Assembly: GCA_022824945.1 (NCBI GenBank)
Contig: JAJDYX010000006.1
Location: 1 to 64,000, forward strand
Direction: 5' to 3'
Source of the DNA: Candidatus Latescibacterota bacterium
Lineage (GTDB): Bacteria > Latescibacterota > UBA2968
Length of the DNA stretch: 64,000 nucleotides
Part shown: positions 1-64,000 of the stretch, one piece after another
How positions within the stretch are numbered: position 1 is the first letter of the stretch
Layout of the letters: every line of letters starts with the position of its first letter
Program-made: the position numbers and the translations under genes
The notes under the pieces: model-generated
Database searches by the model: none
What the model was told of the DNA's origin: nothing
Seen by the model: the letters and a program-made list of their open reading frames with translations, nothing else

Positions 1-942
1 GCGAATATGTTCGGGGCCATCCATGCTGATTATGTTGCGTCCGACTCCCCCAGCTTTGTTGTAATCCACCCAGTTTTCAAGCGTGCGAAAGTACTTACCC
101 CCTCGCTTTACGAAGGCATTCGCCTCGGGACCTACGAGGGCTATGAAGCGGCGATTGAATGCCTTGATTCGAAAAATTGGACCTAAGTTTCGGTACTGTT
201 TGACGAGAAGCGAGCGCAAATCGCGCGTCATGCCGATGGTGTTGCCAACAAGTGGCAATCCCGGTGCTTGGGGTATCTCTTTGCGTGGGGTAGGGGTAGG
301 AACAGGAGGCTCATGCTCGCGGATCGCCCTGGTGACCGATTGCCCGATCAGGTCCATTTTGCGAATCAATTCGATCCGTTCTTGTACCTCCGATAGTTCC
401 GACTGGGACAGAATATTCTTGAAAACGCCGCAGGCATCTGCCAGACAGATAATAACGATGTCGCGCGGGTCCGGAATTTCATCGGTGAATAGTACGCGCA
501 TAATGCGTAACCGGACTTCTTCTACTGTTTTTCCATCAATGGTTGGATAGCGGCGGGAGCGCGACACCAGACGCGAAAGGAAGAAGCCCCCTTCGTCAGA
601 CTCGGATTCCAATATGCTCCGGTTGACTAAACGCGTAAGTGCTTTATCGCGGATTTCGTCGTTCCGTTTGGCCGTTTGTGCGACCCAATAGCTGGCGTCT
701 CGCGTGTTTGTATCGCGCGCGATGTCGGCCAAGGTGGGATCGAGCAGGTCGTCTTCAAGAGGCGTAGCATCAGCCAAAAAGAGATGATCGAGATCGGTAT
801 CGATGCGGTTTTCAAGGGCCAAATCCATCAACACGGCACCAGCGAGGACGATATTCAAAGTGTCCGGTGCGAGACCGGGTGCGAAATCGCCCCGGTCTTC
901 GTTGTGGAGAAGCAGCAGTATTTCTTCAGCAAATCTCAGCAT
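1..942 (-). CDS. GPP34 (GOLPH3-like) domain fused to cytochrome P450, 3' end cut by window edge
   Basis: The reading frame is open for 314 codons from an ATG at 942 to the window edge with no stop. Residues 1-210 match the GPP34/GOLPH3 family: a start like MLRFAEEILLL, the LAGAVLMDLAL helix, an SYWV segment and a C-terminal helical part. In eukaryotes this fold binds PI4P at Golgi membranes; bacterial homologues are unassigned. A proline-rich linker (about 211-228) leads into a typical P450 N-terminus: APGLPLVGNTIGM, then the GPIFRI strand, FIALVGPEANAFV and SMDGPEHIR, the last just before the C helix. The heme-binding cysteine lies outside the window. No strong ribosome binding site is visible. 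The fusion is seen directly. A role in membrane-associated oxidation of a lipophilic substrate is inferred. The codon count matches the nucleotide count, so a frameshift joining two genes is unlikely. Confidence 0.82.
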   Translation of the reverse strand, partial: MLRFAEEILLLLHNEDRGDFAPGLAPDTLNIVLAGAVLMDLALENRIDTDLDHLFLADATPLEDDLLDPTLADIARDTNTRDASYWVAQTAKRNDEIRDKALTRLVNRSILESESDEGGFFLSRLVSRSRRYPTIDGKTVEEVRLRIMRVLFTDEIPDPRDIVIICLADACGVFKNILSQSELSEVQERIELIRKMDLIGQSVTRAIREHEPPVPTPTPRKEIPQAPGLPLVGNTIGMTRDLRSLLVKQYRNLGPIFRIKAFNRRFIALVGPEANAFVKRGGKYFRTLENWVDYNKAGGVGRNIISMDGPEHIR

Positions 943-1073
943 GATACATATTTATCTTTAGTAGAACCTGTACCTGTTCGGTTTATATTTTATGCCGGTT
1001 TATACATACGGTTTTTTAATTAAAAAAAATCTCTCCTTACAAAACCAATTTTTGTACAATTGCGTAACACCAG

Positions 1074-1943
1074 TTAATCATATGAGCGAAAACCGCGTAC
1101 CATAAATCCATTTTCTTTTTTCGCTTCTACCGGACGCTTTGACGATTCTGCGCGGTTTTTTGTGGTGGTGCCGCGTATGACGACGTAATCATCGGCTCTG
1201 CGATAGCGGTGTATGAAGACGGGGCGAGGTTTGTCCGAGTGGTTCTGTTTGGAGCCGTGAACGGTTTTGACGTGGAAGAAGATGGCGTCACCGGGTTGAC
1301 CGGGTATTGGAAGGGCGCGCTCCCAGGGCCATTCGTCGTCTGCGAGTCCCAGGTGCGAGAAGGTGTCGATGTGGTCGAGTTGTCCCAGTTTGTGAGAGCC
1401 GGGTACGACGTGGAGGGCGCCGTTTTTGAGGTCGGTGGGGACGACGTAGGTGAGGATGCCAACGGGTCCTTCGTATCGGTGTTCAAAATAGGCTGAGTCC
1501 TGGTGCAGGTGTTTGGGATGGCCTCCGACGGGTTCTTTGTAGAGGCATTGCCCGTTGCCGTAGAGTTCGATGTTGGGGCCGAGGATGGCTTCGACTATGT
1601 CGAGGGTGGGCGGGTGAAATGCCGAGCGAAAGAAGGTCGCGCTGGTGTGGTAGTTGATGCCGAGGACCATGATTTGTCGGTCGCGTTCGTAATTTTCAGG
1701 CGCGGGTATAAAGAGGGTGCTGTTGGGTGTGCGCCATCCTTCGGGGATTGCTGTGGCTTGATTGAGCAGGGCGAGAGATTGCCTGGCTGTGGCGTCAATG
1801 TCGCGGTGAAGCGCGTCAATGTATTCGCGGAGCAATCCCCGCACGACTATCGCGCCATGTGTTTTAAATGCTTCGGCTGCGCGTTGAATGTCGATGTTTT
1901 TGGACTGGAAGTCGAGATCGCTTAGAGAGATGGTTTGGGTCAT
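1074..1943 (-). CDS. Phytanoyl-CoA dioxygenase (PhyH) family protein
   Basis: This 289-aa protein is a Fe(II)/2-oxoglutarate-dependent oxygenase of the PhyH family. The facial triad can be read as H147-x-D149 (in HLHQDS) and the distal H229 (in KTVHGS), with Arg residues near 240-246 to hold 2-oxoglutarate. The length is normal for the family. PhyH-like enzymes hydroxylate diverse small molecules, so the substrate cannot be named. It lies downstream of a Gfo/Idh oxidoreductase on the same strand but has its own promoter in the gap (1985-2013). A 5' fragment of a paralogue survives at 3058-3118. The GPP34-P450 gene follows 131 nt downstream, so two oxygenases sit together. The start at 1943 is supported because the paralogous remnant begins at the equivalent codon. 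Confidence 0.9.
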   Translation of the reverse strand: MTQTISLSDLDFQSKNIDIQRAAEAFKTHGAIVVRGLLREYIDALHRDIDATARQSLALLNQATAIPEGWRTPNSTLFIPAPENYERDRQIMVLGINYHTSATFFRSAFHPPTLDIVEAILGPNIELYGNGQCLYKEPVGGHPKHLHQDSAYFEHRYEGPVGILTYVVPTDLKNGALHVVPGSHKLGQLDHIDTFSHLGLADDEWPWERALPIPGQPGDAIFFHVKTVHGSKQNHSDKPRPVFIHRYRRADDYVVIRGTTTKNRAESSKRPVEAKKENGFMVRGFRSYD

Positions 1944-1984
1944 TGTTTTTGCTCAAAGTTATGAGAGAGGACACTTTGACCTTT

Positions 1985-2013
1985 ATGATACACGAAGCAA
2001 GTCAAACTGTCAC
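1985..2013 (-). promoter_or_regulatory. Sigma-70-type promoter of the PhyH gene
   Basis: On the minus strand GTGACA (2013-2008) and TATCAT (1990-1985) are separated by exactly 17 nt, and the start codon lies about 40 nt further on. The same arrangement with the same flanking sequence is found upstream of the large ATPase gene (9469-9497), so the pair supports each other. Confidence 0.65.
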
Positions 2014-2028
2014 GCATATTTTGTGCTT

Positions 2029-3003
2029 TTACAGAAGTTCCGAGAGGGTTATGCGGCGGTTTTCTTCCATTGATCGTTCGGCTGCGAGACCGATTAGCGC
2101 GGCGTTGATGGCCGTGCGGGCGTCGGTTTGCCAGTTGCCATTGTGGATGTCGTTGAGGAATTGGGTTTGGATTGTGACGTCCGTTGGTTCGGTTGCGGAC
2201 AGGTCGCGTTCGCCCGATTTTGTCGATAGGCACCAGCCATCGCCTCTGTTGATGAGTGTCCCGCCTGTCATGACAATACGACGATATTCTTCGGCATGGG
2301 AGATTTCAATGCCCCCGGCCCAGTTCCATTGCCCAATACCGCCGTTTTCAAAACCGACTGTGACGGAATTTGCAAAGCTATCATAGGTGCTGTCATCGCG
2401 CATATTTTCGTAGTGGGCAGCGGCTTCAACCCAGGTGGCGGGACCAAAATAATCGACGAGTGGATAAATATTATAGACAAAAAAGAGGGCTGGTGGACCC
2501 GATATGGAAATATTAAAGAGGATTTCAGGACGTTGACCTCGGCCCGGGGTGAGGCGGGTGAAAAGTGCGGTTATGAGATTTCCCGTTTGGGCTGTTTGTC
2601 GTTTGAGTGCCCGGTGAGATGGCGAGAGTACTTCGTTGTGGCCTACGCGGAGGACGTGGGACGACTGGTCGATTCTGGAAAGCAATTGCCGCGCGTCATC
2701 AATATTGCGCGTTGCGGGATATTCGGTAAAAACGTGTTTGTTTGCATCGAGCGCGGCAAGGGCGATTTCGCCATGGGTGTCGTTGTAGGTGCATATTGCG
2801 ATGGCGTCGATGTCGTCGCGTTTGAGCATATCCCGATAGACCGGTAGGTAATCGATACCGTACTTGTTGGCAAGTGCTGGCCCGGTTTCTGGATTTCGCG
2901 CAGCAATGGCAATGAGTTCAAAGCCATCTGTTTGAGAGAAATTCTGGGCGTGGCGGCTCGCCATACCACCTGAGCCGATGATGCCAATGCGAATGTCGTT
3001 CAT
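2029..3003 (-). CDS. Gfo/Idh/MocA family NAD(P)-dependent oxidoreductase
   Basis: This 324-aa protein begins with a Rossmann dinucleotide-binding motif (IGIIGSGGMA, about residues 6-15), and the C-terminal half fits the Gfo/Idh/MocA alpha/beta domain. Family members oxidise or reduce sugars, inositols and related polyols. The usual EKP signature reads EYP here (in VFTEYPATRN), so the lysine normally placed in the active site is replaced. That may indicate altered catalysis or an unusual subfamily. A GGAG ribosome binding site lies 7 nt before the start. The U-tract of a terminator hairpin (3016-3048) abuts this ribosome binding site, so how the gene is transcribed is unclear. The PhyH gene follows. 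Substrate unknown. Confidence 0.88.
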   Translation of the reverse strand: MNDIRIGIIGSGGMASRHAQNFSQTDGFELIAIAARNPETGPALANKYGIDYLPVYRDMLKRDDIDAIAICTYNDTHGEIALAALDANKHVFTEYPATRNIDDARQLLSRIDQSSHVLRVGHNEVLSPSHRALKRQTAQTGNLITALFTRLTPGRGQRPEILFNISISGPPALFFVYNIYPLVDYFGPATWVEAAAHYENMRDDSTYDSFANSVTVGFENGGIGQWNWAGGIEISHAEEYRRIVMTGGTLINRGDGWCLSTKSGERDLSATEPTDVTIQTQFLNDIHNGNWQTDARTAINAALIGLAAERSMEENRRITLSELL

Positions 3004-3015
3004 TTTTTCTCCATC

Positions 3016-3048
3016 AAAAAAAGAGTCCGCGAAGTTGCTTGCGGACTC
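3016..3048 (-). terminator. Rho-independent terminator hairpin (GAGTCCGC stem)
   Basis: GAGTCCGC (3023-3030) pairs with GCGGACTC (3041-3048) around a 10-nt loop. On the minus strand the stem is followed by seven U residues (A-run at 3016-3022). It lies downstream of the ATPase-HEPN gene and directly before the ribosome binding site of the oxidoreductase. The same stem recurs at 10674-10698. Confidence 0.8.
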
Positions 3049-3057
3049 TGTTTACAC

Positions 3058-3118
3058 AGTGAATGTCGATGTACTCGGACTGGAAGTCCAGGGCGTTTAG
3101 GGAAATGGTTTGGGGCAT
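3058..3118 (-). pseudogene. 5' remnant of a second phytanoyl-CoA dioxygenase gene
   Basis: From an ATG at 3118 the minus strand encodes about 20 residues starting MPQTISLNALDFQSEYIDIH. This lines up without gaps with the first 20 residues of the intact PhyH protein (MTQTISLSDLDFQSKNIDIQ). The similarity then stops and runs into the terminator hairpin. The remnant lies 9 nt beyond the stop of the ATPase-HEPN gene. It marks the downstream edge of the ATPase module and shows that a second PhyH copy once stood here. Confidence 0.8.
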
Positions 3119-3127
3119 GAGATAAAC

Positions 3128-4663
3128 TTAAATTTGAGATTGGCTCGGAGCATCCCGTAGCGTGTCTAAAATTTCATTGCAGTATCCTTCAACAATCGTA
3201 CGCTCATGGAGTTGGAGTACCTCATCACGATTATGAGCCAAGGGATTTCTACACTTCGCAAGTAACTTTTGGCGTTCCTCCCAGTAATTCTTATCCTTAC
3301 CAAAGATAGGCTGAAAGAGTTCTTCCCATAAACCTCTCGCACGAATAATCTCAAACAATTGTGTGGGATAAGTAAAATCGATCAGACTCTGTGATGCTCT
3401 ATCTCCAAATGATTTTTCTTCTTTTTGCTGTGCTTTACGGCAGTCATCAAAAATGTTCTTTAAGTTTCGACGTGTTTTCCCCAGTTCGTCAATCCAGTTC
3501 ACTCCATACGCATTGGACAGGGTGTTTGTAATTACCTCACGAAGTGCTTTTTCTGTGTCTCTCCAGATCGGCCATAAATCTGCAGCAAATTCTGTTGCAC
3601 GCTCTTGGAGCTTAAGATAATCGTGAAAGTGTTCTGAATAGGCAACGTAAGTTCCATTTTGGGTTGGCTTAATCAATCCGTAGTTTTGAAGTTCAGTCAC
3701 ATCAGTTCGCTTGACATCAATAACGGGACCAAACAAAATTTGGATTAACTTATTAAGGGTCCCTTCCCCCCGCAGTAAACGAATCATGTCGTCGTAATGT
3801 TCAAAGAAGGACTGGCTAATCGTATCGGCGGCTTTATCGACATTAATTTTTTGATTTTCAAGAAATATCTCGACAATTTCACATCCTAACATTTCAAGAA
3901 GATAGGGGTGCGCCCCGCAATAGAATAACACACGTTCTCGGTCAGCATCAGATAGTGATATCCCGATAAATAAAAATTGATCAAAGTAGGTTTCTAAGTC
4001 CTCCTCACGGAACGTTGCTAAACGTTGAACCTGAAAAATGTTATGAAATGGGGAGTTGGATCCAGCATCTTGCTCAATATCTCTAATACTCCTACGAGAG
4101 GTTAAAACGAGCGATAGCCGATAATCCGGGTAATCAGCCAACTCTCGTAAGCGCTGAAAGGCCGTATCCCCTTTGAAGAGAAGTCGAGCCTGATCAAATT
4201 CATCAATAATGAAAAGAGTGCCATAGCCAGCTTCCTGGACTTTCTTAAAAAAGCGTTTAATTTGGTTCCACGGATCCTGAGCCTCCAATGCGCGGTCGGC
4301 TAAACGTTGAATTTGTTCTGTGAGCCAGTTTAAGTCCGCCATTTCATCAACACATTCAGTTACAAGCGAGCGGAAGAAATTCAACGACTGATTATACGAA
4401 GAAAGCCCTATCCAAATCGGAAGAACTCCCTTCTGGGTTAGCTTATCTTTCTGCTCAATGATCGTTTTGTAAGCCAAGCTGCTTTTGCCGATACGATGTA
4501 TCCCAATGATAGCCAGGTTCCCCGGATCCGTGGGCTGAATGATTCGACTTTCAATAACCCTTATAATTTCCTTACGACCGATGAAGCGTTCTCCGCGAAC
4601 AATTTTACCGTAATCTGCAAATGGATTTTCAAACGCAGAATTCATTCTGTTCTCCAATTTCAT
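3128..4663 (-). CDS. P-loop ATPase with C-terminal HEPN RNase-like domain
   Basis: This 511-aa protein starts with the NPFADYGKIVRGERFIGRKE segment typical of archaeal/STAND-like AAA ATPases. Walker A is GIHRIGKSS (about 54-62) and Walker B is LFIIDEFDQ (about 151-159), followed by an arginine-rich LTSRRS element and a helical/winged-helix part. The C-terminal region (about 365-500) is helical and carries RNPLAH, an R-x4-H motif (R472, H477) that is the catalytic signature of HEPN ribonucleases. ATPase-HEPN combinations are common in bacterial conflict systems, where the ATPase senses and the HEPN domain cuts RNA. The start overlaps the stop of the upstream 1587-aa gene by 4 nt, so the two are translationally coupled. 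A terminator follows. The HEPN call rests on one motif plus helical context. Confidence 0.75.
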   Translation of the reverse strand: MKLENRMNSAFENPFADYGKIVRGERFIGRKEIIRVIESRIIQPTDPGNLAIIGIHRIGKSSLAYKTIIEQKDKLTQKGVLPIWIGLSSYNQSLNFFRSLVTECVDEMADLNWLTEQIQRLADRALEAQDPWNQIKRFFKKVQEAGYGTLFIIDEFDQARLLFKGDTAFQRLRELADYPDYRLSLVLTSRRSIRDIEQDAGSNSPFHNIFQVQRLATFREEDLETYFDQFLFIGISLSDADRERVLFYCGAHPYLLEMLGCEIVEIFLENQKINVDKAADTISQSFFEHYDDMIRLLRGEGTLNKLIQILFGPVIDVKRTDVTELQNYGLIKPTQNGTYVAYSEHFHDYLKLQERATEFAADLWPIWRDTEKALREVITNTLSNAYGVNWIDELGKTRRNLKNIFDDCRKAQQKEEKSFGDRASQSLIDFTYPTQLFEIIRARGLWEELFQPIFGKDKNYWEERQKLLAKCRNPLAHNRDEVLQLHERTIVEGYCNEILDTLRDAPSQSQI

Positions 4664-7600
4664 CCATTAACGACAAGCCATTCTTTGAAAAGAGCAACCT
4701 GAATTTGGTAATATTGCCCCTGATCGTGTTTAACGACATCCCGTTTCACGAGATCGTCCAGAATTTTATCAACGCGTAAACAGGTTTCGCAGTCAATTTT
4801 ATCCCGATGACAGGGCCCTGTCCTGCTATTGGCGGCAATGGCCTTGAGAACTTTTAATGCATCGTCATCTGAGATAGCATCCGTTGATGTATCTCCCGAA
4901 TTAATGAGGTTATCAAATTTGTCTAAACCAAACGCATTTACACCCTGTATCAGTTCATTTTTAACCTGCTCTACATCCGCCTCTGTTACCAGTTCGGCAT
5001 GTTTAAGATTCATATATTCAACCAGACGGTTGCATAAGATTTGAATGTAGAATGGACTGCCCGCAGTGAGATCTAAAATCCGTTCAATTGCTTGCTCTCG
5101 GTAACGACTTTCACCCTGTCTGCCGCCGATACGGAGGGGATCTTCGATGAGTTTAGTAGCGTCTTGTTTGTTGAGATAGGTGACGCGTTCATCCTGTGTT
5201 GTGCCAAACTCGTTGGGGAAACGTTCCTTAAACTTTGGCATCATATCCTGACCCACCAAAACAGCACTGAAATAGTTTGCTTGCAACAACGCTTTCCAGT
5301 TTTGCATGAACGCTTCGTGAATTTCACCAGCAACGATTCGACTGTAAATATACTGGAATTCATCTATCAAGAGCACAACCCTTACACCACGCCAATCCTC
5401 TTGTCTAGAGACGAGGCGATCTAGGGTCTTGAAAGTGTCTTGAAAGCATTGCAGTGGGGTGGGATGATTATAGAAATCAAGATCATCGGGTATAGAGAGA
5501 TCTAATGAACTAAAACCATCATCGGATCGATCTTCAATCGCGTATTCCAATTCCGTTAAAATGCGCTTAAGAACTTGGTATAGGAGAGGTACTTCGGAAT
5601 CCGGATCCTGAATCGTCCCAATGTTCCCCAGATCAAGGATAAGTAGCTCCTTATCTTTTTGGAGTAACGTCTTCAGGTGATACAAAACCGAAGACTTGCC
5701 AGATCGTTTTTGTCCAAATACCATGACACACTTGCTCTGCAAGCGAGATTCTTGAATAGTCTGTGCAATGTTTTGGATTAACTCATCACGTCCAAAAAAC
5801 ATGGCTGGATCGCCGACAATTCCCCCTTCGGCATAGGCAGCATAAGGATTTTTAATCGTCTTAAACTCATCTTGAGGATAGAGGCGAATTGAGAAATTTT
5901 CGACCTGCGTTTTTTCTTGCTCATCTGCACGGGTACGATACCGGGCATAAATAGGAAAAGAAAATGTTTGGGAGTCTAAAGCTTTGTGGGTCACACGCAA
6001 TGGCACTTTCAGAATAGACGATTCGCCTCCACGTAAGGATTCATCGCGTTTAATATCTGACTCTGTGACCGTGAAAAATGCCTGGTCTCCCTTGATAACC
6101 AACTCCAATGCCTCAGCGGGGCTCCGCCCTTTCTCATTCTCTATCACAATCTGTACCTCAATTTTTCCGTTGGTGTCCGGTGCATAAGATTCCACAGGAA
6201 GCCTAAGTATCAATTGGGGTTTTGAAGTCACATAGAGTTCTTCAAGATATTCACTGATTTTTGTCTGGATGTTCTCGATCACTGGGTACAGCATCTCGAC
6301 AGATATTCGAGTGGGGATCTTTTCAATCTCTGATAGCAAATCGCGGCAAGAATTTTTAATCTGATCGCCCAAACGTTCTCGTGCTTCAAACTGGGTTTGT
6401 TTGCACAATTCTACTGCTTTTTCTAACATTTCTCGCAGATGTTGGACTCGGTCTTGGTCGAGGCCAAATCTGAGTCTGTCAACAATACTCCTGCACTGTT
6501 CAACGGCATCTTCTAACCAGGCTGTCTTTAATTGAAGGTTATTGAAGTGGCGTAAATTGATATTAAGTTCGCGTGTTTTTCCGGCGAGTCTATCACTCAA
6601 TTGGTCCCATAGAGAGATAAATTTCTGTCTCGAAAGGTCAGAATCGGGAATATCAACACCTTCATCCTTGAAGTAGCTTAGTGCCTTCGCACGTAAATCC
6701 TGTTGATCATATAAACGTCCCAGAAGACGACTTGCAGCATATCTGCTGCGAAAAACGAGATACGTAATGTCATCAAATATTCTTTGGGAATCAGCAAGAG
6801 TAATAACCTTGTGCATTGTCTTATCAATAGAAGGGGTATGAGGCGGCATAGGTATGTCAGCGCGTCCCAGGCGTGAATGAAGGAATCTTACGAGGGCATT
6901 GACAACATCCTGTTCATCTCGTTGTCTACGACTTCGGTCTCCATCATAAACACTGAGTGCTTCAGCATACCATTCTCGTGCTGCATCAAGATTTTCGTTG
7001 TTAACCACTACATCGTCTCCTTTAGAGGCGAAACAGCGGCCGAGGAATCTATAAAATCTGGGATCTTCATCTTCTCGAATCGAAATAATTTTGGCAGCAG
7101 ATAAGTAATAACTGGCACGGTCAGACGGTCGAGATGTTCTCAATTCTGTTGCTTGACGTTCTAAAAAATCAATATCTGAACGCTTGAATATCTTTGACTG
7201 AATCCGGTCCGGTCGTACGCCTGTAAAGTCACACCGATCCAAAAAAAACTGAGTAAATGCACTCATTGGCCCGCTTGAATAATCTGAAAGCTCCGCTTCA
7301 ATTACAATCTCGTCAAGGCGTTCTTTTTCGCCAGTCTGTTTGGCTTGACGAACGGCATTAAGCAGTTCGTCAGATATTCTATCTGATGAAACAGCCAAAA
7401 TTTGATTGAGCACTTCTTCTGCTTCATCGTAGCTTTCCTGTCTTGACAGACATAAGGCGAGGTTACGTTTGGCGGAGACATGGTTTGGCTGGCGTTCAAG
7501 AATCTCTCTGAATAGATTCTCAGCTTTTTTATATTTTTTTATTTGAAAGTAGGAACTCGCAATCTGCCACCGAATCTGGTCCTTTTTTTCTGTCGTTGTC

Positions 7601-9423
7601 GCCTGTTTGAATTGTTTTTCCAAGAGCTCAATCGTTTTATGCACATCAAACTTTTTGTAAATATTCGTCAGCAAATTTTCTAATGATTGCTGGTTGCGAA
7701 TCTGAGAACGATTCTGTTCAATAACTTTAATCGCATCCTCAAAGCGTTCGCGTTGTGATAGAAGCCCTGCTAAAGCATTTACAGCAGATTCCAAATTGTC
7801 GTTTTCACGAATGGCTTGTTTAAAAAACTGCTCAGCTTTGTCCAAATTTTTTTCAACTACTTGTGCCCGTTCGGCGCGAGCGAAGGGATTAGATCCCTTT
7901 GGTACGGCTATCTCCTGTGCGTACTCTCCCCATTTGTCGTAGTTTTCCTTTGCATTCGGGTAATTCTTATTGATAGAGAGAACCTGTCTGATATGTGAAA
8001 TTGCTATGGCATAATCTCCATTATCCGCTGCTCTTTCGGCAAGTTCATACTGTTCATGAATTGTCTTGTATCGAAAAATTTGGGTTGCATTTGGTCCTTT
8101 AGGTCCTTGAGTCGCTTGGAAAGAAACAGGGATTGGATCATCGGAAAAATAAGTCAGCTCTTCACGCAACACAGGATCTATAATTGCACTTATATGAAAG
8201 AAATACTCAGTTCCTTTTCCATCCCGAAGAAAACCGTAGCCTTGATGAGACTTGTAGCTATAAATATGGCCTTGTGGCGGTTGGTCTTCTACAGCTTGAG
8301 ATACTTCCTTTGCATCCATCTGCCTTGAAATCTCTTCAGCGACGCTCTGGTAATTTTCTGTCGGTTGCTGGTCAAGAGCGTTCAATGTTTTTTCAAAAGA
8401 AGAAATTGAAATTTCACCAGCTATGGCCTTCTTCAAAGCTTCTTTTGCCGTCGTTTCTCGGCCTGCCATCTTGAGGAGGTAAACCCCTGTTTCCAATAGG
8501 AGTGAGGTTTCCTCTTGAGAAATTTTTCGGTGTTCAGTCTGGCATATATGGCTCAATTCCCTGCAGGTATTGAACTTGATCAATAGATGTACATACAAAT
8601 ACCAAGCCTCTATATCATCGGTGACCGGCAATCGCTGGAAAATCTGACCCAAACTGTAGCAAGCTAGTTCCTCGTTTTCAGTTTTCTGAGCGACGACAGC
8701 AAGATTATACCAATCGATCTCATTTTGCGAAAAAATTGCAATGTCTTGATAGTTATTGAGAGCCTCTTCTCGATTGCCAGAAAGTGTATAGAAGTACGCG
8801 AGGTGGCGTTTTATGCTTGACGAACTCCTATAACGATTCGCCAAACTCTGGAGTTCGGTGATAATCGGCTGAATGCGACCAAATGTTGTACTTAGCTCAT
8901 TGTTCTTCTTTGCGTATTGGTATTTATCCCGGATTCTGTCCCAGATTTTAGTCGCCTCTTTTTTATGTCTGTCACTTAAGTCCTTTAAGTCCTCCTGTGG
9001 AAACTTAAAATCTGGTTCTTTAAGCTCAATTTTTGCGCTTTGACATTTGGTTTGAAAGCGGGCATCAATTTCGATCAATTTTTTTTCTGTCTCAATTTCG
9101 GCACTTGATAACACATTAACTTTTGTTTTTTCGGATTGATCGGCTTTGGGTTTTTCCTCAGCAGTTAATGTATCGGAATGGTTCTCATTCAATGGTTCAC
9201 TGGGCGGAGAACCATCTCTTGATATATCTGGATCCGGCAAGGGCTGCAAATAGTTGACTCTTTCAATGGGAATCTCTGCCGGGTCTTGATTTTCTTCGAC
9301 TTCAATTTTTATATGGTCCTGTCCGATTTCTACGAACCTGCCTGAGACTGTATCACCACCCTTGAGAACAAACTTGGCACTACTGCCAATTGGAACTCGC
9401 TTCTGAATCCATATAGCATTCAT
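4660..9423 (-). CDS. Giant Sm-like / TPR / cold-shock / P-loop ATPase protein
   Basis: This 1587-aa protein has an unusual layout. Residues about 10-60 form a small beta domain (AKFVLKGGDTVSGRFVEI) resembling an Sm/Hfq or SH3-like barrel. Residues about 65-170 are charged and coiled. TPR-like helices run about 190-330. A cold-shock-type OB domain lies near 385-450 (GHIYSYKSHQGYGFLRD, YFFHIS). More TPRs run about 455-680, then a long helical region. A beta-sandwich-like segment (about 1115-1215) precedes the ATPase, with Walker A GQKRSGKSS (about 1235) and Walker B VVLLIDEFQ (about 1345), and a winged-helix-like C-terminus. Two likely RNA-binding domains plus a partner with a HEPN motif suggest an RNA-sensing or RNA-targeting complex; this is inference. 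GGAG lies 7 nt before the start, and a promoter is at 9469-9497. The DNA is visibly richer in A/T than the flanking metabolic genes. Confidence 0.8.
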   Translation of the reverse strand: MNAIWIQKRVPIGSSAKFVLKGGDTVSGRFVEIGQDHIKIEVEENQDPAEIPIERVNYLQPLPDPDISRDGSPPSEPLNENHSDTLTAEEKPKADQSEKTKVNVLSSAEIETEKKLIEIDARFQTKCQSAKIELKEPDFKFPQEDLKDLSDRHKKEATKIWDRIRDKYQYAKKNNELSTTFGRIQPIITELQSLANRYRSSSSIKRHLAYFYTLSGNREEALNNYQDIAIFSQNEIDWYNLAVVAQKTENEELACYSLGQIFQRLPVTDDIEAWYLYVHLLIKFNTCRELSHICQTEHRKISQEETSLLLETGVYLLKMAGRETTAKEALKKAIAGEISISSFEKTLNALDQQPTENYQSVAEEISRQMDAKEVSQAVEDQPPQGHIYSYKSHQGYGFLRDGKGTEYFFHISAIIDPVLREELTYFSDDPIPVSFQATQGPKGPNATQIFRYKTIHEQYELAERAADNGDYAIAISHIRQVLSINKNYPNAKENYDKWGEYAQEIAVPKGSNPFARAERAQVVEKNLDKAEQFFKQAIRENDNLESAVNALAGLLSQRERFEDAIKVIEQNRSQIRNQQSLENLLTNIYKKFDVHKTIELLEKQFKQATTTEKKDQIRWQIASSYFQIKKYKKAENLFREILERQPNHVSAKRNLALCLSRQESYDEAEEVLNQILAVSSDRISDELLNAVRQAKQTGEKERLDEIVIEAELSDYSSGPMSAFTQFFLDRCDFTGVRPDRIQSKIFKRSDIDFLERQATELRTSRPSDRASYYLSAAKIISIREDEDPRFYRFLGRCFASKGDDVVVNNENLDAAREWYAEALSVYDGDRSRRQRDEQDVVNALVRFLHSRLGRADIPMPPHTPSIDKTMHKVITLADSQRIFDDITYLVFRSRYAASRLLGRLYDQQDLRAKALSYFKDEGVDIPDSDLSRQKFISLWDQLSDRLAGKTRELNINLRHFNNLQLKTAWLEDAVEQCRSIVDRLRFGLDQDRVQHLREMLEKAVELCKQTQFEARERLGDQIKNSCRDLLSEIEKIPTRISVEMLYPVIENIQTKISEYLEELYVTSKPQLILRLPVESYAPDTNGKIEVQIVIENEKGRSPAEALELVIKGDQAFFTVTESDIKRDESLRGGESSILKVPLRVTHKALDSQTFSFPIYARYRTRADEQEKTQVENFSIRLYPQDEFKTIKNPYAAYAEGGIVGDPAMFFGRDELIQNIAQTIQESRLQSKCVMVFGQKRSGKSSVLYHLKTLLQKDKELLILDLGNIGTIQDPDSEVPLLYQVLKRILTELEYAIEDRSDDGFSSLDLSIPDDLDFYNHPTPLQCFQDTFKTLDRLVSRQEDWRGVRVVLLIDEFQYIYSRIVAGEIHEAFMQNWKALLQANYFSAVLVGQDMMPKFKERFPNEFGTTQDERVTYLNKQDATKLIEDPLRIGGRQGESRYREQAIERILDLTAGSPFYIQILCNRLVEYMNLKHAELVTEADVEQVKNELIQGVNAFGLDKFDNLINSGDTSTDAISDDDALKVLKAIAANSRTGPCHRDKIDCETCLRVDKILDDLVKRDVVKHDQGQYYQIQVALFKEWLVVNG

Positions 9424-9468
9424 TTTTTTCTCCGATCATCTATTGCGATTATGGATGCTTTGACTTTT

Positions 9469-9497
9469 ATGATACTCAAATCAACGCAAACTGTCAT
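9469..9497 (-). promoter_or_regulatory. Sigma-70-type promoter of the ATPase-HEPN module
   Basis: On the minus strand ATGACA (9497-9492) and TATCAT (9474-9469) are spaced by 17 nt, about 45 nt before the start codon at 9423. About 55 bp around it (9458-9515) are nearly identical to the PhyH promoter region (1974-2031), including the upstream GCACARAATATGC stretch. The module therefore seems to use a promoter that originally drove a PhyH copy. Confidence 0.65.
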
Positions 9498-9512
9498 GCA
9501 TATTCTGTGCTT

Positions 9513-9794
9513 TTAGACCTGAAATCCGAAAGCCTGTGTGATCTTTTTTGCAGTTTCCGAGGCTGTTAATCTGGTGTTGTTAATTTTTACGTAATTTTGT
9601 GTATAAAAGAAATCGCCATTTGAATTGAGTTTGTAATTTTTGTCACTTTCAATCAGATTTTTTCTCGACGCTTCAATATCGCGTTTTGAAGGTTTCTGTT
9701 CTAACCTTAATGGAGATACGTTTCGCTTGAGGCGTTCTTCTTGATCTGCATCGAGTTCGACGAAATAGATTGTTCCTCCTTTTTCTCGAAGTCT
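9513..9794 (-). pseudogene. C-terminal fragment of a small P-loop kinase/AAA-family protein
   Basis: One minus-strand frame is open from just after an in-frame stop (9795-9797) to a stop at 9513-9515. It reads LREKGGTIYFVELDADQ, then a KPSKRDIE segment and a NYVKINNTRLTA segment. I recognise this as the C-terminal half of a small (about 180-aa) P-loop kinase-like family annotated as AAA family ATPase. The P-loop half and the start are missing, so this is a decayed fragment of about 93 codons. It sits between two pieces of the duplicated Gfo-PhyH junction and looks like an insertion there. Confidence 0.6.
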
Positions 9795-9807
9795 CTAGTG
9801 GTTGACC

Positions 9808-9830
9808 TTACAGAAGTTCTGAGGGATTGT
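9808..9830. repeat. Short copy of the Gfo 3' end (junction remnant)
   Basis: TTACAGAAGTTCTGAGGG resembles the 3' end of the intact oxidoreductase gene at 2029-2049 (TTACAGAAGTTCCGAGAGGG). On the minus strand both end in codons for SELL and a stop. Alone it is too short to be certain. It gains weight because the next part of the same junction, the promoter segment, occurs at 9458-9515. Confidence 0.45.
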
Positions 9831-9836
9831 CCCTAC

Positions 9837-10649
9837 TTAGACCTTGACGCCAATTGCGCCAACCATTGGCGGCGATGCAATACTGGCCTGTGGATCGCGG
9901 GCATTTGTTTCCCATTCTTCCCAATGCGCCGCGCAATCTTCTTCGCGCAATGCGCCGCGTGCCACGAGTTCAGGCAAATACATGCGCAAGAAATCTTCTA
10001 TCCAGCACCAGATGCGGTTGCCCGGGCGGGCAATGCCTCCGATAGGAATGACCTCCATGACCGCGAGGCCACAACGTTTCATGAGATGGGGTAGCTTATC
10101 GCCGATTTCGAGCCCATCACCGAAGCTCCTGTGTACCGCCTGCAGTACGCGCCGCAGGTGGGGGTATTCGATCTGGGCGACAAATGTCCCATAAGCGCAA
10201 TAATCCATAACGAGTAGGCGCCCGCCCCTTTTAAGCGTACGGGCTACCTGCTCAATCACCTTTTGTGGCTCTTTTATGAAGCAGAGTAGCCAACGGGCAA
10301 ACGCAGCGTCTATAGAAGCGGCTGGCAGGTCAAGGGTGCGGACATCCGCTACGGCGACCTCGATTTGCGTCATACTGGCTGATGCAGCGCGGTGCCGGAG
10401 AAAGTCCGCGAATTTCTTTGATCCATCTACGGCCAGAACGCGCCCACCCGCGCCCACGCGCTCGCCCAGTTCTAAACTCGTAAAGCCCGGGCCACAACCG
10501 AGGTCGAGAATCGTTTGCCCAGCGCGAAAGCCGGCGCGATCCCACAAGTCTGTGGTCTTGGCACGCCATGCATTGTGTTGCGCTTGCAGGCGGCGCAGTT
10601 CCTCGTCATTTGTTCCCAACAGATAGTCGCGTTCGGCAGCGGTGCTCAC
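9837..10649 (-). CDS. Class I SAM-dependent methyltransferase
   Basis: This 270-aa protein carries the SAM-binding motif I TILDLGCGPGFTSLELG (about residues 44-60), a motif II acidic residue in VLAVDGS, and motif III-like VAVADVRTLDLPAASIDAAF. These identify a Methyltransf_11/25-type enzyme. The C-terminal half is helical and contains WCWIEDFL, compatible with a small-molecule substrate; the substrate cannot be named. The start is a GTG at 10649 with AGGGA about 9 nt upstream; no in-frame ATG lies nearby upstream. A terminator hairpin (10667-10703) immediately precedes the gene, as with the oxidoreductase at 2029-3003. It is probably expressed separately from the KorAB operon behind it. Confidence 0.85.
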   Translation of the reverse strand: MSTAAERDYLLGTNDEELRRLQAQHNAWRAKTTDLWDRAGFRAGQTILDLGCGPGFTSLELGERVGAGGRVLAVDGSKKFADFLRHRAASASMTQIEVAVADVRTLDLPAASIDAAFARWLLCFIKEPQKVIEQVARTLKRGGRLLVMDYCAYGTFVAQIEYPHLRRVLQAVHRSFGDGLEIGDKLPHLMKRCGLAVMEVIPIGGIARPGNRIWCWIEDFLRMYLPELVARGALREEDCAAHWEEWETNARDPQASIASPPMVGAIGVKV

Positions 10650-10666
10650 GGCGTGCTTTCCCTCAT

Positions 10667-10703
10667 AAAAAAAGAGTCCGCGAGGTGCTTGCGGACTCTT
10701 TTT
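10667..10703 (-). terminator. Terminator hairpin after the korB-CBS gene (GAGTCCGC stem)
   Basis: GAGTCCGC (10674-10681) pairs with GCGGACTC (10691-10698) around a 9-nt loop. Seven U residues follow on the minus strand and five T on the plus strand, so it could work both ways. Stem and context are the same as at 3016-3048, again immediately before the start region of the next minus-strand gene. Confidence 0.8.
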
Positions 10704-10724
10704 GCGCTGTGATGTTGACGCGCG

Positions 10725-12266
10725 TTAGTTGGGCGATATGTCGTCTGAGAAGAGTCCGCCAGTGAACTTGAGCATGACTTTAAAGGATGCCAGGCCCACG
10801 GGACGCCCATCGGGATCTACAATGGGTATGTGTCGGAAGCCGTGCAGAGACATCAGGTGCAAGAGATGACCGATGGGATCAGATGTTTTCAATGCAGTGG
10901 GGTCTTTGGTCATCAGGCTATCGACCGTTATTTTTGTCAGGTCTATATCGCGTCCGGCAACTTTTTCAAAGAGATCTCCCTGTGCGAATATGCCGCGCAA
11001 CAAGCCCTGTTTATCAACGACCAGCAAGCAACCCAGATTTTTGCTGCGCATGGTCTCGACGGCATCGGCTACCGAGGTATCGGCGGATACGCATTCGGGT
11101 GCTGGCAGGTCGAGCGATGAGATCGGATCGTAGAGCAGTTGCTGAAGCGCGGTGCGCGGTGCCATGGGGTCTTCTTGTTCGATATCGGGAATGATATTCG
11201 ATGTGGGCAATTCTTCGTGGACTTCTTGCACGGTTTCAGCGTCGGGACCTTCGGGAACAATCCAGGTGTCTGTCGCGTGATACAGTGCGTTGAGATCGCC
11301 TGCGCCGCGCTCTTCAACCGCCTGGCGGCCCTGTGCGATGACTTGGTCTTCATAAATTGGACGTTCGACACAGCGAAATACACCGAGTGGCACGGGATAG
11401 TCCGGATGCGTGAGGCGGCTGAGCAAATACGCCTGGGCCGGATTGTCCAGGGTTTCGTCGTGTGTGAGCAAGTCGCTTTCCGACACGCCATTGCCCAGGG
11501 TGACGACTTCGGGCGCGAGCTTATTGACACGGATGCCTTTGTCGCGGTCTTTGCCAAAAATGATGGGTTGGCCGTGTTCGAGGATCACGGTCTGATCGTC
11601 TTTGACATCTGCCTCAGTGGCAAAAAAGAAGGCACCGTCGTTGTAGATGTTGCAGTTCTGGTAAATTTCGACAAAGGACGTGCCGCGGTGTTCGGTGGCG
11701 CGTTTGAGGATCTCGGCCATGTGTTTGGTGTTGCGGTCAACGCTGCGGGCGACAAAGGTGGCTTCGGCTGCCAGGGCAACGGAGATGGCATTGAAGTCCT
11801 GTTCCACAGAGCCCATGGGCGACGAATAGGTGCGCGTGCCCGGCGGCGATGTGGGTGAATATTGTCCTTTGGTGAGACCGTAGATCGCATTGTTGAAGAG
11901 TATGATGTTGAGATCGACGTTGCGACGCAGCACATGCAACAGGTGATTGCCGCCTATGGATAGGCTGTCGCCATCGCCGGTAATTACCCATACGTGCAGG
12001 TCGGGGTTGGCCACTTTGAGGCCCGTTGCCACGGTTGCTGCACGACCGTGAATGGTGTGCAGACCGTACGTGTTCATATAATAGGGGAAGCGGCTGGAAC
12101 AACCGATGCCCGATATAAAGACCATATCTTCTCGCGCAATGCCCATTTCGGGCAATACGCGCTGCATCTGTGCAAGGATGGCGTAATCACCACAACCGGG
12201 GCACCAGCGCACTTCCTGGTCGGATACGAAGTCTTTTCGCGTCAGTGTTTCGATAGCGTCTGCCAT
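10725..12266 (-). CDS. korB: 2-oxoacid:ferredoxin oxidoreductase beta subunit fused to a CBS-domain pair
   Basis: The first 340 residues match KorB-type beta subunits. They include WCPGCGDY (about 21-28), FISGIGCSSRFPYY, HGRAATVATGLK, and the thiamine-pyrophosphate/Mg motif GDGDSLSIGGNH with NNAIYGLTKGQ. The partner alpha/gamma subunit is encoded 12 nt upstream. The enzyme would oxidise a 2-oxoacid (2-oxoglutarate or pyruvate type) to acyl-CoA and CO2 while reducing ferredoxin. Unusually, the protein continues to 513 aa with two CBS motifs (about 385-505: VSADTSVADAVETM, then a second unit with FRHIPIVDPDGRPVG). CBS pairs bind adenine nucleotides, so activity may be tuned by energy charge; that is inference. 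A terminator follows at 10667-10703. Confidence 0.9.
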   Translation of the reverse strand: MADAIETLTRKDFVSDQEVRWCPGCGDYAILAQMQRVLPEMGIAREDMVFISGIGCSSRFPYYMNTYGLHTIHGRAATVATGLKVANPDLHVWVITGDGDSLSIGGNHLLHVLRRNVDLNIILFNNAIYGLTKGQYSPTSPPGTRTYSSPMGSVEQDFNAISVALAAEATFVARSVDRNTKHMAEILKRATEHRGTSFVEIYQNCNIYNDGAFFFATEADVKDDQTVILEHGQPIIFGKDRDKGIRVNKLAPEVVTLGNGVSESDLLTHDETLDNPAQAYLLSRLTHPDYPVPLGVFRCVERPIYEDQVIAQGRQAVEERGAGDLNALYHATDTWIVPEGPDAETVQEVHEELPTSNIIPDIEQEDPMAPRTALQQLLYDPISSLDLPAPECVSADTSVADAVETMRSKNLGCLLVVDKQGLLRGIFAQGDLFEKVAGRDIDLTKITVDSLMTKDPTALKTSDPIGHLLHLMSLHGFRHIPIVDPDGRPVGLASFKVMLKFTGGLFSDDISPN

Positions 12267-12278
12267 GTTTGGATTCCT

Positions 12279-14171
12279 CTATAACGATGCGCTCTTTGGA
12301 GCACCCAGTATTTCGGCAATTTTGCCGGAGATTTCTGTAATTTTGAAGGGCAATCCCTGAACTTTATTGAAGGGGACGATGACCTGTGAGGGATATCGGG
12401 CCTGGAGCAGCAAAGACAATTGTCCCATGTTGAGTTCGGGCACGAGTATGGTTTTGTAACTCGATAGTATTGCGCCCAGATTTTTGGGGAATGGGTTGAG
12501 ATAGCGCAAATGCGCCGCGGCAACCGAATAACCCTGCTGTCGCATTCGGCGCACTGCCGAACGGATTGCACCATAAGTACATCCCCAGCCCAGGACGAGC
12601 AAATCGCCCGATTTGGGACCCATAACGTGCTGGAGTGGAATGCGGTCGGCGATGCGCGCCAGGCGTTCGGCGCGTATGTTCGCCATGTGCTGATTGTCAT
12701 CCGGGTCGTAGGATACATTGCCCGTGCCGTCTTCTTTGCCCAGTCCACCAAGTCTGTGTTCAAGGCCCGGCGTGCCCGGCAATACCCAGGGGCGAGCCAG
12801 TGTTTTTGGATCTCGCAGATAGGGCAAGAAGCCCTCGGGATCGGTTCTGTGCTCGGTCTGTATGGTCGGAATATCATCCGGATCGGGAATTTTCCACGGT
12901 TCTGCGCTGGTGTTGAGGTATCCATCGGAGAGGAAAATGACCGGACTCATGGTTTCAACGGCTATGCGGAACGCTTCGATGATCATGTCAAAGCAGTCTG
13001 ATGGCGTGGCCGGTGAGACAATGGGAATGGGACTGTCGCCATTGCGACCAAACATGCATTGGAGCAGATCCGATTGCTCTGTTTTGGTGGGCATACCCGT
13101 GCTGGGGCCGCCGCGCTGAAAGTCGCATATAACGAGGGGCAATTCCATCATCAGGGCGAGGTTCATGGCTTCGCTTTTCAGCGCGATGCCGGGGCCACTG
13201 GTGCCCGTGGCGGCAAACGCGCCTCCAAAAGCAGCGCCAATGACCGAACCCAGTGCGGAAATTTCATCTTCTGCCTGAAAGGTTCGCACGTCAAAATTTT
13301 TCAATGCGGCCAATTCTTCGAGTACTGCGCTGGCCGGCGTGATGGGATAGCTGCCGTAAAAGAGGGTTTTGCCCGCTTTGTGAGCCGCGGTGACCATGCC
13401 TATTGCCGTGGCTTGTGTACCTGTGACAGCGCGATAAGTGCCCGGTGCGACGACGGCTTTTTTTACCTGGTACTGAACCTGAAATTCTTCGACTGTTTCA
13501 CCAAAGTTGTAGCCGGCTTTCAGGGTGCTCACATTGCCGTCGATGATTTCGTCTTTGCCCTGAAATTTCTTTTCGAGCATGCGAATGGTCGGCTCGATCG
13601 GGCGGTCAAAGATCCAGTAGGACAGGCCCAGTGCGAAAAAGTTTTTCATCATGTCAATCTGGCGATTGCTCAGGCCCTCAACGTGTGCGACGGCTTCTTT
13701 GTGCATCGTGGTGAGGGGTACTTTGACCACGCGGTAATTGGCGAGTCCATTGCCTTCGAGGGGATCGCCGTCGTATCCGGCTTTGCGCAGGTTGTTGCGC
13801 GTGAAGTTGTCTGTATTGGCAATGATGATGCCGCCATCTGGAAGATCGTTGACATTGGCTTTGAGTGCTGCCGGGTTCATCGCCACGAGGACCTGGGGCT
13901 CATCCCCGGGCGTGTATATGTCTTCGCTGGATATATGGATTTGAAATCCGCTAACGCCGGGCAATGTGCCAGCGGGCGCGCGGATTTCAGCGGGAAAGTC
14001 CGGCAGGGTACTGATGTCATTGCCGACAATTGCCGAGGTGTTGGCAAATTCTTTTCCGATGAGCTGACTGCCGTCACCGGAATCACCTGCAAAGCGAATG
14101 GCAATTGATTCGATTTCGGATAGTTCGAAAAGCGCCGATTCGGCCGTTTCTTCAATGTCTATTTCGGCCAT
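12279..14171 (-). CDS. korA: 2-oxoacid:ferredoxin oxidoreductase alpha (gamma-alpha fused) subunit
   Basis: This 630-aa protein combines the gamma domain (IAIRFAGDSGDGSQLIGKE, about residues 21-39; LPDFPAEIRAPAGTL) with the alpha pyrimidine-binding domain (YGSYPITPAS, FQAEDEISALGSVIGAAFGG, TSGPGIALKSEAMNLALM). This is the KorA layout of two-subunit 2-oxoglutarate:ferredoxin oxidoreductases. The ATG at 14171 is chosen because AGGAGG precedes it by 6 nt and homology starts there; the open frame upstream to 14531 overlaps the CBS gene in another frame and is not coding. It lies between a stand-alone CBS gene (17 nt upstream) and korB-CBS (12 nt downstream), forming one operon. The exact 2-oxoacid is not fixed by sequence. 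Confidence 0.92.
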   Translation of the reverse strand: MAEIDIEETAESALFELSEIESIAIRFAGDSGDGSQLIGKEFANTSAIVGNDISTLPDFPAEIRAPAGTLPGVSGFQIHISSEDIYTPGDEPQVLVAMNPAALKANVNDLPDGGIIIANTDNFTRNNLRKAGYDGDPLEGNGLANYRVVKVPLTTMHKEAVAHVEGLSNRQIDMMKNFFALGLSYWIFDRPIEPTIRMLEKKFQGKDEIIDGNVSTLKAGYNFGETVEEFQVQYQVKKAVVAPGTYRAVTGTQATAIGMVTAAHKAGKTLFYGSYPITPASAVLEELAALKNFDVRTFQAEDEISALGSVIGAAFGGAFAATGTSGPGIALKSEAMNLALMMELPLVICDFQRGGPSTGMPTKTEQSDLLQCMFGRNGDSPIPIVSPATPSDCFDMIIEAFRIAVETMSPVIFLSDGYLNTSAEPWKIPDPDDIPTIQTEHRTDPEGFLPYLRDPKTLARPWVLPGTPGLEHRLGGLGKEDGTGNVSYDPDDNQHMANIRAERLARIADRIPLQHVMGPKSGDLLVLGWGCTYGAIRSAVRRMRQQGYSVAAAHLRYLNPFPKNLGAILSSYKTILVPELNMGQLSLLLQARYPSQVIVPFNKVQGLPFKITEISGKIAEILGAPKSASL

Positions 14172-14188
14172 AAATCCTCCTGAATATT

Positions 14189-14656
14189 TTAGGCACCAGC
14201 CCGAGCGCTGGCAAAGTGGTCGGGTGTTGGCGGTAAGTTGTAGATTTCTTCTGGAAAATGATCGCTCATGTATTTGATGATGGCATAGTGTGTCAGTGTG
14301 CCCAATACGCGCCCTTCTGCATCTACAACGGGCATGTAGCGGTGGGGTTTGTCGCTCATAAATCGGATGGCTTCGATTAGTGTGGTATCCGATTGCAGGG
14401 TGAGCGGATCGGGGGTCATGATCGTTTCTATAGGCTCGTTGATTACTTCGGATTGGTCGATTACGCGGCGGGCAATATCGTGTGCTGTAAAGATGCCGAT
14501 TAGTTTGCCCTGATCCATTACCAGCGCGCATTTGCGCTGACTATTCTGCATTTTTGCGATGACCTGATCAACGGGATTATCTTTTTGTACTTCGACGTAA
14601 AAGGAGAGATCAACGTGTTTTACTGTGTCGTTGTGGAGGCTGTAATTCAGATTCAT
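14189..14656 (-). CDS. Stand-alone CBS-domain-pair protein
   Basis: This 155-aa protein consists almost only of two CBS motifs. The first includes VDQVIAKMQNSQRKCALVMD and GIFTAHDIARR; the second includes IMTPDPLTLQSDTTLIEAIR and YMPVVDAEGRVLGTLT. It is the first gene of the korAB operon, and with the CBS pair fused to KorB it gives the oxidoreductase two nucleotide-sensing modules. I chose the ATG at 14656 because a promoter (14715-14743) lies inside any longer version and because residues before it do not look like protein. No clear ribosome binding site precedes it. A regulatory role in energy sensing is inferred. Confidence 0.8.
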   Translation of the reverse strand: MNLNYSLHNDTVKHVDLSFYVEVQKDNPVDQVIAKMQNSQRKCALVMDQGKLIGIFTAHDIARRVIDQSEVINEPIETIMTPDPLTLQSDTTLIEAIRFMSDKPHRYMPVVDAEGRVLGTLTHYAIIKYMSDHFPEEIYNLPPTPDHFASARAGA

Positions 14657-14714
14657 TGGGAAGGCTCTTGGGGTGATTTTAGAGGGATTTGGAGGTATAA
14701 TTTTAGAGCAATTT

Positions 14715-14743
14715 AATATAAGGTATTTACATGTGTGTGGCAA
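14715..14743 (-). promoter_or_regulatory. Sigma-70-type promoter of the CBS-korAB operon
   Basis: On the minus strand TTGCCA (14743-14738) and TATATT (14720-14715) are 17 nt apart, placing the transcript start about 50 nt before the ATG at 14656. The region between this gene and the FIST gene (14657-14972, 316 bp) holds this promoter, a palindromic repeat and an octamer repeat, and no gene. Confidence 0.6.
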
Positions 14744-14870
14744 GTATTGTTCTAATAATATAGCATGGGGGGCAAATCCAATACATCTGCTCAAAAAGGT
14801 CGGTTCGGAAATCGTTTGATCTGCGGTTTTTTGCCTCTATATTGAGAATCAACGATCAATCCCATCCATC

Positions 14871-14909
14871 GTCATTGCGGCATGTTTTAAGCCGCAATCC
14901 AGAGGTTTT
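14871..14909. repeat. Intergenic palindromic repeat, copy 1 (short form)
   Basis: GTCATTGCGGCATG followed by AGCCGCAATCCAGAGG can fold on GCGGC/GCCGC. Five further copies occur at 17576, 19175, 51084, 57983 and 60553, all between genes. Confidence 0.75.
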
Positions 14910-14925
14910 GGGTGGTGGGGCGGGG

Positions 14926-14949
14926 TTCGTCTATTCGTCTATTCGTCTA
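14926..14949. repeat. Three tandem copies of the octamer TTCGTCTA
   Basis: TTCGTCTA is repeated three times without mismatch, 24-47 nt before the FIST start codon. The position suits slippage-driven variation of the promoter-to-start distance, but nothing else supports such a function. Confidence 0.8.
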
Positions 14950-14972
14950 TTCGCGCTTCTTATGAGGAAGAT

Positions 14973-16142
14973 ATGCTGCGATCCGGGGCTGGACATTCAA
15001 ATGAAGCCGAAGGCATGTACGCTGTTGAGGCCGCTTTGTCAGAAGCTATGAAGGGGCTGGGCAATGTTGCGGTTGATGCTGCGTTTCTTTTTTTGACCTA
15101 TCACCACATGGGCGATGCGGCTGCTATGGTGGATGTTGTTATCGATCGGGTGGAGACAGAGGCTGTGTTTGGATGTAGTGGCATGGGGGTTTTGACAGAT
15201 GCCCGAGAAAATGATCGCGAGCCTGGGGTGGCGGTGCTGGTTTTGGGCGGAGATCATCTCGAGGTGACACCTTTTGTGGCAGAGGGTGCCGATGCCGGGG
15301 TTGTGATTGGCGAACGCGTGGCAGCCCAGGGAACAGAGGATGCGTTGCTGGTGCTTATGTGTGGGATTTATTCCAATCCGGCGACTTGTCTGGAACAGAT
15401 TGCCGAGATGGCTGGCGATGTGCCCGTTGTGGGGGGCGTCGCATCGGGCAATCCGTGGGGATCGTCGTCGCCGCAGACATTGCAATGGTGCGGCAGGTGG
15501 ATTGGTGAACACGGTGTGGTGGGGGCGTTGCTGTCCGGGGTAAAGGTGGCTACGGGGGTGGCACAAGGTTGCCAGCCGTTTGGACAGGCTTATGCGATTA
15601 CCAGAGCCGAGGGCAATGTGATTCAGCAGGTCGCATTTGTTCCGGCTGTGGATGCGCTGAAGGAGGCACTCAATACGCTTTCGGCAGAGGAAAAGGCCGA
15701 TTTGCGCTACAATATTTTTGTGGGTCTGGCGATGGATGAATACGCAATTGAACGGGGGCGAGGCGATTTTTTAATTCGCAGTTTGACGCATATCGACGAG
15801 CAGTCGGGCGCAATTGCGGTTAATGAACAGGTGTCTGTGGGACAGACTATTCAATTTAATCGGCGCACGCCCCATGCAGGGCATGAAGATATGGTGAAGG
15901 TGATGCAGGAGTTGCGGCAGTCTGTCGGGCGTCCGTCCAATACATGTGGTTTGTATTTTAACTGTATGGGACGCGGATTTGGGCTTTACGGTCAGCCCGA
16001 TCACGATGTTCTGGTGATTCGAAAACATCTGGGCGCTTTTCCGATGGCTGGCTTTTTTGGCAATTCAGAGCTGGCACCTGTGGGCGGGCGCAATTTTGTT
16101 CATAGCTATACGGGCGCGCTGGCACTGATTTGGGAGGCGTAG
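14973..16142 (+). CDS. FIST N/C domain sensory protein
   Basis: This 389-aa protein matches the FIST family. The N-terminal domain (about 25-205) includes TEAVFGCSGMGVLTD and ALLVLMCGI, and the FIST_C domain (about 215-380) includes FNCMGRGFGLYG, AGFFGNSELAP and LHSYTG-like NFVHSYTG. FIST domains are predicted small-ligand sensors (amino acids have been proposed) found alone or in signalling proteins. This one has no attached output domain, so it may act through a partner. The start at 14973 is supported by GAGGAAG ending 2 nt before it. It converges with the sulfatase at 16154 with an 11-nt gap. An octamer repeat and a palindromic repeat lie upstream. Confidence 0.85.
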   Translation: MLRSGAGHSNEAEGMYAVEAALSEAMKGLGNVAVDAAFLFLTYHHMGDAAAMVDVVIDRVETEAVFGCSGMGVLTDARENDREPGVAVLVLGGDHLEVTPFVAEGADAGVVIGERVAAQGTEDALLVLMCGIYSNPATCLEQIAEMAGDVPVVGGVASGNPWGSSSPQTLQWCGRWIGEHGVVGALLSGVKVATGVAQGCQPFGQAYAITRAEGNVIQQVAFVPAVDALKEALNTLSAEEKADLRYNIFVGLAMDEYAIERGRGDFLIRSLTHIDEQSGAIAVNEQVSVGQTIQFNRRTPHAGHEDMVKVMQELRQSVGRPSNTCGLYFNCMGRGFGLYGQPDHDVLVIRKHLGAFPMAGFFGNSELAPVGGRNFVHSYTGALALIWEA

Positions 16143-16153
16143 GGTGATCTCGA

Positions 16154-17500
16154 TTATCCGATTCTTCCGGCTTTGGAGCGTCCCCCGCGCCACAGGTCGT
16201 ACTGGGGGTCTGCGTACTGATCAAAGAAGTTCTGGATGCGGTTGCGACATTCGTTGATGACTTTTGTGTGGGAATTATTCGCCAGGTTGTTGCGTTCCCC
16301 TGGGTCTGCCTGCATGTCGTATAGCTCATCCGGGCCATCTGGATGACGCCAGGTGTATTTCCAGCGGTCATTTCGCACCAGGCGCGTGTTTTCAAATTCG
16401 TGGAATATCTCATTATTCCATGCTATTTCCTCTCCCAAAAGTGCTGGGGCATAACTCTCGCCCGGGAGATTGGAGTTGTCGGCAATCCGATCCCGCAATT
16501 CCAGATGGTCCAGTACGGATGGGAGAAAATCGTAGTTGCATGTTCGCCCTTCAAATATCCCGCCCGCCGGTATCCGCCCGGGCTGGTGGAATATCAGCGG
16601 GATGTGAATGGTTTCTTCAAATGTATGCAGGGGCCGGGAGTGGTCTCCCATGCCCCACATTCCGTGATGTCCACCGCACCAGCCCTGATCTGCTGTGAAA
16701 ATTATCAGGGTGTCTTCTTCCAGGCCGTATTCTTTTAAGGCGTTTGTTATTTCGCCTATCCCGTCATCTACTCCGCTTACCGCAGCGGCATATCCTCGAA
16801 TGCTCACCGGGTTATTGATCATGTCCCGGTTGCTGCGTAGCCAGGGATGAACTGGTTCTCTGGGGAAGCTCGGCAGTTCCTTGTCTGCGTAGTATTCGGT
16901 ATGACGATTGACATGTGTTTTCAGCATGCTCTGGCCCAGGCCGTAGGGACCATTGTACGCTACGTAGAGAAAGAACGGCTGATGGTGGTTTTGTTGCAAG
17001 AAGTCCAGGGCGTGTTCTGTTATGGCTTCGGTTGTGTATCGGGGTTCGGTGTAAACCTGTTCTCGCCAGATCCATTCATCGTCGTAAAATGTGGTGGTGT
17101 GTCCCTTCGGGCGGGTAAACCAGTATGAGAATCCCTCCTGAGGCCGCAGGCTGTCTCCCAAATGCCATTTTCCGCTCAGTCCGCATACATAGCCCGCATC
17201 TGCCATTACGCGGGGGAGGTTTGCAAATTCCCGAATGGTGCAGTACGCGTCTGGTCCCATCTGTGCGTCTGGTCTTTCTCCGCCGAGGTAGCAGTGTACG
17301 CCGTGTTGGGAAGGGATCAGTCCGGTCATGAATGTGGCGCGGCTGGGCGAGCAGACCGAGTTGACGCAATAGGCGTTTGAAAACCGGATTCCTTCATTTG
17401 CAAGTCTGTCGATGTTGGGGGTTCGAATGTCCGGATTTCCATAACAGCCCAGGGTCCATGCCCCCTGGTTGTCGGTCATGATGAATACGACATTGGGCAT
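16154..17500 (-). CDS. Sulfatase (formylglycine-dependent, type I)
   Basis: This 448-aa hydrolase cleaves sulfate esters. FIMTDNQG (about 6-13) supplies metal-binding Asp/Asn, and SVCSPSRATFMTG (C50) is the C-x-P-S-R motif whose cysteine is converted to formylglycine; GKWHLGD follows. No signal peptide is evident, so it is probably cytoplasmic or exported by another route. An AGAGGA ribosome binding site precedes the start. A second sulfatase starts 1.6 kb upstream on the same strand and a third is at 44631, but no sulfatase-maturing enzyme is encoded in the window. The substrate may be a sulfated polysaccharide or choline/aryl sulfate; sequence alone does not decide. Confidence 0.92.
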   Translation of the reverse strand: MPNVVFIMTDNQGAWTLGCYGNPDIRTPNIDRLANEGIRFSNAYCVNSVCSPSRATFMTGLIPSQHGVHCYLGGERPDAQMGPDAYCTIREFANLPRVMADAGYVCGLSGKWHLGDSLRPQEGFSYWFTRPKGHTTTFYDDEWIWREQVYTEPRYTTEAITEHALDFLQQNHHQPFFLYVAYNGPYGLGQSMLKTHVNRHTEYYADKELPSFPREPVHPWLRSNRDMINNPVSIRGYAAAVSGVDDGIGEITNALKEYGLEEDTLIIFTADQGWCGGHHGMWGMGDHSRPLHTFEETIHIPLIFHQPGRIPAGGIFEGRTCNYDFLPSVLDHLELRDRIADNSNLPGESYAPALLGEEIAWNNEIFHEFENTRLVRNDRWKYTWRHPDGPDELYDMQADPGERNNLANNSHTKVINECRNRIQNFFDQYADPQYDLWRGGRSKAGRIG

Positions 17501-17575
17501 TAAACAATCCTCTTAAGTAGTCATTTCTAAGCGAATGAGATCGGCATCAAAAAGCGACCTGATGCTACACCCTCT

Positions 17576-17644
17576 GTCATCGCGGCATGGTTCCCCGCTT
17601 AAATCATGCGGGGACATGCTTAGCCGCGATCCAGAAGGTTTTTT
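17576..17644. repeat. Intergenic palindromic repeat, copy 2 (long form)
   Basis: The outer arms GTCATCGCGGCATG and AGCCGCGATCCAGAAGG enclose a second hairpin, CCCCGC/GCGGGG. This nested long form lies between two sulfatase genes. Confidence 0.78.
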
Positions 17645-17670
17645 TTACCATAAAACTCATAGACAACTAT

Positions 17671-19074
17671 TTAAATGTCTTTTTCATACCGCTCATCTCC
17701 CACTTCATCCTGCAAGCGGTGGAGTTCGTCTTTTAGTTCGGCGACTATTTCTGCGTATTCTGGATGGTCGTAAACGCTGTTCAGTTCATACGGGTCTTTG
17801 TCCAGGTCAAATAATTCCCATTCTGGTTCCCGGGCGTCGTCCGAGGCACCTTCTTGTCCACATCCGTCGGCGTAATAGTAGATGAGTTTGTGCCGGTGCG
17901 TTCTGACTCCGTAGTGCGCGTAGATATTGTGTCCGTTCAGGTGCATCCAGTACCGGTAATACATTGAGGCGCGCCAGTACGCGGGTCGGTCGCCGTTTAA
18001 CAGGGGGCGCATGCTGTGTCCTTGAAAATGGCTGGGGATGTTTATGCCGGCGTAGTCCAAAAATGTGGATGCGAAATCTACGTTGAGGATCATGTCGTCG
18101 CAGACACTGCCGGCTTTGATTTCTTTGGGGTACCGGATGAGGAATGGCATGCGGAGGGATTCTTCGTACATGAATCGCTTATCGTACCAGCCGTGATCGC
18201 CGAGGTAGAAGCCCTGGTCCGATGTATAGACGACGATGGTGTTGTCGGTCAGTCCTTCTTCGTCCAGGTAGTCCAGTACGCGGCCGACATTGTCATCGAC
18301 CGATGCCACGCAGCGCAAGTAGTCTTTGATGTAGCGCTGGTATTTCCACCGCATGTCTTCTTCAGGGGTCAAGCCTTCGGGTACGGGCTGTTTCAGGTCG
18401 CGGGGGTTCAGGTCGCGGTTGACGCGCATTTCAGCCTGAGATGCGGCTGTGGCGCGGTTGCTGTAGTCGTCCCATAGTGTTTCGGGTTCCGGGATGTCGA
18501 TGTCTTCGTACATGTCCGCGTGTTTGTCGTCTGGCTCCCAGGGGCGATGGGGGGCTTTGTGGTGATACATGAGCATGAATGGTCTGTTTTTGTCGCGGTC
18601 TTTTAACCAGTCCAGTGCGAGGTCGGTTATGATGTCTGTGGTGTATCCCTCGTAATGGACTTCTTTGCCCATGTCGTACATCATGGGGTTGTGATACGCG
18701 CCTTGACCGGGGAGTACGTTCCAGTAGTCAAATCCGGTGGGGTCATTGTGTCCGCCGTGCCCGAGATGCCATTTGCCCACCATTGCGGTCTGGTATCCCG
18801 CTGCTTGCAGGAGTTTGGGAAATGTGACCTGACGACCGTCCAGATTCGTGCGCAATGTGGTTACGCCGTTGATGTGATTGTATGTTCCGGTCAAGATTAC
18901 CGCCCGGCTCGGCGCGCAGATTGAGTTGGTGCAAAAGCAGTTGTTAAAGCGCATTCCACCTTCGGCAATGCGGTCCAGGTTGGGCGTTTCGTTAATCCGA
19001 CTGTTATAACAACTCATGGCATGCGATGCATGATCATCGGTCATGATAAATAGGATATTGGGTCTTTCACTCAT
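17671..19074 (-). CDS. Sulfatase (formylglycine-dependent, type I)
   Basis: This 467-aa protein has [12 protein letters not shown] (about 9-20) with two metal-binding aspartates and [13 protein letters not shown] (C53) as the formylglycine motif. GKWHLGHGG and [18 protein letters not shown] are typical of family S1 enzymes related to heparan/mucin-type sulfatases. The ATG at 19074 is chosen because AGGAG lies 6 nt upstream; an in-frame extension to 19101 lacks a ribosome binding site. It lies in the same orientation as the sulfatase at 16154 but a long palindromic repeat separates them. The natural substrate is unknown. Confidence 0.92.
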
Positions 19075-19174
19075 GTGTGCTCCTGTTAGTTGTGATGTCA
19101 ATTAAGGGTTGAAATCATGGTGCATTGAGAAAATGAGCCATCAGCGGTCAGTGGTTAGAATGTACATAAAAGTC

Positions 19175-19214
19175 GTCATTGCGGCATGGTGTTAGCCGCA
19201 ATCCAGAAGGTTTT
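19175..19214. repeat. Intergenic palindromic repeat, copy 3 (short form)
   Basis: GTCATTGCGGCATG then TTAGCCGCAATCCAGAAGG, arms identical to copy 1 except for one inserted A, in the gap between the second sulfatase and the first permease. Confidence 0.75.
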
Positions 19215-19258
19215 AGCCGCTACGCGCAATACAACGCCAGTAATCCACTATGCATGTA

Positions 19259-21757
19259 TCAGTCCTCTCGAAGGGCAGCACTCGGGCTTTCGGAAGCGAT
19301 CTTTAGCGCGTGTAAGAAACCGCCTGTGAGCGGAAGCAGAATGCCCAATAAGATTGTCACCAATATAGTACTAACGCCGAATTGAAAGCGGTAGGCAAAT
19401 ATTGAGAGCCACTCATCCATAAAGAAATAGGAGAGTGGAAGCGCGATGATGGCGGCTATAAAACCAGGCAGTGCGTAGTTCAGCACTATGCCGCTGGCTA
19501 TTTTTGAGGGCACGGCACCCATGACCCTTCGGATGGCTATTTCTTTTTTTCTGCGTGCCACGGATAGGGAGATCATGCCCAAAGCACCCATTGACGCGAT
19601 GAGGACAGCACACAGGGCTGCACCAGAGACGATTTTGCTCCAACTGATTTCTTTGGCATAAAAGTGCCGTCTGTCATCTTCTACGAAGGAAAATGTCAGT
19701 AATCCGCCAATTTTCAGGTCTTTCCAGAGCTTCTTGAGGTAAGGGATAAATTCATCGGTGCTGTCCTTCTGAATGCGAATTAATATTTCTCCTGAGAAGG
19801 CTCGTTGCCAGGTTGCATCATTGGCAAGTGTGATGATGGCAGGCTGGGCTTTGTGGCGCAAGTCCTGGAAGTGAAAATTCTTAACCACACCGACGATGCG
19901 GCGACTGATATCGCTGCCAAACATTTGTGCGCTTAACTTTTCTTCTGCTGGGCTGATGATCTGTCCAATAGACTCTGAAGACGTTAAGTGCTTTTGGAAG
20001 GCTTCATTTACAATCACATCGCTCTGAATGGGATTGGGGTACAATGATCTTCCACTCAAGAGCCTCAAACCAACGGTATCGAGAAAGGGACCATCCACCT
20101 GATAATAGGTTACATAATCAATGAGTTTGCCACTGCTGTCTTTCATTAAAATTGAGTTTGACCATCCAAGGGGCAAATTCGTCCGCACACAGGAGGTCAC
20201 GAGAGGAGAAGAAGATAGGGATGCTTGCAGACGGGCAATTTCATTTTCTTTTAATTTGCTAATATCGAGCTTCAGCAGGTTGGTCGGTTCAAAACCAGGA
20301 TCAGCCTTGATGACAAAAAAGGTCTGTTCGAAGATAATGATCGTGCAAAACACAAATACCAATGTCACGCCAGACTGGATAGCCATCAATACTTTTAAGA
20401 AGGGTCCAGATCTGACGGCTTTTGCTGTTTTGCTCAAAACGCTGACGGCGGAAACAGACGACATGAAGGCTGCCGGGTAAAGGGCTGTGCCCAGACCAAT
20501 AAAGCAGGCAACTAATAAGAGAATGATTGTTGTCTGAACGGGGTCCGTCGAGGACATGAGTGGGGTCTTCAAAATGCCTTCGAGGGGACTTGAGGCCAAC
20601 TCTGCGACTGCCAGGCCTATGACGCAGGCCAAAATGCTGTATCCAAAGCATTCGACCAATAGCTGGTGTCTGAGATGTCGGCGGTTTGCACCAAAGACTT
20701 GTCGTAAGCTCAATTCTTTGGTTCGCGAGTTGAACCTTCCCATATAGAGGAGTACGTAATTCAAACACGCGACAGACAGCACGAGGACACTCATACCGCC
20801 GAGAATATATCCATACAAGGGATTGGTGGTTCGACGCACACCATATGCCCGCTGTCGCACCGATCCAGGATTATGGTGCATATCTGTGATGGGTTGAAGC
20901 CTACCCTGAAAGCCCTCCAAATCCCATAGCGAGTTGAAGGAGGACTGCTTTTGGATGCGTTCCGTGAGCTTTTTCTCCATGTCCTCTATATTTACATCGT
21001 CTGCCAGACGGATGTAATGTGTGGATGTAAAGCGCCAGTTCCACTCTCCTTCTTCTCTGTCGAGAAAGGTTTTAGACATACTCAGTGGCAAAAGTATCTC
21101 AAAATCCAGGCTCGAATTGCGAGGAGGGGTTTCCACAATACCCCCTATTTCAATAGGGGCAACTATGGCTTCCTGGTCTTTAAAGAGACTATGAGAAAAT
21201 CGCAGCCATAACACTTTGCCAATCAAACTGTCAATATCATTGGCAAGTGTTCGAGCGAATCTGCGCGTGATCACGACTTGTTCTGGGTATGAGAAGAACG
21301 TACCGTGAATAAGGGGAAAGGAGAACATCTCTTCAAAACTTCTATCTACAAATAAGACCTTTTGCATTCCGGGGTTTTTTTTCATAGGTCTCAGAAACTC
21401 TCTGTGAGTACCCACAGCCCAATCCGCCAGATCACTCGTTATACGGGTTGTAAGCTCGATCTCTGGAAATTCGGCAGATATCATGGACGATAGTGCGACG
21501 GGAAAAGACACTGTCTCAGTCCATGTCCCTGCCTTAGGAGTTCCCCTTATTGTGTCCCTGTACTTTATCTTTCCGGCAACGCGATATATCCTATGATGGT
21601 CCTGGTGGAATCTATCAAAGCTCCAGTCGTAAAGCAGGTAAAGCACGCAAAGATAACAGCACGCAATCCCGATTCCCAAACCCAGCAGGTTAATGGCTGC
21701 ATACGTTCTATATTTGATTACATTGCGAAACCATGTTCGGAAATAATTGAAAAGCAT
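19259..21757 (-). CDS. FtsX/MacB-like ABC transporter permease (array copy 1)
   Basis: This 832-aa membrane protein has the layout of the long MacB_PCD/FtsX permeases. TM1 lies near residues 20-42 (INLLGLGIGIACCYLCVLYL). A first extracytoplasmic domain follows to about 280, then three TMs (about 290-410), a second TM and extracytoplasmic domain (about 435-700), and three final TMs with the ARRKKEIAIRRVMGA coupling segment. It has no nucleotide-binding domain and none is encoded nearby. The ATG at 21757 is chosen because GAGGAG precedes it. It lies 50 nt downstream of a lipoprotein propeller gene, forming a sigma-54-driven two-gene operon. The C-terminal 150 residues are almost identical to those of the copies at 28001 and 30605, while the extracytoplasmic parts differ. 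Confidence 0.9.
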   Translation of the reverse strand: MLFNYFRTWFRNVIKYRTYAAINLLGLGIGIACCYLCVLYLLYDWSFDRFHQDHHRIYRVAGKIKYRDTIRGTPKAGTWTETVSFPVALSSMISAEFPEIELTTRITSDLADWAVGTHREFLRPMKKNPGMQKVLFVDRSFEEMFSFPLIHGTFFSYPEQVVITRRFARTLANDIDSLIGKVLWLRFSHSLFKDQEAIVAPIEIGGIVETPPRNSSLDFEILLPLSMSKTFLDREEGEWNWRFTSTHYIRLADDVNIEDMEKKLTERIQKQSSFNSLWDLEGFQGRLQPITDMHHNPGSVRQRAYGVRRTTNPLYGYILGGMSVLVLSVACLNYVLLYMGRFNSRTKELSLRQVFGANRRHLRHQLLVECFGYSILACVIGLAVAELASSPLEGILKTPLMSSTDPVQTTIILLLVACFIGLGTALYPAAFMSSVSAVSVLSKTAKAVRSGPFLKVLMAIQSGVTLVFVFCTIIIFEQTFFVIKADPGFEPTNLLKLDISKLKENEIARLQASLSSSPLVTSCVRTNLPLGWSNSILMKDSSGKLIDYVTYYQVDGPFLDTVGLRLLSGRSLYPNPIQSDVIVNEAFQKHLTSSESIGQIISPAEEKLSAQMFGSDISRRIVGVVKNFHFQDLRHKAQPAIITLANDATWQRAFSGEILIRIQKDSTDEFIPYLKKLWKDLKIGGLLTFSFVEDDRRHFYAKEISWSKIVSGAALCAVLIASMGALGMISLSVARRKKEIAIRRVMGAVPSKIASGIVLNYALPGFIAAIIALPLSYFFMDEWLSIFAYRFQFGVSTILVTILLGILLPLTGGFLHALKIASESPSAALRED

Positions 21758-21807
21758 TGGTTCTCCTCGGCACTTAGGGGATGCTTGGGTACACCTCACT
21801 TTTGCCA

Positions 21808-22938
21808 CTATTCGGCAGGGTTTGCAGGAGCGTCAATAAGACGATAAACACGGATATTGCCATTCGTATTCTCGTTATCAGACGGAGGCGAGTACTTATA
21901 GACAAGCCTGCCTTGACAAGTAAAAATATTTCCTTCCAATTCATTGTTTACTTCTTGTGCAGAAGGTTGCATGTTCAGGTCTGATAGAAGTATAAGCGCG
22001 GTACTCTTTGAGGGATCCCTAAAATCGTACCTGAACAAAATATTTCCCGAAGGGAGGAGATGCATTCCGCTTAATCTGCTAAACTTACCAAAGTTAGGTG
22101 GAGGGGAGAATAATCCGAATAATCCTGTTTCTGTTTTATCATCATCTAATTTGAGGCTGACGAATTTGGGATGATTTGTGGTTATAGGGGGGAGAAAATC
22201 TCGTGTCGCCAGATCAATTCTCTTCACTTTATCTTCCCAAGTTAGGGCAAAATATATGATTTTTCGCGCCTCGTCATAAGCAAGGCCGTGAGTACGCTGG
22301 AACATAAAAAAAGCCCTTTCGTATTGAGCCTCGCAGACTTTGAACTTTGCAAGGTCTTCACCCGTATCAAGGGAGGTAACGTAAAGCATACCGTTTCCTT
22401 TTCGGTCACCATAAGGATAAATGATCTTGCGATCTTCAGAAACCACCAGGGGCTTAATAAGGCGTCGTTGGGGCAGTTTTAATTGTCCTAAAAATTCACC
22501 TTGAACGGAGAAGCGAAGCGTCTGCCCGGTCCCACCGTCGTAGATCAGCATTTGTTCGGTATTCGGTATCATCGTTGGCTTGCTCGGTGATTTGTACTGG
22601 CCTTCTCCCTCTCCCCGACTGCCAATAGGCCACTTATAGTTGCCTGCTCTATCAAAAACTTCGACACAGTTTCTTAGAATATCAAGAATAATGATGTAGT
22701 CATCCATCACCGCAATTGAGCTTACCATCCCAAGTGCGGGACCTGTCTCTGGACGTTCGAGTGTAATGCCATCAATTAAAGATAGATGAGCCCCTTGTGT
22801 TTGCACTTTGAGGGCGATTACATCTTGCTGGTTTTCAACATCTTGCTGGTTTTCAACAGCACTTTTTTCGCAACTTCCACATAAGAGGAAGAGGAGTGCC
22901 ATCCATTTCAAGGAAACAGATAACTTTTTGCGATTCAT
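21808..22938 (-). CDS. Lipoprotein, 6-bladed beta-propeller type
   Basis: This 376-aa protein begins with a basic, hydrophobic leader and a lipobox-like end (MALLFLLCGSC; Cys20 or Cys23), so it is probably lipid-anchored. The rest shows repeated propeller-blade strands (for example IAVMDDYIIILD, RFSVQGEFLGQLKLP and ILFRYDFRD), as in NHL/6-bladed propeller lipoproteins. Such proteins often bind ligands or partners outside the inner membrane. It is first in an operon with the permease at 19259 and is preceded by a sigma-54 promoter and tandem operators. A close paralogue at 33130-34218 heads the second operon. It contains an 18-bp in-frame duplication (22821-22856). Confidence 0.85.
   Translation of the reverse strand: MNRKKLSVSLKWMALLFLLCGSCEKSAVENQQDVENQQDVIALKVQTQGAHLSLIDGITLERPETGPALGMVSSIAVMDDYIIILDILRNCVEVFDRAGNYKWPIGSRGEGEGQYKSPSKPTMIPNTEQMLIYDGGTGQTLRFSVQGEFLGQLKLPQRRLIKPLVVSEDRKIIYPYGDRKGNGMLYVTSLDTGEDLAKFKVCEAQYERAFFMFQRTHGLAYDEARKIIYFALTWEDKVKRIDLATRDFLPPITTNHPKFVSLKLDDDKTETGLFGLFSPPPNFGKFSRLSGMHLLPSGNILFRYDFRDPSKSTALILLSDLNMQPSAQEVNNELEGNIFTCQGRLVYKYSPPSDNENTNGNIRVYRLIDAPANPAE
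22821..22856. repeat. 18-bp perfect tandem duplication inside the propeller lipoprotein
   Basis: CATCTTGCTGGTTTTCAA occurs twice in a row in frame and produces the repeated ENQQDV segment just after the lipid-anchor region. The paralogue at 33130 has a single unit, so this is a recent slippage event in the linker. Confidence 0.85.
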
Positions 22939-23000
22939 CGGTAATATCCCTTTCGTGATAAGAAATTGTCGAGAAGATGAGTGAATGTGTGGGAAATATT

Positions 23001-23018
23001 TAGCAATTTCTATGCCAA
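23001..23018 (-). promoter_or_regulatory. Sigma-54 (-24/-12) promoter of propeller-permease operon A
   Basis: On the minus strand TTGGCATAGAAATTGCTA matches the sigma-54 consensus, with GG and GC exactly 10 nt apart. It lies about 65 nt before the start codon. Sigma-54 promoters need an enhancer-binding activator; none is encoded in the window, but tandem palindromic sites lie upstream at 23080-23121. Confidence 0.78.
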
Positions 23019-23079
23019 AACCTCTTTTTTATATTTTACAAGTAGTTATGCAAATTTGTGCTATGAACGCAGTTTAATA

Positions 23080-23121
23080 AGTGTCCGATTTTGATACAGT
23101 GGTGTCCGAAAATGAACACTT
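23080..23121. promoter_or_regulatory. Two tandem palindromic activator sites (operon A)
   Basis: AGTGTCCGATTTTGATACAGT and GGTGTCCGAAAATGAACACTT are two partly palindromic 21-bp units laid end to end. The second is the better palindrome (GTGTCCG/TGAACAC). They lie about 60-100 bp upstream of the -24 element, which is a usual distance for enhancer sites of NtrC-type activators. The phasing of two helical turns fits cooperative binding. Confidence 0.65.
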
Positions 23122-23123
23122 TA

Positions 23124-23163
23124 TAAAAAAAGCAGGCACATTGTGTTGACTTCAATGTGCCTG
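23124..23163 (-). terminator. Terminator after the TolB-like gene (end of operon B)
   Basis: CAGGCACATTG (23133-23143) pairs with CAATGTGCCTG (23153-23163), an 11-bp stem with a 9-nt loop. On the minus strand a U-rich run follows. Confidence 0.8.
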
Positions 23164-23300
23164 TTGGATTTGTGACTGATGTTACGCAGTACTTCAGATA
23201 AGGCATCGTAAAACGCCCCTCGGCTATCTTGGATTGTTCACTAAACAAGAAGCCATTCAACGAAAGGAACCTCTCGTCCACGCATGCGATGCATGGTCAT

Positions 23301-25370
23301 CTAAGGCAGAAATTTAGTGCCAGCAAGACTCATAATCCAGAGATTTTTATAGGGCACTGTGAGAAAAAGGATTCGATTACCCGCAGGTGCCCACCTCGCA
23401 TTTATCAGGCCTGGTATATCTCCCAGGATTTTTTCAGGTGTGCCTCCCTTAACAGATATTGTCCATAGCTCACGAAAAGTGCCTGCGTCATTCTGGCGAA
23501 GAAAAAGCAATTTTTGGCTATTGGGAGACCAGACAGGCCAAAAGCCTTCTGCGAGTTGCGTTGGTTCTCCGTGGTCAATGGAAGCAGTCCAAATGGTTTG
23601 GGCTGTAGCATTCCCTTTTTGGGGGTGTTCAGAAATCGTCGCGTAAGTGAATGCCATCTGTGTACCATCAGGTGACCAGGATGGATGCAACTCGCCGAAT
23701 GGCTCACGTATATCGTTTATAAGCCATTCACGTTTTTCATCCAAAAATCGTTGTATGTCCATTGTTTTTCCATCTTTTTCCATATGCCAGATATGTGTCA
23801 ACCAGGTACTTAATAGAGTTGTTAAGGCAAGTTGCTTGCCATTTGGAGACCAGCGGGGCGTACTGTGTTTCCAGAGTCGCATGATATCTATTGCGATGTC
23901 CCTAAAATCCATCACTGTTTGTATCTCACCTGTACTGATGTTGAGACGCCATATCTTATTTTGACGCCCGTACAATACGCCGGCAAATTCCTGCCCATCA
24001 GGGGACCAACTCAATCCACCAAGAGGATTGGAAATCGCACCGGGTTTTGTAAGTGCTGTCCAGTTTCCTCCTGAACTGGGCATTGTGAACAGTGTTAGCC
24101 CCTCGTCTGTATAAGCTGCGAACCCTATTATGTCCCCATCTGGTGACCAGTCTGCGTCTGCTATACCACTTGCCAATTTGGTAAGCTTACTGTCGTTTAA
24201 AGATAGACTCCATAAGTCGTAGCCAGCCTCTTGCATTCCAAAAAGCAGAAATTGTCCATCAGGGGACCAGCGTGGCGAAGTTTCTTGTTTGGTCGGCGTT
24301 TGCGTTAATCGAATCAGCTTATTCCCATCAACTTGCTTAACCCAGATGTCCCTGGTTCTGGTGCTATCACTTTGAATATATGCTATCCATTTTCCATCAG
24401 GCGACCAGGCAGGTTCTTCTCCTCTTCCAAAAAGGCGAGTTTTGTTTGTATCAATTTCCCAAAGAAATATCTGGCTTCCATCTTGAAATGCCAGGCGTTT
24501 ATGGTCTGGAGACCAGGTTGCATTGGATTGATATGCAAAACCTCTGCGCGCTATTGCACCTGTGACCAGTCGATGAGAAGGACTGCTATCCACTATTGAC
24601 TTTCGCCATAGTTCTCGAATATAGCGTTTTTGCCAATTTTTTCCGCTCTTTTTGCTAAACAAAATGTGCTTGCCATCGGGGGACCACGTTATCCGTGCAT
24701 TTTCAAAAAGGGGTTCATCTCCAAAATCATCTGCCAATTGATCATTTGATGATGTCATGGGTTTTATTTTCCTACCGATCACCTGTTTTAACCAAACTTT
24801 GAGGGTGTCATCCCGGTAAGACGTAAATGCGATTGCTGTACCATCAGGGGACCATGCCGGTGATGCATCCCATGCCGGATGGTCCGTCCATCTTATAGGT
24901 GTTTCGCTAACTATGGATTGGATCCAAATGTCTGAATTTCCATTTTGAATGCTGCAAAATACAATTTGCCGTCCATCTGGTGACCACTCACCATCCCAAC
25001 CCCCATCTTGTGTTAATTGTTGCAGGTATTCATGGGTAACAGTGACTATGATTTCATCTAACTCTAATAATTTGGGTTTTAGCAAGATATCACATTCGTT
25101 TGACGTTTCCGCAGATATAATTTTTCGTTCTGTGCGATATCCAATATGGCTGATTTGAAGGACCACAGGTAGTTGCCACAAGTTGAGTTCAAACACGCCT
25201 TGATTATTGGCCATCGTACCCATTTGGGTGCCTTCAATAACAATAGAAGCATTGGGCAAAAAAGAATTATTATCAGCGTTTCTAACTGTGCCTCGAATGA
25301 GTTTCTGAGCTTCTATATTGTTGATGAAGCATAGACCAATCAAGATGCTGAAGAGGATGAGGCGTCCCAT
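23301..25370 (-). CDS. Secreted TolB-like propeller with carboxypeptidase-regulatory-like N-terminal domain
   Basis: This 689-aa protein starts with a signal peptide (cleavage probably after NIEA, about residue 21). A carboxypeptidase-regulatory-like beta domain follows (about 23-110: GTVRNADNNSFLPNASIVIE). The remainder is a long series of PD40/TolB-type blades, each with a WSPDG core (for example GEWSPDGRQIVF and PRWSPDGQFLLF), at least ten in all. No peptidase domain follows the blades, although PD40 repeats often precede one. It is the last gene of the sigma-54 operon B and lies 20 nt after the permease at 25391. It probably acts in the periplasm or at the cell surface as a binding or scaffold protein. 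Confidence 0.85.
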   Translation of the reverse strand: MGRLILFSILIGLCFINNIEAQKLIRGTVRNADNNSFLPNASIVIEGTQMGTMANNQGVFELNLWQLPVVLQISHIGYRTERKIISAETSNECDILLKPKLLELDEIIVTVTHEYLQQLTQDGGWDGEWSPDGRQIVFCSIQNGNSDIWIQSIVSETPIRWTDHPAWDASPAWSPDGTAIAFTSYRDDTLKVWLKQVIGRKIKPMTSSNDQLADDFGDEPLFENARITWSPDGKHILFSKKSGKNWQKRYIRELWRKSIVDSSPSHRLVTGAIARRGFAYQSNATWSPDHKRLAFQDGSQIFLWEIDTNKTRLFGRGEEPAWSPDGKWIAYIQSDSTRTRDIWVKQVDGNKLIRLTQTPTKQETSPRWSPDGQFLLFGMQEAGYDLWSLSLNDSKLTKLASGIADADWSPDGDIIGFAAYTDEGLTLFTMPSSGGNWTALTKPGAISNPLGGLSWSPDGQEFAGVLYGRQNKIWRLNISTGEIQTVMDFRDIAIDIMRLWKHSTPRWSPNGKQLALTTLLSTWLTHIWHMEKDGKTMDIQRFLDEKREWLINDIREPFGELHPSWSPDGTQMAFTYATISEHPQKGNATAQTIWTASIDHGEPTQLAEGFWPVWSPNSQKLLFLRQNDAGTFRELWTISVKGGTPEKILGDIPGLINARWAPAGNRILFLTVPYKNLWIMSLAGTKFLP

Positions 25371-25390
25371 TTTATACGCAGGTCCTTATC

Positions 25391-27880
25391 TTATTCATAT
25401 CTCAAAATCTCTACGGGATTATATCGCGTGACCCTTATTGTCAGGATCATAATGGTTGCTAAGACGATAATGATCGTCATTGCCCCGCTAAAGAAAAATA
25501 TCTCAAATCCCAAATTGATGCGGTAGGCGAAATTTTGCAACCATTGACTCGCAACATAATATGCGAGCGGCCAGGCGATGAGTGTAGCAACTGTAATCAG
25601 AAGAATAAAGTCCGTCGCAAGCAATGTCACAATGTGTTTTGTGGAAGCACCGAACACTTTACGAATGCCAAACTCTCTGGTTCTCCCGGAGATGGCCATC
25701 GCTGTCAAACCCAATACGCCAAGACAAGCAACAACAAGCGCAAATATTGAAGCGTAGGATACTATTACGGACCAACGTTCTTCTTGTTGATACAGATGAT
25801 CGAATCTTTCATCTAAAAAGGTATAATTAAATGATGTGATACCGAATACTCGTTTCCATTGTCTCGCCATAAAGTCCAGAGTCTCAGGCACTCGCTCAGA
25901 ATGAATGCGAACGAGAAAATCTCCTGTTTGCACCTCTGGCCTCAAAAACATAATCAGGGGCGAGACTGCTTGATGAAGTGATTGAACATGAAAATCTCTT
26001 ACGATACCGACAATTTCGGGATTTCTAATTATTCTGAACGTCATATTTTTAATATCTGTACCGCCTGCGATACGTCTGGTCAACGGGACTTGATATCCCA
26101 ACGGCTGAGACAGCCCCAATTGCTTGACGAGCGTTTCATTTACCAGGATCGAATGTTGCGAATTGATGGTGTGGTCGGAAAATAGCTGTCCGTGTAGCAA
26201 TTCAATGCCCAATACTTGCATGAAATTTTTTTCAATGTCGATATAGGGTATGCTAAACTCGTCAGCTTCAAGAGGCCGCACAGATAATCTACTAAACTGA
26301 TAATCTGAATCTATATCTGAAAATAGATCAGAACGGGTTACGCCAAGAATATCCGGGTAACTGTCGAGTTGTTGGCGGAAGGTTTCAGATAATTGTCTGA
26401 GATTTTCTCCTCTCATATCGCTTTGGCTGAGCAGACCCTCCGTTGAAATGACTGCGATTTGATCTCCATCAATCCCCAGGTCTTTCGTTTTAATAAATGA
26501 TACTTGCAAAAACATGACTGCTGTTATGGTCACCAGCAGGATTGATCCCACAAACTGCACAATAATCAACGCGCGTAGAATAGGCCCACTGCTTCCCAAG
26601 CGTATTTTTTCTTTTAATACTGTAACAGCCTGAAAGCCCGACAAATTGACTGCGGGATACAAGCCGGAGATGAGTGCGATAAAGACCATTAAAACAAATG
26701 CGAATAAGACAAATGACAGTGTGAACATGTCAGTCATAAGCAGGCGAATTTGTATGAGGCTGTTGAAGGTGGGTAGGAAAAGTTCTGCAAGTGAGATACC
26801 GAGTATCATGGCTATTGCGGTCATCACAATTGATTCACCCCAAAATTGCCACATTAAATGGGTTCTCTGGGCTCCCACTACCTTGCGTATTCCCACTTCT
26901 CGTGCTCTTGTTGAAAAACGCGCAGTTGCCAAATTCATGAAATTTACACTTGCTATCAGCAGCACCATGCCTGCAATAGCAGAGAGGATGTAGGCATATA
27001 CTGGATTGCCAGAGGGCATTAGCGGGAGAAAGGTCGGGCGTTGATCAAAATGCACGTCCGTTAATGGCTGAAATTGTAGCGAAGTCTCCCTTCCGGGTAT
27101 CCGATGAGTATTAATAAATGCAGGTAATGCATTATTTAGATCTTCTAAATTAGCTCGGGCGTGAAGTCGCACAAAAATATAGTCCCGAGGCAGAAAGAAA
27201 TTGAGTTTGGAGGGATCATTCATCGGTGAGGCATGCATGCCTGACACTCTCGGAGGGATCAGTTTATAGGGCAAAAGAATTCTAAATTGAATACTGGAAT
27301 TAGATGGTGGATCCAATGCCACACCGCCAACTGTCAGGGTTTTGGGTTCATTTTTCCAATGGTGAGATGCTATGACAATTTCTTTACCGATGGGATTTTC
27401 TCCTGGGAAAAGATTCTGCGCTGCTGATTCGCTCAATACCAAAGACTGAGGATCAGTTCGAAATGTCTCTGTATTGCCCTGGCTGAGTGGAAATGAGAAT
27501 AGCTCAAAAAAATCTTCATCTACGAATAATACACCTTCTCTATACCGCCGGTCACCAGTGCGAATAACTACATTTTCATTTTTGACTATGCGAACGACCC
27601 GGTCTAATTGTGGAAATTCTCCTTTTAACAGTGGTCCTAAGTTTTCGGGCAAAATTGTTAACATATGCATATCGCCTGTATCTGCTCTTCTAAAGCTAAT
27701 GAGACGGTAGATCTGGTCGGCATGCTTATGAAAACGATCATAGCTCCACTCATGCTGCACATATAAAAACGCAAGAAAACAAAAAGCAGTACCCATTGCC
27801 AGGCCAAGCACATTAATAGCCGAATAAACTTTCTGCCTGGTAAAATGGCGCAGTGCCGTTATTAGATAATTTCGCAGCAA
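25391..27880 (-). CDS. FtsX/MacB-like ABC transporter permease (divergent array copy 2)
   Basis: This 829-aa permease has the same long two-lobed FtsX layout as its neighbours but is clearly more distant. TM1 is INVLGLAMGTAFCFLAFLYV, the coupling motifs are RFSTRAREVGIRKVVGAQR (near 320) and SGRTREFGIRKVFGA (near 730), and the last TMs end at YNPVEILRYE. These G-I-R-K-V coupling helices normally contact an ABC ATPase, which is not encoded in the window. The ATG at 27880 is preceded by AAAGGAG. It sits between the permease at 28001 and the TolB-like gene at 23301, 20 nt before the latter. The substrate is unknown. Confidence 0.9.
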   Translation of the reverse strand: MLRNYLITALRHFTRQKVYSAINVLGLAMGTAFCFLAFLYVQHEWSYDRFHKHADQIYRLISFRRADTGDMHMLTILPENLGPLLKGEFPQLDRVVRIVKNENVVIRTGDRRYREGVLFVDEDFFELFSFPLSQGNTETFRTDPQSLVLSESAAQNLFPGENPIGKEIVIASHHWKNEPKTLTVGGVALDPPSNSSIQFRILLPYKLIPPRVSGMHASPMNDPSKLNFFLPRDYIFVRLHARANLEDLNNALPAFINTHRIPGRETSLQFQPLTDVHFDQRPTFLPLMPSGNPVYAYILSAIAGMVLLIASVNFMNLATARFSTRAREVGIRKVVGAQRTHLMWQFWGESIVMTAIAMILGISLAELFLPTFNSLIQIRLLMTDMFTLSFVLFAFVLMVFIALISGLYPAVNLSGFQAVTVLKEKIRLGSSGPILRALIIVQFVGSILLVTITAVMFLQVSFIKTKDLGIDGDQIAVISTEGLLSQSDMRGENLRQLSETFRQQLDSYPDILGVTRSDLFSDIDSDYQFSRLSVRPLEADEFSIPYIDIEKNFMQVLGIELLHGQLFSDHTINSQHSILVNETLVKQLGLSQPLGYQVPLTRRIAGGTDIKNMTFRIIRNPEIVGIVRDFHVQSLHQAVSPLIMFLRPEVQTGDFLVRIHSERVPETLDFMARQWKRVFGITSFNYTFLDERFDHLYQQEERWSVIVSYASIFALVVACLGVLGLTAMAISGRTREFGIRKVFGASTKHIVTLLATDFILLITVATLIAWPLAYYVASQWLQNFAYRINLGFEIFFFSGAMTIIIVLATIMILTIRVTRYNPVEILRYE

Positions 27881-28000
27881 TTTGTTCTCCTTTTGTGGTA
27901 TGATTAGACTAAACGCATCTTAGCTTATTTGGAGGTTGCCGCTTAAATCTGTCTGAACTATGGAAAGCAAAGGCTTGGAAGACATGTAGAGATTCGCGTA

Positions 28001-30493
28001 TCAGTCCTCTCTAAGGGCTTCGATTGGATTATCAGAGGCGACCTTCAGCGCGTGTGCGAAGCCGCATATTAGTGGAAGCAGGATGCCCAATAAGATCGCT
28101 GTCAAAATCGTGCCAACGCCAAATTGAAAGCGGTAGGCAAATATCGAGAGCCACTCGTCCATAAAGAAATAGGAGAGGGGAAGTGCGATGACGGCAGCTA
28201 TAAACCCGGGTAGCGCGTAGTTCAGCACAATCCCACTGGCTATTTTGGATGGCACGGCACCCATGACCCTTCGGATGGCTATTTCTTTTTTTCTGCGTGC
28301 TACAGATAGGGAGATCATGCCCAGAGCACCCATTGACGCGATGAGGACAGCACACAGGGCAGCACCAGAGACAATTTTGCTCCAACTAATTTCTCTGGCA
28401 TAAAAGTGTCGCCTGTCATCTTCTACGAAGGAAAATGTCAGTAATCCGCCAATTTTCAGGTCTTTCCAGAGCTTCTTGAGGTAAGGGACAAATTGATCGG
28501 CACTGTCCTCCTGGATGCGAATTAATATTTCTCCAGTGATATATTTCCCCTTAAATAAATATGTGGTCGCATCATCGGCAATGGCGATGACGGTAGGCGA
28601 GGCTGTGTGGCGCAGGTCTCGGAAGTGAAAGTCTTTGACCACGCCTACGATGCGGCCACTGATATTGCGTCCAAACGCTCGTGAGCTTGTATTTTTATCC
28701 TCCTGAGTGATTACCTGTCCAAGAGGTTGTGCCGATGTCAGGCGTTTTAAGAAGGCTTCATTCACGATCATATCATCCTGAGAGGGGTTTGGGTACAAGG
28801 ATTTTCCTTGTAGGAGTTTCAACCTCAAAGTCTTGAGAAAGTCACCATCTGCGTCATAGGTAATCACCTCATCAATCAGGTTGCCATTGCTGTCCTTCAT
28901 CTGTACTCCCGCAGATTCAACCTCCCGGACGCATGTGGCTACGAGTGGATGCTCAGATAAAGATGCTTGCAGGCGATCAACCTCATTTTCTGTCAATCCT
29001 CTAATGCTGAGTTTGACCAGATTCGCGGGTTCAAAACCCGGATCCGCCGTGACAACGAAATAGGTCTGTTGAAAGATAATGATTGTGCAAAACACAAATA
29101 CCAATGTTATCCCGGATTGGATGGCCATCAATACTTTTAAGAAAGGTCCAGACCTGACGGCTTTTGCTGTTTTGTTTAGAACGCTGATCACAGAAATAGA
29201 CGACATAAAGGCTGCCGGGTAAAGGGCCGTGCCCAGACCTATTAGACAGGCAAGCGATAGGAGAATGATCGCGGTCTGAATGGGGTCTGTCGAGGACATG
29301 AGTGAGGTTTTCAAAATGCCTTCGAGAGGTCCTGATGCCAATTCTGCGATTGCCAGGCCTATGATGCAAGCCAAAATGCTGTATCCAAGGCACTCGACCA
29401 ATAGCTGGTATCGGAGTTGTCGTTGGTTTGCGCCAAAGATTTGTCTTATGCCCAGTTCTTTGGTACGCGAGTTGAACCGAGCGACATAGAGCAGCACGTA
29501 ATTCAGACAAGCGACAGACAGGACCAGGACACCCATACCACCGAGAATGTAGCCATATATTGGATTGGTACCTGGACGCAGGCCATCACCACTTTTTTTC
29601 TCACCTGCATGGTGTAGGTCCGTGATAGGTTGCAGTTTGGCCTCAAAGGTAGATACATCCCATAGCGACTGCCAGGCGGATCGCTTATGGATGACCTGTG
29701 CGATTTTTTCCTCTACGACATTTATAGGCGATTCTTCTGATAGGCGAATGTAATGATTGGCAGTAAAGATCCAATCCCATTCTCGCTTTCTTTTTGAATA
29801 AAAGGTTGCATACATAGTAAAAGGCACAAGAATCTCGAATGTCAGACTCGAATTGCGGGGAGGGGTTTCCACAATGCCCCCGATTTCAACGGAGACTGCA
29901 CTTTGCTGGTTTGTGGAAAATGGTCGCTCAGGGGGTTGCATCCATAACGTTTTGCCCACCAGACTACTAATATCGTTGGTAAGTGTCTGAGCGAATGCGC
30001 GTGTGATCACGATTTTCCCCGGGGTTGAAGGAAATGTACCACTGATGATAGGGAACGAAAAAATCTCCACAAAATTGCTATCTACGAATATGACGTCTTT
30101 TATATCTCGCAGAAAATCTTCGTGAGTGCCCACGCGCCACTTCGCCTTATTTGTTGGAGGGAAGGACTTGATATCTTTTACACTGGTGGCCGTTTCAATT
30201 TCTGGAATCTCAGCAAGCATCACCGATGCCAATGGGACCGGAAAATGGATTTTCTCAGTCCATGTGCCCGCCTTAGGGCCACCTATTCTTTTGTCAAACA
30301 TTATCTGTCCTGTAACGCGGTATATGCGATGATGGTCTTTGTGAAACCTATCAAAGTTCCAATCATAGAGCAGGTAAAGCACGCAAAGATAGCAGCAGGC
30401 AATCCCTATCCCCAAGCCCAGCAGGTTAATGGCGGCATACGTTCTATATTTGATTACATTGCGGAACCACGTTCGGAAGTAATTGGCAATCAT
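28001..30493 (-). CDS. FtsX/MacB-like ABC transporter permease (array copy 3)
   Basis: This 830-aa permease starts MIANYFRTWFRNVIKYRTYA and has the same topology as the copies at 19259 and 30605. The membrane segments and the C-terminal 150 residues (from about LTFSFVEDDRRHFYA onward) are almost the same in all three copies. The first extracytoplasmic domain and the second one (about 500-690) differ. This pattern suggests that the membrane core is kept uniform while the outer domains diversify. AGAGGA precedes the ATG. A 111-nt gap separates it from the permease upstream; the operon probably continues through it. Confidence 0.9.
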   Translation of the reverse strand: MIANYFRTWFRNVIKYRTYAAINLLGLGIGIACCYLCVLYLLYDWNFDRFHKDHHRIYRVTGQIMFDKRIGGPKAGTWTEKIHFPVPLASVMLAEIPEIETATSVKDIKSFPPTNKAKWRVGTHEDFLRDIKDVIFVDSNFVEIFSFPIISGTFPSTPGKIVITRAFAQTLTNDISSLVGKTLWMQPPERPFSTNQQSAVSVEIGGIVETPPRNSSLTFEILVPFTMYATFYSKRKREWDWIFTANHYIRLSEESPINVVEEKIAQVIHKRSAWQSLWDVSTFEAKLQPITDLHHAGEKKSGDGLRPGTNPIYGYILGGMGVLVLSVACLNYVLLYVARFNSRTKELGIRQIFGANQRQLRYQLLVECLGYSILACIIGLAIAELASGPLEGILKTSLMSSTDPIQTAIILLSLACLIGLGTALYPAAFMSSISVISVLNKTAKAVRSGPFLKVLMAIQSGITLVFVFCTIIIFQQTYFVVTADPGFEPANLVKLSIRGLTENEVDRLQASLSEHPLVATCVREVESAGVQMKDSNGNLIDEVITYDADGDFLKTLRLKLLQGKSLYPNPSQDDMIVNEAFLKRLTSAQPLGQVITQEDKNTSSRAFGRNISGRIVGVVKDFHFRDLRHTASPTVIAIADDATTYLFKGKYITGEILIRIQEDSADQFVPYLKKLWKDLKIGGLLTFSFVEDDRRHFYAREISWSKIVSGAALCAVLIASMGALGMISLSVARRKKEIAIRRVMGAVPSKIASGIVLNYALPGFIAAVIALPLSYFFMDEWLSIFAYRFQFGVGTILTAILLGILLPLICGFAHALKVASDNPIEALRED

Positions 30494-30604
30494 CGGTTAT
30501 CCTCTGGAATTGAGAAATGTTTAATTATGGCTAACTTTCAATCCATTCGTATCTTCGCCATCAGTGGGAGGCAAAAGCTGGAAAATGGGCGGGAGATTTG
30601 TGTA

Positions 30605-33079
30605 TCAGTCCTCTCGCAAGGCATCACTTGGGCTTTCAGAGGCGACCTTCAGCGCATGCACGAAGCCGCCTATGAGCGGAAGCAGGATGCCCAATAAGAT
30701 CGCTGTCAAAATCGTACCAACGCCAAATTGAAAGCGGTAGGGAAATATCGAGAGCCACGCATCCATAAAAAAATACGAGAGGGGAAGCGCGATGAAGGCG
30801 GCTATAAACCCAGGGACTGCATAGTCCAGCACAATCCCATTGGCTATTTTGGATGGCACGGCACCCATGACCCTTCGGATGGCTATTTCCTTTCTTCTGC
30901 GCGCCACGGATAGCGAGATCATGCCCAGGGCACCCATTGACGCGATGAGGACAGCGCACAGGGCAGCGCCAGAGACGATTTTGCTCCAACTGATTTCTCT
31001 GGCGTAAAAGTGTCGTCTGTCATCTTCTACGAAGGAGAATGTCAGGTGTTGCTCCGTTTTGAGGTCTTTCCACAGACTCTTGAGATACGCACCAAATGCT
31101 TCGGCACTGCCCTCTCGAATCCGAATCAATATTTCGAGGTCCTGTCGCTCAGTTGTTGCACCATCAGGGGCAATTGTGATGATCGTGGGTGAGACAGTAT
31201 GGTGCAAGTCTCTAACGTGAAAATCCTTAACCACACCTACAATGCGACCGTTGACATCGCGGCCAAATACGGGTCTTCTGAACTTTGTATCCGCCTGTGT
31301 GATCACCTGTCCAAGAGGCTGTGACGATGTTAGATGTTTTTGGAAGGCTTCATTCACGATCACATCGCCGGGGTTGGGATACAATGGGTTTCCCTGCACG
31401 AGTTTCAACCCAACGGTCTCGATAAAGGGTCCCTTCACTTGATAATAGGTTACATTATCAATGAGTTTGCCACTGCTGTCTTTCATCAGGATTGAGTTTG
31501 ACCATCCGAATGGCAGATTCGTCCGCACACTGGATGTCACGAGAGGAGATGTAGATAAAGATGCTTGCAGACGATCAATCTCATTTTCTGTCAATCCAGT
31601 GGTATTGAGTCTGACCAGGTTCGCCGGTTCAAAGCCCGGCTCTGCTGTGATGACGAAAAAAGTCTGTTCAAAGATAATGATCGTGCAAAACACAAATACC
31701 AATGTCACACCGGACTGGATAGCCATCAATACCTTTAAGAAAGGTCCAGATCTGACGGCTTTTGCTGTTTTGCTCAAAACACTGACAGCAGAAATAGACG
31801 ACATAAAGGCTGCTGGGTAAAGGGCTGTGGCTAGACCAATAAGACTGGCAACCAATAGGAGAATGATCGCGGTCTGGAGGGGGTTTGTCGAGGACATGAG
31901 TGGGATCCGTAAAATGCCTTCAAGAGGACCTGATGCTAACTCTGCGACTGCCAGGCCTATTATGCAGGCCAAAATGCTGTATCCAAAGCATTCAACCAGT
32001 AGCTGGTACCTGAGGTGCCGTCGGTTTGCGCCAAAGACTTGTCGTAAGCTCAATTCTTTAGCTCGCGAGTTGAACCGTCCCACATAGAGGAGTACGTAAT
32101 TTAAACACGCGATAAACAGAACTAGGCCACTGATACCGCCGAGAATATATCCATATAAGGGATTTGTTTTGCGAAACATACCATCAATAAACAGACCGAT
32201 ATAATGGTGCAAGTCTGTGAGGGGTTGCAATTTAGTCTGGAAGCCTTCTAAATCCCATATCGAATTGAAGGAGGATTGTTTCTGCATGAACGCCGTGAGT
32301 TTTTTCTCTACTTCCTCCACATCTGATTCGTCTGTCAACCTTATGTAATGTGAGGATTCAAAGCGCCAGTCCCATTCTCCTTCTTTCTTATCAAGAAAGG
32401 TTGAGGACATACTCAAAGGCAAAAGAATCTCAAAAATCAGGCTCGAATTGCGAGGCGGGGTTTCCATGATGCCCCCTATTTCAACAGGGGCTAATACGGG
32501 TTTTAGATCTCTCGAGAACCTCCGAGAAGCAACGCGCATCCACAACACTTTGCCAACCAAACTGTCAATATCGTTGGTAAGCGTCTGAGCAAATCTACGT
32601 GTGATCACAACTTGTCCTGGGCGCGAAAAGAAAGTACCGTGAATGAGGGGAAAGGAAAACATCTCTTCAAAACTCTTATCGACGAACAATACATCCTGGA
32701 TAGGTCGCAAAAATTCTTTGTGCATACCTACTTGCCAGGTCGCTGTCCCGATAACACACTTTATACGAGTTGTGCGCTCAATCTCTGGAAACTCATCAGA
32801 CATCATGGACGATAGTGCAACAGGAAAATGGGCTGTCTCTGTCCAGGTGCCCGCCTTAAGGGATCCCCTTATCGTTTTTTTATACTTTATCTTCCCGGTA
32901 ACGCAGTATATGCGATGATGGTCTTGATGAAACCTGTCAAAGCTCCAATCGTAAAGAAGGTAAAGCACGCAAAGATAGCCGCACGCAATCCCTATCCCCA
33001 AGCCCAGCAGGTTAATGGCGGCATACGTTCTATACTTGATTACATTGCGAAACCATGTTCGGAAATAATTGGCAATCAT
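30605..33079 (-). CDS. FtsX/MacB-like ABC transporter permease (array copy 4)
   Basis: This 824-aa permease is the closest relative of the copy at 19259, and its upstream neighbour is the paralogue of that copy's neighbour. The two-gene unit (propeller plus permease, about 3.7 kb) has therefore been duplicated as a block. Its layout is MacB_PCD/FtsX with TM1 at INLLGLGIGIACGYLCVLYL, coupling segment SRAKELSLRQVFGANRR, and C-terminal ARRRKEIAIRRVMGA. AGAGGA precedes the ATG at 33079 in the same AGAGGATAAC context as the copy at 28001. It follows the propeller lipoprotein gene by 50 nt. Confidence 0.9.
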   Translation of the reverse strand: MIANYFRTWFRNVIKYRTYAAINLLGLGIGIACGYLCVLYLLYDWSFDRFHQDHHRIYCVTGKIKYKKTIRGSLKAGTWTETAHFPVALSSMMSDEFPEIERTTRIKCVIGTATWQVGMHKEFLRPIQDVLFVDKSFEEMFSFPLIHGTFFSRPGQVVITRRFAQTLTNDIDSLVGKVLWMRVASRRFSRDLKPVLAPVEIGGIMETPPRNSSLIFEILLPLSMSSTFLDKKEGEWDWRFESSHYIRLTDESDVEEVEKKLTAFMQKQSSFNSIWDLEGFQTKLQPLTDLHHYIGLFIDGMFRKTNPLYGYILGGISGLVLFIACLNYVLLYVGRFNSRAKELSLRQVFGANRRHLRYQLLVECFGYSILACIIGLAVAELASGPLEGILRIPLMSSTNPLQTAIILLLVASLIGLATALYPAAFMSSISAVSVLSKTAKAVRSGPFLKVLMAIQSGVTLVFVFCTIIIFEQTFFVITAEPGFEPANLVRLNTTGLTENEIDRLQASLSTSPLVTSSVRTNLPFGWSNSILMKDSSGKLIDNVTYYQVKGPFIETVGLKLVQGNPLYPNPGDVIVNEAFQKHLTSSQPLGQVITQADTKFRRPVFGRDVNGRIVGVVKDFHVRDLHHTVSPTIITIAPDGATTERQDLEILIRIREGSAEAFGAYLKSLWKDLKTEQHLTFSFVEDDRRHFYAREISWSKIVSGAALCAVLIASMGALGMISLSVARRRKEIAIRRVMGAVPSKIANGIVLDYAVPGFIAAFIALPLSYFFMDAWLSIFPYRFQFGVGTILTAILLGILLPLIGGFVHALKVASESPSDALRED

Positions 33080-33129
33080 CAGTTATCCTCTGCAATGAAG
33101 AGATGCCTAATCATGGCTAACTTTCAATA

Positions 33130-34218
33130 TTAGCCGGTAGGGGATCTCTGAGGGTCTGTCAGACGATAGATACGAACCCTGCCATTCATATTTGCGCTAT
33201 CATTGGGAGGCGAATACATATATATAGATTTCCCATGGGAAGTGAAAATATTGTGTCTCAGTTCATTTTGCATTTCTTGTGCAGAAGGTTGCGTATCCAG
33301 GTCCGATAAAAGTATAAGCGCAGTACTCATTGATAAATCCTCAAAAGAGTACCTGAGCAAAATATCTCCCGAAGACAAGAGATGCAGGCCGTACAACCTG
33401 CTGAACCTTTGTTGGGATAATTGTCTTATATCTTTATTACCATCTACTTCATCTAATTTGAGGCTGATGAATTTGGGATGATTTATAGTTATGGGTGTGA
33501 GAAATTCTTGTGCTGCCAGATCAATTCTCATCACTTTATCTCCCCAGGGCAGAGCAAAGTATATAATTTTTCGCACCTCGTCATAAGCAAGCCCTTGTGA
33601 ACGCTGCAAACCGAAAAACAGGTTACTGTATTTCGCCTCGCAGACTTTGAAATTGGCGATGTCTTCACCTGTGTCAAGGGAAGTGACGCAAAGCATACCA
33701 TTTCTGTTTTTGTCAACATAAGTATGAATGAGACTGTGATTTTCAGAAATCACCATGCGATTAATAAAGCGTCTCTCTGACAGTTTCAATTGTCCTAAAA
33801 ATTCACCTGTAATCGAGAAGCGAAGCGTCTGCCCGGTTCCTCCATCGTAGAGCAATATTTGGCTGGTATTGGGGATAACCACTGGCTCTCCCGGTATCTT
33901 GTACTGGCCTTCTCCATCCCCTCGACTGCCAATAGACCACTTATAGCTTCCCTCTATGTCAAAAACTTTGACACTCTCATCTACAATAATGATATAGTCA
34001 TCCAAAACAGTAATGGTACGGACACGTCCAAGAGTTGGTCCTGCCTCTGGGCGTTCGAGTGTAATGGCATCAGTCAATGAGAGATGGATTCCTTGTGCTT
34101 GCGTCTTGATGGCGAGTACATTGTTCTGATTTTCAACAGTACTTTTTTCGCAACTTCCACATAAAAGAAAGAGGAGTGCCATCCACCTCACGGGAACCAA
34201 TAACTCTTTGCGATTCAT
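33130..34218 (-). CDS. Lipoprotein, 6-bladed beta-propeller type (paralogue)
   Basis: This 362-aa protein is the paralogue of 21808-22938. It shares the leader (MALLFLLCGSC) and the whole order of blades, including YDGGTGQTLRFS, GEFLGQLKLSERR and LDTGEDIANFKVCEA. It heads operon B: propeller, permease 30605, permease 28001, permease 25391, TolB-like 23301. The sigma-54 promoter at 34281-34298 and the operators at 34361-34402 precede it. A role as an envelope sensor or receptor for the permeases is inferred from the repeated pairing; nothing in the sequence names a ligand. Confidence 0.85.
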   Translation of the reverse strand: MNRKELLVPVRWMALLFLLCGSCEKSTVENQNNVLAIKTQAQGIHLSLTDAITLERPEAGPTLGRVRTITVLDDYIIIVDESVKVFDIEGSYKWSIGSRGDGEGQYKIPGEPVVIPNTSQILLYDGGTGQTLRFSITGEFLGQLKLSERRFINRMVISENHSLIHTYVDKNRNGMLCVTSLDTGEDIANFKVCEAKYSNLFFGLQRSQGLAYDEVRKIIYFALPWGDKVMRIDLAAQEFLTPITINHPKFISLKLDEVDGNKDIRQLSQQRFSRLYGLHLLSSGDILLRYSFEDLSMSTALILLSDLDTQPSAQEMQNELRHNIFTSHGKSIYMYSPPNDSANMNGRVRIYRLTDPQRSPTG

Positions 34219-34280
34219 CGGTAATATCCCTTTCGTGATAAGAAATTGTCGAGAAGATGAGTGAATGTGTGGGAAATATT

Positions 34281-34298
34281 TAGCAATTTCTATGCCAA
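34281..34298 (-). promoter_or_regulatory. Sigma-54 (-24/-12) promoter of operon B
   Basis: The same TTGGCATAGAAATTGCTA element as copy A, with GG and GC 10 nt apart, about 65 nt before the start of the propeller gene at 34218. It is unchanged between the copies although nearby bases differ, which suggests selection. Confidence 0.78.
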
Positions 34299-34360
34299 AA
34301 CCTCTTTTTTTATATTTTACAGGTAGTTATACAAATTTGTGTCATGAACGTAGTTTAATA

Positions 34361-34402
34361 AGTGTCCGATTTTGATACAGTGGTGTCCGAAAATGAACAC
34401 TT
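34361..34402. promoter_or_regulatory. Two tandem palindromic activator sites (operon B)
   Basis: AGTGTCCGATTTTGATACAGT and GGTGTCCGAAAATGAACACTT lie end to end, identical to the sites at 23080-23121 and at the same distance from the sigma-54 element. Confidence 0.65.
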
Positions 34403-34403
34403 A

Positions 34404-34449
34404 ATACAAAAAACAGGCACATTGTTTTGATTTCAATGTGCCTGTTTTA
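34404..34449. terminator. Bidirectional terminator between the PL22-like gene and operon B
   Basis: CAGGCACATTG (34414-34424) pairs with CAATGTGCCTG (34434-34444). A-rich sequence lies on the left and TTTTATTT on the right. It ends the minus-strand gene 34488-35597. Confidence 0.78.
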
Positions 34450-34487
34450 TTTGTGAAATAAATGAGTGTAATATTGCTCAGTAACTC

Positions 34488-35597
34488 CTAATTCAATTGA
34501 GCAATGAGATCAGATGGCACGGATGCGACGTGGATTTGGGGATGTCCCGAGCGGTCGGAGTTGAAGACGAGCCATTTGAGGTCGGGCGAGAGATAGGGAT
34601 GCCCGTGTGTGTTTTGCGCGGTGCTCATGGATGTGTGCGCTTCGCATACGACTGCGGTTTTGCCGGTGTGGATATTGCCGACGATGAGTTTGCTGGCGCC
34701 CTGCCAGTCGTCGCAGAAGAAGTAGCGACCACACGGGGAGGTGCCAACGTGGTTGAAGCGATAGCCCGGCGTGCCGACGCGCTCTGGGGGATTGTTTGCC
34801 GATACTTTGACGAGGTTGCCCTTGTCGGGTGCGTATTCATCTTCGGCGCGGACGGATAGGAGGATTTCATTCGCGCCCGCGATCCAGGCTTCATGGCCCG
34901 TGATGCCCGGCGTATGGGGTGGTCCGACCTGAAGGCGTGTGACTTTGCCGTTGGGTATATCGACGAGGTATTCGGTGGCGCCTTCGTCGCCGACGAGTTT
35001 GACGCGGGTGCCATCGGGTTTGAATTCGCAGCCCCGGTTGTGCTGAACCATGATTTGTTTGCCTTCTGTGGGTTCAAATTGCGTGTGCGGATTGCAGATG
35101 TCGGGGTCGGTGTTGATGATTTCTCGCGTTCCCTTTTGGAGATCGACGAGTTCTATGCCAAACATTTTGGGATGGTAGGAGATGGTGACGCCATAAGCGT
35201 AATAGCGTTCATTGGGGGATAGGGTGCCTAATCCGCGCGTTTGAAGGTCTTCGGGAAATTCATGGATGACGCGCTGGTTGCCCGTGCGCAGGTCAATGCG
35301 TACGAGTTCCTGGCATTTGTTGGGGACAATGCGCCGATAAAAGAAGATGCCGCTGTGGGTCATACCAGGTCCGCCCAGGCCGCGACCGATTATTTCGGTT
35401 TCCCATGTGCCAAATTCGCAGGCGACATATTCGGTGGTGTTGGGCGCGGTATCTGAATTTTTCTGCTCATAGACGAAGACGCGGGAGTCAGCAGAGCAAT
35501 AGGGCAGTTCGCAGTAGATATTGGATTTGTCGCGCGCGTCTGTGGTCACCTGTGTGAGTGCCACGCCATTGGACAATTCGCCGAGTTCGATGGACAT
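34488..35597 (-). CDS. Oligogalacturonate lyase-like (PL22-type) beta-propeller protein
   Basis: This 369-aa protein is a 7-bladed-type propeller resembling the PL22 oligogalacturonate lyase family, which degrades pectin fragments inside the cell. It shows RGLGTLSPNERYYAYG, HTQFEPTEGKQIMVQHNRG, TGHEAWIAGANEILLS and a terminal HPYLSPDLKWLVFNSDRSG. Histidines in HTQF, TGHE and NTHGHPYL are candidates for the metal/catalytic site. No signal peptide is present. AAGGA precedes the start. It follows the DUF5069 gene by 12 nt and the Gfo/Idh gene further upstream, so it may belong to a carbohydrate operon. It could also be a related TolB-like protein without lyase activity. Confidence 0.68.
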   Translation of the reverse strand: MSIELGELSNGVALTQVTTDARDKSNIYCELPYCSADSRVFVYEQKNSDTAPNTTEYVACEFGTWETEIIGRGLGGPGMTHSGIFFYRRIVPNKCQELVRIDLRTGNQRVIHEFPEDLQTRGLGTLSPNERYYAYGVTISYHPKMFGIELVDLQKGTREIINTDPDICNPHTQFEPTEGKQIMVQHNRGCEFKPDGTRVKLVGDEGATEYLVDIPNGKVTRLQVGPPHTPGITGHEAWIAGANEILLSVRAEDEYAPDKGNLVKVSANNPPERVGTPGYRFNHVGTSPCGRYFFCDDWQGASKLIVGNIHTGKTAVVCEAHTSMSTAQNTHGHPYLSPDLKWLVFNSDRSGHPQIHVASVPSDLIAQLN

Positions 35598-35609
35598 TTT
35601 TTTTCCTTT

Positions 35610-36494
35610 TTACATTAAGAGCCACTGGTGTGCCAGATGCCAGTCTTCGATGTGGTTGAGCACGACGGCTGAGGATATGTCGCCGCATCCCACGGTTGCG
35701 CGGATTTCTGCGCGTTTGGCGTCGTTGTGGATGCGGTTGCACAAGTAGTCGTTCCATTCGTCAACGGCCTGTGCGGGAATTTGACCGCCGCACTGTTCGA
35801 GTACCCAGCCTTCAAATTCGAGATAGGACGGTAGGTTTTCGCGGATGTAGTTTAATGTGGTGTCGATGTCCAGATTTAATGCGCGCAACACGCGGGGATC
35901 CAGGCCGCTCTCTGTCATGTCGGGATAGTCGGGGTGTAGCAGGCCTTTTGCGCGGAGGAGGATTTTGTACCAGGTGCGGGGCAACTGGCGCACGCCGAGG
36001 GGGCCGAAGTCGATTGTGGCGACGAGTGGTACGATGTTTCCACTGAGTTTGGATAGGTCGCGTTTGTAAAATAATTGCAAATCCTGAAGGCTGTTGAGTA
36101 CGGTTGCAGAGTCGATGCCCGCATTTCGAGGCAGACCCGTGTCTGTGTACGTTTCTTCGATTTTTTCCGAGCGGTGTCGCCGTGCGCGGATAAATGCATT
36201 CCATCGGACGATGGCGTCTTGTTGTTCAAAGCCCCAGAAGTCGTCGCCTCTCTGTTCGAGTATCCAGGCTTCAAATTCGAGGTACGAGGGCATGTTTTCG
36301 CGCAAGTAAGCCAATGTGGTGTCGATATCCAGATTTAATGCGTGCAACACGCGGGGGTCAAGGCCATTATCTGTCATGTCGGGATATTCGTCGTCTAATA
36401 TACCGGCGTTGCGGGTGAGTGCTTTCCACCAAGTGCGGGGCAATTGACACGCGCCGAGCGGGCCATAAGCGAGGCTGCTGATGAGGGGGACCAT
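35610..36494 (-). CDS. Tandem DUF5069 domain protein
   Basis: This 294-aa protein consists of two copies of the same domain. Residues about 1-120 and about 155-280 both contain GPLG-x-x-QLPRTW, YPDMT, GLDPRVL-x-ALNLDIDTTL and PSYLEFE-x-W-x-LEQ. This pattern matches the uncharacterised DUF5069 family; most members I know of have a single domain. The function is unknown. The strong sequence match between the halves points to an internal duplication. GGAG lies 6 nt before the ATG at 36494. It lies upstream of the PL22-like gene (12 nt) and downstream of a Gfo/Idh oxidoreductase gene. Confidence 0.75.
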   Translation of the reverse strand: MVPLISSLAYGPLGACQLPRTWWKALTRNAGILDDEYPDMTDNGLDPRVLHALNLDIDTTLAYLRENMPSYLEFEAWILEQRGDDFWGFEQQDAIVRWNAFIRARRHRSEKIEETYTDTGLPRNAGIDSATVLNSLQDLQLFYKRDLSKLSGNIVPLVATIDFGPLGVRQLPRTWYKILLRAKGLLHPDYPDMTESGLDPRVLRALNLDIDTTLNYIRENLPSYLEFEGWVLEQCGGQIPAQAVDEWNDYLCNRIHNDAKRAEIRATVGCGDISSAVVLNHIEDWHLAHQWLLM

Positions 36495-36520
36495 AGTGTG
36501 CTCCTTGTTAATTGGTTATT

Positions 36521-36550
36521 ATCCACAGATGGACGCAGATAGACACAGAT
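36521..36550. repeat. Three degenerate 10-bp tandem units ending in CAGAT
   Basis: ATCCACAGAT, GGACGCAGAT and AGACACAGAT follow each other directly. Similar short-period CAGAT arrays are scattered in many environmental genomes. It lies between the oxidoreductase and DUF5069 genes. Confidence 0.7.
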
Positions 36551-36578
36551 GAAAAATGGACATTACTGGCGGTGGGGT

Positions 36579-36613
36579 ATCCTGTTCATCCTTTAATTCT
36601 GAAAATTCTGATC
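36579..36613. repeat. Dispersed-type repeat forming the 3' end of the oxidoreductase gene
   Basis: On the minus strand this reads GATCAGAATTTTCAGAATT followed by AAAGGATGAACAGGAT, a purine-rich pattern like dispersed repeats of many uncultured bacteria. It supplies the last codons (SDQNFQN) and the stop of the oxidoreductase gene. Confidence 0.45.
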
Positions 36614-37630
36614 GCTTTGGCGGCATAATTCCATGACGCGCATGAGTTCGCGCGATTCTTCTATGCGAATATAGGGGGTGGCGTTGTTGACGATTACGTC
36701 ATGGATGTTGGCGTAGAAGTCGCGCTGTTTGTCCCGGGTAATGGGGATGTCTTCTTCCCGCCAGGGCAGTCGGTCCCGATTGTCATAGCTGCGTTCGGGT
36801 GCCGCGCCTTCGATGACGTCGAGCGGGGGGGCTTCTGCGGGGTCGTAATATCGTACTTTGAATACGTTGTCCTCGCGGATAGCCGTGCCGTATTTCCCAC
36901 AAATGTGCCAGAGGGGCATTGTATAGGCAGAGGCCTGATTGATTTGCACGTCTAAGAGTTGTCCAGAGTCTTTTTTTACCCAGGCTTTGACCACGTCGTC
37001 GGCGTCGCCGCGGGTGGCTATTGCCCAGCGTTTGCTATCGACTTCTGTGATTGCCGAGTCGTCCGAGAGATAGATGAGTTGGTCGAGGTAATGCGCGCCG
37101 TAGTTGTTGAGCATGCCGCCGCCGTTTTTTCGCAGGCTCTGCCAGTCGTTTCGGCGCACATAGCGATATACGCCCCTGTGTATGGCGTAGATGGGTCCAA
37201 GCTTACCGCTTTGAATAATTTCTCGCGCGGTTTGCGTTTCGGGTGTGAGGCGGTGGGGTTGATAGAGGAAGATGCGGCGGTTGTTCTTTTGGGCCTGGGC
37301 GATCATGCGATCTGCCGAGGCGAGGGAGGTGGTCATGGGTTTTTCGAGGATGACGTGACAACCTTCGTTGAGGGCGCGAATGGTCATGTCTTCGTGCAAT
37401 GTGGTGGGGGTGGCGATGACGACCACGTCGGGCAGTGGGCCGGTCCAGAGAGATTCAAAATCGGTATGGGTTTCACAACCAGATGCTGCGCGTGCTTCGG
37501 ATAAGCGTTCGGGCAGGGGATCGACAACAGCGGTGAGTTCGAATTGGTCGGATGACAGGGCTTGCTGAAAGTGAAATCGCCAGCCGATGCGCCCCAGTCC
37601 GACGATGGCGATTTTTGTGGTTTGGTTCAT
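36593..37630 (-). CDS. Gfo/Idh/MocA family NAD(P)-dependent oxidoreductase
   Basis: This 345-aa protein has the Rossmann motif IAIVGLGRIGWRFH (about 8-21), VVIATPTTLHEDM, and the family signature VILEKPMT with the catalytic lysine, unlike the oxidoreductase at 2029. The C-terminal domain contains GGGMLNNYGAHYLDQLIYL, where the histidine usually acts on the sugar. It probably oxidises a sugar or polyol with NAD(P). GGAG lies 8 nt before the ATG. The last seven residues appear to be encoded by a repeat, so the natural C-terminus may have been replaced. It is divergent from polX (110-nt gap) and is followed by the DUF5069 and PL22-like genes. Confidence 0.9.
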   Translation of the reverse strand: MNQTTKIAIVGLGRIGWRFHFQQALSSDQFELTAVVDPLPERLSEARAASGCETHTDFESLWTGPLPDVVVIATPTTLHEDMTIRALNEGCHVILEKPMTTSLASADRMIAQAQKNNRRIFLYQPHRLTPETQTAREIIQSGKLGPIYAIHRGVYRYVRRNDWQSLRKNGGGMLNNYGAHYLDQLIYLSDDSAITEVDSKRWAIATRGDADDVVKAWVKKDSGQLLDVQINQASAYTMPLWHICGKYGTAIREDNVFKVRYYDPAEAPPLDVIEGAAPERSYDNRDRLPWREEDIPITRDKQRDFYANIHDVIVNNATPYIRIEESRELMRVMELCRQSDQNFQN

Positions 37631-37740
37631 TGACTTAGCTCCATTCTGTATCTATATTCTCCAAAATTTGACGCAGACGAGTGAAGTTAAAATAACCATG
37701 TGTATTGTTAAATGTCCACTACATTTCCCGGTGGTTTTGA

Positions 37741-39450
37741 ATGGATAATAAAGATATTGCCGCGGCTTTGGAAGAGATGACCACGCTGATGGAACTGAAT
37801 GGCGAAAATGCGTTTCGCATTCGGTCTTATGTCAATGCAGCGAGGCAGATTGAGTTGTTGCAAGAATCCGCTTCGGATTTGAGCGCGTGCGGCGAATTGG
37901 AATCTGTGCGCGGTATTGGTGCGAAGATGGCGCAAAATATTGCAATCCTCATTGATACGGGGCAGTTGCCAGGCGTGGGCGATTTGCGTTCCGCGCTGCC
38001 CGAAGGGTTGTTGGAGATGATTGAGGTGCCCGGTTTGGGGGCGAAACGGGTGCGGTCTATTTACGAGCAGTTGGGTATTGCCGATGTGGATGCGCTGGCA
38101 AAAGCATGCGAGGCGGGTGAGGTCGAAAAATTGCGCGGGTTTGGGAAGAAGACTGCTGAGAGTATTTTGCGAGGGGTGTCTTATTTGCAGCAACACCGCG
38201 GGCGATTTTTGAGCCGCACGGCGCGAGATGAAGCAGAGGTGTTGCGCGCTTATTTGTCGGATCAACAGGGGGTTATTCGTCTATCAGTGGCGGGTAGTGT
38301 GCGGCGATGTATGGAGACGAGCAAGGATGTGGATATTGTTGTGAGTGCGAAAGACGGGGGCGCGATTGCCGAGGCTTTTGTCGCGTATCCCGGCGTGGTG
38401 GAGGTTACGGGGCGCGGCGAGACAAAGGTGAGTGTTGTGCTGGATTCGGGCATGCGCGCAGATTTGAGGATTGTGGCAGATGCGGCGTATCCCTGCGCAT
38501 TGCACCATTTTACGGGGAGCAAAGAACACAATACCGCGATGCGACAGCGGGCAAAAGACCGGGGTATGAAGCTCAATGAATATGGTTTGTTCATGGGGGA
38601 TGAAAACGCGGTTTGTGCCGATGAGGAAGCGTTGTTTGCCGCGTTGGGTTTGCATTATATTCCGCCCGAGTTGCGCGAAGGAAGTGATGAGATCGAACGC
38701 GCAGAACAAGCGCCGTTGCCGGAGTTGGTCGCGCAATCCGATCTGCAGGGTACGCTTCATGTACATACGACGTATAGCGATGGACGGCATGGTGTTGAGG
38801 AAATGGCACGGGCGGCAAAGGCGTTGGGTTATACGTATATCGGCATTTGCGATCATAGCAAGGCCGCGGCTTATGCCAATGGGCTGAATGAAGACCGCGT
38901 GCGGTTGCAGTGGGATGAGATTGATCGGGTCAATGATGCGGTGGAAGGTATCCGGGTGTTGAAGGGTATTGAGGTGGATATTTTGAGCGATGGGCGGTTG
39001 GATTTTGACGATGAATTTTTGTCTGAGTTTGATCTGGTGGTTGCGTCTGTGCATTCGAAGTTTTCAATGACTGAAAAAGAGGCGACAGATCGGTTGATTC
39101 GCGCAGTTCAAAATCCCCATGTCGATATTTTGGGGCATCCATCAGGTCGTTTGTTATTGTCTCGTGAGGGTTATCCGCTCAATATGATGGCTGTGATTGA
39201 CGCTGCGGCTGCGGCGCGTACGGCGATTGAGATTAATGCCAATCCCGCGCGTTTGGAGTTGGATTGGCGCTTTTTATCTTATGCGAGGGAGAAGGGCGTG
39301 CAGGTCCCGATTAATACAGATGCCCACAGTATGGAGGGATTAAAAGATATGTGTTTTGGGTTGGGAATTGCCAGAAAGGGTGGATTGACTGCTGATGGTG
39401 TGCTCAACGCACTTTCTGTAGAAGATTTTTTGGCTGCGCTTCGAGGATAG
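37741..39450 (+). CDS. polX: DNA polymerase/3'-5' exonuclease PolX
   Basis: This 569-aa protein has the typical bacterial PolX size and order. A helix-hairpin-helix region (about 1-150) includes ESVRGIGAKMAQNIA and EVPGLGAKRVRSIYEQLG. The nucleotidyltransferase core includes VAGSVRRCMETSKDVDIVV (G-S-x-R-R and D-x-D metal ligands). A C-terminal PHP exonuclease domain (about 335-569) includes HVHTTYSDG, GICDHSKAA and NTDAHSMEGL. PolX fills short gaps in base-excision repair and the PHP domain removes 3' mismatches. It is acting in the cytoplasm on DNA. A GGTGG-type ribosome binding site lies before the ATG. The next gene has its own strong promoter. Confidence 0.95.
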   Translation: MDNKDIAAALEEMTTLMELNGENAFRIRSYVNAARQIELLQESASDLSACGELESVRGIGAKMAQNIAILIDTGQLPGVGDLRSALPEGLLEMIEVPGLGAKRVRSIYEQLGIADVDALAKACEAGEVEKLRGFGKKTAESILRGVSYLQQHRGRFLSRTARDEAEVLRAYLSDQQGVIRLSVAGSVRRCMETSKDVDIVVSAKDGGAIAEAFVAYPGVVEVTGRGETKVSVVLDSGMRADLRIVADAAYPCALHHFTGSKEHNTAMRQRAKDRGMKLNEYGLFMGDENAVCADEEALFAALGLHYIPPELREGSDEIERAEQAPLPELVAQSDLQGTLHVHTTYSDGRHGVEEMARAAKALGYTYIGICDHSKAAAYANGLNEDRVRLQWDEIDRVNDAVEGIRVLKGIEVDILSDGRLDFDDEFLSEFDLVVASVHSKFSMTEKEATDRLIRAVQNPHVDILGHPSGRLLLSREGYPLNMMAVIDAAAAARTAIEINANPARLELDWRFLSYAREKGVQVPINTDAHSMEGLKDMCFGLGIARKGGLTADGVLNALSVEDFLAALRG

Positions 39451-39478
39451 AACGTCTTATTTTTTTGTTTTGCAAGAC

Positions 39479-39507
39479 TTGACATTATTTGTACGCTGAC
39501 ATATAAT
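39479..39507 (+). promoter_or_regulatory. Perfect-consensus sigma-70 promoter of the DksA-like gene
   Basis: TTGACA (39479-39484), 17 nt, TATAAT (39502-39507). Both hexamers are exact consensus. The start codon is about 70 nt beyond the expected transcript start. Confidence 0.85.
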
Positions 39508-39585
39508 TGCGGACAAATTTTCACAGGGGGTAGAAGTACCCTTCCCTGCGTATTGGCAAATACCAGAAAAGAGGGCGAATAGGCA

Positions 39586-40026
39586 ATGGCAACGCATGAA
39601 TCTTTGAGCGATGAAAAACTCGCGTTTTATAAAAAAATTTTAACTGAGCGCAAGCGCGAGTTGCTCAAGCAAGTGCTCAATCAAGATGAAGATCTTGACG
39701 AAATTAGAGGCGATGTCGCAGCCGATCCGCTCGATGCGGCTGGCAATGCGTCGTCGCTGGAGTTGATGACGTCGCTGGGGAATCACGAGCGGCGAGAATT
39801 GGCCGAGATTGACAATGCCTTGCAAAAAATTGAGAATCGAACTTATGGATTCTGCGAAGAGTCCGGTGAACCGATTCATCCCATGCGGCTCGAGGCTATG
39901 CCCACGGCGCGTTATACGGTGCAGGTTCAGGAACGGCTCGAGCGCACTCCCCAACAGCTTAGTCGGCCCCGCCGCCGCGTTTTGAAGCGCGAAGATTTGC
40001 CCATTTCTACAGATGATGATGAGTAA
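39586..40026 (+). CDS. DksA/TraR-family protein with degenerate zinc finger
   Basis: This 146-aa protein has the long coiled-coil of DksA-type RNA polymerase secondary-channel factors (about 8-95), with DPLDAAGNASSLELM near the tip region. The C-terminal finger reads YGFCEESGEPIHPMRLEAMPTARYT. Family members usually have four cysteines (C-x2-C and C-x2-C). Here only the first remains and the others are S, Y/T and V. It therefore probably folds without zinc, as in some known DksA paralogues. It may modulate transcription together with RNA polymerase and ppGpp; this is inferred from the family. A perfect sigma-70 promoter and a downstream terminator make it a single-gene unit. Confidence 0.85.
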   Translation: MATHESLSDEKLAFYKKILTERKRELLKQVLNQDEDLDEIRGDVAADPLDAAGNASSLELMTSLGNHERRELAEIDNALQKIENRTYGFCEESGEPIHPMRLEAMPTARYTVQVQERLERTPQQLSRPRRRVLKREDLPISTDDDE

Positions 40027-40052
40027 CTTTGAAATTTTTTGGTGATTTCATG

Positions 40053-40086
40053 GCCGTCAGGGGTATATCCTGACGGCTTTCTCTTT
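40053..40086 (+). terminator. Terminator after the DksA-like gene
   Basis: GCCGTCAGG (40053-40061) pairs with CCTGACGGC (40069-40077) around a 7-nt loop, followed by TTTCTCTTT. Confidence 0.85.
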
Positions 40087-40097
40087 GAGGAGGATTC

Positions 40098-41396
40098 ATG
40101 TCCGAATCATTGTTCAGCGATGCCAGCCAACGGCTCGACGAAGCTTTGGCTTATGCTTCTATTACAGAGGAGGCTATTGAGCGGCTCAAATTGCCCAGGT
40201 CGAGTTTGAAAGTTTCTATCCCGGTGCGGATGGATAACGGCGAGTTGCGTATTTTTCCGGGCTACCGGGTGCGCTACGACGATACGCGAGGTCCCACCAA
40301 AGGGGGTATTCGCTTTCATCCAGATGTGTCTATTGACGAGGTTCAGTCTCTGGCTTTTTGGATGACTTTCAAATGCGCGGTGGCCAATTTGCCTTTTGGC
40401 GGGGGTAAAGGTGGCATAACGGTGGATCCCAAGTCGCTGTCCCCTTTTGAACTGGAGCGGCTCAGTCGGGGTTATATCGACGCGGTGGCCGATTTTATCG
40501 GTCCGGATGTCGATATTCCGGCGCCAGATGTTTATACCAATGAGATGATTATGGGCTGGATGGTGGATCAGTATAGCATTATTAAGCGGCAGATTGCGCC
40601 GGCGGTGATTACTGGCAAGCCTTTGACTATGGGGGGGAGTCTCGGCAGGGATAAGGCGACTGCGATGGGGGCTTTTTATACGATGGAGGCGACTTTGCCC
40701 AGGCTCGGGTTGAGTGGCTCGCCCGCTACGACGACCGTGGCAGTGCAGGGTTTTGGCAATGCCGGTGCGATTATCGCGGAGTTGCTCTTTGATGCCGGTT
40801 ACAAGGTTGTGGCGGTGAGCGATTCTAAGGGCGGGATATATCGGCGAGAGGGTCTCGATATTCCCAGTGTGCGGCAGTTCAAGGATTCGACCCGCGCGCT
40901 TAAAGCCGTTTACTGTGAGGGTAGTGTGTGCAATGCGGTCGATCACGAGACGATTACCAACGAGGAGTTGCTCGCACTCGATGTCGATATTCTGGCGCCA
41001 GCGGCGCTGGAGAACCAGATTACAGCGTCGAATGCCCGAGATATTAAGGCGAGGGCGGTGTACGAGTTGGCAAATGGTCCGACGACTCCAGAGGCGGACG
41101 AGATTTTGCGCGGGCGAGATGTGGTGGTGTTTCCCGATATTCTGGTTAATGCGGGTGGGGTGACTGTGAGTTATTTTGAGTGGGTGCAGAATCGCCAGGG
41201 TCTGTATTGGACGCTGGATGAGGTCAATCAGCGGCTGAAACAGAAGATGGTCGAGGAGACGGAGCGCGTTTGGGATATTGCCCAGACACAGGGTATTTCC
41301 CAGCGTACGGCGGCTTATGTGCATGCTTTGAATAGAATCGGCGATGCGGTGCAAGCTAAGGGTACCAAGAGCTATTTCACGGGTGGGAGTGATTGA
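40098..41396 (+). CDS. gdhA: Glutamate dehydrogenase (Glu/Leu/Phe/Val dehydrogenase family)
   Basis: This 432-aa enzyme interconverts glutamate and 2-oxoglutarate plus ammonia with NAD(P). Visible motifs are GPTKGGIRFHP, KCAVANLPFGGGKGGI (the catalytic lysine region, about 103-118), DIPAPDVYTN, and the Rossmann motif VAVQGFGNAGAIIAELL (about 217-233). The length and motif order fit hexameric glutamate dehydrogenases of about 420 residues; leucine or other family substrates cannot be fully excluded. AGGAGG lies 6 nt before the ATG, after the terminator of the DksA-like gene. It links nitrogen metabolism to 2-oxoglutarate, which the KorAB enzyme encoded in this window may also use. Confidence 0.93.
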   Translation: MSESLFSDASQRLDEALAYASITEEAIERLKLPRSSLKVSIPVRMDNGELRIFPGYRVRYDDTRGPTKGGIRFHPDVSIDEVQSLAFWMTFKCAVANLPFGGGKGGITVDPKSLSPFELERLSRGYIDAVADFIGPDVDIPAPDVYTNEMIMGWMVDQYSIIKRQIAPAVITGKPLTMGGSLGRDKATAMGAFYTMEATLPRLGLSGSPATTTVAVQGFGNAGAIIAELLFDAGYKVVAVSDSKGGIYRREGLDIPSVRQFKDSTRALKAVYCEGSVCNAVDHETITNEELLALDVDILAPAALENQITASNARDIKARAVYELANGPTTPEADEILRGRDVVVFPDILVNAGGVTVSYFEWVQNRQGLYWTLDEVNQRLKQKMVEETERVWDIAQTQGISQRTAAYVHALNRIGDAVQAKGTKSYFTGGSD

Positions 41397-41522
41397 GATA
41401 AAAGTTCAGTCTGCTGAGGATAAAGATGCGGAGGTTGCACTATGAGTTATCCCATCCAAACGCAGATGGAAAGGCAACTGCTCTGATAGGGAGGTTGGGA
41501 ATGATGAAAAGGAGATTGAATT

Positions 41523-42313
41523 ATGAATGCTGGAGAGCATGAAAACAAAAAAAGAGGGTTTTGGAAAGATTGGTCCTGGTGGATCAAGGTTATTGCCTTT
41601 ATTTGGATGATATTGCCGTTAATTCTACTGTACCGGAACCCAAATTGGATCAGTCCACCGCAGGAAGATGGATCGACACAAATTTTATTCAACCATGTGC
41701 GGACAATTATGCTGGTCATCGCGGCCTGGTATGGTGTGCCTTTTCTTCTCTGGCGCACGGTACTCGCGGACAAGCAGACGGAGATCAATCGAGAAAGCTA
41801 CTACACCGAGCTTTTCATCAAACAGATCGCTCCGATGTGGTAGCGGTTCTGACGGTACTGAGCCGCCGGAAACAAAACCGCTACTGGACCAGCACGAGCA
41901 AAAATGAGACCCAACCCGACTTCACTGGGGCAAATTTTCAGGGTGCGAACCTTGAGCAAGCCAATCTATCGGACGCGAATTTTTTAAGAGCCGACCTATC
42001 GGGTGCTCGCCCTTTGGACGCAGACTTTTCGGGAGCCAATCTATCTAATGCTAACCTTTCGGGAGCCGATCTATCGGGCACGAAACTTGAGAAGGCCAAT
42101 TTATCGGGTGCTAAACTTTTGGGAGCCAATCTATCGGGTGCTGACCTTTCGAAAGTTGGTCTACGGCACGCATTTCAGGTTGGAGACTTCTTCCCAGATG
42201 CAATTGGTTTAACTACCGAGATGCTCAAAGAAGCATTTGGAGACGAAGACACGTCCCTGCCCAATGGCGTAACTCGACCCGTACACTGGAGAAATCGAGA
42301 ATTTTGGACGTAG
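41523..42313 (+). pseudogene. Broken pentapeptide-repeat membrane protein
   Basis: The gene starts well: AAGGAG before the ATG at 41523, then two membrane segments (WWIKVIAFIWMILPLILLY and TIMLVIAAWYGVPFLLW) and ADKQTEINRESYYTELFIK. That frame stops at 41843. A second frame then carries DVVAVLTVLSRRKQNRYW and about 14 pentapeptide units of A-N/D-L-S-x type (residues such as FSGANLSNANLSGADLSG) to a stop at 42313. In intact family members these parts are joined by a helical segment that is absent here, so an internal deletion with a frameshift is likely. Pentapeptide-repeat proteins form right-handed beta helices. The gene opens an accessory cluster of damaged defence-type genes. Confidence 0.72.
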
Positions 42314-42440
42314 AGGGGATGCTGGTCCCGTTGGTCTGAGAGTGTCTATGGCAGTGGCTTACCCTCAATTAGAACTTCACGCTTTTGATGCGCTACACCA
42401 TCCTTCGCACTCAATACCTTTTAGAGCACGCAAAAGCGGG

Positions 42441-42469
42441 TTGACACTACTGGGTATAATGGGATATAT
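42441..42469 (+). promoter_or_regulatory. Possible promoter of the membrane-fragment/TIR/toxin-antitoxin block
   Basis: TTGACA (42441-42446), 17 nt, ATATAT (42464-42469). The -10 is imperfect and the sequence is locally A/T-rich, so this is only a candidate. The stretch 42314-42544 shows no other recognisable feature. Confidence 0.35.
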
Positions 42470-42544
42470 TTTTTGGCACAGGACGACACCTGATCAGTTG
42501 TGATTATAGAGATTTCTATCGTTAGGATAAAAACAAGATAAACT

Positions 42545-42694
42545 ATGGCTACGGATCCGGTTGCAAAGGCGAAACTGCCCGCCAAGATGACGCCGCTTTG
42601 GGTTATTTCTCTCTTTGTGTTTCTCACCGAAGTCATTGCGGGAATCGCCGCTACTCAGACGACGGGAAACCTCCAGGCTGCACTCGTATGGTGA
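42545..42694 (+). pseudogene. Truncated N-terminus of a small membrane protein
   Basis: A 49-codon frame contains KMTPLWVISLFVFLTEVIAG and AATQTTGNLQAALVW before a stop. I recognise this as the N-terminal membrane segment of a larger uncharacterised family (MTPLWVI-x-LF-x-LTE...). In that family a second hydrophobic stretch follows directly, but here the frame ends. It is followed 3 nt later by the TIR gene, so the downstream part was probably lost when the two sequences were joined. Confidence 0.5.
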
Positions 42695-42697
42695 CAC

Positions 42698-43018
42698 ATG
42701 ATATTCATCTGTTACTCCTGGCGTGACGCCGAAATTGTCCATGACGTTACAAAGCAATTGGTAGGTATGGGTCGCGATGTGTGGATTGATTCCGAGCATC
42801 TTAACCTGGATGCACCTATGGATGATCAAATTCGCCAGGCTCTTCGCAAATCCTCATGCGTGCTTCTTTTTGATTCGCCAAATTCGCAGAATTCAGAATG
42901 GGTCAGACGTGAGTTGGCCTGGGCTAAAGGCACGGGGATAGATATCGTGAATTGGCCGATTGAGAATGCCGAGGAACGACTTAAATGGCCTAACCCTGTG
43001 TCGCAAGCACTGATTTAA
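42698..43018 (+). CDS. Small TIR-domain protein
   Basis: This 106-aa protein is essentially one TIR domain. It starts with the beta-A motif IFICYSWRD, continues with VWIDSEHLNLDAPMDDQI and SSCVLLFDSPNSQNSEW, and has a glutamate in SEWVRRELAWA where bacterial NAD-cleaving TIR domains carry their catalytic acid. It is a little short for a full TIR domain (about 130 residues) and has no attached sensor. It could be the effector of a defence system or a remnant. It lies between a truncated membrane-protein fragment and a toxin-antitoxin pair. The ribosome binding site is weak. Confidence 0.72.
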   Translation: MIFICYSWRDAEIVHDVTKQLVGMGRDVWIDSEHLNLDAPMDDQIRQALRKSSCVLLFDSPNSQNSEWVRRELAWAKGTGIDIVNWPIENAEERLKWPNPVSQALI

Positions 43019-43039
43019 TACATTTAATAAGGAGCGTGT

Positions 43040-43378
43040 TTGCCGAATAACCCATTATCTGAACACGAAGTTAGGAACCCGTCGGTTTCAAGTGATATTC
43101 TCAAGACCGAGATATTTTCAAGATGGCTCGATGGTTTGCGCGACCTGCATGCAAGAGCGCGCATTCAGGCTCGAATTGAACGACTCGCGATGGGCAATCC
43201 TGGAGATGTAAAGCCCGTTGGAGAGGGGGTTTCAGAACTGCGGATTGACTATGGGCCTGGCTATCGGGTGTACTATACGAAGCGCGGGCGCGAGATTATC
43301 GTCCTCCTTGCAGGAGGCGACAAGCGCACGCAGAACCGCGACATTGAAACTGCCCTTCGTCTCAAACGAAATTTTTAG
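43040..43378 (+). CDS. RelE/HigB-type toxin (addiction module killer protein)
   Basis: This 112-aa protein matches the PF05973-like RelE/ParE superfamily: FSRWLDGLRDLHARARIQARIERL, GDVKPVGEGVSELRIDYGPGYRVYY and IVLLAGGDKRTQNRDI. Such toxins usually cut mRNA on the ribosome. The start is a TTG at 43040 preceded by AAGGAG at 5 nt; the first 20 residues are unusual and translation could also begin slightly downstream. It is followed 9 nt later by an HTH antitoxin gene, the order usual for HigBA-like modules. Confidence 0.88.
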   Translation: MPNNPLSEHEVRNPSVSSDILKTEIFSRWLDGLRDLHARARIQARIERLAMGNPGDVKPVGEGVSELRIDYGPGYRVYYTKRGREIIVLLAGGDKRTQNRDIETALRLKRNF

Positions 43379-43387
43379 GAGCATACG

Positions 43388-43687
43388 ATGACCAAGACCG
43401 AAACGACGCGTTACGATGTCGCGGAGCACTTGCGAACGCCCGAGGAGATGGCGGCATACTTAGAAGCCTGCATTGAGGAAGCGGATGGCGATGCGGCCTT
43501 CATCGCCAAAGCATTGGGCGATATTGCCCGCGCCAGGGGCATGTCTCAGATTGCCAGAGACGCTGGTCTGTCCAAAGAGAGTTTGGCCAAGGCTTTGTAT
43601 GGGGAGCAATCTCCGAGCTTCGATACCATTCTGAAGGTGGTGAACGCCTTGGGGCTGAAGCTATGCGCGGAAACTGTTGATTGTTGA
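43388..43687 (+). CDS. HTH antitoxin of the HigA-like addiction module
   Basis: This 99-aa protein is a typical addiction-module antidote. The N-terminus has YDVAEHLRTPEEMAAYLEA, and the C-terminal helix-turn-helix has ARGMSQIARDAGLSKESLAK with SFDTILKVVNALGLKL. It should bind and neutralise the toxin encoded just upstream and repress their common operon. TAGGAG precedes the ATG. The pair appears intact, unlike its neighbours upstream. Confidence 0.9.
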   Translation: MTKTETTRYDVAEHLRTPEEMAAYLEACIEEADGDAAFIAKALGDIARARGMSQIARDAGLSKESLAKALYGEQSPSFDTILKVVNALGLKLCAETVDC

Positions 43688-43780
43688 GTGTAACGGTTCA
43701 ATGTCGCTTATCAACGGATTCATAGTTAGGGATGGTTCATTATTCTCTGCACCCATGTAATACTTCAGGCATGAAAAAAA

Positions 43781-43812
43781 GGAGATACCGCCTGGTATCT
43801 CCTTTTTCTTTT
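43781..43812. terminator. Bidirectional terminator between the toxin-antitoxin pair and the aldolase gene
   Basis: GGAGATACC (43781-43789) pairs with GGTATCTCC (43794-43802) with a 4-nt loop. TTTTTCTTTT follows on the plus strand and a run of U on the minus strand, so it serves both converging units. Confidence 0.88.
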
Positions 43813-43827
43813 TATCGCGATGATAGA

Positions 43828-44589
43828 TCAGGTGCGGATTTCTTGAAGGATGTGGCGGCAGCCATAGAGATAGATGCCCGTGTCAACGGAGAGCGAGATG
43901 TAGCCCACGCCCGCGTCGATCCAGCGGTTGGCGGCTTCGGGGGAGTCGGCAAATGTGCCGACGGTGAGTCCGGCTTCGTTGATTAAGTTTGCGGCTTCGC
44001 GCATTCGGTCAACCACGCGCGGGTCGTTGACCTGGCCGGGTATGCCGAGAGATTGCGAGAGGTCATAAGGTCCCAGGAAGATGACGTCGAGGCCTGGAAC
44101 AGAGATGATTTCTTCGAGGTTCTCAAGGCCTTCTACGCCTTCGATGTGGATGAGTATCATGGATGAGGTATTGAGGCGTTCAAAGATGGCTCCGCCATCT
44201 GCAAAATAACGAGCTGCTCGGGTATAGGGCGAGACACCCCGCATGCCCTGCGGTGAATATTTGGCTGCGCGCACGACGGCTTCGGCATCGGCTTTGTTGC
44301 AGATTTGAGGGACCTGTACACCGTCAGCGCCTATGTCGAGGGCGCGCAGGATCTGTGCGGGGTCATTTTCTCGCACTCTGACAATGGGCGTGATAGCGAC
44401 GCCGTGTGCAACGCGGCAGAGGTCTTCGCAGGTGGGTATGTCGAGCGGCCCATGTTCGGTGTCGAGGATGACAAAGTCAAATCCGCTGTATGCCGCGATT
44501 TCGATGAGCGCGCCAGAGCTGAGGTTGACAAAAGGCCCGATGGCAACGTCGCCATTGGAGAGTTTGTTTTTGAGCAGGTTGTCGGCCAT
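43828..44589 (-). CDS. HpcH/HpaI family aldolase
   Basis: This 253-aa protein is a class II, metal-dependent aldolase of the HpcH/HpaI type. Motifs include FVILDTEHGPLDI (about 40-52), PIVRVRENDP, GADGVQVPQICNKADAE, SPQGMRGVSPYTRA and FLGPYDLSQSLG. The family cleaves or forms 2-keto acids with pyruvate as one partner, for example in degradation of aromatic compounds or sugar acids. The exact substrate cannot be set. AGGAG lies before the ATG at 44589. A sulfatase gene ends 41 nt upstream, so the two may be co-transcribed for use of a sulfated carbon source. Confidence 0.9.
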   Translation of the reverse strand: MADNLLKNKLSNGDVAIGPFVNLSSGALIEIAAYSGFDFVILDTEHGPLDIPTCEDLCRVAHGVAITPIVRVRENDPAQILRALDIGADGVQVPQICNKADAEAVVRAAKYSPQGMRGVSPYTRAARYFADGGAIFERLNTSSMILIHIEGVEGLENLEEIISVPGLDVIFLGPYDLSQSLGIPGQVNDPRVVDRMREAANLINEAGLTVGTFADSPEAANRWIDAGVGYISLSVDTGIYLYGCRHILQEIRT

Positions 44590-44630
44590 TTTTGAACTCC
44601 TGATAAAATAAAGAATTTGAACGGTAAAAC

Positions 44631-45920
44631 TTATACACCTGTAAAAGATCTATCATTTGTTTTTTCGCACCAGTCGCGCAGGCGGCGGCGATGGTCGTCG
44701 AGTTCATTTTTGAAGCGTGCGTTGACGGCGAGGTTGACCATTTCGCCGGGGTCGTTCTGGAGGTCGATGAGTTGTTCGCGGTGACGGCCCATGGGAAAGG
44801 CGCTGTATTTGTAGCGGTCGGTGAGGACGGCGCGCGAAGCACCGCTACCGCCTGGGCCAGAGCCGAGGTCGATGATGGTTTCAACGACGAGGTCGTCGCG
44901 CCATTCGCCGGATGTGTTGCCCTCTGCGAGAGACCGCAGGCTCAATCCGTCGAGGCCGTCGGGAGTGCTTGCACCGCCTATGTCGCACAATGTGGGTAGA
45001 AGGTCGAGGCCGAGGGAGACGAGGTGGGTGTCGTTGACGCCGCCGGGTTGCGTGACGCCTTTATGGCTGATGATGAATGGGATGTTGATGACTTCTTCGT
45101 AGAGGCTGGTTTTTTGATTCCAGTTGTGTGCGCCGTGCCCGTCGCCGTGGTCTGAGGTGAAGACGATGTACGTATCTTCTTCGAGGCCGAGGTCGCGCAA
45201 GCCGTTGAGGAGGACGCCGATTTCGGCATCGACTTTTTCGCACAGGCGGTAATAGAGAAAGCGGAGGCGTCGCCAGTCGTCTTCGGTGTATTCGATGGTG
45301 GGATAGACGCGGCGGTTGGCCTGGCGCAGCATTTGCAGGATGTCGGGCGAATAGGGTGGGATGGCGAAGTTCGCGGGCAGGTTTGGGCATTCTTCTATGG
45401 TTGCTGGTTCTGGTACGGGTCCTTGCGGAAGTGGCTGACTCCGGGCGACCTGACAGATGTCGTGGGGATTGAGGAATGACGCGATGAGGAAGAAGGGGTT
45501 GTCGCGGTCGCGTTTCATAAATTCGATGGCGCGAAGGGGCACTTCGTTGTCGCGGTTGCCACAGATGACTTCGAGGCCGCTTTCTTCGGGGGTGGTGCCG
45601 GGGACGTGCCATTTGCCCGAGAGGGCGCAATCGTAGTCCGCGTTTTTGAGAAAGTTGCTGAGGGTTTGGCCTTTGTATTCGGGTTTGATCGGGGTGCCGT
45701 TGCTCGTGGCGCCGTTTTGATGGGGGTAGAGGCCCGTCATATAGCTGGCGCGCTGGGGACCGCACAGGGGATGCGTGCAGTAGGCGCGGGTGAAGCGTAC
45801 GCCGGTTTGGGCGAGGCTGTCCATATTTGGGGTGTGTACATCGGGGTTGCCCGCGCAGGACATAGCCCCGGCGTATTGCTGGTCGGTGATGATGAAGAGG
45901 ATATTGGGACGATCTGGCAT
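44631..45920 (-). CDS. Sulfatase with variant CGPQR active-site motif
   Basis: This 429-aa sulfatase has FIITDQQYAGAM near the start, then LCGPQRASYMTG with C53 as the formylglycine precursor. The usual serine of C-x-P-S-R is a glutamine here. The core C-x-P-x-R is kept, so it may still be matured. GKWHVPG, FTSDHGDGHGAHNW and a KTSLYEEVINIPF segment are conserved. AGGAG lies 5 nt before the ATG. It is upstream of an HpcH/HpaI aldolase gene. No signal peptide is visible. Confidence 0.9.
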   Translation of the reverse strand: MPDRPNILFIITDQQYAGAMSCAGNPDVHTPNMDSLAQTGVRFTRAYCTHPLCGPQRASYMTGLYPHQNGATSNGTPIKPEYKGQTLSNFLKNADYDCALSGKWHVPGTTPEESGLEVICGNRDNEVPLRAIEFMKRDRDNPFFLIASFLNPHDICQVARSQPLPQGPVPEPATIEECPNLPANFAIPPYSPDILQMLRQANRRVYPTIEYTEDDWRRLRFLYYRLCEKVDAEIGVLLNGLRDLGLEEDTYIVFTSDHGDGHGAHNWNQKTSLYEEVINIPFIISHKGVTQPGGVNDTHLVSLGLDLLPTLCDIGGASTPDGLDGLSLRSLAEGNTSGEWRDDLVVETIIDLGSGPGGSGASRAVLTDRYKYSAFPMGRHREQLIDLQNDPGEMVNLAVNARFKNELDDHRRRLRDWCEKTNDRSFTGV

Positions 45921-45980
45921 GAGAACTCCTTTTTTTTGCGAGTCGTGGCTCGATGGTAAAAAAAATTTGGCTTCGTCTAT

Positions 45981-47135
45981 TTATGTGGTGCCAAAGACGC
46001 CGACAAAGATGAGAAAATCGGCAAAGTTAATAACACCATCGTCGTTCAGGTCCATGCGGGCATCGTAATTGGCATCTGATAACGATAATCCAAAAACGCT
46101 GGTAAAGGCGAGAAAATCGGCAAAGTCAACGTCGAGGTCGCCATCGAAATCGCCGGCAATAATAGTAACAGTGATCACGGCGTTGGACACATCCAATGAG
46201 TCCTGTTGTCCACTGAGACCGGCCATTGAAGCGGCTTTGACAATGAGCGTTGTCTCTGCTTCAAGGGGATTGGTCACTTGCAAGTCAATCTGGCCGAGAT
46301 AACCATTTTCAGGCACAGCAGGAGTAGAGATGAGCAATGCGGACAGGATAGGACGATCCGGTGTTTGGCGCATGGGTGTGTCTGTAAAACTCGTGCCCGA
46401 TATGCTGCCGATGTAGTCGGAAAATGTCTTGCCGGGCAGGTCGAGTTCTATTTCGTAACCGTAAGTTTGTTTGCCTGCGGCCATTGGAACAAAAAGTTGA
46501 AATTGTATTGTATCGCCAGCTTGTTGTTCGGGGATGATTAGCCTGTTGTTCTGTGCAGCGGGCGTTTCAATTTGTGTGTCGAGGTGAAGTTGCAGGCCTT
46601 CAAATTCGCCGGTTACAGGCTCGTTAAACGATATGACATTTGTCGTTGTGATTTCGTCGATTACTGATACACTTTGAGCAAGTGAAACCATTTTAATGCC
46701 CAGGGTAAATGCCTTATCCGTTACATCTACTACAGTGGTAAACTCAGCGCGTGCCAGAAAACCAGATTCCAGCAAGGTGACAGGGGGATTTGTGACAAAG
46801 TTCGTGCCAGTTTTATCCGGTTCTGGAACAGCAAATTGAAATGCACTGTTCTCGGCTTTGTCAAAAGTCAAAATAGCGGGATCAAAGTCGAATATGACTA
46901 TCACCCCGGCGAGAGGTGTGGTCACACCTTTTGCGAAGACTTCAACGGCAATTTTTGTGCCTTGTCCAGAGACCGTGCCAGAGGTAACGCCCTCATCTGT
47001 TTGATTGCCCGGCCCTCCATCGGGAATAAGATCAAGCGATAATGTCGCATTTGCATTGGGACCCGCAGAGGCACGACCCGCGAAAGTCAGCAATGCAATG
47101 GCGGTAATAAATAAAAATCTTTTTTGAAATAACAT
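45981..47135 (-). CDS. Secreted cohesin-like protein with C-terminal dockerin-type repeats
   Basis: This 384-aa protein has a signal peptide (FLFITAIALLTFAGRASA). Residues about 30-180 resemble a cohesin-type beta-sandwich (KIAVEVFAKGVTTPLAGVIV, FDFDPAILTFDKAE), and a second similar sandwich lies about 190-310. The C-terminus has two calcium-loop repeats (GDFDGDLDVDFADFLAF and DLNDDGVINFADFLIF) like a type I dockerin. Cohesins and dockerins normally sit on different proteins of cellulosome-like complexes; here both types are on one chain. It probably stays outside the cell or on the surface. AAGGAG precedes the ATG, 19 nt after the pnkp stop, so it may be co-transcribed with hen1-pnkp. Confidence 0.72.
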   Translation of the reverse strand: MLFQKRFLFITAIALLTFAGRASAGPNANATLSLDLIPDGGPGNQTDEGVTSGTVSGQGTKIAVEVFAKGVTTPLAGVIVIFDFDPAILTFDKAENSAFQFAVPEPDKTGTNFVTNPPVTLLESGFLARAEFTTVVDVTDKAFTLGIKMVSLAQSVSVIDEITTTNVISFNEPVTGEFEGLQLHLDTQIETPAAQNNRLIIPEQQAGDTIQFQLFVPMAAGKQTYGYEIELDLPGKTFSDYIGSISGTSFTDTPMRQTPDRPILSALLISTPAVPENGYLGQIDLQVTNPLEAETTLIVKAASMAGLSGQQDSLDVSNAVITVTIIAGDFDGDLDVDFADFLAFTSVFGLSLSDANYDARMDLNDDGVINFADFLIFVGVFGTT

Positions 47136-47154
47136 TTACAACACTCCTTCCTGA

Positions 47155-49692
47155 CTACAGCCGCGGATCCACGGGTTCTGTTTCGAGCGCGAGGACGCCG
47201 AAGACGCATTCGTGGATGCGGCGCAGGGGATCGTTTTGAACGAAGCGGCTGAGGGCTTCGAGGCCCAGGGCAAATTCGCGCAGGGCGAGGGATTGCTTGG
47301 TTTTGACATTGCGCCAGCGCAATTTTTTGAGATTTTCGGGGGTGGTGTATTCGGGGCCGTAGATGATGCGGAGGTATTCGCGGCCTCGGCATTTGATGGC
47401 GGGCTGAATCAGCCTGCCTTTTTTGTTGCGTGCAATGAAATTCAGGGGTTTGACGACCATGCCTTCGCTTCCCTCTGCTGTTTTTTCTTTCCACCATGCA
47501 GTGGTGTTGGCACAACTTTGCGCGTCGTTGAGATCGACGACGCGGTATGATGTGGTGTGGAAGAGTTCGGGATCGGCCAGGCACAGTTTTGAGAGGGTTT
47601 CCATGTGATAGGTGTGGGGCTGATTGTGGTGAACGCTTCCTTCTGTGGCGAGGATGTGAAAGGGCGCGAGTTTGAGGTCTGTGAGATTTTGAACAGGCCA
47701 GCAATAGGCGCGGTACGAGTGAATGTAGCGGTTGATGCGATGTGAGCGATTTTTGTATTTGTCGATCCAATCGCCGATGTCGATGTTGTTGGTAGCGGTG
47801 GCGTTGAGGGCCGCGAGGGTGGCGTTGAGAGATGCGCGGGCAGATGCGCCGACAGCTGCGTATTGTTCCTGCAGTAGTTGTTGTGCGCGGGCAGACCAGG
47901 GCATGAGTTCGCAGTCGAGGGCTATCCATGTGGTGTTGAGGCTGTTCCAGAGGTCGGCTTTGGAGACGGCGTTTTGGAGGCGGGTAAGGAATGCGGTTTC
48001 GAGAGTTGTATCGTCAAAGAAGGAGCGGCCCGTTCGGGTATAACATGCGCCGGGTGCGGGTTCGGATAGGCCAAAACGCGTGCGGGCAATATCTTCATTT
48101 TTACACAGGATGACGATGGCGCGGGATCCCATGTGTTTTTCTTCGGCTATGACCTGAGTAATGTCGTTTTCCCGATAGTAGGCATAAGCTTCGTCAGGGT
48201 GTTCGAGGATATTGGGACGCGGACTGGGTTTTGATGGGGACATGGTCGGCGGCAGGTAGATCAGCCATTTGGGATCGATGGCGTAGCGGCTCATGATTTC
48301 GAGTGCGGCAATGGCGTGTTCTTCGCGGATGGTGATGCGCGGGATGAGAAAGGTATCTACAGCGCGTTTGCCGCTGACGTCGTCGATGTCGAGCATGTCG
48401 TCGTGCGTTTGCTGTGCAGAGCGGGCGGCCTGAGAGGCAAGAGGGCGCGAGGGTTTGCTATATGTTTTGAGCGCGGGTACAGAGACGCATTCTTTTTCGG
48501 GATAGCGCAGGGCAGTGAGTGCGCCGCCATAGACACAGCCCGTGTCGATGTTGATGGTGTTGTTGAGCCATTCGGGATTGGATACGGGGGTGTGTCCATA
48601 GACGACGGTGGCTTTGCCGCGGTATCGCGTCGCCCAATTGAGGCGGATGGGCAGGCCATATTCATCGGTTTCGCCCGTGGTTTCGCCATATAGGGCGAAA
48701 GCGCGTACGGTGCCCGAGGTGCGTCCGGCGAGCTCTTCTTTCATTCCGGCGTGTGCAACGACGAGGTTGCCGTTGTCGAGTATGTAGTGGCTGACGAGGC
48801 TGTCGAGGAAATTTGCATAGCGTTTGCGGTCTTCAGTGGAATATGATTCGAGTTGTTCGAGGGTTTCGGAAAGGCCGTAAGTGGGTCTGACTTTTTTGCC
48901 CTGTAGCGCGCGTACGAGGCGGGTGTCGTGATTGCCTGGGATGCAGAGGGCGGTGTCGGAATGGACCATTTGCATGACGAGGTCGAGTACCTGGGGTGTT
49001 TGGGGACCGCGATCTACGAGGTCGCCGAGAAAGATGGCTTTGCGCCCTGGTGGTGGTGTTATGTGGTTGGGCTGAATGTCGTAGCCGAGTTTGTCGAGTA
49101 GCGCGAGGAGTTCGTCAAAACAGCCGTGTACATCGCCGATGATGTCAAAGGGGCCGTGGTCGTCGCGGCGGTTGGGCCAAACTTTTTCGCGTGTGATGCA
49201 CGCACGCTGGACTTCGTCTTCTGAGCGCAGGGTGTAGATGCGGCGAAATCCTTCGCGTTTGAGGCGTCTGAACGAGCGGCGGAGTTGATGGCGTTGTTGC
49301 GCGATGACGCGATGCGCAAAGTTGCGGTCTGGTCGGTGTTTGTTGCGTTCGCGGCAGAGATCTTCGGGCATGTCGAAGACGATGGCGATTGGGAAGACGT
49401 GATGTTGTTTGGCCAGTGCAACGAGGGGTTTGCGGGCGCTTTCCTGTACGCTGGTGGCGTCGATAACGGTGAGTTTGTAATTGGCGAGGCGTTTGGCGGC
49501 CACATAGTGGAGGGTTTCAAATGCCTCTTTTGTGATGGTCTGGTCGGTTTCGTCGTCGCTGATGAGTCCGCGGAAGTAGTCGGAAGAGAGGACTTCGGTC
49601 GGTTTGAAGTGGGTTTTGGCAAATGTGGATTTGCCAGAGCCAGATACGCCGATGAGGACGACGAGTGCGATTTCGGGGATTGTGATGTTCAT
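47155..49692 (-). CDS. pnkp: Polynucleotide kinase-phosphatase-ligase of bacterial RNA repair (Pnkp)
   Basis: This 845-aa protein has the three-module plan of bacterial Pnkp. The 5' kinase (about 1-165) has P-loop GVSGSGKST and DATSVQESAR. The metallophosphatase (about 175-420) has IIGDVHGCFDELLALLD, FLGDLVDRGP and CIPGNHDTR. The C-terminal ligase-type adenylyltransferase has EEKHMGSRAIV with the nucleotidyl lysine near 517, and EGMVVKP near 730. Pnkp heals broken RNA ends and, activated by Hen1, seals them. The hen1 gene is directly upstream with 3 nt between stop and start. No ribosome binding site is apparent, so translation is probably coupled to hen1. Confidence 0.93.
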   Translation of the reverse strand: MNITIPEIALVVLIGVSGSGKSTFAKTHFKPTEVLSSDYFRGLISDDETDQTITKEAFETLHYVAAKRLANYKLTVIDATSVQESARKPLVALAKQHHVFPIAIVFDMPEDLCRERNKHRPDRNFAHRVIAQQRHQLRRSFRRLKREGFRRIYTLRSEDEVQRACITREKVWPNRRDDHGPFDIIGDVHGCFDELLALLDKLGYDIQPNHITPPPGRKAIFLGDLVDRGPQTPQVLDLVMQMVHSDTALCIPGNHDTRLVRALQGKKVRPTYGLSETLEQLESYSTEDRKRYANFLDSLVSHYILDNGNLVVAHAGMKEELAGRTSGTVRAFALYGETTGETDEYGLPIRLNWATRYRGKATVVYGHTPVSNPEWLNNTINIDTGCVYGGALTALRYPEKECVSVPALKTYSKPSRPLASQAARSAQQTHDDMLDIDDVSGKRAVDTFLIPRITIREEHAIAALEIMSRYAIDPKWLIYLPPTMSPSKPSPRPNILEHPDEAYAYYRENDITQVIAEEKHMGSRAIVILCKNEDIARTRFGLSEPAPGACYTRTGRSFFDDTTLETAFLTRLQNAVSKADLWNSLNTTWIALDCELMPWSARAQQLLQEQYAAVGASARASLNATLAALNATATNNIDIGDWIDKYKNRSHRINRYIHSYRAYCWPVQNLTDLKLAPFHILATEGSVHHNQPHTYHMETLSKLCLADPELFHTTSYRVVDLNDAQSCANTTAWWKEKTAEGSEGMVVKPLNFIARNKKGRLIQPAIKCRGREYLRIIYGPEYTTPENLKKLRWRNVKTKQSLALREFALGLEALSRFVQNDPLRRIHECVFGVLALETEPVDPRL

Positions 49693-49695
49693 GAT

Positions 49696-51057
49696 TTATT
49701 TTTTATTGAATACGACCATTTGCGTTGGTGGACCTGCTTCGGGATCTACGGGACCGATGGGTTTGATTGTTGCACTGTAGTTAAATTTTTTCTCGATGCT
49801 TTGTGCCCAGTGTTGAAATTGTTTGCGCGACCACTCAAAGCGGTGGTCGGGGTGGCGAAATTGTCCGGCGGGGAGAGATTCCCAGCGCACGTTGAAGTCG
49901 GCATTTGGGGTGGTGATGATGACGGTGTTGGGATGGGCATATTCAAATACGACGCGTTCGAAGACGGATAGTCGCGATGGGTCGAGGTGTTCAATAACTT
50001 CGAGGAGCACTGCGGCGTCATAGCCGTCGAGTCGCGTGTCGCGGTAGAATAGCGACCCGTGAATGAGTTCGACGCGGTTGCGCTGTATGGGTTGTTCGAG
50101 GCGTTTTTGGGCGCGGCTCAGGGCATAGTGTGAAACTTCCAGGCCGAGGATTCTGGTAAATTGAGGGCGTTCTGACAAGACTTGTGTGAAGTGACCTTCA
50201 CCGCAGCCGAGGTCGAGTACGCGTTGTGCGCCGCTGATTTCGAGTTCTTTGAGTACGGCATTGTGTCGTTGCTGGTTCAGCCTGAGGTTGTTTTCGACGA
50301 CGAGTTCGTTGTCTTTGATATTGCGCGATAGGGGCTGTTCATCCATAAGGCGATAGGCTTCCTGGGTGAGGATGCGCTGGTGTCTGAGGTATCGGTCTAT
50401 GATGAGGTCGCGTTTGGGGTGGTCTGATAACCAGCCTTCGCCGCGGCGCATCAGGGTGTCGATTTCTGACTGGCTGACGAAGTAGTGTTTGTCATCATCG
50501 AGTACGGGGATGAGGACGTAGAGATGGGTGAGCAGGTCTTTTAGTGGGATGGTTGCTTCGAGTGCAACGGTGTAATACGGGCTGTACCCCCATTCTGAGA
50601 ATTTTTCGTCGAGACGGTGCGGTTTGGCTGTGACTTTATATCCCAATGGCTGAAACAGGTCGTTGAGTAGCTGGTCGCCACCCCGACAAGGGAGAACGTG
50701 GATTTCTACGCGCAAGGAAATGGGCCGGGTAACGAGATCGGGTCGGTCGGCGCACTGGCCTTTGAGCGCGCTACCAAATACGCGGGCGATGGCTACGCTG
50801 GTGAACGAGGAGGCGACATAGGGACGGTCGGTGACGTAATCGCGAAGTGCAAAGGTGTTTTGGCGACGGCGTTTGAGGCCGATGGTGTCGAGGTCGAGCA
50901 ATAGGGCAGCCGTGCATTTTTCATCCGTGGCTTCGGGATAAAATACATGTGCGCGACCAAAAGAGAGATCAAAGGTCTGCGCGCGTTTGGGATGTTTGTG
51001 TAGCAGATAGCCCAGGTCGGTTGCGGGGTTGTATGTGGTTGTGATGGTTAAGAGCAT
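49696..51057 (-). CDS. hen1: 3'-terminal RNA ribose 2'-O-methyltransferase Hen1
   Basis: This 453-aa protein has the N-terminal Hen1 domain that assists Pnkp ligation (LTITTTYNPATDLGYLLHKHP at the start, then RAHVFYPEATDEKC). Its C-terminal SAM methyltransferase has VLDLGCGEGHFTQVL (about 285-299). The metal-binding E-x-x-E-H reads EVIEHLDPSR, and HRFEWSR lies near the end. Hen1 methylates the 3'-terminal ribose at the repaired site and protects the RNA from renewed cutting. It is the first gene of hen1-pnkp. No strong ribosome binding site is visible. Confidence 0.93.
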   Translation of the reverse strand: MLLTITTTYNPATDLGYLLHKHPKRAQTFDLSFGRAHVFYPEATDEKCTAALLLDLDTIGLKRRRQNTFALRDYVTDRPYVASSFTSVAIARVFGSALKGQCADRPDLVTRPISLRVEIHVLPCRGGDQLLNDLFQPLGYKVTAKPHRLDEKFSEWGYSPYYTVALEATIPLKDLLTHLYVLIPVLDDDKHYFVSQSEIDTLMRRGEGWLSDHPKRDLIIDRYLRHQRILTQEAYRLMDEQPLSRNIKDNELVVENNLRLNQQRHNAVLKELEISGAQRVLDLGCGEGHFTQVLSERPQFTRILGLEVSHYALSRAQKRLEQPIQRNRVELIHGSLFYRDTRLDGYDAAVLLEVIEHLDPSRLSVFERVVFEYAHPNTVIITTPNADFNVRWESLPAGQFRHPDHRFEWSRKQFQHWAQSIEKKFNYSATIKPIGPVDPEAGPPTQMVVFNKK

Positions 51058-51083
51058 GAGAAGTGTGAAGTAATGATAGCCCC

Positions 51084-51179
51084 GTCATCGCGGCATGATT
51101 CCCTGCTCAACATCATGCAGAGCCTGCCCTTGAGGTTTTAATCAAGGGGACATGGCCGAGCCGCGATCCAGAGGTTTTG
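51084..51179. repeat. Intergenic palindromic repeat, copy 4 (longest form)
   Basis: The arms GTCATCGCGGCATG and AGCCGCGATCCAGAGG enclose about 65 bp with an inner hairpin (CCCTTGAGG and ATCAAGGGG arms). It fills much of the 51058-51366 gap before the next gene; nothing else is recognisable there. Confidence 0.78.
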
Positions 51180-51366
51180 TTTGTTATTACTGACGTTGTG
51201 CATTGGCGTGCTATTTCAAGATACACAGAAAATCATTTTGAAGATAGTGTTACTTGTTCCTGTCTATGCAGATCTTTTTGTGTGGACTGGAATTTGTTGA
51301 TGGTGTATTTTCGATGATGGATGCGAGGTGTTTGAGAGGATTTACATTTTTGGAAGGGGCGAGCAG

Positions 51367-51564
51367 ATGATACGCGAGATCGTGATGGCTGGCATATCCG
51401 TTGGGGCGGTGATTGCGCTGGCGTGGTGGATGGATCATCCAAAAAAAGAGGTGGGAAGTCTGTTGGCTGTGGGTGTGTTTGTGGTGATCGTTGTGGTTGC
51501 TTTTCTAAAAAATAAGAATCAGGTGACGCGCTATCAAAGGATGAAGCACAAGAGAGATGAATGA
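51367..51564 (+). CDS. Small two-helix membrane protein
   Basis: This 65-aa protein has two hydrophobic helices (MAGISVGAVIALAWWM and LLAVGVFVVIVVVAFL) separated by a short polar loop, with a basic C-terminus. It matches no family that I recognise. The ATG at 51367 has AGGGG upstream; a GTG at 51328 in the same frame would add 13 residues. Its stop overlaps the start of the next gene by 4 nt (ATGA), so the two are coupled. It may assist the following solute-binding lipoprotein at the membrane; this is a guess from position only. Confidence 0.6.
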   Translation: MIREIVMAGISVGAVIALAWWMDHPKKEVGSLLAVGVFVVIVVVAFLKNKNQVTRYQRMKHKRDE

Positions 51565-52970
51565 GTGTAGATAGGAGAATAAGGAGGATTGTAGTGTTGA
51601 GAGGGTTTGGTAGTGTGGTCGTGCTGGGCGTTATAGCAGGGATGATGTGGCACTGTGGTGGTGAGCGCGTGATGATGGAGGTGGATGAGCAAGTTGGGCA
51701 GCCGCTGGGTAAGCTGGCGGTGCAAGACAATGCGTCGGGGGCTGTGGTGGTGGCTTCTGTGCGACAGGATGACGCGCCCGTAAGTGGTGCAATGGTAGCG
51801 TTTGCGCGTTCTATCGCGGGACAGGCGGCAGAGTATGCGTGGTCGGGGATGACGGATGAAGATGGTCGGGTGCGGCTGGAGATTGCGGGCGATGCGACGG
51901 GTTATTATCAGGCACGTGTATCGCAGGATGGTAGCGTGATTGGGTTATGGTCGAGTATTCCGATTAATATCGGCGATGAGGTGATGGTCAATTTGCCCGT
52001 TGGGGAGAGGGCGAGTGTGACGAGGATGTCTCCGTCGGCTTGCGCGGATCGCGTGCTCAATTTTGGTTTTTTTGCTTTTTTCGCGCCGGTTAGTTCCAGT
52101 GTAGATCCCGATCCGGATGCCGCCGAGTTTAATACACATGTGGGTTATGAGGCGGATTTGTTGACGGCTCTTGAAGCTATGGATGGCGCAGGGCTGTCGT
52201 TTTCTCGGTACGGTATCGCGGTTTGGCCCAATATCTGGCTGCTGTCGGCTGGTGCGGAATACGATATTGTGGGCGGTGGTATTACGATTCTCGATTCCCG
52301 AACCCGCGATGAGATGGGCAATCAGGTGGTGACTTTTACTTCGGGGCATATTGCGTTTCGGCAGTCGCTTCTGGTGCGTGCTGAAGATGGGGTGCGCTGG
52401 GTTAGTCACGATGACCTGACGAGTGAGGTGCGCGTGGGCGCGCTGGCGAGTACGACGGGGGAGGCGCGTTTACTGGAGCTTGTGGGTCTGGTCAATGCCG
52501 ATGGGGTTTTGGCTGCGGGTGTGCGCGTTGAAACGAAAACGGATACGGTGGTCGCCGATGGTAGCGCGGAGTATTTTATTACTGCTGCTGGTGCGTCGCC
52601 CAATCTCGCGGGGAGACAACATCTTTTCCCGCCTGTAGATACGATGCCGCAGGTGATTTATCTGGGGGATGAGACAGGTGAAGTGGAATTACTTGACGCG
52701 CTTGCGTCTGGTAGGATTGATGCCCTGGCCCGAGGCGAGATCGGCAACCGCGATGCTGTGCATGCTTCGGGTGGTGCGTTTGTGGTGACGGCGCTGGATG
52801 CCGCGGTTGAGTATGGCGGCTTTACCCTTGGTGTGGACGATGCGGATTTGGCTGCCTGTATTGATGATAAGATCAATTATCTGACGGATGACCAGCGCAT
52901 CGGCTATGGAGAGTGGCGACAAGATCCTCTGATTTTTATGACCCGGGCCAGGATGTGGCAAGGGCAATGA
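51561..52970 (+). CDS. Membrane-anchored protein with Ig-like and extracellular solute-binding (SBP family 3-like) domains
   Basis: This 469-aa protein has a basic leader and a hydrophobic helix ending MMWHCGG, which could be a lipobox (Cys near 32) or a signal anchor. A carboxypeptidase-regulatory/Ig-like beta domain follows (about 55-155: VVVASVRQDDAPVSGAMVAF). The rest resembles amino-acid-type binding proteins: VGYEADLLTALEAM, YDIVGGGITILDSRTRDEM, VTFTSGHIAFRQSLLVR and VGALASTTGEARLLELV. This fold binds amino acids or similar small ligands in the periplasm. No transporter permease is adjacent, so it may be a sensor. It is followed by a terminator at 52993. Confidence 0.72.
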   Translation: MSVDRRIRRIVVLRGFGSVVVLGVIAGMMWHCGGERVMMEVDEQVGQPLGKLAVQDNASGAVVVASVRQDDAPVSGAMVAFARSIAGQAAEYAWSGMTDEDGRVRLEIAGDATGYYQARVSQDGSVIGLWSSIPINIGDEVMVNLPVGERASVTRMSPSACADRVLNFGFFAFFAPVSSSVDPDPDAAEFNTHVGYEADLLTALEAMDGAGLSFSRYGIAVWPNIWLLSAGAEYDIVGGGITILDSRTRDEMGNQVVTFTSGHIAFRQSLLVRAEDGVRWVSHDDLTSEVRVGALASTTGEARLLELVGLVNADGVLAAGVRVETKTDTVVADGSAEYFITAAGASPNLAGRQHLFPPVDTMPQVIYLGDETGEVELLDALASGRIDALARGEIGNRDAVHASGGAFVVTALDAAVEYGGFTLGVDDADLAACIDDKINYLTDDQRIGYGEWRQDPLIFMTRARMWQGQ

Positions 52971-52992
52971 TTATTAAGCACACTCCTCAATT

Positions 52993-53028
52993 AACTCCTC
53001 AAAGCCTTCGGGTTTTGGGGAGTTTTTT
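52993..53028 (+). terminator. Terminator after the solute-binding lipoprotein gene
   Basis: AACTCCTCAAAGCC pairs with GGTTTTGGGGAGTT around a TTCG loop, and a T-run follows (one mismatch plus G-T pairs). Confidence 0.82.
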
Positions 53029-53038
53029 ATTTTTCCGC

Positions 53039-53067
53039 TTGACAGAAGAATTGTTTGAGTGTATTAT
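53039..53067 (+). promoter_or_regulatory. Sigma-70-type promoter of the S41 peptidase gene
   Basis: TTGACA (53039-53044), 17 nt, TATTAT (53062-53067). It puts the transcript start just before the GGAGG at 53109 and supports the ATG at 53119 against the longer open frame. Confidence 0.75.
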
Positions 53068-53118
53068 TTAGGTAGAACACTAAGACACCGCTGGTTTTTA
53101 ACTCGATTGGAGGATCAA

Positions 53119-54504
53119 ATGACTGCTCGATATTTTAAGTTCTGCCGATCTGGTCTCGGGGTGTTCGCAACGGCGCGTGGAACACTGTTGGGCTTCTGTT
53201 TGTTCGTCGGATGTGCGACCGCGGGTGCTGAGGAACCCCCTCAGGTGGTGCGGACTGTGCCGGAGAATGGTGCACAGTCGGTGGATGCCGCTACGACGGA
53301 GTTGCGCGTCACTTTTGACCAGCCTATGGCGACCAAAAGGGGCTATTCGTTCGTGATTGTGGGTAGCAAATCTGTGTTTCCAGAGGTCGTCGGAAAGCCC
53401 CAGTGGATTTCTGATACGACCATTGTTCTTTCTGTGAAACTCAAACCGGATCGCCAATACAGCCTGGGGATCAACTCAGAGCGTTATCAGAGTTTTCGAG
53501 GAATCAATGGGCTTCCCGCGGTTCCGTATCCCATTTCTTTCAGGACTGCGCCATCGGGTGATGTGAAATCCCTGGATCCAGAAAAGAATCGGAAATCGTT
53601 GAAGCAGTTGAGGGCGGCCATCGAGGAGAAGTATTCCTATCGCGATCTGCGGGGCATAGATTGGGATGTTAGATTTGCCGAGTTCGAGGCGCGGTTGATT
53701 GATGCGAAGACGCCCAATCAGTTTGCCAGTCTTGCTGGACAACTTCTGGAGGTAGCCCGCGATGCTCATATCTGGCTCGATGCAGATGGTGATCGATTAG
53801 CTGGTTTTCGGCGCAATGTTCGCCTCAACGCGGATCGAGAGTTGCTGAAACGAATAGTACCTCAGCTTCGATCCGTCAATCGCGTGGTGGCTACCGGGAG
53901 GTTTCCGGATGGACCGGCGTATCTGATGATTGGAAGTTGGGCACAAAAAGTGGCCCGGGATATTGAGGCCGCCGCGAAATGGATCGACGAATTGTCGCCC
54001 GATGATACCCTGATTCTGGATATTCGATTCAACGGTGGGGGAGACGAGCGGTTGGCGAGAAAGATCGCCGGTCGATTTGTCGATCAATCTGTGGTATATG
54101 CCGGTCATGTCAATCGCGACACTTCCAGTCCTTCTGGTTTTTCCAAAATCAAGAAACGAACGCTGGAGCCGATTCGGCCCGGTTTTCGAGGGCGCACGGT
54201 CGTTTTGATGGGGCCGGTCAATATGAGCAGTTGTGAGGCGTTTTTGTTGATGATGAAGCAAGTGCCGCAATGCACGCTGATGGGCGAGAAGTCCTACGGC
54301 AGTTCGGGTAATCCGAAGCCGGTGCGCTTGGCGAATGGGGTGAGTGTGTTTCTTCCTTCGTGGGTGGCTTTGACGGCCGATGGAGAGCCGTTTGAGGGTA
54401 AGGGTATATCACCCGATGTTCACGTCGAATTTCCCGACGAGCCAGGGGATCATGACCCGTTGATCAACGCAGCCCTTGAATTGTTGAAAGGCGGTGAGAA
54501 GTAA
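53119..54504 (+). CDS. S41 family peptidase with N-terminal Ig-like domain
   Basis: This 461-aa protein has a leader with a hydrophobic stretch (about 15-35; LGFCLFVGCATAGA, possible lipobox). A bacterial Ig-like (Big_5-type) domain follows (about 40-150: VVRTVPENGAQSVDAATTEL, YSLGINSERYQSF). The C-terminal half is an S41 tail-specific protease core: DTLILDIRFNGGGDERLA and NMSSCEAFLLMMKQVP, where the serine after MS is the expected nucleophile, and GSSGNP follows. The start is supported by GGAGG 5 nt upstream. Its best internal parallel is the Sel1-S41 gene at 58876. It probably acts in the periplasm or on the outer membrane. Confidence 0.82.
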   Translation: MTARYFKFCRSGLGVFATARGTLLGFCLFVGCATAGAEEPPQVVRTVPENGAQSVDAATTELRVTFDQPMATKRGYSFVIVGSKSVFPEVVGKPQWISDTTIVLSVKLKPDRQYSLGINSERYQSFRGINGLPAVPYPISFRTAPSGDVKSLDPEKNRKSLKQLRAAIEEKYSYRDLRGIDWDVRFAEFEARLIDAKTPNQFASLAGQLLEVARDAHIWLDADGDRLAGFRRNVRLNADRELLKRIVPQLRSVNRVVATGRFPDGPAYLMIGSWAQKVARDIEAAAKWIDELSPDDTLILDIRFNGGGDERLARKIAGRFVDQSVVYAGHVNRDTSSPSGFSKIKKRTLEPIRPGFRGRTVVLMGPVNMSSCEAFLLMMKQVPQCTLMGEKSYGSSGNPKPVRLANGVSVFLPSWVALTADGEPFEGKGISPDVHVEFPDEPGDHDPLINAALELLKGGEK

Positions 54505-54507
54505 GAT

Positions 54508-54588
54508 GGGGGCGAGGCATGCCTCGCCTGTTTTAAGATATAAGACGTAAGAAGAGGTGACTTTAACGTCTTACGTTTCACTTCTCAC
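54508..54588. repeat. Intergenic repeat, copy 1 (GGGGCGAGGCATGCCTCGCC hairpin)
   Basis: The hairpin GGCGAGGC/GCCTCGCC is followed by TTTTAAGATATAAGACGTAAG and a second palindromic TAACGTCTTACG part. Copy 2 is at 56012-56081. It lies between the S41 and TlpA-like genes. Confidence 0.8.
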
Positions 54589-54656
54589 CTTATCCTGCGA
54601 CAGATGCCCGTCAAGCGCGTACCTGTAAACCAGCCATATTAAAAGGAGATACCGCA

Positions 54657-55874
54657 ATGTATAACGCTCACCTACTGAAAATCGCAATCATTGTTCATTT
54701 ACTTGCTACAAGTGTAATAGCGCAGGAGATCTCAATTGAGAAGACCAAAGAAGTGTTGGTTATGAGTGTAATGGGAGAGCAGAGCCTGATTGGACAGACT
54801 GCGCCAGAATTGGACATTGAAAAATACCTGCAAGCACCAGAAGGAGAAAAAAGTTTATCGGCATTAAAGGGCAACGTTGTCGTCCTGGAATTTTGGGCAA
54901 CCTGGTGCGCCCCCTGCGTGGCAGAAATTCCGCATCTGAACCAGTTAAGCGAGGAATTTCACGATAAGCAAGTGCAGTTTATCTCAATAACAGATGAAGA
55001 TGAAGGCGTAATTGCGCCATTTCTGAAACGACAAGAAATGAAATCGTGGATTGGACTGGACACGGATCGGTCGGCTTTCGAAGCTTATGGTGTCAGGGGA
55101 ATCCCACGGACATTTTTGATTGATCAAAAAGGCATAATCGCCGCATCGCTTCATCCGGCAGGACTTTCATCTGACATGATCGAAAAGGTCATCAAGGGAG
55201 AAAAAATAGAGCGACCCAAATTGCCAAAACCGAAAACTGTCGAAAACGAAGGCACCGATCCCATCTTCAAAATCTCGATTGCACCCACAGACAAAGAAGG
55301 CGGCCAGAGTTCGAGCAAAATTTCAAAAGGATACAAACAACAGGAAGCAGAGAGCAAAACATTGCACCAGATTTTGAGCACGGCTTATGGTGTTCCCACA
55401 ACGCGGATTATAGGTCCAGAGACACTTTTAGAGTCGCGGTACGAGATTTCAGTCAGACTGCCGACCAATCAGTTCGAATTGCTATTTCAACAAGCGTTGA
55501 CAGCATCGTTACAGTTGCGCGTTTCCAACCAGAAGAAATCTGTTGAAGTTTTCGTACTCACGGCTGGCGAAGACAGCGCAGAAAAGTTGAAACCCTCAGT
55601 AATGGGTTCAGGGGGATCTATGACAAGAAGTGGACGTGGCAAGATAAAGACAATGAACGGTGAAATCAGCAGGCTGGCGCAGTCATTGGAACATGCTTTA
55701 GAACGTGTCGTAGAGGATGGCACTGGAATAGAGGGAAAATACGACTGGGAAATCACCTATGACAAAGACGATCCCAATTCCGTGCTCGCGGCTCTGAAAG
55801 AACAACTCGGGCTACAAATTCGGAAAGAACAGCGAGAGATAGAGTTTTTGGTTGTGAATGATGCCAGTGATTGA
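54657..55874 (+). CDS. TlpA-like thioredoxin fused to a DUF3738-type domain
   Basis: This 405-aa protein has a signal peptide (about 1-22), then a TlpA/ResA-type thioredoxin domain with WATWCAPC (C84 and C87) and the cis-proline in RGIPRTFLID. The C-terminal part (about 235-400) is a DUF3738/TIGR03435-like domain, with LHQILSTAYGVPTTRIIGP, RYEISVRLP, and near the end GIEGKYDWEITYD and LGLQIRKEQREIEFLVV. DUF3738 domains are frequent in Acidobacteria-type genomes and their role is unknown. The thioredoxin part should exchange disulfides outside the cytoplasm. AGGAG lies before the ATG. Confidence 0.82.
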   Translation: MYNAHLLKIAIIVHLLATSVIAQEISIEKTKEVLVMSVMGEQSLIGQTAPELDIEKYLQAPEGEKSLSALKGNVVVLEFWATWCAPCVAEIPHLNQLSEEFHDKQVQFISITDEDEGVIAPFLKRQEMKSWIGLDTDRSAFEAYGVRGIPRTFLIDQKGIIAASLHPAGLSSDMIEKVIKGEKIERPKLPKPKTVENEGTDPIFKISIAPTDKEGGQSSSKISKGYKQQEAESKTLHQILSTAYGVPTTRIIGPETLLESRYEISVRLPTNQFELLFQQALTASLQLRVSNQKKSVEVFVLTAGEDSAEKLKPSVMGSGGSMTRSGRGKIKTMNGEISRLAQSLEHALERVVEDGTGIEGKYDWEITYDKDDPNSVLAALKEQLGLQIRKEQREIEFLVVNDASD

Positions 55875-55907
55875 TGTAGAGGCCCCTGGACGAAAGGAGA
55901 AATCAAA

Positions 55908-56006
55908 ATGAGACATATCGTGACAAAAATCGCGCAAATCAGCCTCTTTTCAGGCAATACTTCGGACATTTTTTTAAAAATCGCGCCATCATCAATGACT
56001 GTATAG
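55908..56006 (+). CDS. Short open frame with good ribosome binding site, possibly a gene remnant
   Basis: A 32-codon frame (starting MRHIVTKIAQISLF) has AAAGGAG 8 nt before its ATG. It matches nothing that I recognise. The frame ends just before the intergenic repeat at 56012. It may be the start of a gene cut off by that repeat, or simply chance. Confidence 0.25.
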   Translation: MRHIVTKIAQISLFSGNTSDIFLKIAPSSMTV

Positions 56007-56011
56007 ATGAT

Positions 56012-56081
56012 GTAGGGGCGAGGCATGCCTCGCCCGTTTTAAGATACAAGACGTAAGAAGGGATGACTTTAACGTCTCACC
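56012..56081. repeat. Intergenic repeat, copy 2 (GGGGCGAGGCATGCCTCGCC hairpin)
   Basis: The same hairpin and TTTTAAGATACAAGACGTAAG tail as at 54508-54588, a few bases upstream of the first ABC-2 permease gene. Confidence 0.8.
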
Positions 56082-56100
56082 TGTATCAAAGGAGTATGAC

Positions 56101-56856
56101 ATGAAACATTTTTTTGCGCTGTATGTGAAGGAACTCAAAGCGAATAAAACCCTTTTTTTATTTTTGCTCCTTTTGCTTGTGGGGATAAATATCTATGGAT
56201 TTATCAAAATAGAAGATATTTCGCAACAAATTGCATCCGGCGAATTTCTCAAGTTGTCCTTCTTTATTCTTCTTCCTCCTTTTACCCTTGTTCTGAGTCT
56301 GCCCTTTTTGCTGGCGCATGCCTTCAATGCCGAGTGGAAATCAGAAACGCATTATCAGATGTTTGCGCTGCCGATTCCACAATACACAATGATTTTGGCA
56401 AAGATCGTTGCGGTTGCGAGTAAGGGCATTGTAGGTGGTGGAATTGTTATTGGCGGTCTGTATTTTTGGGTGTTGGCCGACTTGCCAGACGTACAGGTTA
56501 TAGCATTTGATAATACAGAGGTTACAGTATTTTTGGATTTTGTTTTTATAACTGGTTTGGCACTTGTGACGTATATGGTTTTCATTCTCGGCCTTGTGAC
56601 CGGAATGGAGGGTGTGAAGTTCGCGGTTAAACGGTATCGGGGATTGACTGCGGTTGTTTTTTTTGGAATTGCCGTATTTTTATTTTTTCGATTTTTCAAG
56701 CAAATGACGATGGCGTTAGACTTTTTAGGGCAAATTTCAATTACTCCTACTCCTTCTGGGCAAATAGATTTGGCACCTTTTATCTATACCATTCTTATGG
56801 GTGTCATCTTTATGATTATTGGGCTTGTGTTGTATGAAAAACGCGCGGAAATATGA
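56101..56856 (+). CDS. ABC-2 type transporter permease (paralogue 1)
   Basis: This 251-aa integral membrane protein starts MKHFFALYVKELKANKTLFL and has about six hydrophobic helices. The conserved parts are AHAFNAEWKSETHYQMFALP, GMEGVKFAVKRYRGLTAV and the last helix ending in MIIGLVLYEKRAEI. Three more copies (58061, 60616, 61497) share these segments. It probably works with the ATPase at 57266 and may be regulated by GntR at 56898. AAGGAG precedes the ATG. The substrate is unknown; relatives export peptides or antibiotics. Confidence 0.85.
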   Translation: MKHFFALYVKELKANKTLFLFLLLLLVGINIYGFIKIEDISQQIASGEFLKLSFFILLPPFTLVLSLPFLLAHAFNAEWKSETHYQMFALPIPQYTMILAKIVAVASKGIVGGGIVIGGLYFWVLADLPDVQVIAFDNTEVTVFLDFVFITGLALVTYMVFILGLVTGMEGVKFAVKRYRGLTAVVFFGIAVFLFFRFFKQMTMALDFLGQISITPTPSGQIDLAPFIYTILMGVIFMIIGLVLYEKRAEI

Positions 56857-56897
56857 GGTCCGGTGTATGACCGCACAAAAAGTCAGGAGGCATTTGT

Positions 56898-57269
56898 ATG
56901 CCACCTTATGAGTTTGATCCAAATGCACCTATTTATCTACAAATTATCGGCGAGATCAAAAAGCGTTCGGTGCGCGGGGTTTATTCGCCGGGGTCAAAGT
57001 TGCCTTCGGTGCGGGATATGGCGAGGGAGATGGGCGTGAATCCCAATACGATGGCGCGGGCTTATGCAGAGCTTGAGCGGGAGGGGTTTGTTTTTACGCG
57101 GCGCGGGCAGGGTTCGTTTGTGACGGAGAATAGGAAGAAGATTGAGGCTGAGAAGCGAGCGTTGGCGCAGAGTGCTGTTGCGCGGTTTGTTGCAGAGGTT
57201 GGAGAACTGGATCTTTCCAGCGAGCAAATTGCCGATTTGTTGCGCGAAATAGAGGAGGATTTGACATGA
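56898..57269 (+). CDS. GntR family regulator (YtrA-type)
   Basis: This 123-aa protein has a winged helix-turn-helix (about 10-75: IYLQIIGEIKKR, KLPSVRDMAREMGVNPNTM, ARAYAELEREGFVFTRRGQG) and a short helical tail (about 85-120), which is the YtrA subtype without a large effector domain. Such regulators normally repress their own ABC transporter operon until cell-wall or membrane stress arises. It lies between the first permease and the ATPase gene, overlapping the latter by 4 nt. AGGAGG lies before the ATG. Confidence 0.92.
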   Translation: MPPYEFDPNAPIYLQIIGEIKKRSVRGVYSPGSKLPSVRDMAREMGVNPNTMARAYAELEREGFVFTRRGQGSFVTENRKKIEAEKRALAQSAVARFVAEVGELDLSSEQIADLLREIEEDLT

Positions 57270-57958
57270 TGATCGATGTTCGAGATGTGTGGAAGCGATA
57301 TCCGGGCGCGTGGGCACTGCGCGGTGTTTCTTTTCAGGTTGATCGCGGGCGCGTGCAAGGTGTGTTGGGCGAGAATGGGAGTGGGAAGAGTACTTTGTTC
57401 CGCATTCTGGCTGGTTTGACCCGTCCGTCGCGGGGATCCGCGGAGGTGATGGGACAAGAAGTGAGTGTGAAGACCCGACAGCATGTGGCTTATTTGGCGG
57501 AGATTAATCCGTTTTACGATTGGATGAAGGTGATGGAGCAGGTCGAGTTTCTGGCGCGTTTTTATCCCGGGTGGGATATGGATAAGTCGCGCGAGTTGCT
57601 GAGTTTTATGGGGCTGGATGGCGATAAGAAGGTGGGCGCGCTTTCGCGGGGTCAACAGGGACGGCTCAAGGTGGTGTGTGCGTTTTCCTGGCCCAGTGAT
57701 CTGGTTTTGATGGATGAGCCGCTATCCGGTATTGATCCCCCGTCGCGCAAGCGCATTGTGGAAGCCCTGTTTAGCGAGTTTCGCTTTGGCGAGCAGACGA
57801 TTTTGATTTCGACGCATCTGGTCCATGAAGTGGGCGAGTTTATCGAGGATGTGATGTTTATGAAAGAGGGCGAGATCGCACTTTCCGGCAATGCAGATGC
57901 TCTGCGAGAAGAACGCGGGGAATCGCTTTCGGAGATGTTTGAGATGGTGGCGATGTAG
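57266..57958 (+). CDS. ABC transporter ATP-binding protein
   Basis: This 230-aa protein has Walker A GENGSGKST (about 38-46), signature LSRGQQGRLK (about 129-138), and Walker B DLVLMDEPLSGID (about 149-161), followed by the switch histidine in ISTHLVHE. It is the only ABC ATPase encoded in the window and is the obvious partner for the four ABC-2 permeases in this cluster. The start overlaps the GntR stop (ATGA). It is followed by a GC-rich hairpin and a palindromic repeat (57983). Confidence 0.93.
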   Translation: MMIDVRDVWKRYPGAWALRGVSFQVDRGRVQGVLGENGSGKSTLFRILAGLTRPSRGSAEVMGQEVSVKTRQHVAYLAEINPFYDWMKVMEQVEFLARFYPGWDMDKSRELLSFMGLDGDKKVGALSRGQQGRLKVVCAFSWPSDLVLMDEPLSGIDPPSRKRIVEALFSEFRFGEQTILISTHLVHEVGEFIEDVMFMKEGEIALSGNADALREERGESLSEMFEMVAM

Positions 57959-57982
57959 GGGCGGTGCCTTCCGTGCCCGCCC

Positions 57983-58041
57983 GTCATCGCGGCAGGTTCC
58001 CCGCTTAAATCCTGCGGGGACATGCTTAGCCAGCGATCCAG
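57983..58041. repeat. Intergenic palindromic repeat, copy 5 (long form)
   Basis: The arms GTCATCGCGGCAGG and AGCCAGCGATCCAG enclose CCCCGC/GCGGGG; the right arm has one extra A. It directly follows GGGGCGG...CCCGCCC (57959-57982), another hairpin related to the 54508/56012 repeat. Confidence 0.75.
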
Positions 58042-58060
58042 TGCTTTCAAGGAGTATGAC

Positions 58061-58807
58061 ATGAAACCATTTTTTGCATTGTATATGAAAGAACTCAAAG
58101 CGAATAAAACCCTTTTTCTGTTTTTGTTGCTTTTGATCGCGGGGTTGAATGCGTATGGGCTTATCCGAATAGCAGATGGTTTGAATTTCGAAGAGGCATT
58201 CAAACAGATATTTATTTTGACGACGATAGCAATTTTTCTCGTTCTTCTCAGTCTGCCCTTTTTGTTGGCGCACGCCTTCAATTCTGAGTGGAAATCAGAA
58301 ACGCATTATCAGATGTTTGCGTTGCCGGTATCACAATACACGGTGATTCTGGCAAAGGTCGCTGTGGTTGCGAGTATCGGCTTTGTAGGTGGCGGGATTG
58401 TTATAGGAAGCCTGTATTTACTGATTTTAGCCGACCCGCCAGGTCAAATTCTATCATTTGATGGGATGGAGGTTACCTTATTTTGGGATTTTGTTTTTAT
58501 GTGTGGTTTGGGGCTTGCGACATATATGGTTTTCATTTTCGGACTTGTGACTGGAATGGAAGGGATAAAGTTTTCGGTTAAGCGGTATCGGGGACTGACT
58601 GCGGTTGCTTTTTTTGCACTTGCCGTGTTTTTATACATCCGATTTTTCCAGCAAGGGAAGATGGCGTTAGATTTTTTAGGGCAAATCTCAATCCTTCCTA
58701 CGCCTTCTGGACAAATAGCGTGGGCACCGTTTGCCTATACCATTCTGATGGGTGTTATCTTTATGATCATTGGGCTTGTGATGTATGAAAAACGCGCAGA
58801 AATATAA
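58061..58807 (+). CDS. ABC-2 type transporter permease (paralogue 2)
   Basis: This 248-aa membrane protein is nearest to the copy at 56101, including the AAGGAGTATGAC leader before the ATG at 58061. The open frame extends further up to 58022 but that part lies in the repeat. It starts MKPFFALYMKELKANKTLF, has ALPVSQYTVILAKVAVVASI, and ends MIIGLVMYEKRAEI. It follows the ATPase gene after a palindromic repeat. Together with the copy at 56101 it could form the heterodimeric channel of the transporter. Confidence 0.85.
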   Translation: MKPFFALYMKELKANKTLFLFLLLLIAGLNAYGLIRIADGLNFEEAFKQIFILTTIAIFLVLLSLPFLLAHAFNSEWKSETHYQMFALPVSQYTVILAKVAVVASIGFVGGGIVIGSLYLLILADPPGQILSFDGMEVTLFWDFVFMCGLGLATYMVFIFGLVTGMEGIKFSVKRYRGLTAVAFFALAVFLYIRFFQQGKMALDFLGQISILPTPSGQIAWAPFAYTILMGVIFMIIGLVMYEKRAEI

Positions 58808-58875
58808 ATCCGAATTGTGCAACAATCCGTCGTACATCTTGCATAGTCCCATCCCCGAAACGGAGGAGATTTATC

Positions 58876-60501
58876 ATGATTAATATTGCGGTAACTGAAA
58901 ATGAACAGCGAACCGAATCTCTTGCGTATCCTGCAATCCTGCAACGCTTACTTTTCGTTCTATCGCTATGTCTGCTCATCGCGCCATCGGCGTGGGGGGA
59001 TTATCAGGATGGTAGGAAGGCATATAACCGGGGTGACTACGCAACGGCACTCAAAGAATTGCGACCGCTCGCTGAGCAAGGCCATGCCGAAGCGCAATAT
59101 CTTCTTGGTTATATGTACTATAAAGGTAGGGGCGTAGGTCAAGATGGAGCGGCGACTGTGCAGTGGCTTCGCAAAGCTGCAGAGCAAGGCGATGTCAAAG
59201 CCCAGTACCTTCTTGGCTATATATATTACAAAGGTCAGGGTATAGGCCAAGACGATGAGAAGGCAGCGAAGTGGCTTCGCAAAGCTGCAGAGCAAGGCGA
59301 TGCCAAAGCCCAGTTCTACCTCGGCGAGATGTATTACAAAGGTAAGATCGTGGAACAAGATGGGGAGGAGGCTGTAAAGTGGGTTTACAAGGCAGCCGAG
59401 CAAGGATTGAATAGAGCACAGTACCTTCTTGGCGAGATGTATTACAAAGGTAAGGGCGTTTCGAAAGACAATGAGGAGGCTGTAAAGTGGGTTCGCAAGG
59501 CAGCCGAGCAAGACTATGATCAAGCCCAACACATCTTGCCTATGTTGCTTAACGAAACTCAGGTTGATTCTGATCCTGAGAAAAATTTCCAAATTTTATG
59601 GAACGAATTTGACCGCCATTATGTTTTTTTTGAGTCCAAAAATGTCAATTGGCAGGCTCTATATGACATCTACGCGCCACAAGTTACCGACCAGATAGGT
59701 AATTCTGAGGTTTTTGATATTTTATCTTCAATGCTAACTCACTTAAACGATGTTCACGTTACTCTAACCATGCCGTTCGGGTCTTTCAACTCTGCAAATA
59801 GACGACCTGAAGGAACCCTCAATTTGGATATTGTAAAAAGTAAATATTTGAATGCTGGATTTCAAACCACAGGGAATAGTTTTCTTACTTCTGGTCAAAT
59901 TTCTGATGCGATAGGCTACTTACACATCGCGTCTTTTAGCATCAGGAATGGCAGGACCTGGGTAGAGGCAATAGACCCCATTGTGAACGATTTTTTTAAT
60001 CATAAGGGTTTAATTGTGGATGTGAGAGGCAATAACGGAGGAAGTAGCCGCAATGTGGATGCAATAGTGGGACGCTTTGCAGACCAGAAGAGAGTGTCCG
60101 CTCTTGTGCAACGGCGCGATGGGTCTCGACATTCAGATTTTGGTCGCGTTATAAAGAAGTATGTCAAGCCTGCTGGAAATAAACAATTTACCAAGCCCAT
60201 TATTGTACTTACAGACAGACAAGTAATAAGTTCTGGAGAATATTTCGTGTTGGCGATGAAGCGATTTCCCTATGTCAGGACAGTAGGAGACACGACATTT
60301 GGAGGCCAGGGGAGTCCTACCCGTAAGAAGTTGCCCAATGGTTGGGAATATAGAGTCTCTACAGGGAAGTGGTCTTCGGCTGGCAACGTTCTGTATGAAG
60401 ACATTGGGATTCCTCCAGATATTTATGTTGCGGTCTCACCTTCGGATAGTCGTATGGCAAGAGATCCAGTTATAGAGACAGCAATACAATTGCTGAAATA
60501 G
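58876..60501 (+). CDS. Sel1-repeat protein fused to an S41 protease domain
   Basis: This 541-aa protein has a signal peptide-like stretch (about 24-41, LLFVLSLCLLIAPSAWG). About four to five Sel1/TPR-like units of 36 residues follow (about 45-215; LLGYMYYKGRGVGQD-type cores with KWLRKAAEQG). The C-terminal half is an S41 protease: GLIVDVRGNNGGSSRNVD and VISSGEYFVLAMKRFP, with the serine as nucleophile, then DTTFGGQGSP. Sel1 repeats bind partner proteins, so the protease may be directed to a specific target. It lies between permease copies 2 and 3 on the same strand, suggesting a link with the transporter cluster. GGAGGAG lies 8 nt before the ATG. Confidence 0.82.
   Translation: MINIAVTENEQRTESLAYPAILQRLLFVLSLCLLIAPSAWGDYQDGRKAYNRGDYATALKELRPLAEQGHAEAQYLLGYMYYKGRGVGQDGAATVQWLRKAAEQGDVKAQYLLGYIYYKGQGIGQDDEKAAKWLRKAAEQGDAKAQFYLGEMYYKGKIVEQDGEEAVKWVYKAAEQGLNRAQYLLGEMYYKGKGVSKDNEEAVKWVRKAAEQDYDQAQHILPMLLNETQVDSDPEKNFQILWNEFDRHYVFFESKNVNWQALYDIYAPQVTDQIGNSEVFDILSSMLTHLNDVHVTLTMPFGSFNSANRRPEGTLNLDIVKSKYLNAGFQTTGNSFLTSGQISDAIGYLHIASFSIRNGRTWVEAIDPIVNDFFNHKGLIVDVRGNNGGSSRNVDAIVGRFADQKRVSALVQRRDGSRHSDFGRVIKKYVKPAGNKQFTKPIIVLTDRQVISSGEYFVLAMKRFPYVRTVGDTTFGGQGSPTRKKLPNGWEYRVSTGKWSSAGNVLYEDIGIPPDIYVAVSPSDSRMARDPVIETAIQLLK
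59068..59520. repeat. Tandem 108-bp coding repeats (Sel1 units)
   Basis: Four to five units of 108 bp (36 codons) with high nucleotide similarity, e.g. GCAGAGCAAGGCGATG and TATTACAAAGGT recurring. Their similarity at DNA level suggests recent amplification. Confidence 0.75.
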
Positions 60502-60552
60502 CGGATGAACTACTGTATGATAAAAAAGACTGTGCATATTGATCTTGCGATT

Positions 60553-60584
60553 GTCATCGCGGCAGGCTTTTAGCCGCGATCCAG
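60553..60584. repeat. Intergenic palindromic repeat, copy 6 (shortest form)
   Basis: GTCATCGCGGCAGG then TTTTAGCCGCGATCCAG, a short hairpin without an inner arm, directly before permease copy 3. Confidence 0.72.
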
Positions 60585-60615
60585 TTTTTCAACGTCCTTT
60601 ACCTGGAACCGTGAT

Positions 60616-61446
60616 ATGAAACCATTTTTTGCATTATATGTGAAGGAACTCAAAGCGCATAAAATCCGTTTTTTCTTTTTACTTCTTTTAGTTTTTGGAC
60701 TGAATGCTTATGGAGTTATCCGAGTAGAAAATGTTTCGCCTGAACGTTTTGTTTCGGAAGAAAATATTGCGTCTGACGAATTCATACAAAGATATATTCA
60801 GATCAGCAACTCCCTGATAGGTATTATGTGGCCCGTCAGTCTGGCAAAAACTATCCTCATTCTGAGTCTGCCTTTTTTGCTGGCGTACACCTTTAACTCC
60901 GAATGGCAATCAGAAACGCATTATCAGATGTTTGCCCTTCCGGTTTCGCAATACACGGTGATTCTGGCAAAGGTCGCCGCAGTTGCAAGTATCGGTTTTG
61001 TGGGTGGTGGGATTGTTATTGGCAGTATGTATTTATCGATGACACATATCGCCGATCTGCTGATAGCGTCTGAGGCTAAGTTTATATTTGGCGTAGAGCG
61101 TATGCCATTTTTTGATTTTGTTCTTGTAGCGAGTTTGATACTTGTGATTTATATGATTTTTATTTTTGGCATTGTGATAGGGATGGAGGGAGTGAAGTTT
61201 TCAGTTAAGCGGTATCGGAGACTAGCTGCGGTTACTTCTTTTCTTGTCTTTTTTCTTTTTGGATTCTTCGCGCTTGAAGGTCTGAGGGTTTTTACAATTT
61301 TACAGATGCAGGCGGTTCCTTTTACTTATAATGGGAGGTTCATTTTTATGGAAACGAGTGTCGCTCCTTATTTCTATACCATTTTGGTGGGTGTCATCTT
61401 TATGATCATTGGGCTTGTGATGTATGAAAAACGCGCGGAAATCTAA
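60616..61446 (+). CDS. ABC-2 type transporter permease (paralogue 3)
   Basis: This 276-aa membrane protein starts MKPFFALYVKELKAHKIRFF and shares SETHYQMFALPVSQYTVILA, GMEGVKFSVKRYRRLAAV and the MIIGLVMYEKRAEI ending. It is about 25 residues longer than copies 1 and 2 because of a larger first outer loop (about 35-75). The leader TTTACCTGGAACCGTGAT is nearly the same as that of copy 4. It and copy 4 probably arose by tandem duplication (50-nt gap). Confidence 0.85.
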   Translation: MKPFFALYVKELKAHKIRFFFLLLLVFGLNAYGVIRVENVSPERFVSEENIASDEFIQRYIQISNSLIGIMWPVSLAKTILILSLPFLLAYTFNSEWQSETHYQMFALPVSQYTVILAKVAAVASIGFVGGGIVIGSMYLSMTHIADLLIASEAKFIFGVERMPFFDFVLVASLILVIYMIFIFGIVIGMEGVKFSVKRYRRLAAVTSFLVFFLFGFFALEGLRVFTILQMQAVPFTYNGRFIFMETSVAPYFYTILVGVIFMIIGLVMYEKRAEI

Positions 61447-61496
61447 AGCCCAAATTGTACGATGGCGGTTGAATACTCTTTACCTGGGATCGTGAT

Positions 61497-62279
61497 ATGA
61501 AATTATTTTTTGCGCTGTATGTGAAGGAACTTAAAGCAAATAAGACTCTTTTTTTCTTTTTGCTCCTTTTGATCACGGGGATGAATGCTTATGGAATTAT
61601 GCAGATAGCATATGTTCGGCATTTTCATGATGTGATTGAGTCCAGCAATAATCTTCCTTTTATTCTTTGGCCCAATTTCAGCTATTTCTGGCCAATGCTG
61701 GGTGTTTTTACCCTTGTTTTCAGTCTGCCTTTATTGCTGGCGCATGCCTTCAATACCGAGTGGAAATCTGAAACGCATTATCAGATGTTTGCGATACGAG
61801 CTTCACAATATATCGTGAATTTAGCAAAAATCGCTACGGTCGCGAGTGTAGGCTTTGTGGGCGGTGGAATTGTAGTTTGTAGTCTGTATTTATGGATGGT
61901 GACTGCGGCAGAGTCTGTAGATGGCGTTTTTGTAAATGGCGTTTTAGAGTTGATGTCATTTCCCCATTTTGCTCTGGTGACTGGCTTGATTCTTGTGACG
62001 TATGTGGTTTTCATTTTTGGACTTGTGATCGGAATGGAGGGGGTGAAGTTTTCGGTTAAGCGGTATCGGGGATTGACTGCGGTCGTTTTTTTTCTGGGAT
62101 CCGTATTTTTATATGGTCGGCTTTTCCAGCAAGGGGAGAGGGCGTTTGAATTTTTAGGACAAACTGCTATGCCTCCTTTTGGAGTTGTGAATGTGGCTCC
62201 TTGTGTCTATACCATTCTTACGGGTGTCATCTTTATGATTATTGGGCTTGTGATGTATGAAAAACGCGCGGAAATATGA
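61497..62279 (+). CDS. ABC-2 type transporter permease (paralogue 4)
   Basis: This 260-aa membrane protein starts MKLFFALYVKELKANKTLFF and keeps the segments of the other three copies, including KSETHYQMFAIRASQYIVNL, GMEGVKFSVKRYRGLTAVV and MIIGLVMYEKRAEI. It is the last gene of the cluster. The ribosome binding site is weak. A DUF433 gene on the other strand ends 3 nt beyond its stop, so the units converge tightly. Confidence 0.85.
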   Translation: MKLFFALYVKELKANKTLFFFLLLLITGMNAYGIMQIAYVRHFHDVIESSNNLPFILWPNFSYFWPMLGVFTLVFSLPLLLAHAFNTEWKSETHYQMFAIRASQYIVNLAKIATVASVGFVGGGIVVCSLYLWMVTAAESVDGVFVNGVLELMSFPHFALVTGLILVTYVVFIFGLVIGMEGVKFSVKRYRGLTAVVFFLGSVFLYGRLFQQGERAFEFLGQTAMPPFGVVNVAPCVYTILTGVIFMIIGLVMYEKRAEI

Positions 62280-62282
62280 TTT

Positions 62283-62540
62283 TTATTTTCCGATCACCTG
62301 CATCCTCTTGACCTGACTTAATCTCGCTCCAAAAGCAAGTGCTGCCAGAATGTCCTCTTTTTCTAAGTCTTCATAATCGTCCAGAATATCATCAATGGAC
62401 ATATCTCCACTTAAGAGTGTCAAAATCATCTCAACTGGATATCGCAATCCCCGTATGCATGGTTTGCCATGACAAATTTCAGGATCTATGGTAATGCGTT
62501 CCAGCAATTTTTCTGTGGAATGATCCGATTGCAGAGCCAT
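62283..62540 (-). CDS. DUF433 protein (antitoxin-like)
   Basis: This 85-aa protein has the DUF433 core ITIDPEICHGKPCIRGLRYP, followed by VEMILTLLSGDMSIDDIL and DILAALAFGARL. DUF433 proteins act as the antitoxin-like, DNA-binding partner of small PIN-like (DUF5615) proteins. No such partner lies downstream: the next 750 bp hold the converging permease. The ATG at 62540 has GAGGAG 9 nt upstream; an upstream ATG at 62600 lacks one. It is therefore an orphan. Confidence 0.82.
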   Translation of the reverse strand: MALQSDHSTEKLLERITIDPEICHGKPCIRGLRYPVEMILTLLSGDMSIDDILDDYEDLEKEDILAALAFGARLSQVKRMQVIGK

Positions 62541-62656
62541 ATACGTACTCTCCTCGAAAGAATGACATACGAACGTTTTAAGAAGTTGGTGTTTGTTCAA
62601 GTGGTTTCAAATATATGTAAAGCAAATTGCGGTACTATGCAATGGAAAAACAGGCT

Positions 62657-64000
62657 ATGACAACGCGATGGGCGTGGTTTTTTGCTGTTCTTTTATTGGC
62701 TACCCAGGTGCAGGCAAAGGTGATTCAGGGTACTGTGACCGATGCGGCAACAGGTGAGCCGCTTCCCGCTGCGACGGTGCATGTTCTGGGGGCTTATGAC
62801 GGAACGATTTCAAATACCGAGGGCAAGTATGTGCTGTCTTTGCGCTCTCTGCCCGCGGTGGTGGAGGTGCGTTATATCGGCTACAGATCGCAGCAGTACC
62901 ATGTGACAGAGGATGCAGCCGATGTGCATAATTTTGCCCTGGAGCCTGTGCCGATTGAGTTGGAGGCACTCGTGGTGACGGCTGAGGATATGGGGCCCAA
63001 TATTATGCGTAGGGTCATCGCGCAGAAGCAAACTTGGTGGGATAGTCTGGAGACGTTTCGCGTTGAGGCTTATTCGCGGTTTGTTCTGCACAAGGATGCC
63101 GAGATTGTCGCGATTGTCGAGAGCTTGTCCAATGGTTTTTGGGATAAAAAAAACGGATGGCGGGAGGTCGTTAAGGATAAACGCGAGACAGAGAATTTGG
63201 ATTTGGATTTTGCACTGCCCGCGGCTGCGGGAGTGAATTTGTACGATGATGAGACGAAAATCGCCGGGCATCGATTGATTGGCGTTACGCATCCCGATGC
63301 ACTGAATCACTATGATTTTGTGCTCACAGGCCGTCGCAAAATGGATGATCGCATTATTTACGATATTGACGTGAAACCCAAACACAGCCTCAAGACGGCT
63401 TTTAATGGTCGCGTGGCTGTGCTCGATAGTGTGTACGCGCTCGTGGAGGTGGAATTGACGCCAAATCGGGCGTTTTTGTTTCCACCGCCTGTTCGCGAAT
63501 TTACCATTACTATGCGACAGCAGTTTAGCAATTTCGGCGGTGATTACTATTTGCCGGTGGGCTATCAGTCGGATGTGAATGTTGAGGTTGGGATGATTGG
63601 TTTGCAATTTCCGCCTTTTAAGAGACAACGCGTTTCTCGGTTGACGGGGTATGAGGTGAATATCGCGTTGCCCGATTCGCTTTATGAGCAGGATCGCATT
63701 GTGGTGGTGGATTCCGCGCGTGTCGAGCAGGATAGTTTGTTGGTTCAAACAGCACTCGCCGTGCCGTTGGATGATATCGAGCAAGAGGCTTATGCGCGCA
63801 TTGACAGTACGATGACGCTGGATAAAGCTTATGAGCCAAAGGGGTTTTTGGCGCGTTTTGTGAAGGAGGATGAGGAAAAGAAGAAAAGCGAAAAAAATAG
63901 TAAGGATGGTGAGAAGAAACGCAAGTTGCCGTTTCGAGTTGATCCCGATATATGGTTCAATCGCGTGGATGGTGGGCATTTAGGTTCAAAAGTTTCTGCG
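62657..64000 (+). CDS. DUF5686-type protein with carboxypeptidase-regulatory-like domain, 3' end cut by window edge
   Basis: The frame is open for 448 codons to the window edge. A signal peptide (WAWFFAVLLLATQVQA) is followed by a carboxypeptidase-regulatory-like domain (about 22-105: IQGTVTDAATGEPLPAATV, VRYIGYRS, then LEALVVTAED). The next part (IMRRVIAQKQTWWDSLETF, VEAYSRFV, YDIDVKPKH) matches DUF5686 proteins, which end in an outer-membrane beta-barrel. That barrel would lie outside the window. The ATG at 62657 is my choice; an in-frame ATG at 62642 would add five residues. It is probably an outer-membrane protein of unknown role. Confidence 0.82.
   Translation, partial: MTTRWAWFFAVLLLATQVQAKVIQGTVTDAATGEPLPAATVHVLGAYDGTISNTEGKYVLSLRSLPAVVEVRYIGYRSQQYHVTEDAADVHNFALEPVPIELEALVVTAEDMGPNIMRRVIAQKQTWWDSLETFRVEAYSRFVLHKDAEIVAIVESLSNGFWDKKNGWREVVKDKRETENLDLDFALPAAAGVNLYDDETKIAGHRLIGVTHPDALNHYDFVLTGRRKMDDRIIYDIDVKPKHSLKTAFNGRVAVLDSVYALVEVELTPNRAFLFPPPVREFTITMRQQFSNFGGDYYLPVGYQSDVNVEVGMIGLQFPPFKRQRVSRLTGYEVNIALPDSLYEQDRIVVVDSARVEQDSLLVQTALAVPLDDIEQEAYARIDSTMTLDKAYEPKGFLARFVKEDEEKKKSEKNSKDGEKKRKLPFRVDPDIWFNRVDGGHLGSKVSA

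What the first reader, a model, noticed from the sequence alone, without database searches (positions are those of the whole stretch)
3128..9423. Two-gene module: Sm-like/TPR/cold-shock/ATPase protein coupled to an ATPase-HEPN protein
Seen: a 1587-aa protein with two likely RNA-binding folds (Sm-like N-terminus and a cold-shock OB domain), TPRs and a P-loop ATPase overlaps by 4 nt with a 511-aa P-loop ATPase ending in R-x4-H. Known: HEPN proteins with R-x4-6-H cut RNA, often in anti-phage or stress systems controlled by NTPases. Inference: the large protein senses an RNA or protein cue and licenses the HEPN subunit to cut RNA. I do not recognise this pair as a named defence system. It is the best candidate in the window for an undescribed system.
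Basis: partly seen in the sequence, partly recalled or inferred. Interest (0 to 1): 0.88.

Follow-up and report, generated by a model that had tools for sequence, protein, structure and literature searches.

The report
Paired ATPases controlling an RNA-cutting domain
Two neighbouring genes, found together in four bacterial phyla, look like a sensor protein and a partner that probably cuts RNA when triggered, most likely as a defence against viruses; in some relatives the cutting part seems to have been replaced by other output parts.

Summary
In detail: a 1587-aa gene (9423-4660, minus strand) overlaps by 4 nt a 511-aa gene (4663-3128). The large protein has an Sm-like start, TPRs, a cold-shock domain, a beta-sandwich and a STAND-type ATPase; the small one is an Orc1/Cdc6-like ATPase ending in a Swt1-type HEPN domain with R472-x4-H477. 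The pair is real: the small gene or its remains follow the large one in 15 of 15 loci from four phyla. R472 and H477 are invariant in 13 of 13 aligned small proteins, and HEPN_Swt1 matches all 13. In two Chloroflexota pairs the R/H motif is lost and a new C-terminal part is appended, a Ser/Thr kinase in one. Distant cousins have a type I methyltransferase in front. So HEPN seems to sit in an exchangeable output slot. The module is patchy, decays, and moved recently (dS 0.04-0.06 against 0.18-0.21 for flanking genes). Best reading: a sensor-effector HEPN-RNase conflict system. RNA cleavage and phage defence are inferred, not shown; the window copy is not in a defence island. A twin-STAND operon with HEPN effectors was predicted in 2021; this is a new variant of that kind.

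The parts
4660..9423 (-). large gene, 1587 aa: Sm-like / TPR / CSD / TPR-helical / beta-sandwich / STAND-type ATPase (sensor and scaffold, inferred)
9241..9420 (-). Sm-like N-terminal domain, residues 2-61
   Evidence: AlphaFold helix + five strands; weak profile matches, 15 of 35 named Sm/LSm; the G121 relative matches DUF2642 at 9-60, above cut-off
8299..9105 (-). first helical (TPR-like) array, residues 107-375
   Evidence: AlphaFold
8071..8274 (-). cold-shock OB domain, residues 384-451; missing in 5 of 5 aligned Poribacteria proteins
   Evidence: Pfam CSD 7.9e-5, PADLOC CSD_V 6.9e-8; alignment A7
7291..8061 (-). second TPR array, residues 455-711
   Evidence: Pfam, AlphaFold
6226..7260 (-). 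long helical region, residues 722-1066
   Evidence: AlphaFold
5878..6213 (-). beta-sandwich-like domain before the ATPase, residues 1071-1182
   Evidence: AlphaFold strands; a 25%-identical stretch lies before the ATPase of the Acinetobacter methylase protein, alignment A11
4951..5811 (-). nSTAND1-type ATPase, residues 1205-1491
   Evidence: Pfam nSTAND1 6.2e-9
5689..5715 (-). Walker A of the large protein, GQKRSGKSS 1237-1245
   Evidence: G1242, K1243, S1244, S1245 invariant in 11 of 11
5356..5376 (-). Walker B of the large protein, VLLIDEF 1350-1356
   Evidence: D1354 E1355 F1356 invariant in 11 of 11
3128..4663 (-). small gene, 511 aa: ATPase plus C-terminal HEPN (effector, inferred)
3884..4588 (-). 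Orc1/Cdc6-like ATPase, residues 26-260
   Evidence: Pfam ATPase_2; Foldseek best 2qen and 2fna, E 1.1e-5 and 2e-4, TM-scores 0.24-0.34
4478..4504 (-). Walker A of the small protein, GIHRIGKSS 54-62
   Evidence: K60 S61 S62 invariant in 13 of 13; G59 in 12 of 13
4193..4216 (-). Walker B of the small protein, LFIIDEFD 150-157
   Evidence: D154-D157 invariant in 13 of 13
3155..3574 (-). Swt1-type HEPN domain, residues 364-503
   Evidence: PF18731 in 13 of 13 homologues; PADLOC PDC-M34B in 13 of 13; helical in the model
3233..3250 (-). R472-x4-H477 (RNPLAH), predicted catalytic motif
   Evidence: R and H invariant in 13 of 13 and present in three further Chloroflexota proteins
3060..3118 (-). 83% copy of the first 59 nt of the PhyH gene behind the module: footprint of its arrival
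3016..3062 (-). second copy of the hairpin, terminator-like sequence that lies behind KorB (10667-10712)
   Evidence: repeat shown; read as a terminator by eye (the scan does not list it)
9500..9790 (-). remnant of a kinase-like gene (by sequence look) that travels with the module; 188-aa open frame in G037

Best explanation
A two-gene sensor-effector conflict system. The large protein senses a cue through its Sm-like/TPR/OB front (RNA or an RNA-protein complex is the best guess) and changes state through its STAND-type ATPase. It then assembles with, and activates, the ATPase of the small protein, which switches on the attached HEPN domain to cut RNA, probably shutting down an infected cell. 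Shown here: the anatomy, the pairing, the invariant HEPN and nucleotide-binding motifs, loss and swapping of the output domain in relatives, patchiness and recent movement. Inferred: hetero-oligomerisation, the cue, RNA cleavage, phage defence.
For: Pairing 15 of 15 from the large gene; from the small gene 9 of 9 testable Poribacteria genomes and 4 of 4 full-length Chloroflexota ones. The genes overlap by 4 nt in the window, G032 and L050 and lie 7-15 nt apart in the other 10 of 12 junctions listed (start codons chosen by me). R472/H477 invariant in 13 of 13. In G121 the aligned R/H reads CEPLMQ and a Ser/Thr kinase (2.2e-37) is appended; in G371 it reads SQPLMQ and a C-terminal stretch with RNDRTH is appended. 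Distant pairs put a type I methyltransferase in front of the large-type ATPase. Presence in 3 and absence in 8 of 11 genus genomes at one site (in G029 only part of the site is visible), decay by IS and stops in G037, dS of the module 0.04-0.06 against 0.18-0.21 for flanks, window and G032 proteins grouping with Poribacteria rather than with G038 or G041 of their own phylum (support 93/93, just under the tool's star).
Against: The window copy lies among metabolic genes, and several Poribacteria copies share the same neighbours by sequence look (downstream in L050, L052, L053, L056; upstream in L052, L054, L056), as for a resident gene. Defence-like neighbours in G038 (L049/L024), L051, L054 and L057 were picked by eye, without a control. 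No match in phages or plasmids at 1e-5 or in viral contigs. No structure confirms the HEPN fold. The second output in G371 has no Pfam or PADLOC match, and G121 and G371 are long branches, so their HEPN columns are less surely aligned. G038 has a damaged Walker A and lacks about 43 residues in an otherwise open small gene. dN/dS of the module is higher than in flanking genes.
Confidence: 0.66

Rival explanations
1. A housekeeping or stress RNA-processing complex: Sm-like and cold-shock domains bind cellular RNA, the ATPases remodel it and the HEPN domain trims it, with no role in defence.
For: Two predicted RNA-binding folds next to an RNase-like domain; the window locus is not a defence island and several Poribacteria copies share constant neighbours.
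Against: Patchy: both genes, one pair of them decayed, in 5 of 64 phylum genomes plus remnants in one more, 10 of 84 Poribacteria (11 matched, one by its HEPN part only), 4 of 400 Chloroflexota in full form; less diverged than its flanks; output swapped for a kinase; CSD dispensable.
Confidence: 0.14
2. A stress- or starvation-triggered growth-arrest (toxin-like) module whose large protein mainly restrains the HEPN protein, with phages only one of several triggers or none.
For: Overlapping or closely spaced two-gene operon, large regulator first, HEPN protein second; patchiness.
Against: Antitoxins are usually small proteins without ATPase domains (recalled); here Walker motifs are kept in both proteins, and the layout resembles the predicted counter-invader twin-STAND operon.
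Confidence: 0.13
3. The HEPN domain is a non-catalytic RNA- or nucleotide-binding adaptor and the ATPases do the work.
For: Eukaryotic Swt1 HEPN is described as possibly inactive (PMC3710099, passages); the fold seems kept without the motif in G121 and G371.
Against: R472 and H477 invariant in 13 of 13 proteins (the other 12 are 47-97% identical to the window's); in the two relatives where they are lost another part is appended.
Confidence: 0.07

Closest known systems
Predicted two-gene nSTAND2 counter-invader operon with GT4 or HEPN effectors (PMC8195603, section 15 read)
   Same: Two adjacent genes, each with a STAND-type NTPase; one carries an exchangeable effector, HEPN among them; described there as mobile.
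   Different: There the effector-bearing NTPase has eroded motifs; here both keep Walker A and B. No nSTAND2 among the matches listed for either window protein up to E 0.5 (25 of 31 families listed for the large one), which matches nSTAND1 instead. No Sm-like/TPR/CSD sensor is mentioned in the section read.
Swt1-like HEPN with STAND-ATPase, TPR and S1 (Npun_F6454, MED222_16016, Desac_1927; Table 1 of PMC3710099, passages seen)
   Same: Same HEPN family with STAND, TPR and an OB-type RNA-binding domain.
   Different: Listed as fusions; here the parts are split over two genes with two ATPases, and the OB domain is of cold-shock type with an Sm-like start. I had no way to fetch the named sequences.
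PADLOC candidate PDC-M34B
   Same: All 13 small proteins match one PDC-M34B model; in the window protein over the HEPN part.
   Different: The model is 192 long and the match leaves out the ATPase; nothing named PDC-M34 matches the large protein.
SAMD9 family (PMC5445408, abstract and passages)
   Same: A STAND-like NTPase with TPRs and a cold-shock-like OB domain, linked to antiviral response.
   Different: Single protein with AlbA_2 and SIR2-like parts; no HEPN mentioned. Resemblance of layout only; homology not tested.
Acinetobacter ursingii plasmid pair: N6-methylase/specificity/ATPase protein plus 520-aa ATPase behind a type I R subunit (L036)
   Same: Large protein ending in a related ATPase (blastp 1e-16) overlapping by 8 nt a small ATPase protein (8e-9).
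   Different: Methyltransferase instead of Sm/TPR/CSD; no HEPN match in the small protein up to E 0.1.

Membership tests
HEPN, Swt1-like (PF18731) | profile match | tested here: met
   For the window protein mixed at Pfam's cut-off of 27.5: 25.7 bits in the protein scan, 28.1 in the genome search. All 13 homologues match at E<=0.01, best 1.2e-9.
HEPN, Swt1-like (PF18731) | R-x4-6-H motif | tested here: met
   R472-x4-H477 invariant in 13 of 13.
HEPN, Swt1-like (PF18731) | helical-bundle HEPN fold | tested here: inconclusive
   AlphaFold helical over 364-503; whole model mean pLDDT 71, pTM 0.42, residues 1-59 below 50. The 50 Foldseek rows shown are dominated by ATPases, none a HEPN by its title; the profile against PDB sequences gives two matches, E 0.44 and 0.88, neither a HEPN by name.
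HEPN, Swt1-like (PF18731) | RNA cleavage | not testable with these tools
   needs an assay
Twin-STAND nSTAND2 operon (PMC8195603) | two adjacent genes, each with a STAND-type NTPase | tested here: met
Twin-STAND nSTAND2 operon (PMC8195603) | NTPases of the nSTAND2 family | tested here: not met
   no nSTAND2 among listed matches up to E 0.5 for the window proteins (25 of 31 families listed for the large one) nor among the 9 families matched by the 13 small proteins at E<=0.01 (nSTAND1 in 6 of 13). Small proteins of the distant pairs in G089 and G215 do match nSTAND2.
Twin-STAND nSTAND2 operon (PMC8195603) | effector-bearing STAND is inactive | tested here: not met
   By motifs: Walker A complete in 12 of 13 and Walker B DEFD in 13 of 13 small proteins. 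Activity itself not tested.
Twin-STAND nSTAND2 operon (PMC8195603) | GT4 or HEPN effector | tested here: met
   HEPN_Swt1
Twin-STAND nSTAND2 operon (PMC8195603) | conserved arginine finger in both proteins | not tested
   R190 and R191 are invariant in the small proteins, but which residue would act as the finger was not worked out.
STAND-TPR-S1-HEPN proteins (PMC3710099) | homology to Npun_F6454, MED222_16016 or Desac_1927 | not testable with these tools
   these sequences could not be fetched by name
Sm/LSm/Hfq fold (N-terminal domain) | helix followed by a five-stranded barrel | tested here: inconclusive
   predicted order of elements fits; sequence support weak; the 50 Foldseek rows shown for the 1200-aa model are mainly TPR and other helical-repeat proteins
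Known anti-phage system | a shown effect on phage plating | not testable with these tools
   needs an experiment

The most novel reading that the evidence does not exclude
A general twin-ATPase relay in which both ends can be exchanged: the large ATPase takes a type I methyltransferase (DNA) or an Sm/TPR/OB front (RNA), and the small ATPase takes a HEPN RNase, a protein kinase or a DNA-binding domain. The window's version would be the RNA-sensing, RNA-cutting counterpart of a restriction system, in which a spent HEPN is kept as a scaffold once a new effector is added.
Probability: 0.4. Interest if true: 0.78.

Novelty: new variant of a known kind. Interest (0 to 1): 0.6.

Why it matters
If true, it links an Hfq/Sm-like RNA-binding start to a HEPN RNase through two STAND-type ATPases that both keep their nucleotide-binding motifs, and relatives provide natural output swaps. 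I recall no defence switch with such a start, and one paper search for the combination showed none among its 15 listed of 31. It offers a defined two-gene test of how STAND pairs relay a signal, and a candidate RNA-centred immune system of little-cultured lineages.

Tried and rejected
Pattern scans of viral contigs and tblastn against phages found no relative. Plasmids gave nothing at 1e-5 for the small protein and, at E 10, 14 records with E 0.2 or worse, 7 of them in annotated Swt1-HEPN proteins; of these I read two loci, where no ATPase gene is annotated next to the HEPN gene; not pursued. A Gammaproteobacteria search gave only the centre genome (1 of 369). I considered that the C-termini of the Acinetobacter and G049 small proteins are worn HEPN domains; the alignment there is not convincing and I do not claim it. 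No Rfam family reached its cut-off in the window. Promoter- and terminator-like sites were no more than in shuffles (10 against 12.5, 5 against 6.7). Eight paper searches led to the published descriptions named as closest known; PMC7159879 gave only reference-list passages for my terms and PMC12839542 passages on DUF499-HEPN systems. Most subscription papers are not held, so absence from print is not shown.

Rows dropped before counts: the small genes of L048, L052 and L062 (decayed, frameshifted or split) are not in the 13-row alignment; the large genes of L048, L050, L055, L059 and L062 (cut or interrupted) are not in the 11-row one. G853 was left out of the Poribacteria pairing count because its match starts at the contig's end inside the small gene, and G910 because only a HEPN-like stretch matched; G873 is counted although frameshifted. 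Of the five further Chloroflexota matches, G089, G215 and G399 are distant ATPase matches, and G399's large neighbour was not scanned for domains. The window's genome is rated 5.98% contaminated; the same gene order in G037, one contig, argues against a stray contig.


Full report
What is there. On the minus strand, a 1587-aa gene (9423-4660) runs into a 511-aa gene (4663-3128) with a 4-nt overlap. The region has a lower GC content (0.42-0.47) than the rest of the first 20 kb (0.51-0.56). The large protein reads, from its start: an Sm-like domain (helix plus five strands, residues 2-61), a helical TPR-like array, a cold-shock OB domain (384-451), more TPRs, a long helical part, a beta-sandwich-like part (1071-1182) and an nSTAND1-type ATPase. 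The Sm-like label is weakly supported by sequence: a profile of 15 homologues has 35 PDB matches up to E 10, 15 of them named Sm/LSm (best 0.006), 6 biotin ligases (best 0.0036) and 8 NusA. The model has mean pLDDT 78.5 but pTM 0.48, so local folds are usable and the overall arrangement is not; the Foldseek rows shown for it are mainly TPR and other helical-repeat proteins. The small protein is an ATPase whose best fold matches are 2qen and 2fna, followed by Orc/Cdc6 chains (E 1.1e-5 to 8e-4, low TM-scores), and then a helical domain matching HEPN_Swt1 with R472-x4-H477. Its model is poorer (pLDDT 71.2, pTM 0.42, residues 1-59 below 50).

Is the pair real? The one scan of the GTDB species genomes, made with the large protein's ATPase region, matched 299 stretches, of which 15 encode relatives: 4 Latescibacterota, 7 Poribacteria, 3 Chloroflexota and one Candidatus Parabeggiatoa. 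In 15 of 15 the small gene, or its remains, lies directly behind the large one; it has an open frame in 12, is decayed in L048, and is frameshifted or split in L052 and L062. Starting from the small gene: in Poribacteria 11 of 84 genomes match, and in all 9 where the upstream DNA of a full-type gene could be tested the large gene is there; in Chloroflexota 9 of 400 match, 4 of them full-length with HEPN, all 4 paired; in Gammaproteobacteria 1 of 369, the centre itself. In the window's own phylum 8 of 64 genomes match the small protein: five with both genes (one of them decayed), one with remnants of both genes at two distant places (G050), and two with distant ATPases only.

What is conserved. 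In 13 aligned small proteins (12 of them 47-97% identical to the window's) R472, H477, K60, S61 and the DEFD Walker B are invariant; G59 is V in G038, which also lacks about 43 residues. HEPN_Swt1 matches 13 of 13, as does a PADLOC candidate-defence model, PDC-M34B. In 11 aligned large proteins Walker A (GKSS) and Walker B (DEF) are invariant and the Sm-like start is present, but the cold-shock domain is missing in 5 of 5 Poribacteria and present in the other 6. So the OB domain looks accessory and the Sm-like start belongs to the core.

The output slot. Two Chloroflexota pairs are telling. In G121 (L082) the large protein keeps the Sm-like start (a DUF2642 match above cut-off), TPRs, a CSD match below cut-off and the ATPase; its partner is an 802-aa open frame in which the positions of R472 and H477 read CEPLMQ and a Ser/Thr kinase (2.2e-37) is appended. 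In G371 (L083) they read SQPLMQ and a further C-terminal stretch containing RNDRTH follows; I read that by eye as a second HEPN motif, and neither Pfam nor PADLOC recognises it. The two are long branches that group together in the tree, so this may be one loss or two, and their HEPN columns are less surely aligned. In G215, a more distant pair, a beta-propeller protein with an ATPase sits beside an ATPase with a DNA-binding Trans_reg_C domain. The simplest reading is that HEPN fills an exchangeable output slot, its catalytic motif being lost where another output is added.

The input slot. A plasmid of Acinetobacter ursingii carries a type I R subunit, then a protein with N6-methylase, specificity and ATPase parts, overlapping by 8 nt a 520-aa ATPase protein. 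The two ATPase proteins are related to the window's (24% and 26% identity over the matched parts; 1e-16 and 8e-9), and a stretch before the methylase's ATPase resembles our beta-sandwich part (25%). A similar layout occurs in G049 of the window's class, with a sigma-54 regulator upstream; there the large protein's ATPase matches ours (8.5e-12), while the small neighbour was recognised by ATPase families only. These cousins are clear for the ATPases, not for the ends.

Movement. In the genus, 3 of 11 genomes (window included) hold the module between KorB and PhyH, at two different positions; the other 8 lack it there (in G029 only KorB to Gfo/Idh is visible), G038 having it elsewhere. Block 3060-9790 is 97.4% identical to G032; the flanking blocks are 93-95%, apart from a 76-nt piece at 86%. 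Synonymous divergence from G032 is 0.039 (small) and 0.058 (large) against 0.178 (KorB) and 0.213 (PhyH); from G037 0.046 (part of the large gene) against 0.19-0.20 for three flanking genes. dN/dS is higher in the module (0.28-0.39 in these close comparisons) than in the flanks (0.07-0.17). A 59-nt copy of the PhyH start and a copy of the hairpin behind KorB sit behind the module in the window. In G037 the large gene holds an IS and the small one stops. In the tree the window and G032 proteins group with Poribacteria (93/93), not with G038 or the G041 part of their own phylum. This is how conflict genes behave, but it does not prove defence.

Neighbourhood. The window copy is among metabolic genes, and several Poribacteria copies share the same neighbours by sequence look. 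I looked by eye for defence-like neighbours and tested six proteins from four loci; all six gave such matches: PDC-M38A/AbiLi-like and DUF3226 in G038, PDC-M56A and PDC-M56B in L054, HSDR_N in L051, CHAT in L057. They were picked for their looks and there was no control, so I give this little weight.

Mechanism and standing. I think the large protein senses RNA or an RNA-protein complex with its front, switches through its ATPase, pairs with the small ATPase and licenses the HEPN domain to cut RNA (0.66 for the sensor-effector RNase conflict-system reading; phage defence as such somewhat lower). Housekeeping RNA processing, a stress toxin and a non-catalytic HEPN are the rivals. The closest published idea is the twin-STAND operon with GT4 or HEPN effectors of PMC8195603 (section 15 read); the window pair meets its layout and effector but fails two of its features, the nSTAND2 family and an inactive effector-bearing NTPase. 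PMC3710099 lists STAND-ATPase, TPR and S1 with Swt1-like HEPN (passages). I therefore call it a new variant of a known kind.

Noticed in passing
window 3016-3118 and 10667-10712, 1885-1943: Behind the module lie a copy of the PhyH gene start and a copy of the hairpin behind KorB, footprints of insertion or recombination.
   Followed up: partly
window 9500-9790: Remnant of a kinase-like gene (188-aa open frame in G037) that travels with the module.
   Followed up: partly
L048:5008-6366 and L081:5251-6498: A transposase gene inside the large gene in G037 (DDE_Tnp_1_4) and, by sequence look only, another in G195.
   Followed up: partly
L039:3229-11977 (G049): Sigma-54 regulator upstream of an N6-methylase/specificity/ATPase protein and a 516-aa ATPase protein: a possible inducible cousin of the system.
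   Followed up: partly
L045:6059-9397 and L043:1458-2771: DUF499 proteins with an N-terminal HEPN_Swt1 in relatives of the window genome, like the DUF499-HEPN systems mentioned in PMC12839542 (passages).
   Followed up: no
L095:7578-9767 (G910): A stretch matching the HEPN part of the small protein lies in a 729-aa protein with sigma-54 activator parts, beside similar-looking paralogues.
   Followed up: no
L110:3952-7643 (G035), between PhyH and Gfo/Idh: The same KorB-PhyH site holds about 3.7 kb of other DNA in G035: possibly a small insertion hotspot.
   Followed up: no
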